DNA from: a virus
Reading direction: 5' to 3' (one strand)
DNA length: 35,222 nt
Virus record (IMG/VR): IMGVR_UViG_3300047312_000123
Span: 1 to 35,222 of that record
This document shows, one piece after another, positions 1 through 35,222 of the stretch; within the stretch, counting starts at the first letter, position 1; every line of letters starts with the position of its first letter. The translations under genes and the position numbers were made by a program. Below the pieces are notes generated by a model, which saw only the letters and a list, made by a program, of their open reading frames with translations, did not search any database and was not told where the DNA came from.

Positions 1-185
1 TCGGGGTTTCATACACAACTGTGTGGCGATGGCAGGAATCACCGACCCGCCTCAATCCATTGAAACAAGCCCAGGTCGCTAAGGCGTTAGGAATATGGCC
101 AGGATGCCTATGGATGCATCCGGCAGACAAGGCTATGCGAATGATTCGATTGTTTCTTGAGGAAGAGACTACGCCTGAAAAATAA
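1..185 (+). CDS. C-terminal part of an XRE/Cro-type DNA-binding regulator (partial)
   Basis: The window opens inside this gene. The frame starting at base 3 is open from the edge and encodes 60 residues before TAA at 183-185. The first visible residues, SYTTVWRWQ, look like the recognition helix of a helix-turn-helix. They are followed by QAQVAKALGI and LWMHPADKAMRMIRLF, the pattern of small phage XRE proteins (second helical segment, then a short C-terminal tail). The operator-bearing promoter a few bases downstream fits a repressor or Cro that controls the early operon. The N-terminus is missing, so its family placement rests on a short segment and the exact role is inferred. Confidence 0.6.
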   Translation, partial: GVSYTTVWRWQESPTRLNPLKQAQVAKALGIWPGCLWMHPADKAMRMIRLFLEEETTPEK

Positions 186-188
186 TCT

Positions 189-236
189 TTACCGCATTGG
201 TAAGATAACAGTTGACGGCAATTACCGATTTGGTAA
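189..236 (+). promoter_or_regulatory. Pair of identical inverted-repeat operators
   Basis: Two copies of TTACC-N5-GGTAA lie at 189-203 and 222-236. The spacers are gcatt and gattt, and the centres are 33 bp apart, about three helical turns. They flank and overlap the putative promoter just after the HTH gene. This is seen directly in the sequence; that a phage repressor binds them is inference. Confidence 0.6.
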
Positions 237-239
237 TGT
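212..239 (+). promoter_or_regulatory. Putative sigma70-type early promoter
   Basis: TTGACG (212-217) is followed after 16 bp by TAATGT (234-239). The -10 region overlaps the right half-site of the second operator, so binding there should block transcription of the plus-strand early genes. Confidence 0.45.
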
Positions 240-240
240 G

Positions 241-259
241 ATCCCCGAACAACGGGGAT
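241..259 (+). repeat. Hairpin leader element, copy 1
   Basis: ATCCCC-gaacaac-GGGGAT forms a 6-bp stem just downstream of the early promoter, and its GGGGAT may serve as ribosome-binding site for the gene starting at 269. The first 13 bases (ATCCCCGAACAAC) recur at 619-631. Confidence 0.5.
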
Positions 260-268
260 ACAGTGCCA

Positions 269-682
269 ATGCCGATCCTGACCTGTCAGCGCTGCGGCAA
301 GCCGTTCGAGGCTCGCACTCGCCGCGCCAAGATCTGCCCCGGCCGCTGCTACAGAGCGCACGAGGCTGAATCTTCCAAGCGTGCGAGAGCACTGTATAGC
401 GAGGAGCGCCGTCGGGCTTCTGTGCTCACAGGATGCGCAATCGCGTCTGGCCTTCTCGTCCGCCAGCCTTGCGAAGTCTGCGGATGTGGGCGCCGAAAGG
501 CAGACGCTCATCACGATGATTATTCCCGCCCGCTTGAAGTCAGATGGTTGTGCCGCAGCCACCACCGGCAACATCACGTGCGCCTCAACCGCGAGCAGTG
601 CTCCCCTGCCACACGGGGATCCCCGAACAACCGGGAGCACGCCGTGCCCATGCGCACTTTCCTTCATTCCGAAAACAGCTGA
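269..682 (+). CDS. Small Zn-binding HNH-like protein
   Basis: Encodes 137 residues from ATG 269; a GTG two codons earlier at 263 is the alternative start. GGGGAT lies 9 bases before the ATG. Two probable zinc-binding regions are visible: an N-terminal C-x2-C ... C-x3-C cluster (about residues 6-27) and a C-terminal CEVCGCG ... DAHHDDYSRP ... WLCRSHHRQHH block (about residues 68-104). The second resembles the Zn/HNH-like fold common in small phage proteins with a HHDDY...PL...WLC...H signature. Whether it cuts DNA is uncertain, because the canonical DH..P and N-H residues of HNH nucleases are not all clear. First gene after the promoter, so probably expressed early. Confidence 0.6.
   Translation: MPILTCQRCGKPFEARTRRAKICPGRCYRAHEAESSKRARALYSEERRRASVLTGCAIASGLLVRQPCEVCGCGRRKADAHHDDYSRPLEVRWLCRSHHRQHHVRLNREQCSPATRGSPNNREHAVPMRTFLHSENS
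619..637 (+). repeat. Hairpin leader element, copy 2
   Basis: ATCCCCGAACAAC repeats the element at 241-253 and is followed by CGGGAG, which can pair partly with the 5' arm. It lies inside the HNH-like gene, 13 bases before an in-frame ATG at 650, just as copy 1 lies close to the ATG at 269. Confidence 0.4.
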
Positions 683-788
683 ATGCCGCGCCGCCTGTCC
701 CGCGTGCGGGGCAGACGGGGCGACATGCCCGTAACGCGCACCGGACGCTGATCCGGCTTTTGAAAGCGGCCAAGGAGGGCCGCACTGC

Positions 789-1820
789 ATGACGACGATT
801 GAAACGACAAGCGCTGAAGCCGCACCCATCTCGGTTGCCCGCCGCAACCGCATCGACGAGGTTCGGACCAAGATCGCGGCGGTTGCAGCCGCCGCGACCT
901 TGAACGACCGATCCACGGTGAACGCCATCCTCGCCGATGCTGCCGTTGGTGAATACGGCTATGGCTCCAAGCTCTATGATATCACGCCCGGCGTCGGAGC
1001 CGTGATCTTTATCGAGCACAATCCTCATAACCGGGACTGGGATCCGGCATGGTCCCTGGAGCTTGCCCGCCGCCAGCGTATGCAAATCTGGCGCAAGAAT
1101 AACGAAGTTCCGGGATTCTACCGGGACGGCAAACTCGCTGACGCACAGCATCGCTTTGCTGCCTGTGCCCTTTCGGGCATGACGTGGACGACGGTTATCG
1201 TCTTCGGCATGGACCGCAACTCGATCACCACTGTCGACGCAGGTCGACGGCGTGATGCGGCATCCGCCCTGAAGATGGACGGCATCCGCGAAACCAAGCT
1301 CAAGCAGACCGTCATCAAGACTGCGGCGAGCTATCTGGTCAAGCTCGGCAACGAGACTGCCGCCCTGCGTTCGGAGGTCGAAATTGCAGACTCGATCCAG
1401 AGCAATAATGGCGTGCTGGAAATTGCAATCTCGATCGCGGAGGCCAGCGAGCAGAACCTCGTCAACCCGGTGCTCAAGACCACGATCGCGGCGACGGTGG
1501 GATATCTCGGCTTGACGCATGGTTGGCCGGAACAGCGGGTGCGTGAAAAACTCGCACTGTTCCAGACCGGCCAGTCCAGCGCCGGCGAGTCCGAGCCTTT
1601 CTTCCTGGCCGGCCAGATCATCGAGAAGGCCCGCGCCAAGTCGAACGCCCAGGACAAACTCTCAACCATCAAGGAGGTCGGGCTGGTGGTTCATGCCCTG
1701 CGTCTTACGACGCAAGGTGTGCGCGCCACCACCAAGGCCAAAATGATGAGCGCGATCAAGTCCGAGCTGCCGAAGGTCGATTATCCGGGCGAGACCCCGG
1801 TGTCGGAGGCGGCGGAGTAG
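789..1820 (+). CDS. ParB/DGQHR-like phage protein
   Basis: Encodes 343 residues; GGAGG lies just upstream of ATG 789 (aaggagggccgcactgc). A central segment (about residues 111-136) reads DGKLADAQHRFAACALSGMTW. This resembles the D-G-x-H-R box of ParB-like/DGQHR-fold proteins, which often act as nucleases or nucleotide-dependent clamps. A few residues later comes VIVFGMD. The rest is helical, without membrane segments. It is followed directly by an intrinsic terminator, so it probably ends the first early transcript. Function is unproven. A link to the parS site at 10396 is an idea only, because chromosomal ParB proteins also need a helix-turn-helix that I do not see here. Confidence 0.5.
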   Translation: MTTIETTSAEAAPISVARRNRIDEVRTKIAAVAAAATLNDRSTVNAILADAAVGEYGYGSKLYDITPGVGAVIFIEHNPHNRDWDPAWSLELARRQRMQIWRKNNEVPGFYRDGKLADAQHRFAACALSGMTWTTVIVFGMDRNSITTVDAGRRRDAASALKMDGIRETKLKQTVIKTAASYLVKLGNETAALRSEVEIADSIQSNNGVLEIAISIAEASEQNLVNPVLKTTIAATVGYLGLTHGWPEQRVREKLALFQTGQSSAGESEPFFLAGQIIEKARAKSNAQDKLSTIKEVGLVVHALRLTTQGVRATTKAKMMSAIKSELPKVDYPGETPVSEAAE

Positions 1821-1829
1821 GTGCAATTT

Positions 1830-1856
1830 GCCGGGGCGCAAATGCCCCGGCCTTTT
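1830..1856 (+). terminator. Intrinsic terminator
   Basis: GCCGGGGC-gcaaat-GCCCCGGC gives a perfect 8-bp GC stem followed by cTTTTc, 9 bases after the stop of the 789-1820 gene. Confidence 0.75.
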
Positions 1857-1871
1857 CGGAAATGGTGAATT

Positions 1872-3110
1872 ATGACTGAAGCCGCAGTAACCATTCTTGA
1901 TGACGAGCGCTTGATCCGCGATGGCGAGGCTGCCGTTGATCTCTACAACAAAGACCTCAAGAACGCCCGGGCCCGCATCATGCCGATGGCGCGAGGGTTG
2001 CTTGCGGCCAAGCGCAAATATCCTGCGACACAGGACTTCGGTGACTGGCTGCACACGTCGAGCTATCGAGAGATCGGCGACACGGATCGCGCCGCGCTGA
2101 TCAAGATCGGTGAGCAAGATGAATTCGCTAGCAAGTTCGTAAGAACTACCAATTTAATATCTCCCAGAGCGATCTGGGATGCCATTACTGAACTGCAATC
2201 GACTTCCCGACTCGGGAACTCGACCGCTGCGGTTACCAGCATTGTCGAACAGCCGGAAATTGCCATCGATTCGACGGAGAAACCGCAATCGCCCCTGCAC
2301 GCCGAGACACCAGAGTTAGGTATAGCTCGCGTCGAGGTCAGCCACCGGAGCCCACTGCATGACGTGCCTCGCGTTAAGGAGGTTTATGCAATCTTCTCGC
2401 AGGCGAATACCCGCGGCACGCTAAACGCGCTCAAAGGCAAACGCGCCTTTGCTCCAATTTGGCAACTTATTCTGACGGCGCTCGACGCCGGCATGTTGCA
2501 ACCGACGCATACAAAAATAACTGAACCAAATCTGCGATTCCTGTTCCCCTTGGGCAGCGGTCGCTATTGCGGAAAATTCGACCTGACTGACACGAAGACG
2601 CGTGAGCACGTCCGAGACATCATGTTGCCGGCAATGATTGCTTGCCGAGACAACCTGCTGGCCGCGCCCGAACGCATGCGCGAAATTCTCAATGAGTACG
2701 AGAGGGGTCGCAGCACCCAGCAACAACAGGCCGTTATCGCCGAAAAGCGTTCCGTCGCAGTAAAGTCTCTTCCGGTAACGGAGCAAGAGTTGATGATGTT
2801 CGGGCAGACCGTCTGGCCCAGGCTTGGCATCAATCAGGGTGAATACACCTACGACCAAGTGCGCGCCGCGATATGGACCTTCCGTGATTACGAATCATGG
2901 AACCAGATGGCGAAGGAAGACACCGGATCACATGCGCTCCGGATTCGGAACTCGCTGCGCTATCTCGGAGAGTATCTCCAGCGCACCGACCGTAACAACC
3001 CGATGGCCAAAATCTTCTCGCTCATCCTTTGGTTCTCTCATCTCATGGAGAAGAGCCCGAACGGCGAATGCAAGTGGCCGATGTATCCGCACGTCGAAGG
3101 GCAGTGGTGA
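1872..3110 (+). CDS. Hypothetical early protein, 412 aa
   Basis: Starts at ATG 1872, right after the terminator, and ends 3 bases before the exonuclease start. The N-terminal third (about residues 35-85: LLAAKRKYPATQDFGDWL ... DRAALIKIG) is reminiscent of phage proteins in which a helix, an F-x-x-W-L motif and a helix precede an HTH-like region. No catalytic motif is recognised. The middle (TLNALKGKRAFAPIWQLI and LRFLFPLGSGRYCGKFDL) suggests a folded alpha/beta domain. Base composition is more AT-rich around 2130-2560 than in its neighbours, which may mean separate acquisition. Position directly upstream of the YqaJ/RecT pair suggests a replication or recombination accessory, but this is inference. 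Confidence 0.6.
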   Translation: MTEAAVTILDDERLIRDGEAAVDLYNKDLKNARARIMPMARGLLAAKRKYPATQDFGDWLHTSSYREIGDTDRAALIKIGEQDEFASKFVRTTNLISPRAIWDAITELQSTSRLGNSTAAVTSIVEQPEIAIDSTEKPQSPLHAETPELGIARVEVSHRSPLHDVPRVKEVYAIFSQANTRGTLNALKGKRAFAPIWQLILTALDAGMLQPTHTKITEPNLRFLFPLGSGRYCGKFDLTDTKTREHVRDIMLPAMIACRDNLLAAPERMREILNEYERGRSTQQQQAVIAEKRSVAVKSLPVTEQELMMFGQTVWPRLGINQGEYTYDQVRAAIWTFRDYESWNQMAKEDTGSHALRIRNSLRYLGEYLQRTDRNNPMAKIFSLILWFSHLMEKSPNGECKWPMYPHVEGQW

Positions 3111-3113
3111 TCT

Positions 3114-4034
3114 ATGAAGATCGAGCGCATCGAGATCACGGGCCGCGATCAATGGCTGAATCTGCGCAAGCCCGACGTGACCGCCAGCGTCGTTGCGGCC
3201 CTTTTCGGCGCTCACCCGTACACATCTGCACTCAAACTGTATCTCGCTCACTCGGGGGTCGAATTCGACCAGGCCGACGATCGCGTCTTGCGGCGTGGTC
3301 GTTTGATGGAACCGGCTGTCGCGCTGGCGGTGAGCGAGGAGCGGGCGGAATGGCAGATCGAGAAATGCGATTCTTACTATCGCGACCCCGACTTGCGGCT
3401 CGGCGCCACTCCCGATTTCTTCATTCACGGCGATCCGCGCGGCCTCGGCGTTTTGCAAACCAAGACCGCCGCGCCACACATCTTTGAGCGCGACTGGGAA
3501 GGCGGCGCCACGGTGCCGTTTTGGGTTCAACTGCAAGTGCTCACCGAAGCGATGCTGACCGAGGCCGCCTTCGGAGCCGTCGCCGTCCTGCGGGTCGATG
3601 CCTTCGATCTCGCATTGGCCATCGTCGAGGTGCCGCGCCACCCTGCCGCCGAGCAGCGCATCAAAGCGGCGGTCGCCCAATTCTGGGAAGACGTTGCCGC
3701 CGGCCGGGAGCCAGATCCCGATTACGGCAAGGATGCCGAATTGCTCAAGGTGATCGCGCCGCACGAGGTTGTCGGCACGACGGTCGACCTGAGCGGCGAC
3801 AACGAACTGCCCGCGCTGCTCGAGCAGCGGGAGGAAATCATGACGGGGATCAAAGGCTTCGAGGCCCGCAAAGACGAGATCGAAACGATGCTGAAATTCA
3901 AAATGCGAGACGCCGAGAGTGTCGTCGGCCTGCCCGAATGGGGCATCAGTTGGAAAAGCCAGCATCGCAAAGAGTTTGTCGTGCCGGCCAAAGACGTTCG
4001 CACGCTCCGCATTCACCACAAAGGACAACGCTGA
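3114..4034 (+). CDS. YqaJ-family viral recombinase (lambda exonuclease-like nuclease)
   Basis: A 306-residue PD-(D/E)xK exonuclease expected to degrade one strand of dsDNA ends and hand single strands to the RecT annealase. Visible elements: TASVVAALFGAHP (about 23-35), the family N-terminal segment; GRLMEP with acidic E66; GATPD with D101; LQTKT (114-118), the Q-x-K form of the catalytic motif; then PFWVQLQ (136-142), the conserved helix carrying Q139 and Q141. The C-terminal third is a charged helix typical of this family. The stop overlaps the next start (TGATG at 4032-4036), indicating translational coupling with recT. Identification is confident; whether 5'-to-3' activity is retained cannot be read from the sequence. 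Confidence 0.9.
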   Translation: MKIERIEITGRDQWLNLRKPDVTASVVAALFGAHPYTSALKLYLAHSGVEFDQADDRVLRRGRLMEPAVALAVSEERAEWQIEKCDSYYRDPDLRLGATPDFFIHGDPRGLGVLQTKTAAPHIFERDWEGGATVPFWVQLQVLTEAMLTEAAFGAVAVLRVDAFDLALAIVEVPRHPAAEQRIKAAVAQFWEDVAAGREPDPDYGKDAELLKVIAPHEVVGTTVDLSGDNELPALLEQREEIMTGIKGFEARKDEIETMLKFKMRDAESVVGLPEWGISWKSQHRKEFVVPAKDVRTLRIHHKGQR

Positions 4035-5062
4035 TGGCCGAAGCCGCGACAAAACAGAACCATCCGCTGGTCGTGCTCAATACCTATCTGCAGGAGCGCG
4101 TCGATTCCCTGCGCACGGCGTTGCCGCCGCATATGAAGCCCGAGCGGTTCATCTCGTCGGTGATGACCGCGGTGCAGCTCAACCCCGACTTGCTCGCATG
4201 CGAACGGCGCTCGTTGTGGCTCGCCTGTATGCGCGCGGCGCAGGATGGGCTGTTGCCGGACGGCAAGGACGCGGCGATCGTCGCCTACAAGCAGAAGGCC
4301 CAATACCTTCCCATGTATCAGGGATTGCTGCGCAAGTTCCGCAACAGCGGGCAATTCAAATGGATCACCGCCGGCGTCGTCTATGACGGTGAAGTGTTCG
4401 AACACTGGATCGATGAAAACGGCGAGCACTTTAAGCACGTGCCGAGCAACGACAATCCAGATCGCAAGGTGCGGCGCGTCTATTCGCTGGCAACCACCAA
4501 GGACGGCGGGGTTTTCATTGCCGACCTGTCGCTGGCCGACATCAACAAGCGCCGCAACATGAGCCGCGCTGCGAGAGACGACGCGCCCTGGAAACAGTGG
4601 CCAGATGAGATGATGAAGAAGACGGCGCTGCGCGTGCTCTCGAAGTTGCTGCCGCAATCGAGCGACATCGACGTGTTCTTGCAGCGCGACGAGGCGGAAT
4701 CGCTCGGCGTTGAACCCGTCGAGACGATCAGCGATCAACGCGGCGCGGCCTTCGGCAACGTGCTTGATCATTTTGCCGGGACCGGCGAGCCCGAGACGCC
4801 GCCGCCCGCGGAGTCAGGACCGGAGGCGGCCGGCGAGGCGCAGGGCGAGGCCACACCCAATCCACCTCGCCCTGCGCCGACCTCCCGCGGTGACGTTGTC
4901 GAGGTTGCCTATAAGCGCGGCGTGACCTGGCGCGAGCTCGCCCGCCCGCGCAAAGGCATGCCGCCCGAATACCGCGACCCGGGGCATTCGCGCGAGGCAA
5001 GCGCTTGGGAAGCCGGTTTCGACGGCGCGCCAATGCCGACGTTCCCGGAGGAATCGAAATGA
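4034..5062 (+). CDS. recT: RecT-family single-strand annealing protein
   Basis: Encodes 342 residues starting at ATG 4034, which overlaps the exonuclease stop; a longer upstream reading in this frame is just open sequence inside the exonuclease gene. The RecT core is clear: a helical N-terminus ending in FISSVMTAVQLNPDLLAC; the hallmark ACMRAAQDGLLPDGKDAAIV (about 65-83); YLPMYQGLLRKFRNSGQ (91-107); and a conserved DEMMKKTALRVLSKLLP segment (about 195-212). The C-terminal about 100 residues are Pro/Ala/Glu-rich and disordered-looking, followed by YKRGVTWRELARPRKGMPPEY, a possible partner-binding tail. It would coat ssDNA made by the YqaJ nuclease and anneal homologous strands for repair or genome circularisation. 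Confidence 0.92.
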   Translation: MAEAATKQNHPLVVLNTYLQERVDSLRTALPPHMKPERFISSVMTAVQLNPDLLACERRSLWLACMRAAQDGLLPDGKDAAIVAYKQKAQYLPMYQGLLRKFRNSGQFKWITAGVVYDGEVFEHWIDENGEHFKHVPSNDNPDRKVRRVYSLATTKDGGVFIADLSLADINKRRNMSRAARDDAPWKQWPDEMMKKTALRVLSKLLPQSSDIDVFLQRDEAESLGVEPVETISDQRGAAFGNVLDHFAGTGEPETPPPAESGPEAAGEAQGEATPNPPRPAPTSRGDVVEVAYKRGVTWRELARPRKGMPPEYRDPGHSREASAWEAGFDGAPMPTFPEESK

Positions 5063-5388
5063 CTGCGTTCAAGGACGCATTTGCGAAAGCCGGAATGGAC
5101 ACGAACCAGCTCGATCTACGCATGACGAACTACGATCATTGGAAGACGACCGAGCCAGAGCCACAGGGTGAGCCCATGCCGCGGAAAAAATCTGATGCTG
5201 ACGATGAACCGCGTTTCACCGACGAGGAAAAGGCCAAGTGCGCGCTGCGCGAGGCGGCCTGGCGGCGAAGGGTATACGGCAACGCCGTCGCCAAGGGCCG
5301 TATGACGCAGGAGCAGGCCGATCACGAGATCGCCATGATGGATGAGATAGCGGATGACTATTCGACTGCGGCGAGGTTGCCGCTATGA
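5059..5388 (+). CDS. Hypothetical protein, 109 aa
   Basis: ATG 5059 overlaps the recT stop (ATGA), with GGAGG 10 bases before it; this start is preferred over an in-frame ATG at 5005 inside recT. The protein is hydrophilic and acidic/basic mixed. It carries a helical C-terminal part (EEKAKCALREAAWRRRVYG ... MTQEQADHEIAMMDEIADDY) of the kind seen in small phage proteins next to recombination modules. No enzyme motif is seen. It is translationally coupled to recT and to the next gene (ATGA at 5385), so it belongs to the same operon. Confidence 0.65.
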   Translation: MTAFKDAFAKAGMDTNQLDLRMTNYDHWKTTEPEPQGEPMPRKKSDADDEPRFTDEEKAKCALREAAWRRRVYGNAVAKGRMTQEQADHEIAMMDEIADDYSTAARLPL

Positions 5389-5729
5389 GGGCGATCTATT
5401 CCGTGACGGTCGCCGCCATCGCGGTGTTGTTGGTGACGGTGTCGCTGCGCGGATATGCGGCAAAGCCATCCGCTGCCAAGCCGGCGTCGGTGTCGTTGCT
5501 CGTCGAGCCGCCGCCGGCGAAGGCGGATCGGCTATCGGTCCCGAAGCCGCCACCGCCTCCGCCGAAGCCGGTGCCCCCGCCGCCTCCGGTCGCCGAGCTG
5601 ATCGAGCCGCCGGCCGTGGTTGCTGAGGCGCCGCCGCCCAAGCCACACGCCGATCCGGTCTGCGGGGCGCGCGGGCGGACTTGGTACACGCGCGAGAACG
5701 GATGGCGGTACTGGAGATGTAATCGATGA
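5385..5729 (+). CDS. Small membrane-anchored proline-rich protein
   Basis: Encodes 114 residues. An N-terminal hydrophobic segment (about 5-22, VTVAAIAVLLVTVSLRG) should act as signal anchor. It is followed by a Pro/Ala/Val-rich spacer with runs such as PKPPPPPPKPVPPPPP (about 53-68) that could span the periplasm. It ends in a compact Cys-containing motif (VCGARGRTWYTRENGWRYWRC, two Cys, about 92-112) of the type found in small phage and rhizobial proteins. This resembles a TonB- or spanin-like layout (membrane anchor, Pro-rich arm, small head), but no sequence match to either family is claimed. It overlaps the neighbouring genes by 4 bases on both sides. Confidence 0.6.
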   Translation: MRAIYSVTVAAIAVLLVTVSLRGYAAKPSAAKPASVSLLVEPPPAKADRLSVPKPPPPPPKPVPPPPPVAELIEPPAVVAEAPPPKPHADPVCGARGRTWYTRENGWRYWRCNR

Positions 5730-6049
5730 GGACGATCTCGGCGGCGCGGATGAAGGGCAACGGCATGGGGCATACGAATCGCATTCCGCGTGAGGGCACC
5801 CATCTGCGCAAGATATGGGACCTGTTCCAGTCCACGCCAGGCGTCGTCATACCCATGGTCATTCTAGGCAAGAACAAGAACGCCTTGTTTCAGCTCCGCG
5901 ATTTCTACGGATTGGACATCCGCTGCATCAGGTACGGCAAATGGTGCCTGTGCGGTGAATGGATTGCTGGCGGCGGCTACATCGATTACGTGGCCGCTCG
6001 GCATGGGATGGATGGAGTAAAGGAGGGCGATGCAATCAACAAAAGCTGA
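5726..6049 (+). CDS. Hypothetical protein, 107 aa
   Basis: Start overlaps the stop of the previous gene (ATGAG at 5726). A later in-frame ATG (residue 14, MGHTNRIPREG) is also possible. Residues about 20-85 (PREGTHLRKIWDLFQSTPG ... MVILGKNKNALFQLRDFYGLDI ... GYIDYVA) look like a small folded domain of winged-helix character, as seen in phage proteins that begin PREGT..R.IY. No catalytic residues are identified. Last gene of the recombination-linked overlapping string. Confidence 0.55.
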   Translation: MRTISAARMKGNGMGHTNRIPREGTHLRKIWDLFQSTPGVVIPMVILGKNKNALFQLRDFYGLDIRCIRYGKWCLCGEWIAGGGYIDYVAARHGMDGVKEGDAINKS

Positions 6050-6085
6050 TCTGGGAATCAAACACTTTCACATGAGGTAACAGAA

Positions 6086-6745
6086 ATGAAGAAGCTTCTA
6101 GCTACGACCGCCATCCTGGCGGCGCTCACTCTACCGGCTTCGGCCACCATCCTCGACTGGAACTTCCAGGACCATCTCGGCGTGCTGCCCAACACGCAGA
6201 CCTTCACGGCCGGCGGGTTTGGCCTCAGTGCTCGTGGCTTCACGGCCAGTGATGCTGGCACCGCCCTGTTCGGCAAGAACGGAGGCGGTGACGAGAACGG
6301 TCTCGGCCTCAACAATGACGCATCCGGCGATCACGAAATCACCGGGGGCAACTTCGTCCAGTTGAACCTGGACGGCCTATTGGGCCTCTTGGACATCAAC
6401 TCCTTCACCTTCCAGATGGGCTCGACCACCCAGGGCGAGGGCTGGAAAGTGTTCGGTTCGAACGACGCCCATCCGTTCCAGTTCACGCTACTCGCCCAGA
6501 GCAGCGGCACCGGCGACGAGGGCTTCCACACCCTCGCCGGTGGTTGGGACAACTACAACTTTTTCTACTTCGGTTCCGGCGTTGGCGCTTGCGGTTCCGG
6601 CTGCAACGCCAACGTGCTGCTGACCAACTTCGACGCCACCTTGGCGGCCACCCCGCTGCCTGGCGCTCTTGGCTTCTTTGCGGCCGGATTGCTTGGTTTG
6701 GGTGGCTTGGTGCGCAGCCTCCGCAAACAGTGTGGCGTTGCGTAG
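6086..6745 (+). CDS. Secreted protein with VPLPA/PEP-CTERM-like sorting tail
   Basis: A 219-residue exported protein. The N-terminus is a textbook Sec signal peptide (MKKLLATTAILAALTLPASA, cleavage after residue 20). The body is Gly/Asp/Asn/Phe-rich and beta-like, with the look of PEP-CTERM 'choice-of-anchor' proteins (NGLGLNNDASGDHEI, LLDINSFTFQMGS, WKVFGSND). The C-terminus has the full tripartite sorting signal: TPLPG (189-193), a hydrophobic stretch (about 194-210) and a basic end (RSLRK). This is the pattern handled by exosortase systems. It sits alone, with a good RBS (gaggtaacagaaATG) before it and a strong hairpin after it, so it looks like an independently expressed cargo gene rather than part of phage replication. 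Function in the host envelope or biofilm matrix is inference. Confidence 0.85.
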   Translation: MKKLLATTAILAALTLPASATILDWNFQDHLGVLPNTQTFTAGGFGLSARGFTASDAGTALFGKNGGGDENGLGLNNDASGDHEITGGNFVQLNLDGLLGLLDINSFTFQMGSTTQGEGWKVFGSNDAHPFQFTLLAQSSGTGDEGFHTLAGGWDNYNFFYFGSGVGACGSGCNANVLLTNFDATLAATPLPGALGFFAAGLLGLGGLVRSLRKQCGVA

Positions 6746-6788
6746 TGCAAGAGTAGGCTGACGTTGCTTCCCGCTCCGTCAGCGTACA

Positions 6789-6837
6789 GGCCCGCCGGGA
6801 TGATACCGCCATCCATCGGCATCCCGCCCGGCGGGCC
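6789..6837 (+). terminator. Long GC hairpin, probable terminator
   Basis: GGCCCGCCGGGATG (6789-6802) pairs with CATCCCG-c-CCGGCGGGCC (6820-6837), one bulged base and a 17-nt loop. There is no long T tail (ACTTTG), so it may be a rho-assisted or mRNA-stabilising hairpin closing the PEP-CTERM-like gene. Confidence 0.55.
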
Positions 6838-6842
6838 ACTTT

Positions 6843-6968
6843 GTGACTAGGCATAGACCCAACCGAAAACGACGCCACAAGGTGGCCGCCCATTGGCGAG
6901 TCATCCGCCTCAAGAACGGTCGTAAGAAGCGTATCCAGGTCAAGAGCAGCGAACGTGGAGGAAAATGA
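6843..6968 (+). CDS. Very small basic protein, 41 aa
   Basis: An open frame from GTG 6843 to TGA 6968 encodes 41 residues, about 40% Arg, Lys or His (RHRPNRKRRHK ... RLKNGRKKRIQVK). GTGGAGGAAAATG near its end supplies the RBS for the next gene, and its stop overlaps that start (ATGA). Such a charge pattern could bind nucleic acid or simply be spurious. The tight overlap supports it being translated. No family recognised. Confidence 0.4.
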   Translation: MTRHRPNRKRRHKVAAHWRVIRLKNGRKKRIQVKSSERGGK

Positions 6969-7207
6969 CCATGCAAATCCCGATACCGCTCGGGCTCGTG
7001 CGCCTGGTGGACCACATTCAGGACTGGGGCAGCCAGACGCTCTATGGCCCGTTCCGCCGTATGGACCCGGTCATCGCCGTGACGGCCGTTGCCGTAACCG
7101 GCTGGTCCTGGATCACTGGCGGCTGGTTTCCAGCCCTGCAGACCGCCGCCAGCTTCCTGTTCGGGGTCATGGCAGTCGTGCTGCTGATGCCGCCAGAAGA
7201 AAATTAA
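6965..7207 (+). CDS. Small two-helix membrane protein
   Basis: Encodes 80 residues with GGAGG 7 bases before the ATG. Two hydrophobic segments (about 36-53, VIAVTAVAVTGWSWITGG, and about 60-76, ASFLFGVMAVVLLMP) follow an amphipathic N-terminus. The layout is compatible with a holin-like or other small inner-membrane phage protein. No lysin gene is nearby, so a lysis role is only a possibility. Confidence 0.55.
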   Translation: MTMQIPIPLGLVRLVDHIQDWGSQTLYGPFRRMDPVIAVTAVAVTGWSWITGGWFPALQTAASFLFGVMAVVLLMPPEEN

Positions 7208-7211
7208 CGCC

Positions 7212-7424
7212 ATGAGCCGTACCCAAATATCCGCCGACGAGATCGCTGCCACCGTGCCACTGCGGCGCATCGAGCGCCTGCGCGACGAGATGGACGTCAT
7301 GGACCTCGCCGCGATGCTGGTCACCGTATTCGCCGTCGATCAGATCGAGATCGCCGACGCCCTAAAGCAGCGGCGCTTGGAACTGAAACTCAGAACGTGG
7401 AACCTCGACGGAGAAGAGGCATGA
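7212..7424 (+). CDS. Hypothetical protein, 70 aa
   Basis: Starts 4 bases after the membrane-protein stop and overlaps the next gene by 4 bases (ATGA). All-helical composition (ERLRDEMDVMDLAAMLVTVFAVDQIEIADALKQRRLEL). No recognised motif. The spacing shows it is part of the same operon. Confidence 0.5.
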   Translation: MSRTQISADEIAATVPLRRIERLRDEMDVMDLAAMLVTVFAVDQIEIADALKQRRLELKLRTWNLDGEEA

Positions 7425-7831
7425 ACTCAGACGACATCGTGAAGCTGGGCGAGGATCTGGCCAAGGCCATCGTGCAGGCCGCGCAGGATCAGTTGACCAA
7501 GGCGCAGGCCGAGCTCGACCGAGCCAAGTCGGTGGCCGACATCGTCCTGGGCCAGGCCAACGACGAGGCCCGCCGGATCGACGACGGTATCGCCAGCCGC
7601 AAGGCCGCTACCGAGAAGATTCTGGAGGGTTACACCATTCTCGAAAGGCGGACGGCCGACGATCCCCGGCAGCCGGGGCCACCTCCCGGCGTCTACAACG
7701 ACAGGGACGACGACGCGACCGGCCAGGCCTATCGAGATGAACTGAAGCACAAGACCGAGGGCCAATTCTTTAGCGACGAACTCAGCAAGCTTAATTCCCG
7801 CTACCCGTCTTTGGTCGATGGCAAGCGGTGA
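7421..7831 (+). CDS. Coiled-coil hypothetical protein, 136 aa
   Basis: Start chosen at ATG 7421, overlapping the previous stop. An upstream in-frame start (7397) would add eight Arg-rich residues lying inside the preceding gene. Residues 5-75 are strongly helical with heptad-like Ala/Leu/Val spacing (LAKAIVQAAQDQLTKAQAEL). A Pro-rich hinge (RQPGPPPGVY) then precedes an acidic C-terminus. No known function. Confidence 0.55.
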   Translation: MNSDDIVKLGEDLAKAIVQAAQDQLTKAQAELDRAKSVADIVLGQANDEARRIDDGIASRKAATEKILEGYTILERRTADDPRQPGPPPGVYNDRDDDATGQAYRDELKHKTEGQFFSDELSKLNSRYPSLVDGKR

Positions 7832-7863
7832 TCCGTTACACCGGCACCAGAGGGGATGAAGGA

Positions 7864-8145
7864 ATGACAATACCTTTCACGCAGTACCTACGCCCCGATG
7901 GCCGGCCGCGGGATGTGGAAATTGATCGCCCGTCCGACATCGAAGCCTTGGCGCGTCAATTCATCGAAAGCGGCGGCCGTTATGAATGCGAGCACCTAAC
8001 TACCGAGGAGGCGAGCCTGACGGCGGTCAAAGAGATCGATGGCGAGGAGCAAGATATCGCCATTGAGATTGTTCCAAACGGCCCGGAAGTTCCGGCCGCT
8101 GTTGACCGCTTGGTGCGGGCATCCGCCGCCCGGTGTGCAACATGA
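7864..8145 (+). CDS. Hypothetical protein, 93 aa
   Basis: ATG 7864 follows GGGGATGAAGGA and is preferred; a GTG at 7828 overlapping the previous stop would add 12 residues. The sequence MTIPFTQYLRPDGRPRDVEI ... IEALARQFIESGGRYECEHL resembles short phage proteins that begin with a strand-rich F-x-x-Y-L-R-P-D-G-R segment and carry one conserved Cys. No function known. Confidence 0.55.
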   Translation: MTIPFTQYLRPDGRPRDVEIDRPSDIEALARQFIESGGRYECEHLTTEEASLTAVKEIDGEEQDIAIEIVPNGPEVPAAVDRLVRASAARCAT

Positions 8146-8161
8146 CAGATGAGCTAACCGG

Positions 8162-8398
8162 ATGACGGACGAGACCGGCGAGCGCGATACCCTGTACGTC
8201 ACGGACGCGGAGCTGATCCGGCGCATGGGCGTGCCTGAGAAGATCGCGCGGGAGGCCATCCGGGCGCTCGACGCGAACCGGGCCAGCGGTTTTCCCCAGA
8301 AGCAAAAGCTATTCGGGGACCGGAGATATTGGCCGGCCTGCGTGGCTTGGTTCGACAAGACGAGCGGACTTATCCCCCATGAGCGCAAATCGGCTTGA
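8162..8398 (+). CDS. Excisionase/winged-helix-like DNA-binding protein
   Basis: Encodes 78 residues. LYVTDAELIRRMGVPEKIAREAIRAL (split as helix-turn-helix about 11-36) followed by FGDRRYWPACVAWFDKTSG fits the small winged-helix fold used by phage excisionases and similar factors: a helix, a wing, and a conserved R-x-Y/F-W at the end. It lies in the same block as the integrase, with a regulator and a coiled-coil gene between. Assigning it as Xis for this integrase is an inference from context. Confidence 0.55.
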   Translation: MTDETGERDTLYVTDAELIRRMGVPEKIAREAIRALDANRASGFPQKQKLFGDRRYWPACVAWFDKTSGLIPHERKSA

Positions 8399-8423
8399 CG
8401 TAAGCGTATGCGCTGATTATATT
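8395..8423 (+). promoter_or_regulatory. Strong sigma70-like promoter, probably giving a leaderless mRNA
   Basis: TTGACG (8395-8400), 17-bp spacer, TATATT (8418-8423). The expected start point, 7-8 bases after the -10, coincides with the ATG at 8431. The spacer holds AGCGTATGCGCT, whose outer four bases on each side form an inverted repeat that could be an operator. Confidence 0.6.
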
Positions 8424-8430
8424 CGGCGGC

Positions 8431-8640
8431 ATGGCAATTTATATATCCGATGAAGAAATTGTTGCGGTCGTAAAGAAGCAGATCGGCCATAGCTCCCAAA
8501 AGGCGTGGGCTGAAAAGGCCGGGATATCGGCCGCCTACCTCTCTGACTTTCTGCTCGGCAGGCGCCGCCCCGGTCCGGCCATTCTTCGCGGCGCCGGGTT
8601 CTCGGTGACCCCCTATTATCGGAAGCTTTCCCATGACTGA
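8431..8640 (+). CDS. Small XRE/Cro-like regulator
   Basis: Encodes 69 residues. SQKAWAEKAGISAAYLSDFLLGRR (split at about 22-46) is a classic XRE helix-turn-helix, with the Q-x-x-x-A-x-x-x-G-I-S-x-x-x-L-S pattern followed by a G-R-R-x-P turn. No Shine-Dalgarno is visible before the ATG (ttcggcggcATG), and the promoter places transcription start at or next to the ATG. This implies leaderless translation, as known for lambda cI from PRM. It could be the lysogeny regulator or an anti-repressor-type partner. It sits between the excisionase-like gene and the integrase. Confidence 0.75.
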   Translation: MAIYISDEEIVAVVKKQIGHSSQKAWAEKAGISAAYLSDFLLGRRRPGPAILRGAGFSVTPYYRKLSHD

Positions 8641-8667
8641 TCACGCCAAAGGACATCGAGGCCACCC

Positions 8668-8994
8668 ATGAGCGATGACGATTTTCGCACCATCCTGCGG
8701 GCCATAGACGGGCTGCAGGCCGAGCTCGCGCCCGTACGCGAGCAACTTAAGATAATCGAGATAAAAGTCAGCGGTATTCCGCTGATAGCTGAGTCAACCC
8801 ACGACTTGCGTCGCGACCTGCGAATGGTGAAGGCCGCCATCAACGACATGGCGCGCGTTAACATCACCGCCGGAGAGGTTGAGGCGCTCCACGAAGAGAT
8901 CGACAAGATACAGGCTGAGAATGCAGAGCTTGCGACGCGCCTCGCCACCGTCGAACGGCTTCTCGCCGATACCGGAGCTTCCGATGAGCGATAG
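8668..8994 (+). CDS. Coiled-coil hypothetical protein, 108 aa
   Basis: Starts 28 bases after the regulator; its last 11 bases overlap the integrase start. It is helical throughout. The C-terminal half (VEALHEEIDKIQAENAELA and TRLATVERLLAD) has a clear heptad pattern typical of a dimeric coiled coil. No DNA-binding motif is seen. The overlap suggests translational coupling with the integrase. Confidence 0.55.
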   Translation: MSDDDFRTILRAIDGLQAELAPVREQLKIIEIKVSGIPLIAESTHDLRRDLRMVKAAINDMARVNITAGEVEALHEEIDKIQAENAELATRLATVERLLADTGASDER

Positions 8995-10213
8995 ACCCAA
9001 AGTCGCAGACTCTCCGGGGCTCGTTTGGGCACCCCGTAAATCCGGCTGGGTGGCCGAATGGCACGCCCGCACCGATCTGATCAAGCGCGGGTTCCTGCCC
9101 CAGCGCGCCCGCGTCTGGGCCGGGGAATGGCCCTCCGAGACGGACTGCGCCCTGATCTCCGACCAATGCACCCGCCTCCAGGCCGAGATGCTGGTCTGGG
9201 GCCGCGGCGGCATCCCGGTGATCGCAGACGCCTTCGACGGCACGCTGGGCAGCCTGATCCGGCTCTACCAGACCGACAAGGATTCCTCGTATCAGGAGCT
9301 TCGCTACGCGAGCCGGATGAACGACGACAGCCGGTGCAAGCTGATCGCCAGGGACTACGGCGACACGCTGCTTTCTGACATCGACGCCCGCATGATCAAG
9401 GATTGGTGGCGGGCGTGGACCTCGGACGGCCGGACCCCGTCAGCCCATGGCAAGGTCGGGCAGCTCCGCACACTCTTCGCGTTCGGCTCCACCTTGGTCG
9501 GAAAGCGCGGAGATCCCGAATGCCGGCGGTTGCGCGAGGATGCCGGACTGCTGCGCTTCAAGATGGGCAAGCCCCGGAAGGAATACATCACGGCGACCCA
9601 GGCACTCGCCATCATCGCCAAGGCCCACGAGCTCGGCCGCCACTCGATCGCGCTGGCCCAGGCGTTCCAGTTCGAATGCACCCTGCGGCAAAAGGATGTG
9701 ATCGGGGAATGGGTCCCGATGGGCGAGCCGGAACTGTCGGATGTCCACGACGGTCAATGGAAGTGGCTTCGGGGTCTCCGGGGCGAAGAGATCGACGCCA
9801 ATTTGATCCTGCGCCACATGACCAGCAAACGGCAGAAGCCGGTCGAGGTCGATCTGCGCCTGGCCCCGATGGTCATGGCGGAACTGGATCTGGCCGGCAA
9901 GTTCCCCGAGAAGGGGCCGCTGATCATTTGCGAGGCAACCGGGGTGGCGTGGCAAGCCAAGAACTTCCGCGAGAAGTGGCGCAAGGTCGCGACTGCGGCC
10001 GGAGTCCCAAACCACGTTTGGAACATGGACAGCCGGGCCGGCGCGATCACGGAAGGGACGGACGTTGCCGCCATGGATGACGTTAGGCGCACCGCGACCC
10101 ACAGCAACGTCAGCCAGACCCAAGCCTACTCGCGGGACGACACCAAGGCGATCGCCAGGGTCATGAAAGGCCGCGCCGCGAGCCGGAACAAGGCGGGAAC
10201 GGATGCGTCGTAA
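8984..10213 (+). CDS. int: Tyrosine-recombinase integrase
   Basis: Encodes 409 residues from ATG 8984, which overlaps the previous gene; further in-frame sequence upstream lies inside that gene. The N-terminal arm and core-binding region (about 80-200) precede a catalytic domain with R235 (CTLRQKD), K282 (TSKRQK), R351 (DSRAG), H373 (ATHSN) and nucleophile Y382 (QAYSR). The H-to-Y spacing of nine is canonical. The usual box II H-x-x-R is M-D-S-R, so the first His is replaced by Met, a substitution position known to vary in phage integrases. It would integrate the phage at attB and, with an excisionase, remove it. It ends the plus-strand block, and attP is most likely in the adjacent gap. Confidence 0.88.
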   Translation: MSDRPKVADSPGLVWAPRKSGWVAEWHARTDLIKRGFLPQRARVWAGEWPSETDCALISDQCTRLQAEMLVWGRGGIPVIADAFDGTLGSLIRLYQTDKDSSYQELRYASRMNDDSRCKLIARDYGDTLLSDIDARMIKDWWRAWTSDGRTPSAHGKVGQLRTLFAFGSTLVGKRGDPECRRLREDAGLLRFKMGKPRKEYITATQALAIIAKAHELGRHSIALAQAFQFECTLRQKDVIGEWVPMGEPELSDVHDGQWKWLRGLRGEEIDANLILRHMTSKRQKPVEVDLRLAPMVMAELDLAGKFPEKGPLIICEATGVAWQAKNFREKWRKVATAAGVPNHVWNMDSRAGAITEGTDVAAMDDVRRTATHSNVSQTQAYSRDDTKAIARVMKGRAASRNKAGTDAS

Positions 10214-10365
10214 ACCACCGTAAACGCAACGCGAACATCGATGACTAGCATACACTACCAGGATCTTGTGAAATCAAAGGCTTAGGAGGCATATCCGCTC
10301 AGCGCCCAAAAGCGCGGGGCCATTGAAATCATTGAATGTCAGTAGCGACCGGGAAGGCAATAAGC

Positions 10366-10377
10366 CGCCACGTGGCG
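10366..10377. repeat. 12-bp perfect palindrome CGCCACGTGGCG
   Basis: A perfect inverted repeat sharing the CACGTG centre with the parS site. The two centres are 31 bp apart. It could be a second, diverged protein-binding site. Confidence 0.5.
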
Positions 10378-10395
10378 CAAGGAGAGGATTGTTGA

Positions 10396-10409
10396 GTTTC
10401 ACGTGAAAC
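10396..10409. promoter_or_regulatory. parS: parS-like chromosome-partition site
   Basis: GTTTCACGTGAAAC is a perfect 14-bp palindrome identical to the core of the widely conserved bacterial parS site (TGTTNCACGTGAAACA). The outermost bases here are A and G instead of T and A. Chromosomal ParB of most bacteria, including alphaproteobacteria, loads and spreads from this sequence. Finding it in the only sizeable non-coding gap argues that it is functional rather than chance, but binding is inferred. Confidence 0.7.
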
Positions 10410-10540
10410 GCTTCCGAGTGCCACACTCCGCAGATCGGTCTGATGTCAACCAACGAGAGAGTTTGACCGTCATTGGCTTTCCCGGGCTATGTGATTCGGG
10501 ACAGGAACCATTCATCGTCCGTCGGCACTCGGAACTGGAT

Positions 10541-10840
10541 TCAGGCGCGCGGTTTAATCGCGGGCAATGACTTATCCTTGGTGGTGTTCGACATCTCGCC
10601 AGTTTTGCCAGACTTAGGATAGCTTTGGCGTTCGATGTTTTCTCGGAATTGGTCGGGCGCCTTGAAGAAGCGGCTGCGCGATTGCTGGATCACCGGCCCC
10701 CCAGTGGCATAGCTGGCGGGCATCGGGCCGGTGCCTTTGGTGAACTCGCGCCCGACCGATCGCGGGATACCGAGCGTGCTCTTGCCCTTGGCGGCCGCGA
10801 ACATGGCCTTGCGCTGGGGGTCGCTGACTATTGGCGCCAT
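10541..10840 (-). CDS. Small conserved phage late protein, 99 aa
   Basis: Last gene of the late operon. AAGAGGAGATAGAGCT precedes its ATG at 10840. The N-terminus [20 protein letters not shown], followed by [11 protein letters not shown], matches a family of short phage proteins with a Q-R-x-A-M-x-A-A-A-x-G-x-S-x-L-G-I-P signature found among structural genes of podovirus-like phages. Their function is unknown. The remainder is basic and low complexity ([13 protein letters not shown] at the end). Confidence 0.7.
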
Positions 10841-10844
10841 AGCT

Positions 10845-11024
10845 CTATCTCCTCTTTGCTTCCCAATAAGTGCAAGTGTCCTGTGCCCGGATTGGGCCCT
10901 CGACCAGCGTGCAGCTCGGCGAGGTGCCGGTCCGGTACATGCTACAGGTCGCGCAGCGGCGCGGCGCCCCCGGCTTGGCAGGGCGATAGTTCGCGTCCTT
11001 GTGCGACATCTTGGCGGGTGTCAT
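10845..11024 (-). CDS. Small four-cysteine protein, 59 aa
   Basis: An open frame from ATG 11024 overlaps the stop of the giant upstream gene (ATGA), and its end lies 4 bases before the next start. Sequence elements: CATCSMYR, then [15 protein letters not shown] and TYWEAKRR. The layout C-x2-C-x8-C-x11-C with L-V-E-G-P-I resembles small phage/HiPIP-like cysteine clusters that may bind a metal. An alternative ATG lies five codons downstream (11009). Too short to assign a function; the couplings on both sides support it as a real gene. Confidence 0.65.
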
Positions 11025-14000
11025 CGTGTCAGTTGCCCCAGCCCATATTCTATCAGCCCACGCGGATGCTGGGCGCGTGTCTTGGCTTCTTTCAGGCTCA
11101 GCTTCTGCCCATAACGCTGTCCCGCAACTTCTTTTTGCGTCGGGACCTTGGTGTCAGTGATCTGCGACAGAAATTCATGCAAAGTTGAACCGCGCGCAGA
11201 GCCTGGCTGAATCGTGGGCCCAAACGTGCTGTACGGCGACACGAGCGTCCCGGTGGCGAATTCGGCAGCTTGCCCGAATTTATCGTACCACGGCGAGCCC
11301 GGATCAACGATCCGGCGCCCCGCAAAGTCGCGGTTGGACAACCCGGCTCTTATGGCATTGATAGCAGGCGAGAGCGTAAAGACGTTGCTCAGCACCATGC
11401 CAAGGTCTTTCTTGCCCGTCGCGACACCGTAAGCACCGGTCAACGGCGCCAACGGTCCGCGCGGTTTCACCTCGGCGTCCTTGTTGCCGGTGATGCTCTG
11501 GACGGCTTTGTCCAGCGCCGGTTTGACCACGAACGCAAGCGCCGCCAAGGCGAACACGTTGCCCAATGCTTCCTTGCGCTCGGCCATAGTAGCGTTCGGA
11601 CCGAGTGTGTGGGTCATCATGGTGCTGAGCGAATTGAGCATGCCCATATGATAGCGGCCGAATACCGAGACATTCGGATCGGACATGAAGCGAACCATCT
11701 GACGGCGGCCAAAAATCTTGATCGGCAGCCGATAGTCCGGCATGTGGACACGGGCGCTGGCAATCGCATCCTCGCGCGACATGCCGTTCATCTCCAGCTC
11801 CCTGATCCGGGAAGCCATGAGCGCATCGCTGAAAGTCCACAGGGCTTTACCGGCATGCTCGTACCACAGCTTGACAGCGTCGATACCGTGGCCAAGTCCG
11901 TAGGTTCGCGCATACTGCTCCCATTTGCCGGGATTGTTCCGAAGGTCGGCATCGAACGCTTTGCCAAGATTGCGAACTATGTTCTGACTATCGATCTTGG
12001 ACTGGATCAACGATCCGCCGGCACGATTGATGTCCTGCAGCAGCTGGTCCTGGGTATAGGCGGACTTGAATCCCTCGATGACCGACTTGGCGAGCGTGCC
12101 GTATTTGCGCGGGTCGATCCAATCCGTACCGCGTCCTACCAAATAGTGCATGAATGCGTTCATGGCATGCGGCACCGGATTCCAGAAGATCGATCGGATG
12201 CCCAGCTGGTTGGCCACCCGCAGCCAGTTGATGTCCGGCAGCCCCATGCCGGGCTTGTAATTGTTGTGGAGGACCTGCTCTAGGTCAGGGTGCATGTAGA
12301 GCCCTTTGAGATCGGGCACATCGCTTTGCGGCCACCCGCGCTTCTTGGCGGTATCGGCATCGCGCGTCATCAACGACTTGAACGGCGATTTCTCCGGGTC
12401 CTTGAACCGATCCAGCCAGTCATTGTAATCCTTCATCATCCTCAGTTCGCGGTTCTCGACGAACTTGGATACGAAAGCGTTCTTGTGATACTCGACCGGG
12501 GTGCCGCCCTCATGCACGGCATGCTGCTCGATCTCGTTCTCTCGGCCGCGATCGACCGTGTATTCCTTGCCGTTGTAGGTGAGCTTGTCGCCGGTCTGCG
12601 GCGATGTTTCTTTAGGGTTGGTGATGAACCCTTCCGGCTCGCGGTTCTTCATAACCGCAATCCTGTCGCCCTTGCCGGCAAGCACCAGCCGGTTGCCGTC
12701 CTTGTCCTGGGCACCGTAAAACGCCAGCTCCTTGGTGGAGCTTGGATCGTGCATGCCGGGCAGACGGCCGATGTGACCCTCGGTGATCGGGTCGTCGACC
12801 CGGACCGGGGCGCTCTTCATGACGCGCTTCATGTAGCGCGGATCGTCCGCCTCATTGTCTATGAGCCCACGGTCGACAAGCTCCTTGCGCAACGCGGCGT
12901 TCTCCTTGCTTATGTCGCCCGTCGCATGCTCGAAGCCAGCGCGCAGGTTGGCAGGGAGCTTGTCGTAGGTGCCGTTGACGATGGCGTTATAGATCGTCTC
13001 GCCGCCCTTCCCTTTGACCTCGGGGTGCATCTTGGAGGCTTCCTCGCCCAGACCCTTGTAGCGCAGCATGTCGGCAGCGGGGATCGTGGATAATTTATTC
13101 AGTTCGTCGTCGGCCTTGTTGGCAAGATTGAACGCCTTCTCATCGCCCAGCTTGCCTTGTTCGATCAGTTGCTCCTTGGGCACGCGAGGCGGCTCGGGCG
13201 GCGTCCCAGGTGGCCGGCCGCCAGGCGGTTGCCGCGGCGGCTGTTGCCGTTGTTGCTGCTGTTGCTGCTGCTGCTGACTGCGTTCGAAAGCGTCGGCCGC
13301 CTGTTCGAACTGCCGGGCACGCCCTTCCTGGCCTTGCTCTCGGTACATGGCCGCGGTCTCGCGCAAGTGCGCGGCTGGGCTGGGCGCGGCTTCGGCTGCA
13401 TCGAGCCGTTGCCGCATGAGTTCGTCGCGCCCGCCGGTAAACAGGTTTTCCTGCAGATGCGTGTCGCTGAAGAGTCCCTCGTCCGCCGGCCGTTGCGGGG
13501 CCGTTGGTCTCAGACGTTCGTCGGCCCGTCGTTGGGCGAGCTCGCCTTCGCCGATGCGCTCGGTCCCGGGGATAACGCCTTGAGGTTTTCCCTCAGCGCC
13601 CATTTCGAAAGCGCCGCGTGGTACCTCGCCAGCATCTGGCGGCGCTGGAGGTCCTGCGGGCTCAGGTCCGGCCCCGGCTTCGCGTACACCTCGGCCATCG
13701 CCGCGTGCTGCCGCGGCGTCATCAACATCCCACCCTTCAATGTGTCCAACGGTGACGTGCTGGTCTTGGGTGTCTTTTTCATACTGGTTGGCATGCTCCA
13801 TTATGGCTCGTTCAAGAGCCATATCTGGGCTGGAAACGCCCTCCTTCTCCATGATCTCGACAGTACGATCATATAATTTTGGGTCTAGCGCGCCAAGTCC
13901 GGCATCATGAGAAAAACCGTCGACGGCACGTTGGATCGCAACGCGGTTAAGCTCGGCTGCGCGCCCACGCTCGCCTGCGGTCGTCGTGCCTTCGCTGCCT

Positions 14001-15649
14001 ACCCGATACTGCCTGGTTCCACGCGCTTCTTTGTCGATCAAATCCAGCAGATCAGAGGTGGTCGTCTTGGCCACTCGGCCTTCGAAGTCGCTGGCGTCGT
14101 TGAGGTATCTGCCTTCGCGTGTAGCCTTGAGCCACGCTTGATCGAGCGACATGCCGTCCTTACGCAGCAAGTTGCCAAATCCGGGGATCAGACGGTTTTT
14201 GCCCCCGAATATGTCCTTCAGCTCCGGAATATCTTTTTGCAGACCGCCATTGTGCGCCAGATACTCGAGCAGGCTGTAGAGCTGCTCGTCCTTAGCGCGT
14301 GGCCCCCGGCCTATTTTCACGGAGGCGGATGGCGGCTGGGCCGGCGGCGCAGGCTCTTGTGTTGCAACAGGGGCTGGCGGCGGTTCTGGTGCAGCCATTG
14401 GGGATTTCAGAACATCCTGCGCCTGTGCCTTGAGCGCTTCTGGCGTCATGCCGCGCTTGGCGGCTTCCGTGTTGAGCACGCGCGGCTGGTTGAGCATCCG
14501 ATTGGCGAGCGCGCGATCGATGGTGGCCGCGGTTGGCGTCGGCTCGGCGGGAGCCGTTGGCTGCGGTTCCTCCGGTTGCAATGGTCGCGCCTGCTCTTCG
14601 GCATCCGGCACCCGAGGGAATTGTGCTTCCAGCTTCGCGCTGGTGGCCGGGGCTGCAGCCTCACCCCCGGGCTCCATCTTGGCGCGGATCGCTGCGTCCT
14701 GCGCCGGGTCGGTCTCGCCGACGTTCACACCCTGTCGCTCGGCAGGAGGCGGCGCCTCCTTGCCAAGATCCTCCGGACCGGTTCTGTCGCCGACCGGGGC
14801 CGTGGTCTCTGGCGTAGCTGCAGCGGCGCCACCCTCTCCCGGCGTTCCACCTGCAGGCGGCGGCTGCTCCTTGGCGGTGCCGGCGGCAGCGTCCGATCCC
14901 GGTGTGCCGTGCCACAGTTCAGGTCGGCCGATAGCAGCCGCCGCTCGCGTGCCCAGCGCCTCGCCAGCCCGGGTTGGCGTGGTCAAGAAGGCGCCACCAG
15001 CGCCCGCTATGGCAAGTCGTGCTGGGTCGAAATCCTCGCCTGACTTCCACTGATTGAACGCCTCCATGCCCGCCCCGAACAGTGCGCCGCCCGCCCGCAC
15101 GGCAGCGGGTGCAGCACCCGGACCAAGGAACGGCGCTGCACTCAGGATGTCGCCCACTACCGCCGACTTGGGGTTGGCGGCATCGTCGGCCGCCATTTGC
15201 AGGTCGTCACCGAAACCCAGCAGCTTGGCGCCAGTGTCCTGAGCGGCGCGCGCCCCCATGTAAGCCAAGCTACCACCGATGAAGGCGCCCGGAATGGCAC
15301 CTATACCCGCCTCTGGTAGGCCGATGGCGGCGCCCGCTGCGATGCCGCCGGGAATTGCCGCCAGACCGGCGGCAGACGGCAGCAGCCCGTGTGCGACATG
15401 GCGCAGCGTCGTCCAGAACGGGCTCTCGGCTTTCGGTTGCTGTTGCTGTTGCTGCGCCCCAGTTCGAAAAGCTGCCCAGTCATCGGCAGGCTGAGCGGTT
15501 TGCGAAGTACGGAAGGCCGCCCAGTCATCGGTTGCGGTGGGAGCTTGCGGGGCACGAAAAGCCGCCCAGTCATCAGCTACAGCAGGTTGTCCGGCAACGT
15601 CAGGCTGTTGCTGTTCGTCAACATCCTCGTCATCATCGTCATCGGCCAT
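11021..15649 (-). CDS. Giant polyvalent/ejection-type virion protein (1542 aa)
   Basis: ATG 15649 overlaps the preceding stop (TGATG). Architecture: an acidic start (ADDDDDED); three 15-residue DDWAAFR repeats (about 25-70); a hydrophobic Gly/Ala-rich stretch (about 80-150, e.g. GLAAIPGGIAAGAAIG) that could insert in membrane; long low-complexity Pro/Ala/Gln segments with a poly-Gln run; and a conserved helical C-terminal about 500 residues (DINWLRVANQLGIRSIFWNP ... MVRFMSDPNVSVFGRYHMGM ... AALAFVVKPALDKAVQ). The C-terminal part resembles large polyvalent-protein-associated domains found in giant phage proteins delivered into the host. It is likely carried in the capsid and ejected with DNA, like T7 internal virion proteins. 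No lysozyme or polymerase motif is seen. Confidence 0.7.
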   Translation of the reverse strand: MADDDDDEDVDEQQQPDVAGQPAVADDWAAFRAPQAPTATDDWAAFRTSQTAQPADDWAAFRTGAQQQQQQPKAESPFWTTLRHVAHGLLPSAAGLAAIPGGIAAGAAIGLPEAGIGAIPGAFIGGSLAYMGARAAQDTGAKLLGFGDDLQMAADDAANPKSAVVGDILSAAPFLGPGAAPAAVRAGGALFGAGMEAFNQWKSGEDFDPARLAIAGAGGAFLTTPTRAGEALGTRAAAAIGRPELWHGTPGSDAAAGTAKEQPPPAGGTPGEGGAAAATPETTAPVGDRTGPEDLGKEAPPPAERQGVNVGETDPAQDAAIRAKMEPGGEAAAPATSAKLEAQFPRVPDAEEQARPLQPEEPQPTAPAEPTPTAATIDRALANRMLNQPRVLNTEAAKRGMTPEALKAQAQDVLKSPMAAPEPPPAPVATQEPAPPAQPPSASVKIGRGPRAKDEQLYSLLEYLAHNGGLQKDIPELKDIFGGKNRLIPGFGNLLRKDGMSLDQAWLKATREGRYLNDASDFEGRVAKTTTSDLLDLIDKEARGTRQYRVGSEGTTTAGERGRAAELNRVAIQRAVDGFSHDAGLGALDPKLYDRTVEIMEKEGVSSPDMALERAIMEHANQYEKDTQDQHVTVGHIEGWDVDDAAAARGDGRGVREAGAGPEPAGPPAPPDAGEVPRGAFEMGAEGKPQGVIPGTERIGEGELAQRRADERLRPTAPQRPADEGLFSDTHLQENLFTGGRDELMRQRLDAAEAAPSPAAHLRETAAMYREQGQEGRARQFEQAADAFERSQQQQQQQQQRQQPPRQPPGGRPPGTPPEPPRVPKEQLIEQGKLGDEKAFNLANKADDELNKLSTIPAADMLRYKGLGEEASKMHPEVKGKGGETIYNAIVNGTYDKLPANLRAGFEHATGDISKENAALRKELVDRGLIDNEADDPRYMKRVMKSAPVRVDDPITEGHIGRLPGMHDPSSTKELAFYGAQDKDGNRLVLAGKGDRIAVMKNREPEGFITNPKETSPQTGDKLTYNGKEYTVDRGRENEIEQHAVHEGGTPVEYHKNAFVSKFVENRELRMMKDYNDWLDRFKDPEKSPFKSLMTRDADTAKKRGWPQSDVPDLKGLYMHPDLEQVLHNNYKPGMGLPDINWLRVANQLGIRSIFWNPVPHAMNAFMHYLVGRGTDWIDPRKYGTLAKSVIEGFKSAYTQDQLLQDINRAGGSLIQSKIDSQNIVRNLGKAFDADLRNNPGKWEQYARTYGLGHGIDAVKLWYEHAGKALWTFSDALMASRIRELEMNGMSREDAIASARVHMPDYRLPIKIFGRRQMVRFMSDPNVSVFGRYHMGMLNSLSTMMTHTLGPNATMAERKEALGNVFALAALAFVVKPALDKAVQSITGNKDAEVKPRGPLAPLTGAYGVATGKKDLGMVLSNVFTLSPAINAIRAGLSNRDFAGRRIVDPGSPWYDKFGQAAEFATGTLVSPYSTFGPTIQPGSARGSTLHEFLSQITDTKVPTQKEVAGQRYGQKLSLKEAKTRAQHPRGLIEYGLGQLTR
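13245..13275 (-). repeat. CAG/CAA trinucleotide tract coding for poly-Gln
   Basis: A run of CAG and CAA codons encodes ten consecutive Gln within the giant protein, next to Arg/Pro/Gly-rich linkers. A second, shorter Gln tract is at about 15440-15456. Confidence 0.8.
15440..15574 (-). repeat. Three 45-bp tandem repeats coding for DDWAAFR units
   Basis: Copies begin (minus strand) at 15574, 15529 and 15484. Each starts with the same seven codons (DDWAAFR) followed by eight variable Ala/Gln/Thr-rich residues. Confidence 0.9.
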
Positions 15650-17847
15650 CAAGGTACAATCCCTGGAGACCCATCCGGTAGGATAATCCGTGTGCCTGAT
15701 GGCAAGCTACGAGCCTGCGCTGGCGAGCTTACTCTGACCGGCGCTCCAGTTGATTGAGCGGTTGGCGCTCGTGCTGCTGCTTGGCCACCGCCCTGCTGGC
15801 TACGCGAGTGCTGTTGGATGCGGGTGACGTAGTCATCCTTGAGCGCCTGCTCGGCTGGCGTCAGTGTGTTCCCGCCGTTCTCCTTGGTGTAGATGCTCTT
15901 AATTAAGTTTTGCTCCCCGGTGCTGAAGGTCTTCAAGGCGGCGTCAGCGGATTTCTGCTGGTTGACCCTTCGCGTTTCTTGAATTTTGTAGGCTTCGTTG
16001 GTGAACATCCTCTGCGCGTTGACGTCGCTGGTCTGGGCCGCCCGCCGCAGAAGGTCTTGGACCGGATCGTTGCTCTGCTGCCCCCCAGGTGCCGACCGGC
16101 CGCCGGCCGCTCTGGCCGCCAACTCGGCCTGCGCCGCCGCCTGCGATGCCGGGGTCGGCGCCTGCTCGGGCGGCAGTGGCTTGGACAGGTCCAGGCCGCC
16201 CTGGCCGGTTGCCCTGGCCTGCACGGCGGCCACGGCCACCGGATCACCTCGTTTCATGCGGGCGTCCAGCTCGCCGAGATTGTTGTTGAACAACGTGCCT
16301 GCCAGATCCTGCGTACTCGGCGGGGCGTCGCCCTTGCGTACGTAGCTGACGACCTTGCCGTCCGGTCCTACGACCGCGCGGTCGTAGGTGGTGTCGGACG
16401 TTGGCGCGAGCGTGTATCCTTGCGGATAGGCGGGAGCAGCGGCTGCAGGGGTGGCGGCTGCGGGAGCGCCCTGCCGGACCGGGATGGTGGTCACATTGTT
16501 GCCGGCAGTGCCGGAGAAGCCGCCGGCCGACGGGGCCTGGTTGGCGTACCCGGTGGCTTGCGGTGCTTGCGTTGCAGCAGCAACTGATCCTGCGGGCAAA
16601 GTGGACCTGACGTCATTCGAGGCGTCCGACATCATCCCCGTGTCCGCTACCGCGTACTGCGGACCAGGCACGCTGGTATCGTCGCCGGCATCGCTCCTGC
16701 GGCCACGCGCTCCACCACGGCTACGGCTATTGGTGTTTTTGTTATTGCTGCTGCTGCCGCCGGCAGTTGCCGCAGTCCCACCACCTGACGGTATATCGTA
16801 TTGCGGAATTACGGTCCCTTCCCGGGACGGCGGGTTCTGCGAATCGTAACCGACTTGTGGGTTGTAATAAGGGTTGATACGAGGCGCTTGTCGTGCTTGC
16901 TCTTTTGCGACAGCAGCACGATTATCGGCGCGGTTTATGAGTTTGGTGGCCAGACTTTCATAGATGCCGTCGTTGCCGCCAGGCATGAGGTAATCGTCTC
17001 GGCCTAATACCGGGGCGTCGTCACGACCGCTCATAGGGGCGCCACGTTGCGTGGTAAATCGTGCCAAATTAGCTCTGTTGTAAGGGTCATCCAAAAACCC
17101 AGGCGGCAGGAAACGGCTTACTTTAGGGCCAATCGCAGCAACCATGGCGCCATTGTCTTCCAGCACTCTGGCTGCCTCTCCAGGCGACATTCCCGCGTTA
17201 ATAAGGTCTTGCCGTGTCAATTCACGGGGAACTGCAGGAGCACCTGCGCCCAAGGCTTGCGCACGTCCTTCGCTCGTTGTCGGTTGAGTTGTTTGGTCGT
17301 AACCCGTTTTGGCAGGAGCCTGTCCTGCAGTCGATGATCTGCCAAGACCACCGAGAGCGTCCTGCCCGGCCTGGTCCATGTAGTTGGGCGACAGCGGATC
17401 GGCGGTGCCGGCGATCGTCTTCTGCACGACTTCGGCGGTGCTGGCGGTCGGATCGGCAGCTTGTGTAGCAGCCAGTGCAGCGTCTACCTCTTGTGGAGGC
17501 GCTGCGTTATCACCACCGAGATAGCTCTTGATCGCGTCTGTGACTGTCCTGAGCAGCGGAGTACGCTTGCTTGAACTGTCTGCAGGTGGTGCCGCAGCAG
17601 GATCAGCAGCAGTGCCGAGATATTTATCCGACCACTGCTGGTACAACGGACGACTATCTGGAGGCAGCGGCTCGGTACCGGGATCAGGGGGTGGAGCGCC
17701 ATAACCCAGCTGCTCGCGCGCAAACCGCTTCCACAGAGGCTCCGGGCCGGTATCCTCTTCAGGCGGTGGCGGTGGCGCCGGCGGGTTGTCGCGTTCGTCT
17801 TGAGCAGTCCAAGACTGGTCGTCGTCGGCGCTGTCGGTGTAAGTCAT
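15649..17847 (-). CDS. Large Pro/Ala/Gln-rich virion-associated protein (732 aa)
   Basis: Start chosen at ATG 17847, with GGAGGTTGAC directly upstream. The open frame continues further but overlaps the neighbouring gene. Starts MTYTDSADDDQSWTAQDE. Mostly low-complexity, disordered-looking segments, with a few folded-looking stretches: LTRQDLINAGMSPGEAARVL (helical); YDRAVVGPDGKVVSYVRKGD; and a helical C-terminus (RMFTNEAYKIQETRRVNQQ, FSTGEQNLIKSIYTKENGG). Ends with TRIILPDGSPGIVP. It lies in the row of very large proteins between tail and giant ejection protein, so a minor or internal virion role is likely. No enzyme motif recognised. Confidence 0.6.
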   Translation of the reverse strand: MTYTDSADDDQSWTAQDERDNPPAPPPPPEEDTGPEPLWKRFAREQLGYGAPPPDPGTEPLPPDSRPLYQQWSDKYLGTAADPAAAPPADSSSKRTPLLRTVTDAIKSYLGGDNAAPPQEVDAALAATQAADPTASTAEVVQKTIAGTADPLSPNYMDQAGQDALGGLGRSSTAGQAPAKTGYDQTTQPTTSEGRAQALGAGAPAVPRELTRQDLINAGMSPGEAARVLEDNGAMVAAIGPKVSRFLPPGFLDDPYNRANLARFTTQRGAPMSGRDDAPVLGRDDYLMPGGNDGIYESLATKLINRADNRAAVAKEQARQAPRINPYYNPQVGYDSQNPPSREGTVIPQYDIPSGGGTAATAGGSSSNNKNTNSRSRGGARGRRSDAGDDTSVPGPQYAVADTGMMSDASNDVRSTLPAGSVAAATQAPQATGYANQAPSAGGFSGTAGNNVTTIPVRQGAPAAATPAAAAPAYPQGYTLAPTSDTTYDRAVVGPDGKVVSYVRKGDAPPSTQDLAGTLFNNNLGELDARMKRGDPVAVAAVQARATGQGGLDLSKPLPPEQAPTPASQAAAQAELAARAAGGRSAPGGQQSNDPVQDLLRRAAQTSDVNAQRMFTNEAYKIQETRRVNQQKSADAALKTFSTGEQNLIKSIYTKENGGNTLTPAEQALKDDYVTRIQQHSRSQQGGGQAAARAPTAQSTGAPVRVSSPAQARSLPSGTRIILPDGSPGIVP

Positions 17848-17848
17848 G

Positions 17849-18409
17849 TCAACCTCCTGCGCCGTAGCCGGTAGGTGGCGCCTGCTGTTGGCCGATCCGA
17901 TGCAACCCGTGCATCTGCCGCGTATGCTGCAGCACCTGCCGAACCCGGTGGATCGGGTCGTTGGGATGCTCCTGCACGCGCGGCTGCTGCCGGCCGGAAG
18001 CGATGTGGAGATTATGCCCCACGCCGTTGTCGATGACGTGGTCAAAGCTGGTCGCTGGCCCCACCAGGTAGTGATGGAACTGCTGCGAGGTCATCGGATG
18101 CGTGGATTCCACACCGCCGCGCCCATGCACGACCGACAGGATGTGGCCGTCGGGCGTCACGTTGTGCGTCAGGTTCTTGCCGTCTGGCACCATGTCATGG
18201 GCCTTGCTGGCAAGGTGCGCGGCGGTCTTGATGTCGCCGTGGGCGTGAGCACCCTGCGCCATGCCGATCATGGCGTCGTAACGCTTGCGCAAGCCAGCCA
18301 GGAGTGCGGCACGATGGTTCATGTCGTTGCCAGGCTGCGGCGGTGCCGCTGACGGCCCTGCATCGCCGCCGTTCGCATAGCCTACGCGCTGTGCTGCTGC
18401 CTGGGCCAT
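17849..18409 (-). CDS. Hypothetical His/Gln-rich protein, 186 aa
   Basis: ATG 18409 overlaps the stop of the upstream gene by one base. The central part (about 30-135) is a possible folded domain (NHRAALLAGLRKRYDAMIGM, THNVTPDGHILSVVHGRGG, TSQQFHHYLVGPATSFDHV). The last 50 residues are His/Gln/Pro-rich. Unusually high His content. Probable minor virion protein by position only. Confidence 0.5.
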   Translation of the reverse strand: MAQAAAQRVGYANGGDAGPSAAPPQPGNDMNHRAALLAGLRKRYDAMIGMAQGAHAHGDIKTAAHLASKAHDMVPDGKNLTHNVTPDGHILSVVHGRGGVESTHPMTSQQFHHYLVGPATSFDHVIDNGVGHNLHIASGRQQPRVQEHPNDPIHRVRQVLQHTRQMHGLHRIGQQQAPPTGYGAGG

Positions 18410-19338
18410 CAGTTTGCTCCATAACCGGTTTGCGGGGCACCGCCGCTTCCCATCGTAGCGCGGTCCTTACGAGCTTTAGCCATTAATTTGTAGAAGTGTT
18501 CCTGGCCCTTAAAGGCCGCTACGTCGCGCGGAATCACGAACTCACCGACATTCAAATTGGCGTTCACGTCATCAACTTGTTGACCGCCCGACGGGCTATC
18601 GTCGGCGGGAACGTAGCCGCCGGGCTGATACCCGACGGGACCACCTGCCGCCATCATCGATCCAGGACCGACCGGCCCCTGCTGCCACATCGCAAGCCCG
18701 CCAGGACCACCACTGCCGCCGCCGCTGCCGCCATCGCTAAAACTATGGCTCGATCCCGACGACTGCGACGTACCTTGTGACTGCTGCCCCAGCGGCGAGT
18801 ATTTCAAACTCATACCGGTGCCTAGAAGTTGGTTCGCCGCATTGGCGGCACCGTAGCCCGTTTGGACGTTTTGCAACCCAGCCGAGGTGGCCTGCTGCTG
18901 CATGGCGTTGCCGGTGGCAACGTCGGCCATGCGCTGCTGATTGCCCGCGCCCGCTACGCTCGCCGCCGACTGCACCCGATCAGCCCGATCTAACCCGGCA
19001 TAACGTCCGGCTGATGGGTCGATGCCGTAGCTCTGCAGATCGGATATCGCCGACTGCCGCGCTGCTTCAGCACCTTGCGCCACGCCTGCCTCGGCCTGCC
19101 CCATGTCGACCGCCTGGCGCTGCGGACTGGCGTAGGACAAGGCATTGCGCATCATGCTGTCGATGTTGCCCTGGTTGTTGGCGAATTGCTGCATGCCCCA
19201 CTGGTAGACCTGCGGGGCCATGTTCTCCGAATATTGGGCGATGCTCTCGAGGATCGGCGTTTCCGAGTAATTCGGAATGAACGACGTGCCCGATTGCTGG
19301 CTGCTAGACTCTTGTGAGCTGCTGGATGTCGAAGCCAT
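18409..19338 (-). CDS. Internal/minor virion protein-like, 309 aa
   Basis: A Ser/Gln-rich start (ASTSSSSQESSSQQSG) leads into a helical region (about 27-190) with many Ala/Gln (QYSENMAPQVYQWGMQQFAN; RQSAISDLQSYGIDPSAGRY). A Gly/Ser spacer follows. The C-terminal motif LNVGEFVIPRDVAAFKGQEH (about 265-284), then FYKLMAKAR, is characteristic of a widespread class of phage structural proteins that end in G-E-F-V-I-P-x-D-V...K-G...F. By family context it is a structural or internal core component of a short-tailed phage. Overlaps the next gene by one base. Confidence 0.65.
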   Translation of the reverse strand: MASTSSSSQESSSQQSGTSFIPNYSETPILESIAQYSENMAPQVYQWGMQQFANNQGNIDSMMRNALSYASPQRQAVDMGQAEAGVAQGAEAARQSAISDLQSYGIDPSAGRYAGLDRADRVQSAASVAGAGNQQRMADVATGNAMQQQATSAGLQNVQTGYGAANAANQLLGTGMSLKYSPLGQQSQGTSQSSGSSHSFSDGGSGGGSGGPGGLAMWQQGPVGPGSMMAAGGPVGYQPGGYVPADDSPSGGQQVDDVNANLNVGEFVIPRDVAAFKGQEHFYKLMAKARKDRATMGSGGAPQTGYGAN

Positions 19339-19367
19339 AACCGTGCCTCCAAGCTATTTTCGCCCGC

Positions 19368-20357
19368 CTACTGCAACGGAGCAGCGATCATAGTCGTTAC
19401 GCCCGTCGACGTACCGGCAAAAAATGACCAAGTGGCGCCGCCGTCTACAGACAATGCCACAGCACCGGGGCCTTCTCCGCTGTCGTTCGTATAGCCGCCA
19501 GCCATGAAAATCCCGTTATATCCCGCTACGCAAGTGACCCGTCCGATGCCTGGCATAGACACGGTCGATGAAAATCCCACGGTTATCTGTCCTCCTGGAG
19601 GATGTTTTGTAACGATAACATCACCCGATCCAGGATCGTAGCTGACTGCACCACTGTCATAAAATATCGTCGGTGGTAAATCTGGTTTTGCCGTAGTCTG
19701 CGTTTTCAGATCATATTGCATGACGCCATCCGGCACATGCTGGCCGAGTGAGTCAAAACAATCGTTATTGACACATTGGTCGACAAAGCCAGCGCCGCTG
19801 CGCCCCCAGCCTGTACCGTCCGATGAACTGAACACTTCTTCTCCGCTCCCACCTACGCCACCGGAAAATTGGTCGTAATAAAACGACGACTTGTCCGGAT
19901 TCCAGACAAGAGCAAGAGACTCAATGGATTTTTCATCATGAAAGCTTGTCACTATCGCTGCTTCTTCGTGAACTATGCCCCAGTTGAGCCCATCATTGGA
20001 CGCATAAATCACCGTGTGCCGGTCAATGGCTCCAGTCGTATTTCCAACATCGTCCGTTATCTCGTGAAAATTAGACGCCGTACCGCAAACCAGAAGCACG
20101 TCCACACCCTTTATTTTGGCGTAAGAGCTTCCAATAACGCCAAACAAAGCCTTAGCTCCATAATCAATGATGGTTGCTGGTTCCGGCAAGACGATGCTAT
20201 GCCGTTTCGAACTGCCGTCCTTCCCGGTTAGTTTTACGTAATGCAATTCATTCCCGAGCTGCGTGCCGTAAATGAAAACCGGACCGACACTCCAGTTCAC
20301 GTTGACGATGCGCTGGAAAAAATCCTCGTGATAGGGCGGCGCATCCGTCAAGACCAT
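19368..20357 (-). CDS. BNR/propeller-like virion protein, 329 aa
   Basis: Beta-rich throughout, with repeated Asp-box-like elements (S-x-D-G-x-x-W): YASNDGLNWGIVH (about 142-154), FSSSDGTGWGRSG (about 185-197) and LSVDGGATWSFFAG (about 302-315). Such boxes mark sialidase/BNR beta-propellers. It may be a receptor-binding or glycan-contacting part of the tail. No catalytic Arg triad or Tyr of sialidases could be assigned. DNA here is clearly more AT-rich than the flanking genes, suggesting modular exchange of a host-recognition protein. Confidence 0.55.
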   Translation of the reverse strand: MVLTDAPPYHEDFFQRIVNVNWSVGPVFIYGTQLGNELHYVKLTGKDGSSKRHSIVLPEPATIIDYGAKALFGVIGSSYAKIKGVDVLLVCGTASNFHEITDDVGNTTGAIDRHTVIYASNDGLNWGIVHEEAAIVTSFHDEKSIESLALVWNPDKSSFYYDQFSGGVGGSGEEVFSSSDGTGWGRSGAGFVDQCVNNDCFDSLGQHVPDGVMQYDLKTQTTAKPDLPPTIFYDSGAVSYDPGSGDVIVTKHPPGGQITVGFSSTVSMPGIGRVTCVAGYNGIFMAGGYTNDSGEGPGAVALSVDGGATWSFFAGTSTGVTTMIAAPLQ

Positions 20358-20360
20358 CTC

Positions 20361-20744
20361 CTAACGTTTATATTGCCAATCAAATGTTTCGCCGTAAGGA
20401 TCGTCATACAGATACTGAAACACGATCTTGTCGATACGCACGACATCGATATACATACTCTTGTCTTGCTTGCCGTCGGCATCTTTATGATAAACACGCA
20501 GGTTTCTTGTATCGCGATCAGTTTCGAACCAGTTTGGTCTATCCGCGACGATCGGCGGTCCCATGTTTGGCGACGTAAATCCTCCAGCCAACCCCGGACC
20601 AATCGTGTCCTGCAACACCCGCTTGAGTGAGTTGACCGCCTGCAGCAGCGAAGGCAGATCCATGGCTCGTGGGACCGCCGGCTGCTTGGCACCAGGCATC
20701 CACACGACTTGATTGCGAGTGACGGGACAGACAGGTGCGGTCAT
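20361..20744 (-). CDS. Small virion-associated protein, paralogue 1 (127 aa)
   Basis: ATG 20744 overlaps the stop of the upstream paralogue (ATGA). Starts TAPVCPVTRNQVVWMPGAK, then AMDLPSLLQAVNSLKRVLQ, the same head as the two genes upstream: a C-P-V-x-R box followed by D-L-P-S and a helix. The C-terminal half is strand-rich (DRDTRNLRVYHKDADGKQ, YIDVVRIDKIVFQYLYDD) and corresponds to the V-E-R-I-x-Y-x-x-Y region of its paralogues. Possibly a tail-associated oligomer whose N-terminus docks on a common partner; function unknown. Confidence 0.65.
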   Translation of the reverse strand: MTAPVCPVTRNQVVWMPGAKQPAVPRAMDLPSLLQAVNSLKRVLQDTIGPGLAGGFTSPNMGPPIVADRPNWFETDRDTRNLRVYHKDADGKQDKSMYIDVVRIDKIVFQYLYDDPYGETFDWQYKR

Positions 20745-21253
20745 TGTACTTCAATCCCTGGTACACCAGTGAACGTGCGCGGATCAGTCGGGTTGACGTC
20801 TCCCCCATCGATCTTCATTAGCTTTTTCCCTGGCTCTGGCCGAAAAACCCACTCAGCGATAAGATCTATCTTCTGAACTTTGTCATGCCACTTGATGTAA
20901 ACAATACGATCAACCTCTAGCCATTGGGCAAAATCGTAGTCGCCTGTAGTGGCATTCTTGGCGTAATATCTTATCGTCGCCGTGTGCCGCTCCTTCTCTC
21001 TCCAGCGCACCGTCTGCGGTCTTACGCCGTAATAACCGCCAGCCGGATTGCCGCCTCCACCCCCTATGTTGTTGCCCACCGGTCCAGCGAGCGTTTGCAG
21101 CAGTTGGGCAGCTTGGTTGGCTGCGGCTATAGCCGAAGGAAGATCGACCGCCTTGGGCACATACGGCAACATGATGCCAGGCATACCCGGCAACACTTCG
21201 TTGCGGCTGACCGGACAAACCGGAGCTGTATTGCCGTTAGCTCGGGGTGCCAT
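20741..21253 (-). CDS. Small virion-associated protein, paralogue 2 (170 aa)
   Basis: N-terminal NTAPVCPVSRNEVLPGMPG then AVDLPSAIAAANQAAQLLQT, a Gly/Asn linker, then WREKERHTATIRYYAKNATT and EVDRIVYIKWHDKVQKIDLI. The layout is identical to its neighbours, but with a longer linker and a C-terminal extension (about 20-30 residues). Overlaps the upstream paralogue by 17 bases and the downstream one by 4. Confidence 0.65.
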   Translation of the reverse strand: MAPRANGNTAPVCPVSRNEVLPGMPGIMLPYVPKAVDLPSAIAAANQAAQLLQTLAGPVGNNIGGGGGNPAGGYYGVRPQTVRWREKERHTATIRYYAKNATTGDYDFAQWLEVDRIVYIKWHDKVQKIDLIAEWVFRPEPGKKLMKIDGGDVNPTDPRTFTGVPGIEVQ

Positions 21254-21629
21254 AGGCCAGGTTCCACTCCAGTGTTACTTGTGTTTTCTGCTCGCGATAA
21301 AGCAAATAGGTTATGCGTTCCATCTCGACATAGACCTGATCGTCACCAGGATTGTATATTCTGACAGTGTCTATGACCTGACGCTCGCGTACCCAAAGCG
21401 GAAAGCGCCGCCCGACAGCACTTGCGGGCGACGAACCGGCCCCCGGCATACCATTGCCGCCGGGGAGCGCCTTGAGTTGCTGCGCAACGAGATTAATCTG
21501 GTTAAGCGCTGCGATAGCTGACGGAAGATCGGTCGCCGGCACGATCGCCTGCTGCGCAGGCGGCGTGCTGATGACGCCTTCGCTGCGGCTGACCGGGCAG
21601 ATTGGTGCGGTGCCGTTCCCGTTGCTCAT
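21237..21629 (-). CDS. Small virion-associated protein, paralogue 3 (130 aa)
   Basis: Start at ATG 21629 (MSNGNGTAPICPVSRSEG), overlapping the stop of the large tail gene (ATGA); a longer reading upstream lies inside that gene. Shares the C-P-V-S-R box, TDLPSAIAALNQ and the distal VWRERQ-like region (WVRERQVIDTVRIYNPGDD, EMERITYLLYREQ). First of the three tandem copies in transcription order. Confidence 0.65.
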   Translation of the reverse strand: MSNGNGTAPICPVSRSEGVISTPPAQQAIVPATDLPSAIAALNQINLVAQQLKALPGGNGMPGAGSSPASAVGRRFPLWVRERQVIDTVRIYNPGDDQVYVEMERITYLLYREQKTQVTLEWNLAYGTPS

Positions 21630-23926
21630 ATGAGCCCGAGCTCCTTGACGCTTGTCGCCACCTGGACGTTTGACACCACGACCCTGCCTTCCACTTCGAA
21701 CTGCCACGACTCATATTTACTCCTGGAATAAATTCGCAACAGTTCACCAGAATATCGTAGCTCTCTAGTCTGATAGAGCTGGTCATCAGCATAGACACGT
21801 AAAATACCATACTGCTGTGGACCTAGCACTGGCTGCGGATCATCCGTATCTCGATCAACTTGCGCCGGCGTCGTGCCCGGCACCGTGAACCACAGCTTCA
21901 TAGCCGCGAAGTTCTTACGCGACAGCTGCTGGTAGATTTTAGACCGCCATTTGTATGGCACAATCACCGGATTGGCGTCGGTGAAGTCGTAATAGTAAAT
22001 CGATCCATTTTGAACCAACATCGCAATGCCGGTCCACGGATCAAGCTGTATGTTGTCGATGTCGAAATCATTCGGGCTGGATAGTTGCCCAAACCCCAGC
22101 CTGTGGCCACCTGGCTGTGGCCAGACTGTGAAGCTGGTCTGGTCCTGCGGCGACAGTTCGACCGTGAACCCCTGCCGGATGATGTTAGGACTGTCTTGGA
22201 TAGAGCCGAAGGCAAAATAACTCGTCGCGTGTTTGATTGCCCGCACGTGTTTCTGCGGTGTCAACGCCTGCCATCGCTCGCGCGTGATCCAGCCCTCGGT
22301 GACGTTGGAACCGGCACCTGACTGGCTGATCTGGATAAGACCATTCTGCGAGACGTATAAAACAGTAGTGTCCGTGCTGATTATGCTCCCTCTGTGCAGA
22401 CACGGTTCCGGCAGGTTGATCTTGGTGAGCGCCATGGCGGACGGGTTCACGCCGCTGGCCACGTAGGGCGAACCTTGCGTGCATATGACGATGGATTGCC
22501 CGCACACGCCAATACCGACGATCGGAAACTCGGTCGTGAGCACGTAGCCAGACGGCCAAGCATGCGGCCGATAGGCTTCCGAGAACCACAGCTCGTTCGA
22601 CCGCCAGCCCACCGCGATCCCGTTGGGGAACGATACGATGCCCTGCATGTCCGTCGGCGGACCGAACCAGTAATACGACAGCAGCTGACTGTTCAACGCC
22701 ACGACATCGTCGCCGATCGTGTCGACATAGACCGCCTGCGTGACCGGGATTTCGGCTACGAAGAAATACGTCCCCTGTCCGGATTGATTGGTAATGGACC
22801 GGTAGATGCGCGTGGTCTTGATGTTGCGATCCGGCGGCCACACAGTCCCGCTACCGTCAGTGCCGCCGCCCATGTTGTTGAGCGTCGGCATGAACAATTC
22901 GATCCGCCAGGTTCCGTTCGACCAACCGTTGACCACCGTCGGCAAGGACGGTGGACCCTCCTCGCCGTACTCCGTCACCCATGTGTAGACGTAGGCCCGT
23001 GCCACGAACACCGAAGCACCGAACAAATCAGCCCACACCTGGAACGTCGCTGTAGTAGCCACGCTAGGGATATTGAGAAAATCCGGAGCGCCGTTGCTGA
23101 ACACAGCAGTGTATGCCGCACCACTGTTGGTGTTATCGGCAGTCAACAAGTAGTACGGAGCGTCGGTCTGGATACCGACCCAATATGTGAGATTGGCAAC
23201 AACGGATACGCTGTTGGAGAATGAGCCAACCTGTGTTCCACCTGACAAATTCGCAATCGTGTCGTTGCCGACACCTAGAAGCTGATACGGCTTGCCGTTG
23301 AGATCGTCATATACGACAGCCCGAAACATTAGCTGGTTGCCGCTTCCATCCGGGATCAACGCAAAACTGACGTCGTTTATGAGCATGGTGCCGCCAGGGA
23401 CGATCGGCACCAGCACGATCTCGTTGCCGGGGATGTAAGTCTGCGCTCCGCCGGTGGGCCCGATGTTCTGGAAGCCCAGCTGGGACGTATCGCCGCCGCC
23501 TGTGATGGTCACACCCGGAGCGCAGCCCGACGCCGGCACGCCCAGCATCCACCAGGATTGGTCTTGCATGATCCGGTCGTAAGTATTGTACCTCGGCACG
23601 TCCGACGGAGATGCTGCGTAGTACCTTTGAAAACTGTCATCAACAACCGGCGTGCGAATGACATTCGTATCGGGATCCGGGAATTCGAGCCACTTGGAGT
23701 CGCTGGCCGTGATCAATGTGTCGTTGGTGCGCCTATCTGGAATTCTATATACATACTTTGCTGCAGTATTATTTAGTTGGCGTAGCAGCTTGGGCTGCCG
23801 CCAGCCGATGAGTGCGCCGCTGAACAGGTAGCAATTAAGAGAGTAGTCCGACTGACCATCCGGAAGTAATCTTGAATCCCACGAGGGAAGCATCCCGCCA
23901 AAACGGTCTAGTTTTATCGCTGTCAT
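21626..23926 (-). CDS. Large tail/structural protein (766 aa)
   Basis: Start chosen at ATG 23926 (TTGAGGCACATC before it). The N-terminus MTAIKLDRFGGMLPSWDSRL, then LLPDGQSDYSLNCYLFSGAL, matches a family of large proteins in short-tailed phages with a G-G-x-x-P-x-x-D-x-R-L-L-P-x-x-x-A start. The body is beta-rich with Asn/Tyr/Gly loops and an Asp/Ser-rich mid-region. The C-terminus (EGRVVVSNVQVATSVKELG) resembles the end of such proteins. It could be a tail-tube (nozzle) or beta-propeller protein like T7 gp12; that parallel is based on size and position only. Confidence 0.65.
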   Translation of the reverse strand: MTAIKLDRFGGMLPSWDSRLLPDGQSDYSLNCYLFSGALIGWRQPKLLRQLNNTAAKYVYRIPDRRTNDTLITASDSKWLEFPDPDTNVIRTPVVDDSFQRYYAASPSDVPRYNTYDRIMQDQSWWMLGVPASGCAPGVTITGGGDTSQLGFQNIGPTGGAQTYIPGNEIVLVPIVPGGTMLINDVSFALIPDGSGNQLMFRAVVYDDLNGKPYQLLGVGNDTIANLSGGTQVGSFSNSVSVVANLTYWVGIQTDAPYYLLTADNTNSGAAYTAVFSNGAPDFLNIPSVATTATFQVWADLFGASVFVARAYVYTWVTEYGEEGPPSLPTVVNGWSNGTWRIELFMPTLNNMGGGTDGSGTVWPPDRNIKTTRIYRSITNQSGQGTYFFVAEIPVTQAVYVDTIGDDVVALNSQLLSYYWFGPPTDMQGIVSFPNGIAVGWRSNELWFSEAYRPHAWPSGYVLTTEFPIVGIGVCGQSIVICTQGSPYVASGVNPSAMALTKINLPEPCLHRGSIISTDTTVLYVSQNGLIQISQSGAGSNVTEGWITRERWQALTPQKHVRAIKHATSYFAFGSIQDSPNIIRQGFTVELSPQDQTSFTVWPQPGGHRLGFGQLSSPNDFDIDNIQLDPWTGIAMLVQNGSIYYYDFTDANPVIVPYKWRSKIYQQLSRKNFAAMKLWFTVPGTTPAQVDRDTDDPQPVLGPQQYGILRVYADDQLYQTRELRYSGELLRIYSRSKYESWQFEVEGRVVVSNVQVATSVKELGLI

Positions 23927-24356
23927 GATGTGCCTCAAGATATTCTATCAGTTGCTGCAACCGCTCGACACTGTCTTTGACATGACCCAAAGCTAAATTG
24001 CAGCCGTTACAAACAATCTCGCGCACCTTCTTTGTGCCGTGACAGTGATCAAGACTCCATTGTCCGTTCTTCCGCCCCGGATTAGTGCTCCCACATGCCG
24101 CGCACTTCATCCCTTGAGCGGCCCACATAGCTTCGTACTGTTCAGGTGTAAGACCATAGTGGCGCTTAAGATCGTGCTTCTTCATAGAAGCAAGCCATTT
24201 CTCCCGGTTTTCTTTCCGCCAACGAATCCCTTGAGCACGATTCTTAACCTTCCCTTTTTCAGACTGGTTGTATTTGCGGACGGATGCTTTGCGTTTTTCC
24301 GTCCGCGCATACTCACGTTGATACGTGCGCTTTCTTTCGGGATCGCTATAAGTCAT
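23835..24356 (-). CDS. Endonuclease VII/HNH-type homing endonuclease
   Basis: Encodes 173 residues. An N-terminal basic helical region (ERKRTYQREYARTEKRKAS) precedes the endonuclease VII zinc/HNH core: C85-x2-C88 (CAACG), SLDHCHGTKKVREIVC with D103-H104-C105-H106, and C116-x2-C119-N120. Such proteins cut DNA and often spread as free-standing homing genes between phages. The ATG overlaps the previous stop (ATGA), while its last 92 bases overlap the start of the large tail gene. The Shine-Dalgarno and ATG of that gene thus lie inside this one. The insert is visibly lower in GC than its flanks, consistent with recent arrival. Confidence 0.85.
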   Translation of the reverse strand: MTYSDPERKRTYQREYARTEKRKASVRKYNQSEKGKVKNRAQGIRWRKENREKWLASMKKHDLKRHYGLTPEQYEAMWAAQGMKCAACGSTNPGRKNGQWSLDHCHGTKKVREIVCNGCNLALGHVKDSVERLQQLIEYLEAHHDSDKTRPFWRDASLVGFKITSGWSVGLLS

Positions 24357-24853
24357 TTCGGCTTGCCGAATGTTGCGCCACTGGCCGGAAACACCTCCTG
24401 TTGCGTCGGGTTTGGGTGATAGACTGGCGTCATGGTTCCTTCCCTGGCCGCCTCATCCGCCTTGATCTTCCGCTGGACTTCGCGGTTGCGCTCGATTTCC
24501 GCCTCGGCCTTTGCCACCATGGCTCGCCCCATCGCGACCTCGGCCTCGTATTCCGCCTGCTGCCGCGGCGTGCGATGCGGCACCGGGGCGATCTCGACCG
24601 GCTTCTCCTCGCGCATTTGCCGGATACGCTCGAGCAACTGATCGCGCGTTGCAGGCTCGAGGTTCACGTTCGAGCTCGCCTGCTTGAGATCGTCCTCCTC
24701 GATCCGGCGAGCCTCGGCATCCTGCGAGGCGCGATGGGCCGTTTGCCTTGCTTCGGCTTCGGCGCGCTCGAGCGCGATGCGCGCGGATTCGTCGCGAATT
24801 TTGGCGACCCGTTCTTCCGCCTTGATGATCGAGTCGGTTTTTTGCTGAGCCAT
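24353..24853 (-). CDS. Coiled-coil protein, 166 aa
   Basis: Nearly all charged and Ala-rich helix (KAEERVAKIRDESARIALER, AEAEARQTAHRASQDAEARR, EAEVAMGRAMVAKAEAEIER), so probably an elongated coiled coil. The C-terminal end (PVYHPNPTQQEVFPASGATF) is a short disordered tail. Placed between fibre-like genes and the tail protein, it may be a linker or chaperone; no family recognised. Confidence 0.55.
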   Translation of the reverse strand: MAQQKTDSIIKAEERVAKIRDESARIALERAEAEARQTAHRASQDAEARRIEEDDLKQASSNVNLEPATRDQLLERIRQMREEKPVEIAPVPHRTPRQQAEYEAEVAMGRAMVAKAEAEIERNREVQRKIKADEAAREGTMTPVYHPNPTQQEVFPASGATFGKPK

Positions 24854-24854
24854 C

Positions 24855-25061
24855 TTATGCAGCTCCGGTAGCTAGCGCAGCGCAAACCCCGCCAGCCGCA
24901 CGTTGATCGAGTGTCGGAGAGCCACAGACGACGCGCAGCTGCTCCCACGCACCGCCATTGGCATACTGATTGTACGTAGTGCCGGGGCCCTGCGCATCAG
25001 CATCCGATATTTGCTTGAAAACGCCACCTGCATTGTACTGGTTGAACACGATACTAGCCAT
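24855..25061 (-). CDS. Small hypothetical protein, 68 aa
   Basis: Contains an internal similarity, FNQYNAGGVFKQISDAD and YNQYANGGAWEQLRVV, i.e. two copies of an N-Q-Y-x(1-2)-G-G-x-x-x-Q unit. Good RBS (GGAGGACAACATG). Possibly a small fibre or decoration protein; function unknown. Confidence 0.55.
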   Translation of the reverse strand: MASIVFNQYNAGGVFKQISDADAQGPGTTYNQYANGGAWEQLRVVCGSPTLDQRAAGGVCAALATGAA

Positions 25062-25070
25062 GTTGTCCTC

Positions 25071-25349
25071 CTATGGTGCCACCACAACGAAAGAAACCGT
25101 ATCATTTTTGACGTTCTCGAGACTGTCAGTCATCGTCAGCGACAACGTTACCTGCTCATTGACGACGCCGCCGGACAAGAAAAACACGATCTCGCGCCCC
25201 AAGATAGAAATATTGCCGACAGTGCAAGTCGCGGAATTGGACTCGACATCGATCTGTTCAATCGTAGCGGCGTTGTCCAGCCAGTCGTCGTAATCCACAC
25301 GCCATCGTATGACATCCCCTGCTGTATGTGTCCTACTGTCCAAAATCAT
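25071..25349 (-). CDS. Small Ig-like/fibre-associated protein, 92 aa
   Basis: Strand-rich composition (GDVIRWRVDYDDWLDNAATI, VESNSATCTVGNISILGREI, NEQVTLSLTMTDSLENVKND) in the style of short beta-sandwich domains found near phage fibres. Its start overlaps the end of the tiny upstream gene by 17 bases. Confidence 0.6.
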   Translation of the reverse strand: MILDSRTHTAGDVIRWRVDYDDWLDNAATIEQIDVESNSATCTVGNISILGREIVFFLSGGVVNEQVTLSLTMTDSLENVKNDTVSFVVVAP

Positions 25350-25461
25350 CGCCGTATGCCTCTATGACCCTATGCTCTCCCGGCACCACGATCACACGTT
25401 CTTCCGCAGGAACAACGCTGATCCTGATCTGCTCCGGCACGATGATCGTATCCTCGCTCAT
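25333..25461 (-). CDS. Tiny protein, 42 aa
   Basis: ATG 25461 overlaps the stop of the collagen-like gene (ATGA-type, TATGAGCG), and its end overlaps the next gene. Sequence is beta-strand like with repeats of valine-rich pairs ([33 protein letters not shown]); three V-P-x-E units suggest a small repeat. Its position between coupled genes supports it being real, though function is unknown. Confidence 0.55.
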
Positions 25462-26759
25462 AGCAACGCCCCATAGAACGTCGTGACGAAATTGACCGCA
25501 GCCACCGTCGTCGTGGTGGCGGAAGGTGAGAAGCAATAGCACTCGTAGTAGTCGGTACCGTTGGCCTGGTCGACGGTATCCACCTGAGTATACGCCGAAT
25601 TCGACGTAGACTGCGCGCCATTTTGCACGATGCAGGCGCCGTTCTTGAATATCATGACCTGCGGAAACACGTTGTTGCGGACGCCTGCCGAAAAAAACAG
25701 CCCGGCCCCGAGATGCACGATCCCGGCCGACGGCGTCCAACGAAAATTGGTGGCGTCGTACTTGTTATTGACGTCGAATACCTTGGTGGCGAACTTGAGT
25801 TTGGTGTTCGTGCTGTCGACAATGCCGGTCTGGTTGGTTGCCAGCTTGGCCCGGAATGCATCCTTGATGCCGGGTGGCGATCCCGTGGGGCCTGTCGTAC
25901 CGGTCGAGCCGGTCAAGCCGAGTGGCCCGGTCAATCCGGTGGGTCCCGTAGGGCCGATCGCGCCCGCAGGACCCGTGTTGCCGGCTGGGCCCGTAACGCC
26001 GATGCCCGTGGGGCCGACACCAAACGGACCCGTATTGCCGGTTGGCCCGGTCAAGCCTAGAGGGCCAGTCGGACCCGTCAACCCGCGCGGGCCGGTATAT
26101 CCGGTCGGCCCGTCGACGCCGTTGTAGCCGTCGACACCGCGAGGGCCGGTGGCGCCGACGCCAGGACCTGTGGGCCCCGTGGCGCCTGTAGTCGAAGCAA
26201 ACCCCGCCGGACCTGTTGCGCCAAGTCCCGTCGGCCCGGTGGCCCCTGTCGATCCCAACGCACCCGTTAGTCCAGTCGGTCCTGTAAAACCCGCGACACC
26301 CTGTGGTCCCGCAAATCCTATGACGCCCTGCGGCCCCTGCGGGCCCACCACGCCCTGCACCCCGGCCACCCCCGACGAGCCAGTTGGTCCCGTAAAACTC
26401 GACCCGGTAGCCCCAGGGGGACCGTTGGCGCCCACGAACCCCACCGGACCCTGCGGTCCCGTCGATCCGGTGGCACCCTGAAGAGCCGCCTGACCAGGCG
26501 CGCCCGTCGGCCCGGTCTGTCCGATACCAGCCGGGCCCGTAGCCCCGGTCGACGATGCTGCACCAGGAGAACCGGTCGGCCCGATTGGCCCAACATTACC
26601 CAAGGCGCCGGGTGCCCCAGTAGCGCCAGGCGCACCCGTCGGACCGCCAGCAGGACCGGTCGGGCCAGGACCACCCGCAGGACCGGACGGGCCCGCAGGC
26701 CCCGACACCACCACAACCGGGCGGGTCGCGATCGGTGCTGCGGGCGCCGGGTTGGCCAT
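25458..26759 (-). CDS. Collagen-like fibre protein with C-terminal head (433 aa)
   Basis: N-terminus [20 protein letters not shown], then about 270 residues of Gly-X-Y triplets rich in GPTG, GATG and GPQG (about 18-300). A globular C-terminal head follows (about 305-433: [49 protein letters not shown]...), resembling C1q/TNF-like heads of bacterial collagen fibres, which trimerise the triple helix. Likely a phage tail fibre or decoration fibre. The repeats are Thr- and Pro-rich, with no long interruption. Confidence 0.85.
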
Positions 26760-26760
26760 A

Positions 26761-27228
26761 TCAGCCTATTCTCCAAGCCGTTCCATCGGCAAACACCGGC
26801 ACCTTGTTGCTGCCACCTCCAGCTACGACACTGTTGAACGTCGCAACAGTCGCATCCGTGACGAAATTGCGGCCACCCACCGTACTCGCTGCTGGCAAAC
26901 TAGACACCGTATTAGGTCCACCTATCGTTCCGGTCGGACCAGTCGCTCCGATGGCTCCAGTCGGCCCAGCGACAACCGACGGCGAGCCGATCCCCGGCGG
27001 CCCCGTGTTTCCCGTCGGTCCCGTGAACGCGCCGGCACCGGGCGAGCCTGTCGGACCCGTGTAGCCGACAACGCCGGTAGCGCCCTGCGGACCAGTGGCG
27101 CCGGTGACGGAAGCAGACCCCTGCGCGCCCGTCGGGCCAGTCGGGCCGCCGCTTGGACCCGTTGGACCACCAACAACCGCGACTGGGCGCGCCATGATGG
27201 GAGCAGGAACGGAAGGTTGCGTTGCCAT
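26761..27228 (-). CDS. Collagen-like protein, 155 aa
   Basis: N-terminus ends in [20 protein letters not shown], paralogous to the other collagen-like proteins. About 70 residues of Gly-X-Y follow, then a short non-collagen end ([33 protein letters not shown]) that looks like a fibre tip. It starts immediately downstream of the spike gene. Confidence 0.8.
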
Positions 27229-27232
27229 GGAG

Positions 27233-29041
27233 CTAACTCAGTGTGATTTGAGGATCGATGTAGTACGTGACGCTCGGCTTGGCGGCGCGGACACGGGCGT
27301 GCAGGTAGCCGACCATACCGGGCTGCGGCGAGGACAGCGTGGCGGTCAGCTTGAAGGGCGACCAACCCGCTCCTGATCCACCGCCGTTCCACGTCGAACC
27401 GTCCGACGCCACCGCAGCATTGGCCGCCAGCACATTGGCCTTGGTCGTGGTGACGATGGTGCCTTGGGGGGTTAAGGCGGAGCCGAGATACTCGACCTCC
27501 AGCCAGATGTCGTCGTTATTCGGCAGGGACGCAGAGTTGATCGTGCCGCACACCGTCACCGTGACGTTAGCGCCAGTCGTTGGGTTCCATTGTGCATAGG
27601 GCTCGGCCTTGAACGGCCGCAGCCATTGCGAGTTCGCGGTGGTGACTATCTTGCGGGACTGCGCTTGCCCGGTCGGGTCGGCTGCGCCGCCGACGCGCGT
27701 GACCGAGGTCTCGGTCGTCTCGGTACCTTCGTACTGATAACGCGCAGACTTGTAAGAGGTAGCGCCACTATCGGAACGCACCGCCTGAACCACCGAAGCC
27801 GTTGTCAACGGTGTGCCAAATGTTGCCGCTGCATTCAACTTGCAGTCCTTGAACGTGAACGCGCCTGCCATCGCCTGAGAATAACTGATCAGAGTCCCCG
27901 CAATCGCGCTTAGATCGACCGCCTCGACCACAAGTTGCGGAGAGGCAGCAGCCGTATTCAAAGCGAAAAGAGTACTGGGGATAGATGAACCCGATGCCAG
28001 CGCAGACGCAGTATTTTGCCAGACAAACACACCAAAAAAGAGATTGATGGTTTGTCCAGTAGCCGAGAATTTGAGCGTAGTATTGTTGAGAATTATGGAA
28101 GTGTAAGCACCTGCAGCCCCCCATTGTATGGTAGAAGCCGCACCTGTACTCAATAATTGCAAGGAGCAATTATCTAAATTAATTCCGCCGACACCGGTAC
28201 CGACAACGACATTAACCGTAGCGCTGCTCCCGCTCCCAGACTGAAACGTCACGCCATAAAAATACAGAGTTGAAGTGCTGCCAGAGAGCACCAAACCTGA
28301 CGTACCGGTGGCCGCAACCGTCGCACCTGTCGTCAGATTGCCAGATGTCGGTGGATAACTGCCTGAATGATTATGACACAATATTTTGTTAAGCAACCCA
28401 GCGGAAGCTGGCGGAGAAATAGTAATCGCCGTCGCCTGCGACTCGGCGTGGTTGTCGCCGACATAGATCGTATTACCGGCAGCGAACCAGTTTAAGGTGG
28501 CGGCGTTGGGGATGCGCGCGTGCGGCGCTTGACCACCAGTGAAGTTACCAACCACACCCAGGCAGGTCCATGTGACCGTGCTGTCCACCTGTGTTGTGCC
28601 AGCGGTGTTGTTGGCCCATGCCGGCTCGGATGCACCTGTGCTCCCGGCCGTCGAGCATATCCAGTAGCTCGCGCCGTTGTTGCGCTGAATAATCGCACCG
28701 AGCGTGACGGCCGACGAAATCGCCTTTGCGGCTGCCCAGGTCGGCGTATTGGTCAGGTCGCCGTTGACAGCAGACGCGCCGGTGCATTCCTGCCACGTCG
28801 CGGTGCCGTCCGTCGTTCGCGCGCCTCTGGTGGTGACCCACGTCGCGTCGGTTACGTTCGCGGTCGTACCTGCAATGATGCAGACAAACACCCGCTCGCT
28901 ACCGACCGCAGGAGCAGTAAATTGCCGAACCAATTGCCCAGCCGTGACCGCCGTGTTCTGGGGCCTTTTAGCAACTGCATAGTGACCGGTGGTGCTTTGA
29001 TCCCCCGCGTTGCAGTACCAGGTCGTATCAAATAGAGCCAT
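27233..29041 (-). CDS. Tail spike/fibre-like protein (602 aa)
   Basis: Beta-rich, Thr/Ser/Ala/Gly-rich sequence with the look of a parallel beta-helix spike. The N-terminal part (about 1-200) has repeated short W-containing units ([31 protein letters not shown]). The central part is ordinary beta-helix-like repeats ([40 protein letters not shown]). The C-terminal region (about 470-602) includes [20 protein letters not shown] and a final folded domain (LKLTATL-like strands, [18 protein letters not shown]). Likely contacts the host surface; no lyase motif identified. Confidence 0.65.
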
Positions 29042-29623
29042 CTAGAACAGCCCTCCCGCAATCAACATCGTCGAGTAAGGGCCGGTCATGCCGGTTGAAC
29101 CGGTAGGGCCGGTCGCTCCGGCCGTGCCTGCGCCACCAGCAGCACCTGTCATGCCGGTTGGCCCCGTCGTTCCAGGCGCTCCAGCACCGCCAGCCGAACC
29201 AGCTTGACCTGTAGCACCAGTCGGCCCGGTCGCCCCCGCCGATCCGACGCCGCCGCCTGCACCTACAGCACCTGTCGAACCCGATGGGCCGGTCGCTCCC
29301 GTCGATCCAACACCAGTCGGACCCGTCGGTCCCGAACCACCGCCACCCGCGCCTGTTCCAGTTGGCCCAATGGCTCCCGTCGGACCCGTCGCACCAAGTC
29401 CGGTCGGCCCGGTTGATCCTGTATTGCCAACCGGGCCCAATCCGCTCGGCCCGGTCGGTCCGATCGATCCCGTGAGCCCGGTTGCTCCTGTCGGTCCAGA
29501 CGGTCCTGCCGGTCCTGTCGTAACTCCAACAACCCACACACCCCGCGACGTGTAGGTGTAGGTCACGCCGCCATACGTGTAAGTCTGTCCTACCGACGGA
29601 GAACTGGGGAAATCGATCGGCAT
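29042..29623 (-). CDS. Collagen-like protein, 193 aa
   Basis: Start taken at ATG 29623 ([20 protein letters not shown]), overlapping the stop of the upstream collagen gene. The head (about 1-35, [13 protein letters not shown]) is a short module seen in phage tail-fibre proteins that expect a substrate or partner through Y-x-Y-x-x-x-G-x-W. The rest is Gly-X-Y repeats ([15 protein letters not shown]) and a short hydrophobic end. Confidence 0.8.
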
Positions 29624-30432
29624 CAGACCACCCACCCCGGAAGCAGCAGCGTCACCGCTCCACCACTACCACCTCCGCCAGGCCCGGTCGGTCCCGCCAG
29701 CGGCGGTGCCACCTGCACCCACTGCGTGGAATTGCCGTCGTCGATCCAGATCGACAGGATGCCGGTCGTCAGATCGTACCAGAGATATCCCGGTGTCGGA
29801 GAAGCCGGCGGCGTGCTCGAGCCCGTGTAACCACCGCCACCGCTCCCACCCCCGCTTCCCGCGGCTCCCGTCGGCCCGGTCGCACCCGTATTGGCAGCCG
29901 ACCCGCCAGGGCCTGCAGGACCCACCACCCCCTGTGGACCAGGCGCTCCAGTAGGCCCAGCGGCTCCAGCTGCACCGGCACCCCCGGCTGTACCCGACGG
30001 ACCGGTGGCGCCCGTGTTGACTGCGGTGCCCGGTGTTCCAGTCGGTCCGGTCTGCCCGACGCGCCCGGTCGGACCCGTGGCACCAGTCGCACCAGTCGCG
30101 GACGCCACGCCAGGGATGCCCGTAGGACCCGTAGAGCCCGTCGGCCCGAGCCCGCTGGCTCCCGTCGCGCCCGTTGGTCCAAGCGTCCCGACACCCACCG
30201 GGCCAGTCTGCCCGATCGATCCCGTCGGACCCGTGATTGCCAGGCCGGTTGGCCCGATTGATCCCGTCGGTCCAGTGAACGCGCCAAGTCCGGTTGGACC
30301 GGTAGCCGCCGCTCCGGTAGGACCCGTAGGACCGGTGCCACCCGTCGGACCGCCAGCCGGACCCGTATGCCCGCCGACAACCACGACCGGTCGCGTCGAC
30401 ACGATGGCAGGTTCGTTCTTTATGACCGCCAC
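29623..30432 (-). CDS. Collagen-like protein, 269 aa
   Basis: N-terminus [20 protein letters not shown], paralogous to the genes at 25458 and 26761. About 170 residues of Gly-X-Y follow, then [20 protein letters not shown] (about 216-235) and [11 protein letters not shown], a P-x-x-x-L-W-Y-D...L-x-I-W-x-D module common at phage fibre ends. Ends in a hydrophobic tail ([11 protein letters not shown]). Confidence 0.8.
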
Positions 30433-30444
30433 CGTGTCACCTCG

Positions 30445-30819
30445 TCAGGGGTAAGTTATTCCTTGTACGATTTTTACGGTTCCGTGCATGAACGGCCAAC
30501 GGACCCCATAAGAATCAATCATCACGAGATCGTAGACGTACGTACCAGGATCGAGACTAGCCTGGATGTCGGCAGCGGTTACGTTGAAGTGAATGACCCG
30601 CTGCACGACGTCATCGGTGATTATGCGCCCGTTGGCGGTCGTGAGCGACAACAACGGTGTCTTGTCGTAGGCATTGAGCTGCACGTCCATCTCAAATGTG
30701 CAGCCAGTAAGTGTCCATGTCAGATCGGTGGGATCGTCGAACTGGTAGGCGTCGCTCCAGCTGCCGTTGTTGTCGACGACCATGGGCTCATATGCCGAAG
30801 TAACGCTATGCTTGTTCAT
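30445..30819 (-). CDS. Small virion protein, 124 aa
   Basis: Beta-sandwich-like (GSWSDAYQFDDPTDLTWTLT, GCTFEMDVQLNAYDKTPLLS, DPGTYVYDLVMIDSYGVRW). The pattern W-x-D...T-G-x-x-x-x-M...G-x-Y-x-Y-D-L resembles short phage structural proteins placed between connector and fibre genes. Function unknown. Confidence 0.65.
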   Translation of the reverse strand: MNKHSVTSAYEPMVVDNNGSWSDAYQFDDPTDLTWTLTGCTFEMDVQLNAYDKTPLLSLTTANGRIITDDVVQRVIHFNVTAADIQASLDPGTYVYDLVMIDSYGVRWPFMHGTVKIVQGITYP

Positions 30820-30823
30820 GGCG

Positions 30824-31477
30824 CTATCTCAACGGCGTTGGTGTCGGATTGACGTTGTACGTGCTCATGCCGCGCTTTTGGCCCGTCACCCGGAACTGCT
30901 GCGGATAAGCCCACGCCTGCGAGCCGACGGTATTCGCCCGCATCATCGCCACCCGAGCACGCGCGATCTTATCGCGGAACCTGGTCAGATGGAATTGCGC
31001 CAACGTAGGGTTGGAATAGCTCTGCCCCGGCTGCAGCATCATGTTGCCGAGAATGCCGCTGAGAATCGCCTGGCCGTGCGCCGGCAGCACCCAATCCGGA
31101 ATATGCGGCGGCACGCATTCCAGCGGATCGGTCACGTTCTTAACGACGATGGCCGTCATCGGCTGCGTGTTCGTATAGGGATAGAGAAAATGCACCGTCC
31201 CGATCACCGGCATGACCGCCGCCTGCGGCACGTTGTTCTGATCCAGTACACCGTACAGCCGCAATATCCGGCCAGTCGACGGATGCAGCGGATAGTCCAG
31301 CAACTCCGGTATCACCGTTATGCCGATGCTCTCCTGCCAGCAATTCGAGTCATTGAAAAATTCATCCAGCACATCAAACAGCTGTGCCTGCATGGCGGCC
31401 TGCGAGGCCCCCATCAACGCAGTGTCCGCCTGTCCGAGAATTTTAACCCAGTAGCCCGCAAGGTTGGATTTGCTCAT
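30824..31477 (-). CDS. Connector/tail adaptor-like protein, 217 aa
   Basis: Start at ATG 31477 (MSKSNLAGYWVKILGQADTA), overlapping the previous stop by 4 bases; longer readings lie inside that gene. A helical N-terminal half (QADTALMGASQAAMQAQLFD, FFNDSNCWQESIGITVIP) and a mixed C-terminal part (GQAILSGILGNMMLQPGQSY) ending in a flexible tail. Position two genes after the capsid fits a head-to-tail adaptor. No firm family match. Confidence 0.6.
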   Translation of the reverse strand: MSKSNLAGYWVKILGQADTALMGASQAAMQAQLFDVLDEFFNDSNCWQESIGITVIPELLDYPLHPSTGRILRLYGVLDQNNVPQAAVMPVIGTVHFLYPYTNTQPMTAIVVKNVTDPLECVPPHIPDWVLPAHGQAILSGILGNMMLQPGQSYSNPTLAQFHLTRFRDKIARARVAMMRANTVGSQAWAYPQQFRVTGQKRGMSTYNVNPTPTPLR

Positions 31478-31926
31478 TGTCCTTGTTGTCCTCTGCCTGG
31501 CCCTGAACCACCGGCCACGCCAGGCAACGCACGGCCGACCAGTCCGGCGCTGAACAGCGCGAAATACGAAGTCGCCCGGCTGTCCTGGACGTCCTCTTGA
31601 TCGCGCTCCAGCGCGTGCGCGCATATCCCGTGCAGGATCGCCAACCGGAACTGCGGCTCCATGTCGACGTAGGTGTCATCCACCTCAGTGAACGCCTGCG
31701 TCTGCCCGCGCGTCCGCATGTTAAAGATGAACAGATCAGTGCGCAGCCGCCGTGCTTCCAGCAGAGTGACATTTAGAGACGTCAGCAAGGAAGCGTCGTC
31801 ATACCGATAAGGCGGAACGACATCCTGCAACAGCGTGCGCGCGTCGGCAACGTAATCGGCGACAGTGGCAAGCGTAGGCTGATCGCGGTCGCTGAAATTC
31901 CCAAAAAAACTTGCGCTAGTCGACAT
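31474..31926 (-). CDS. Head-completion/adaptor-like protein, 150 aa
   Basis: Start at ATG 31926 (MSTSASFFGNFSDRDQPTLA) with GGAGAAG before it. Helical core: TVADYVADARTLLQDVVPPY, LTSLNVTLLEARRLRTDLFI, EPQFRLAILHGICAHALERD. The pattern resembles the small helical adaptor proteins that follow the capsid gene in short-tailed phages, with D-A-R-x-L-L-Q-D...Y-R-Y...L-L-x-x-L-N as a recognisable start. First gene after the capsid terminator. Confidence 0.65.
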   Translation of the reverse strand: MSTSASFFGNFSDRDQPTLATVADYVADARTLLQDVVPPYRYDDASLLTSLNVTLLEARRLRTDLFIFNMRTRGQTQAFTEVDDTYVDMEPQFRLAILHGICAHALERDQEDVQDSRATSYFALFSAGLVGRALPGVAGGSGPGRGQQGQ

Positions 31927-31969
31927 GGGGCTTCTCCAGAGACGGCCACACACATGGAACTAACATTTA

Positions 31970-31993
31970 TACAAAGGGGGCTGTAAACCCCCT
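31970..31993 (-). terminator. Intrinsic terminator downstream of the capsid gene
   Basis: On the minus strand AGGGGG-tttacag-CCCCCT is followed by TTTGTATAAAT. It lies between the capsid stop (32014) and the next start (31926) and would trim or attenuate the highly expressed capsid transcript. Confidence 0.7.
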
Positions 31994-32013
31994 CTGTTAA
32001 CAATGGGCGTACC

Positions 32014-34714
32014 TTATCCGCCCGAGATGACCTGCGCCTGACAGAGCGCAGTTCCGTCGATTACCTGATCCTTTATCTTCATAACGAGACGCTACTCTCG
32101 CTACCGCCTTTCGGCTGCTGCATGTTCCCATGCAGAGGAGACTATATCATCACCCACTTGGGGTGCCGGGCGCTTCGGACCGCTTGGTCCTACGAGCTTG
32201 CGCTCTAGTCGTTGCACCTTCCGCTCACGCGGCTTGGCTCAGGATTGGCCGGTCTGGCGTTCCCCTGAATTCACCCGGTTGTTCGATGCCGATTACTCGG
32301 CAAAGGGACTTCAAGATTGTTAATCCGTACACCTGCAGGCCGCGAAGGATCTGACCAAACGTTAGCTCAGAGCGCAGAGTCTCGAGTTTCGAAATTTGCG
32401 ATGCGAACGTAATCCCGTGGGCGTGGCCAGCAAAGATCGGAAACTCGCCCGCTGAGAAGTTGGCTGAATCGCTCGCGTTGGTCGGCAGCAGGTTCGAGAT
32501 ATACAACGTGAATCGATCAATCATTCCGAGCCGGCCATTGCGCAGCATCGAGACCGGATCGCCCGACAGATAGGCCTGCCTGAGTTCCGACTGCTTGATC
32601 TGTCGTCCGGCCCACGCCGGCATCACCACCCAGCGGCCGACCTCCGGGATGTTCTGCTCGTCGAGGCACTCCCCCATGCGCAGAAGCAGATCAATCAGAT
32701 TGGACTGACCGGCCGTCGCACCCTGCCCGACCACCGTGATCGGCGTGCCCTTGATGCCGAGGTTGAGATTGGCGTACTTCCCGGCCGTCGCGCCGCGGTT
32801 GGTCGCCGCGCATTGCCCGACGATGCCGTCGAGCACTTCCGTGTCGACCGCGATCTTTAGCTGCTGTGCCGCATCCCTTATCTTCATAACGAGACGCTAC
32901 TCTCGTTACCGCCTTTTGGGCTGCTGCATGTTCCCATGCAGAGGAGACTATATCATCACCCCTTTCGGGGGCCGGGCGCTTCGGACCGCTTGGCCCTACG
33001 AGCTTTCGCTCTAGTCGTTGCACCTTCCGCTTGCGCGGCTTGGCTCAGGATTGGCCGGTCTGGCGTTCCCCTGAATTCACCCGGTTGTTCGATGCTAATT
33101 GCTCAAGCAAAGGGACTCTGACGAATCCGACCAAATAGACAGGACATTCAGATCGCTCTGCACCTCCATCACGTCGTCGAGGATCAGAGAGAAGTAAAAG
33201 CCGTTGCCGATGTAGAGTTCGACCGAGCCTCCAGTCGGTCGATCAAGACCGAGCAAACCGTCCGCCTGATACTTGCGGATCGTGATCGTAGGCTTCGTCC
33301 GGATTTTCACCCGGTCGCCTTGGTTCGCGATTTCGCCTTCGTAGTCGGTCGCTAGCGTCTCAGGCGCTTACCTGATCTGCTTCCCACTGTCGCTTACGCT
33401 GTTGCGCACCAGGTCCCATGAACGACGGAATATCACGTACCGTCGCCAGAAGCCTGGCCACTTCAGCGCCCGGACCACTCAGTCTGTGCGGCTGGACTTG
33501 GAGTTGTTTCATCGCCAATTGGATACGCTCCGCGTCGCGGAAATGTCCCATCCTGGCGCAACCAATAAGAAAATACGCCTGATCGTTCTTGAGCACCATG
33601 TGCTTGGCCAATGCAGTTTTACCGCTCTCGAACATCGAGCGGACTTTGGCCGCGTCCATAGACAGCACCCAATTAACCATCGACGTACCATTCTCGGTTA
33701 CAAACTCCTGAACGGATCCTCCGTAAGCCTTCTGCAACAGATCGATACCAACCCGTTCGAAGGCTTCATCGCATACCGAAAGCACCGGCTGTGCCGACAT
33801 GCCCTTTGGAATGCGAATTGCAAACGATCCGTTCCCGTCGATATATCCGGCTGCCCATTTTCGTGTCGGATGTTTCGGCATTGGAGATGCGCCTCGCGCT
33901 GCATCAAACCGCTGCTTCCCCACCTGCACGTCCATAACCTCGCCGTTCATATCGATGGCGCAGTCGGCAAGTGCTCTTTTCAAGACCAGGAACTTGCGAA
34001 GCCGCATCAGAACGCTGACAGCCTTGGTGCCCGCTGTATTCCAGTGAAAAGCACCACTCTTTTCATACATTCCAATATGCCCCCACACTTTATCGAGTGA
34101 AGGCGGCGTCAGACTGGACGCAATCAACTCCATGAAACTACGACCCGGTGCTTTCTGACAAAACGAAACTACAGCGTAAGCACGCTGCGGCCCTGTTCCG
34201 TCCCAGTTTTCGCGCCGCATCGGTGGATTCCACATCAACTGAATGCTTCCATCGCTATCCAACAGTCCTGCAAGGTACTTGTCGCTGAGCCGGTCCTTGC
34301 CTCTGGTTCCCTTCGGTTCCAGTTTTTCAGGTCCGGTATTGCTCGAACTACCGTTTAATTCGAGATCGCGCTCAACACGGTTGAGGCGTAGCTTTCCGAC
34401 AAAAGCCGGACCGACTATCGCTTCAGGGGCAACCCCTGCTGGATCACTTAGTCTGTGCGGGTGCGTGCTCATGCTTCCCTCGGGTTCCAGCCAACTATGA
34501 AGGTTCCCGTTTTTCAGATCCAGTTTAAAGAAGTCCTAGCGAACTTCTCGACCAGCTTAGCTGCATTCAGAACTGATCAAATTTGGCCAGCTTGGAACCA
34601 AATTTCCGGAATAAAGCCCGTTGATTGGAGTAGGTTTCCGGTAGACCCTACGGGGGTCAGGGGCGGGACTGAGCCTGACGTTGCGCCAGGAAAACCCGCA
34701 CTCGGGATAGGCAT
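32014..34714 (-). CDS. Major capsid protein, interrupted by three group I introns
   Basis: Exons on the minus strand: E1 about 34714-34597, E2 about 33352-33125, E3 32875-32323, E4 32069-32014. E1 encodes MPIPSAGFPGATS ... LQSTGFIPEIW. E2 encodes ATDYEGEIANQGDRVKIRTK ... FYFSLILDDVMEVQSD ... IWSD. E3 encodes DAAQQLKIAVDTEVL ... RWVVMPAW ... LRNGRLGMIDRFTLY ... GLQVYG. E4 encodes QVIDGTALCQAQVISGG. This is a HK97-fold-type major capsid family; F-I-P-E-I-W, T-D-Y-E-G-E-I, D-x-E-V-L and R-N-G-x-L-G-M-I-D-R-F are hallmark segments. Removing introns 2 and 3 joins W-S-D/D-A-A and V-Y-G-Y/Q-V-I-D exactly as the family expects. The E1/E2 join is unresolved, see the findings. Scaffold-like gene upstream, adaptors downstream. 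Confidence 0.88.
32070..32322 (-). ncRNA. Group I intron 3 in the capsid gene (253 nt, no ORF)
   Basis: Read on the minus strand. P1: exon GGAT pairs with GTCC, U-G at the splice site. P2: TGCCGA-gtaa-TCGGCA. P/Q: AATTCAGGGGAACG and CCAATCCTGAGCCAAG. P6 tip CCGC-GTGA-GCGG. R: TGCAACGACTAGAG. P7.1 GAGC-GCAA-GCTC. P7.2 GGACC-aagc-GGTCC. P3 CCGGG/CCCGG. P8 CACCC-caagt-GGGTG. S: GATGATATAGTC. P9 CTGCATG-ggaa-CATGCAG and two small 3' hairpins. It ends in ...AAAGG with the terminal G. The presence of P7.1/P7.2 suggests subgroup IA, common in phages. Splicing yields the codon T-AT (Tyr) and the capsid sequence VYGYQVIDGTAL. Confidence 0.93.
32876..33124 (-). ncRNA. Group I intron 2 in the capsid gene (249 nt, no ORF)
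   Basis: About 90% identical by eye to intron 3. P1: exon GGAT-TC pairs with GAGTCC. R: TGCAACGACTAGAG. S: GATGATATAGTC. The differences preserve pairing or swap tetraloops: P8 CCCC-cgaaa-GGGG, P6 loop GCAA instead of GTGA, P7.1 loop GAAA instead of GCAA, P7.2 GGGCC/GGTCC, 3' stem TAACGAGA/TCTCGTTA. Removal from 33124 to 32876 joins TCGGAT to GATGCGG, giving I-W-S-D-D-A-A-Q-Q-L-K as expected for the capsid family. Confidence 0.93.
33353..34596 (-). ncRNA. Group I intron 1 in the capsid gene, carrying a homing endonuclease
   Basis: Boundaries approximate. Minus-strand core: P1 option AAATTTGGT/GCCAAATTT (exon U-G wobble, 5' splice after 34597) or GAAGTT/GACTTC (5' splice after 34542). P3 GGATC/GATCC. 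P4 CGGG/CCCG around AAACGGGAACC and GGAACCCGAGG. R GCACAGACTAAGTG. P8 CAGGGG-ttg-CCCCTG. S AAGCGATAGTCGG, pairing GACTA/TAGTC in P7. The core (34550-34395) is of a different lineage from introns 2 and 3: no P7.1/P7.2 is visible and the R element resembles the CACAGACTAAATG form. The endonuclease ORF begins inside the core and runs through the 3' region almost to the exon. Confidence 0.82.
33360..34472 (-). CDS. LAGLIDADG homing endonuclease (intron-encoded, 370 aa)
   Basis: Two motifs make it a single-chain, pseudo-dimeric enzyme: YLAGLLDSDGSI (about 66-77; D72 is the likely metal ligand) and WAAGYIDGNGSFAI (about 206-219; D212). Spacing of about 140 residues is normal for the family. It would cleave an intronless capsid allele near the intron site and drive intron homing by repair. 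The first about 60 residues are read from the intron core and may not belong to the folded enzyme; a later start (e.g. near RLSDKYLAGL) is possible. The stop lies within a few bases of the downstream exon. A 20-base segment encoding HRLS is repeated near both ends of the ORF. Confidence 0.9.
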   Translation of the reverse strand: MSTHPHRLSDPAGVAPEAIVGPAFVGKLRLNRVERDLELNGSSSNTGPEKLEPKGTRGKDRLSDKYLAGLLDSDGSIQLMWNPPMRRENWDGTGPQRAYAVVSFCQKAPGRSFMELIASSLTPPSLDKVWGHIGMYEKSGAFHWNTAGTKAVSVLMRLRKFLVLKRALADCAIDMNGEVMDVQVGKQRFDAARGASPMPKHPTRKWAAGYIDGNGSFAIRIPKGMSAQPVLSVCDEAFERVGIDLLQKAYGGSVQEFVTENGTSMVNWVLSMDAAKVRSMFESGKTALAKHMVLKNDQAYFLIGCARMGHFRDAERIQLAMKQLQVQPHRLSGPGAEVARLLATVRDIPSFMGPGAQQRKRQWEADQVSA

Positions 34715-34717
34715 GAG

Positions 34718-34743
34718 GGTAGCTCCATCGCTTGGGAGCTACC
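34718..34743 (-). promoter_or_regulatory. Hairpin enclosing the capsid ribosome-binding site
   Basis: Minus strand GGTAGCTCC-caagcgat-GGAGCTACC is a perfect 9-bp stem with an 8-nt loop. Its 3' arm contains GGAG, the likely Shine-Dalgarno for the capsid ATG at 34714. It may gate translation or stabilise the mRNA. Confidence 0.65.
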
Positions 34744-34773
34744 GGTCCTTATAGGATACGGGCGGCCCCCGGT

Positions 34774-35222
34774 TTATCGGTAGCGCCCCTCGCGCTGGGC
34801 TGCGAACATATCGGCCTCCAGCCGAGCCCACTCGGCTTCGCGACCGACATACGCACCTTTACGGTGCTGTTCGTACAGCTGCTTGACTTGGGCGCGTGAG
34901 TAGATGGGTTTGTCGGGCGGCACCGAGGCATCGCCTCCGGTTGCCGGCCTGGCCCTGCCAGGGGCTGCCAAGGAGCCTAGATCGACGGCCGGGGTTCGAG
35001 GAGGCGGGGCCTGCTGAACGGCGGGCGAAGGCTCGATGTGACCCGTGGCTTGCTCTTCCTGTAGGAATCCTCTGAAGAACGAGATGACTCTAGGGGCGTC
35101 GGCCGCTGAAATCGCTTCGTTCAACAATTGCTGTCTAACACGGCCCGAAAGCATGTCAAGCGAGAGCAGCCACCTGTGCCAGCGGGGATCGCGGTCGACG
35201 TCGCGGAAGTTCGGCACCGCGA
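34774..35222 (-). CDS. Scaffold-like capsid assembly protein (partial at window edge)
   Basis: Open to the right edge, so the N-terminus lies outside; GTG 35217 is only a possible internal start. Visible part, 147 residues: DPRWHRWLLSLDMLSGRVRQ, QLLNEAISAADAPRVISFFR, then a Pro/Ala-rich linker and a basic/acidic C-terminal helix (IYSRAQVKQLYEQHRKGAYV, GREAEWARLEADMFAAQREG). A helical, linker-rich protein with a charged C-terminal helix directly before the major capsid gene is the normal layout of a phage scaffold, whose C-terminus binds the capsid protein. Assignment is by position and layout. Confidence 0.7.
   Translation of the reverse strand, partial: AVPNFRDVDRDPRWHRWLLSLDMLSGRVRQQLLNEAISAADAPRVISFFRGFLQEEQATGHIEPSPAVQQAPPPRTPAVDLGSLAAPGRARPATGGDASVPPDKPIYSRAQVKQLYEQHRKGAYVGREAEWARLEADMFAAQREGRYR

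Follow-up and report, generated by a model that had tools for sequence, protein, structure and literature searches.

A phage gene for a probable exosortase-type sorting substrate, with a body exchanged between a conserved signal peptide and a conserved C-terminal tail

In the window, by which we mean the whole 35,222-base stretch of viral DNA that was analyzed, the gene at 6086-6745 on the + strand probably encodes a phage-borne substrate of the host's exosortase-type C-terminal sorting, displayed on the host envelope. Sequence comparison with related phages indicates that the body of this protein is swapped while the signal peptide and the tail on either side of it stay fixed. Two longer records (51,860 and 61,052 bases) match the window at 100% over its whole length, and the window is therefore not a chimera of one assembly. 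The upstream neighbors of the gene are RecE-like and RecT genes, which bears out the early-region location given in a preliminary description of this DNA, and genes for a major head protein and an internal virion protein lie downstream; TerL was found on the longer record G002. The features of the gene and its surroundings are as follows.

6074-6077, + strand: Shine-Dalgarno-like GAGG, 8 nt 5' of the ATG, read from the sequence
6086-6745, + strand: whole family 1 gene, 219 aa (open reading frame, relatives, selection)
6086-6148, + strand: signal peptide MKKLLATTAILAALTLPASAT (sequence comparison; the cleavage site is a prediction)
6149-6649, + strand: exchangeable beta-sandwich body (weak structural likeness to CBM and F5/8 type C folds)
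6650-6742, + strand: putative exosortase-type sorting tail, with TPLPG motif, transmembrane helix, and basic end (conservation, HMM, L159 DNA identity)
6757-6783, + strand: first 3' hairpin, GCTGACG ... CGTCAGC (compensatory changes in relatives)
6789-6837, + strand: second 3' hairpin, GGCCCGCCGGG ... CCCGGCGGGCC (motif recurrence, folding)
6965-7207, + strand: 80-aa hydrophobic small protein, the downstream neighbor of the gene in 7 of 16 contigs

The 219-aa reading frame starts with ATG and encodes a protein with the N terminus MKKLLATTAILAALTLPASAT and the C terminus TPLPGALGFFAAGLLGLGGLVRSLRKQCGVA; its tail reads TPLPG-ALGFFAAGLLGLGGLV-RSLRKQ, that is, a motif, a transmembrane helix, and a basic cluster at the very end. 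We confirmed that this open reading frame, with its signal peptide and tail, is real. The Sec signal peptide and the gene's own ribosome-binding site, both proposed earlier, hold up: the former is seen in the sequence itself, in a rule-based scan, and in an AF2 model (weak pLDDT of 65) whose N-terminal helix is followed by strands and, at residues 195-216, by a C-terminal helix, and the latter is the GAGG 8 nt 5' of the ATG. In a crude rule-based scan, this was the sole open reading frame on either strand of the window to combine a signal peptide with a tail of P-x-P/E, hydrophobic, and basic segments, and the same scan of 560 kb of related phage DNA returned 8 open reading frames of at least 150 aa versus 2 in the reversed sequence. 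Coding on the opposite strand of 6086-6745 was rejected, since stops break that reading.

Relatives of the gene (family 1) were found at 18 IMG/VR loci with 60-100% identity. The TPLPG-hydrophobic-basic tail pointed out in the preliminary description is a property of the family, with a (T/V)PLP[A/G]-helix-basic end kept in every member whose end was read. The proposed PEP-CTERM/VPLPA relationship found profile support in the relatives but not in the window protein, which passed no curated cut-off in NCBIfam or Pfam and matched neither TIGR02595 nor TIGR03370 even at an E value of 10. Its tail resembles that of VPLPA-CTERM proteins (TIGR03370), and relative L007 passed the cut-off for that model (31.4 versus 25.35 bits), which 5 of 11 family 1 members (L003, L007, L009, L010, and L018) matched at E values up to 1; sister-family members L090, L084, L199, and L201 passed TIGR02595 with more than 16 bits. 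Below cut-off, the window protein matched the XDP1 (NF041927; E 0.037) and THxN PEP-CTERM (NF038125; E 0.18) models. All 11 members scanned matched these two models weakly (best E values, 8e-5 and 6e-4), at about 20 bits against cut-offs of 125 and 85, so family 1 does not belong to either. The tail also gave a weak match to phrog_4782, whose function is unassigned (E 0.04).

The coding sequence is under purifying selection, with a body dN of ~0.08-0.15 versus a dS of ~0.6-1.1 between the window gene and its closer relatives. The tails of L003 and L018 differ by 1 nonsynonymous and 15 synonymous changes (dN 0.02, dS 1.03) and their bodies by a dN of 0.37; tail and body thus evolve separately. 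A chance hydrophobic C terminus is ruled out by conservation, by the selection acting on the tail, and by the HMM support in relatives. The PEP-CTERM/exosortase system (EpsH; TIGR02595, PF09721), whose defining features we took from Haft 2006 (PMC1569441), has in common with these proteins a signal peptide, bodies that are diverse and show little homology elsewhere, a P-x-P motif, a transmembrane helix, and a basic cluster. The genes described here differ from that system in that they are encoded by phages without an exosortase and that their bodies are exchanged with both ends kept.

The exchange is clearest among sister phages, whose TerL shares ~90% identity or more with the TerL of the window phage. 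Six of them lack the window body and still match the family 1 profile in the last 34 residues (E ~2e-9). Their DNA is ~90% identical to the window over 5378-6149 and then 87-88% identical over 6753-6919; homology stops at 6149, the end of the signal peptide, and between the kept ends they encode an unrelated 254-aa protein with a TPLPA tail. In L145/L159 (one record), this sister-phage body is joined to the exact window tail, and DNA identity between L159 and the window restarts at 6650, at the PLP codons. Given the end of homology at 6149 and its restart at 6650, the exchange boundaries appear to coincide with both ends of the mature domain. Family 3, the second body, was found at 65 viral loci; at a portal-side site among late genes, G007 and G014 carry family 1 and G550 carries family 3.

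At least seven unrelated bodies bear such tails across these phages. In G013, a second, unrelated tail-bearing gene (family 2, 24 viral loci) lies directly upstream of the family 1 gene, and the conserved family 2 body bears VPLPA, canonical PEP (VPEPSTW), or VPGPxxGAGLPG tails in different phages, with a further tail-bearing gene in tandem at several family 2 loci. The tails thus fall into PLP, PEP, and PGP classes (the last as PGP-GAGLPG on conserved bodies), and the class differs among phages. The VPGPxxGAGLPG tails (L086, L093, L097, L103, and L121) may be a sorting-tag class without an earlier description, and a similar tail occurs in one Hyphomicrobiales genome that lacks an exosortase match. 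In all six tandem pairs read (G013, L086, L093, L097, L099, and L104), both unrelated bodies carry the same tail class; with the PGP class accounting for four of the pairs and a permutation p of ~0.03, this matching between neighboring genes of one phage is suggestive.

These tails could also be explained more simply if the protein were a plain C-terminally membrane-anchored periplasmic phage protein, exported by Sec and held by a stop-transfer helix, with no sorting enzyme involved and PLP serving as a helix breaker. Such an anchor would be in keeping with the absence of exosortase from the phage records checked and from most Bradyrhizobium genomes, as well as with a window tail that falls below curated cut-offs. 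However, it has no need for tail classes that match between neighboring genes, nor would it account for the P-x-P motif staying in position in almost every tail read, on unrelated bodies and in all of the PLP, PEP, and PGP classes, for the tails that pass the VPLPA and PEP-CTERM models, or for the restart of L159 DNA identity at the PLP codons. We therefore consider a plain anchor unlikely and favor a substrate of host C-terminal sorting.

AF2 modeled the bodies as beta-sandwiches, with modest confidence for family 1 (pLDDT 65) and fair confidence for family 2 (pLDDT 77). Fold searches returned CBM and F5/8C-like matches for family 1, where TM-scores of ~0.25-0.34 of the query make the likeness only a hint, and, with a similarly weak outcome, CBM29 and FlaA1 matches for family 2; a sequence search of solved structures gave no convincing match. 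A family 4 body resembles NF038126, a family of cellular PEP-CTERM proteins, with an E value of 2.8e-10 that falls below cut-off. On the basis of these models, we hypothesize that the body might play a lectin-like role at the surface.

Moron-like behavior had been suggested for the gene, and we found that it is indeed common to phages with differing flanks, since the flanking DNA differs at most family 1 loci. Across 16 contigs, the family 1 gene occupies several different settings, early regions included; in G007 and G014 it is flanked by portal and head-morphogenesis genes, and it adjoins recombination or methyltransferase-like genes in several other contigs. The portal-side position, shared by G550, raises the question of whether the product is instead a virion or late-stage protein, for example one for decoration or entry, with hydrophobic ends that arose by chance, and the body's weak likeness to CBM and F5/8C domains, which are also found in tail fibers, points the same way. 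Yet the window gene sits in an early region beside RecE/RecT, other contigs place it beside recombination or methyltransferase-like genes, and the locus changes while the structural genes stay put. Virion proteins assembled in the cytoplasm, moreover, lack a signal peptide, which this protein has, and we judge a virion role improbable. Body exchange at one locus, strong selection on each body, and a tail acting as an address would fit a surface-modifying moron. The isolate phage records gave no match to families 1 to 3.

The structural region of the window has peculiarities of its own. The major head protein open reading frame (32225-34472, - strand) aligns with its PHROG profile in the C-terminal part alone, an HNH-endonuclease-like open reading frame (33360-34472) lies upstream of it, and a mobile intron perhaps interrupts the capsid gene. 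A 245-base direct repeat, seen as secondary BLAST matches to G001 and G002, occurs twice around the head protein open reading frame (32068-32310 and 32873-33117, 93% identity), and the virion gene region also encodes four collagen-like proteins rich in GPTGPTG repeats (25458-30432, - strand).

The strong terminal hairpin noted earlier proved to be a pair of hairpins (z = -5.8). The motif of the second was present 3' of the gene in 10 of 10 phage contigs examined, nearly always as a single copy per contig, and similar hairpins follow most family 1 and many family 3 genes. In 11 aligned hairpin sequences, 99% of pair cells are standard and compensatory changes occur at four pairs; sliding the hairpin partners destroys the pairing. 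Homology among the related sequences limits the weight of the shuffles. The hairpins match no Rfam family. A classical terminator was rejected, as they lack a T-run and were not flagged as a terminator; our guess is that they act as a terminator or mRNA-stabilizing element. Farther downstream, a 41-aa basic open reading frame with a GTG start (6843-6968, + strand; VTRHRPNRKRRHKVAAHWRVIRLKNGRKKRIQVKSSERGGK / HWRVIRLKNGRKKRI), read from the sequence, recurs in several phages 3' of genes from families 1 and 3, the portal-side site included. The 80-aa protein that follows gave no Pfam, PHROG, or PADLOC match, and a search with defense-system profiles gave no match.

The closest TerL proteins are those of Rhizobium phages (46%) and, among genomes, that of a Bradyrhizobium sp. 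139 contig (50%). Exosortase machinery exists in this lineage: PF09721 was found in 16 of 120 genomes of Bradyrhizobium, which is the nearest lead to a candidate host. No exosortase was found in Bradyrhizobium sp. 139, which alone among the cellular genomes showed a related TerL, or in the 40 phage records checked, and a TIGR03370 match was present in just 1 of 32 Bradyrhizobium genomes. Of 398 Hyphomicrobiales genomes, 5 were matched by profile A1, with the matches confined to the tail region, and the readable host proteins among them end in VPLPA-type tails. The phage tails resemble those of chromosomal Hyphomicrobiales proteins. Two of these five genomes have an exosortase and three gave no match, which suggests that in some hosts such tails may be handled by a different enzyme or by none; MYXO-CTERM and myxosortase (PMC11980579) are an example of tripartite tails of this kind being served by other enzymes. 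No tRNA that might indicate a host or attachment site was found in the window or the records scanned. An integrase HMM match was obtained in relative G550 only. A 430-aa open reading frame of the window (8921-10213, + strand), which ends ...RAGAITEG...THSNVSQTQAYSR, looks integrase-like, a divergent tyrosine recombinase by eye only, and has no Pfam or PHROG match.

Tails like those of Hyphomicrobiales proteins, together with one body like a cellular PEP-CTERM family, might also mean that the phages carry accidental cellular cargo of no benefit to them. We regard this as very improbable in view of the repeated, wide presence of three families (18, 24, and 65 IMG/VR loci) and the strong purifying selection. 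The three main bodies, moreover, had no cellular copy in a single-sequence contig scan or in profile searches of 398-399 genomes, a result of little weight in that these searches had no positive control.

The known exosortase substrates are proteins of the host envelope and matrix. The reading frame, the ends, their conservation, the exchange, the tail class, and the purifying selection of the phage gene are all apparent from sequence comparison, and we infer processing by an exosortase, a surface location, and a role for the body there. Under this proposal, Sec would export the protein and the signal peptide would be removed; the C-terminal helix would hold the protein in the inner membrane so that the PLP motif lies on the periplasmic side, where a host sorting enzyme would cut at PLP and the body would pass to the envelope or extracellular matrix. 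There, the beta-sandwich body, possibly sugar-binding, would act at the cell surface during infection or lysogeny, most likely altering attachment, matrix, or the access of other phages. In phage evolution, recombination would replace the body, with the signal peptide and tail as fixed ends, and one locus would thus offer a choice of surface proteins, with a host-compatible tail as their address.

Lysogenic conversion or superinfection exclusion by this phage, as raised in the preliminary description, may follow from such display. A parallel is Ltp of Streptococcus phage TP-J34 (PMC3952083), a superinfection-exclusion lipoprotein that is likewise a small phage-encoded protein on the host surface, although Ltp has a lipoprotein anchor, a Gram-positive host, and no sequence link to the proteins described here, and exclusion is a feature of Ltp. 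Among the open-access papers that we inspected after full-text searches, we found no report of phage-encoded PEP-CTERM substrates. We tentatively suggest, as a possibility, that these genes form an exchangeable surface-display cassette in soil-type phages, with fixed ends, at least seven unrelated bodies, host sorting borrowed, a tail class that tracks the host, and bodies that, in lysogens or infected cells, alter the cell surface, for example through exopolysaccharide binding and the blocking of other phages.

The natural body swaps between fixed address tags make the role of the tail directly testable. If our interpretation is correct, phages change the host surface via the host's own C-terminal sorting, and tail class could mark the host lineage of uncultured phages.

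Follow-up and report, generated by a model that had tools for sequence, protein, structure and literature searches.

The major head protein gene of the window (the whole stretch of DNA analysed, a complete IMG/VR record of 35,222 bases that may itself be incomplete) is interrupted five times, and four of the five inserts are complete group I introns, one of them (1008 nt) putatively so. We consider it probable that the gene combines these four introns with one 33-nt, core-less, group I-like mini-intron, and that the ribozyme of the intron downstream of this element excises both inserts. The anatomy that ties the mini-intron to its neighbour is well supported, and the reaction is what we infer from sequence.

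Architecture and complete introns of the capsid gene

The gene lies on the minus strand, as do all its features given below, from an ATG at 34714 to a stop codon ending at 32014. A previous sequence-only reading had placed an interrupted major head protein gene at the same coordinates, with which our spliced alignment agrees, and had counted three group I introns; we found five interruptions instead, i.e., four complete introns and one core-less element. Its first intron resolves into three inserts (34596-34564, 34541-34392, and 34357-33350) with exons of 22 and 34 nt between them, and a single-intron reading of this 5' part was rejected, as it would delete the conserved SAKLVEKF and YASTVLSAISN. 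The five inserts (33, 150, 1008, 249, and 253 nt) were delimited by spliced protein-to-DNA alignment against intronless relatives, in which introns of any phase were allowed and U and G boundaries were rewarded, and all of them start after U and end with G. When this reward was removed, the last three inserts kept identical boundaries and the first two merged; the boundary assignment of the 33-nt and 150-nt inserts depends on the U/G preference. The merged insert, which is 183 nt long and leaves the reading SVRLLSESY, was rejected because intronless relatives show SAKLVEKFY or SGKLVEKFY at this place.

According to the spliced alignment, exon 1 (34597-34714) encodes MPIPSAGF...FIPEIW plus the first base of a Ser codon, exon 2 (34542-34563, 22 nt) encodes SAKLVEKF with split codons and contains the target of helix Px as well as the 5' strand of P1b (see below), and exon 3 (34358-34391, 34 nt) encodes YASTVLSAISN. 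They are followed by exon 4 (33125-33349), exon 5 (32323-32875), and exon 6 with the stop codon (32014-32069), which encodes QVIDGTALCQAQVISGG; exons 1 and 6 also agree with the open spliced coding sequence. The joined exons form a coding sequence of 1008 nt (335 amino acids plus stop) with no internal stop. Alignment of the spliced protein to capsid families, proposed as a check by the sequence-only reading, gave a match to PHROG 267 'major head protein' with an E value of 8e-39, the query being the provisional spliced sequence. A separate intact capsid gene, which the same reading had named as evidence against its proposal, was also looked for: only one MCP locus is present in the window record, possibly a fragment, and only one in each of seven related records (eight records including the window). 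Furthermore, pN/pS was 0.13-0.30 in every exon block, that is, purifying selection, in an allele set consisting mostly of mini-intron alleles. The insert arrangement of the window was also found in contigs L003, L004, and L576, and IMG/VR yielded no copy of its exon 1/2 junction in spliced or empty-site form.

The two 3'-most inserts, at 32876-33124 (249 nt) and 32070-32322 (253 nt), had already been assigned to group I, and the RF00028 covariance model bore this out with 77.5 bits (E = 3e-18) and 83.4 bits (E = 5e-20), above the gathering score of 50 bits. With the boundaries from our spliced alignment (33124-32876 and 32322-32070), their junctions read WSD/DAAQ and VYG-Y-QV in the spliced protein, as in intronless homologues. 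The two introns share 93% identity across 240 aligned bases; therefore, one gene holds the same intron at two sites. Among the relatives, this repeated intron occupies both sites in L009, only the first in L159, and only the second in L165. The P, Q, R, and S core elements, previously read in each interruption, are absent from the 33-nt insert, which has no core.

The 150-nt insert (34392-34541) is a complete group I intron whose P3, P4, P6, P7, and P8 are backed by covariation. In the core alignment 98.4% of cells were paired and 12 pairs had changed on both sides, giving a covariation score of 0.396 compared with at most 0.093 in slid versions. It aligns with small introns of relatives (160 nt in L009 and 137 nt in L234) and with the complete introns found at residue 36. 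It had no RF00028 match even at a relaxed Rfam threshold; small divergent group I introns can escape Rfam. No relatives of this region were found among isolated phages. The wider claim that several group I introns sit in one capsid gene is thus upheld by the Rfam matches, the covariation of the 150-nt insert, the exact junctions, and purifying selection. A total of four complete introns would set a modest record for a single capsid gene.

The boundaries of the 1008-nt intron (33350-34357) come from the spliced alignment and its core was read by eye only, with P3 (CCGGACC/GGTCCGG), P4 (CTGG/CCAG), and the R and S elements; it had no Rfam match at the relaxed threshold. It carries a putative LAGLIDADG frame, part of an open frame of 370 amino acids (33360-34472) with the motifs LAGLLDSDG and AAGYIDGNG. 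This frame showed a weak match to Pfam LAGLIDADG_1 (16.8 bits against a cut-off of 23.1) and a match at 2e-10 to PHROG 5046, a family named HNH endonuclease; judging from the motifs, which look like LAGLIDADG, the HNH label may be wrong. The frame extends upstream of 34357 across exon 3 into the 150-nt intron, in a different frame, and because of this overlap the true start of the endonuclease is probably further in. A sequence like the R element of the 150-nt intron (CCGCACAGACTRAGTGRTCC) is repeated near the 3' end of the open frame, where it would serve the 1008-nt intron as its R element. A related endonuclease occurs in a Pseudomonas phage, for which the comparison covered the annotated neighbourhood.

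Anatomy and recurrence of the mini-introns

The 33-nt insert (34564-34596) sits between FIPEIW and SAKLVEKF, follows a U, ends with G, contains an in-frame TGA, and is absent from intronless relatives. Its guide strand GCCAAATTT (34579-34587) pairs with the end of exon 1, AAATTTGGU (34597-34605), to form a P1 helix, here called P1a, which includes a U.G pair at the splice site and appears in both the sequence and the minimum free energy fold. The adjacent P10 strand AGCTG (34588-34592) pairs with CAGCT (34559-34563), the first bases of exon 2, as read from sequence and duplex energy, and the tail strand GATCAGTT (34571-34578) pairs with exon 2 bases 34550-34557 (AGCTGGTC) to form Px. The insert therefore bears the splice-site marks of a group I intron, namely the 5'-site U, P1 with U.G, P10, and the terminal G, with the proviso that the boundary choice itself rewards U and G. 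A catalytic core of their own (P3-P8) is absent from this and the other mini-introns described below, which are too short for one at 31-40 nt. Such an element may act like a group I intron, to judge from these marks, and yet not be a complete member of the class. In the best fold of the window, P1a, Px, and P1b (the P1 of the 150-nt intron) are consecutive with no unpaired bases between them, and P3-P9 of the 150-nt core come next; P7 is a pseudoknot and so lies outside what this fold can show.

Ten distinct mini-introns of 31-40 nt, located at residue 36 or 39, were found in the MCP genes of the window and its relatives. They are not all independent: two insertion sites are involved, which together with the downstream introns make up about six to nine combinations. 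Additional scans mainly returned the known classes once more. P1 and P10 are present in all ten. At residue 36, the P10 strand tracks the 3' exon, being GAGAT with ATCTC or ATCTT in mini-introns and GAAAT with ATTTT in complete introns. Every mini-intron contains an in-frame TGA, and the length is not a multiple of three in seven of them. Because of these stops and frameshifts, together with purifying selection and the single MCP locus, the mini-introns must be removed or skipped. Read-through of UGA was rejected as a general answer, since seven of the ten inserts also shift the frame. Distant relatives also gave alignment 'introns' of 21-36 nt, at residues 12 and 270-271; these resemble variable coding loops and were excluded.

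Pairing with the downstream intron

A complete intron lies 22-81 nt downstream of the mini-intron in all ten versions, while none of ten complete residue-36 introns has a second intron within 120 nt. The downstream intron, at residue 43, 44, 46, 60, or 63, varies in group I type: some examples match RF00028 and others are of the 150-nt type. Exon bases immediately before its 5' splice site pair with the mini-intron tail at -12.3 to -17.9 kcal/mol. This duplex ranked 1-54 among about 880-1000 exon windows, with shuffled-tail P values of up to 0.022. On free folding, a Px of 8-13 pairs formed in nine of the ten cases. Its exon side stops 8 or 9 bases short of the splice site, and in these nine there are 0-1 unpaired bases between it and P1b of the following intron. 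L009 has a tail duplex of -12.9, yet Px is missing from its best fold.

The Px criterion was met by 328 of 4000 shuffled tails. Tails swapped between classes met it in 2 of 32 cases at sites 60-63 and in 19 of 40 at sites 43-46, and because these counts differ, the evidence for specificity of Px is strong at sites 60 and 63 and weak at 43-46. No Px-like helix of comparable length and fit was found between consecutive complete introns; the L156 row was disregarded in this comparison, as it paired a spurious N-terminal gap with a mini-intron.

Proposed reaction, alternatives, and context

On the basis of these pairings, we propose removal of the mini-intron at the RNA level by the following route, in which both the catalyst and the order of steps are predictions. 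The complete introns would self-splice with GTP. The mini-intron retains only the splice-site markers, i.e., the U, a guide for P1 (with U.G) and P10, and the terminal G, and Px would keep P1a next to the 150-nt intron's core. The usual group I order is P1, P2, P3; here, Px and P1b would occupy the places of P2 and P2.1. The 150-nt core could thus take P1a first as a substrate for the GTP cut, after which exon 1 would be joined to exon 2 behind the terminal G of the mini-intron with P10 as the guide. The same core would then dock its own P1 (P1b) and excise itself. The early stop in each mini-intron could hold ribosomes off Px and the core. More generally, we lean towards the existence of natural core-less group I introns, guide-only elements of 31-40 nt that would cede catalysis to a neighbouring ribozyme through a helix between their tail and its 5' exon.

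This route has to be weighed against other fates of the inserts. Splicing of the mini-intron in RNA by another catalyst, either a different intron of the gene or a ribozyme in trans, would draw on the ability of group I cores to recognise P1 and P10 in trans, known from engineered systems (PMC4094466), and on the presence of several introns in the same gene. We regard it as unlikely, given that the tail pairs with the exon next to the closest downstream intron, wherever that intron lies and whichever type it is, and that several alleles (e.g., L232, L070, and L065) hold just one further intron. The residue-36 mini-introns have their site and guide in common with complete introns of 302-713 nt, as would be the case if the inserts of 31-40 nt were dead, core-less remnants of complete introns and the gene non-functional in these genomes. 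This is quite improbable in view of P1, P10, the terminal G, and Px being kept across ten distinct versions, of the purifying selection on exons and the lack of a second MCP locus in the records, and of the constant complete intron close downstream, which is not expected of remnants.

The remaining two explanations would leave the mini-intron in the RNA or remove more than it. The bypass element of T4 gene 60 interrupts its gene for some tens of bases and includes a stop codon and a hairpin. The mini-introns resemble it, since their size fits, a stop codon comes early, and a hairpin lies at the upstream border, so that ribosomes might skip an insert that the RNA keeps. However, translational bypassing is very unlikely because the take-off and landing codons match in none of the ten cases (CCT against ATG, AAG, CAG, or TCG; TGG against GCA), and it leaves the group I splice-site marks (U, U.G, P10, and terminal G) and the neighbouring intron unexplained. 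Alternatively, the 5' site of the mini-intron might be used with the 150-nt intron's 3' site and exon 2 be skipped, as happens to short exons between group I introns in Twort orf142 and Coxiella according to the account in PMC10136302. The loss of this 22-nt exon would shift the frame and delete SAKLVEKF, which is conserved in intronless homologues, and skipping has in our estimate only the slimmest chance of being correct.

Compared with known systems, the proposed arrangement of one core serving two introns combines familiar parts in a different way. LittleE has a single intron in its capsid gene (PMC3706429), where a capsid intron of phage Tuc2009 is also cited; Bastillevirinae carry two or three in polymerase or terminase genes (PMC11878797); and Twort orf142 holds three with exon skipping, as described in PMC10136302. 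LittleE, Twort orf142, and Bastillevirinae are like the present case in having group I introns in essential phage genes, some with homing endonucleases, but with at most three per gene, whereas here one capsid gene has four complete introns and a core-less element. Twort orf142 and the Coxiella 23S rRNA, the latter with exon skipping between tandem group I introns, resemble it further in that two introns flanking a short exon act on each other; in contrast, as PMC10136302 describes them, both introns there have cores and the exon is lost, and here the first is core-less and the exon is needed. An engineered Tetrahymena 'spliceozyme' removes, in trans, a 100-nt intron in vitro and a 64-nt intron in E. 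coli (PMC4094466). Such spliceozymes and trans-excision ribozymes likewise use one core and two splice sites to remove a separate short intron, but they are engineered, act in trans, and carry the guide on the ribozyme, whereas the reaction we infer here would be natural and within the same transcript, with the guide in the mini-intron and Px as the tether. No natural core-less group I intron was found in the open-access literature, which covers a minority of subscription papers.

In this phage clade the capsid gene is a hot spot for introns, with 28 of 175 distinct alleles interrupted at many sites (L003-L013, L020, L032, L054, L065, L070, L082, L156, L159, L165, L232-L236, and L394). Three or more interruptions occur in 6 of the 175 alleles; in distant relatives, a few of the N-terminal calls stem from alignment artefacts. 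The 137-nt intron of L234 (4863-4999), aligned across the whole core and preceded by a 995-nt intron and a 20-nt exon, is to our knowledge among the smallest group I introns. In L236 the residue-36 intron, otherwise 670-710 nt long, measures 302 nt, its endonuclease gene apparently mostly deleted. By capsid protein, the closest isolated phages have Rhizobium hosts. Elsewhere in the window lie genes for a RecE-like exonuclease (3114-4034), an internal virion protein (phrog_511; 21626-23938), and tail fibre (25458-26759).

Annotation pipelines will overlook exons and introns this short. A mini-intron of 31-40 nt with a 150-nt ribozyme is also small and quickly testable in vitro. Introns that have lost their catalyst and kept their splice-site guides have been postulated as a stage on the way from self-splicing introns to the spliceosome. 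If the proposed reaction is true, two introns would share a single RNA catalyst, a group I analogue of the presumed step toward dependence on a shared splicing machine, and this would show how phages gather introns in a highly expressed gene.
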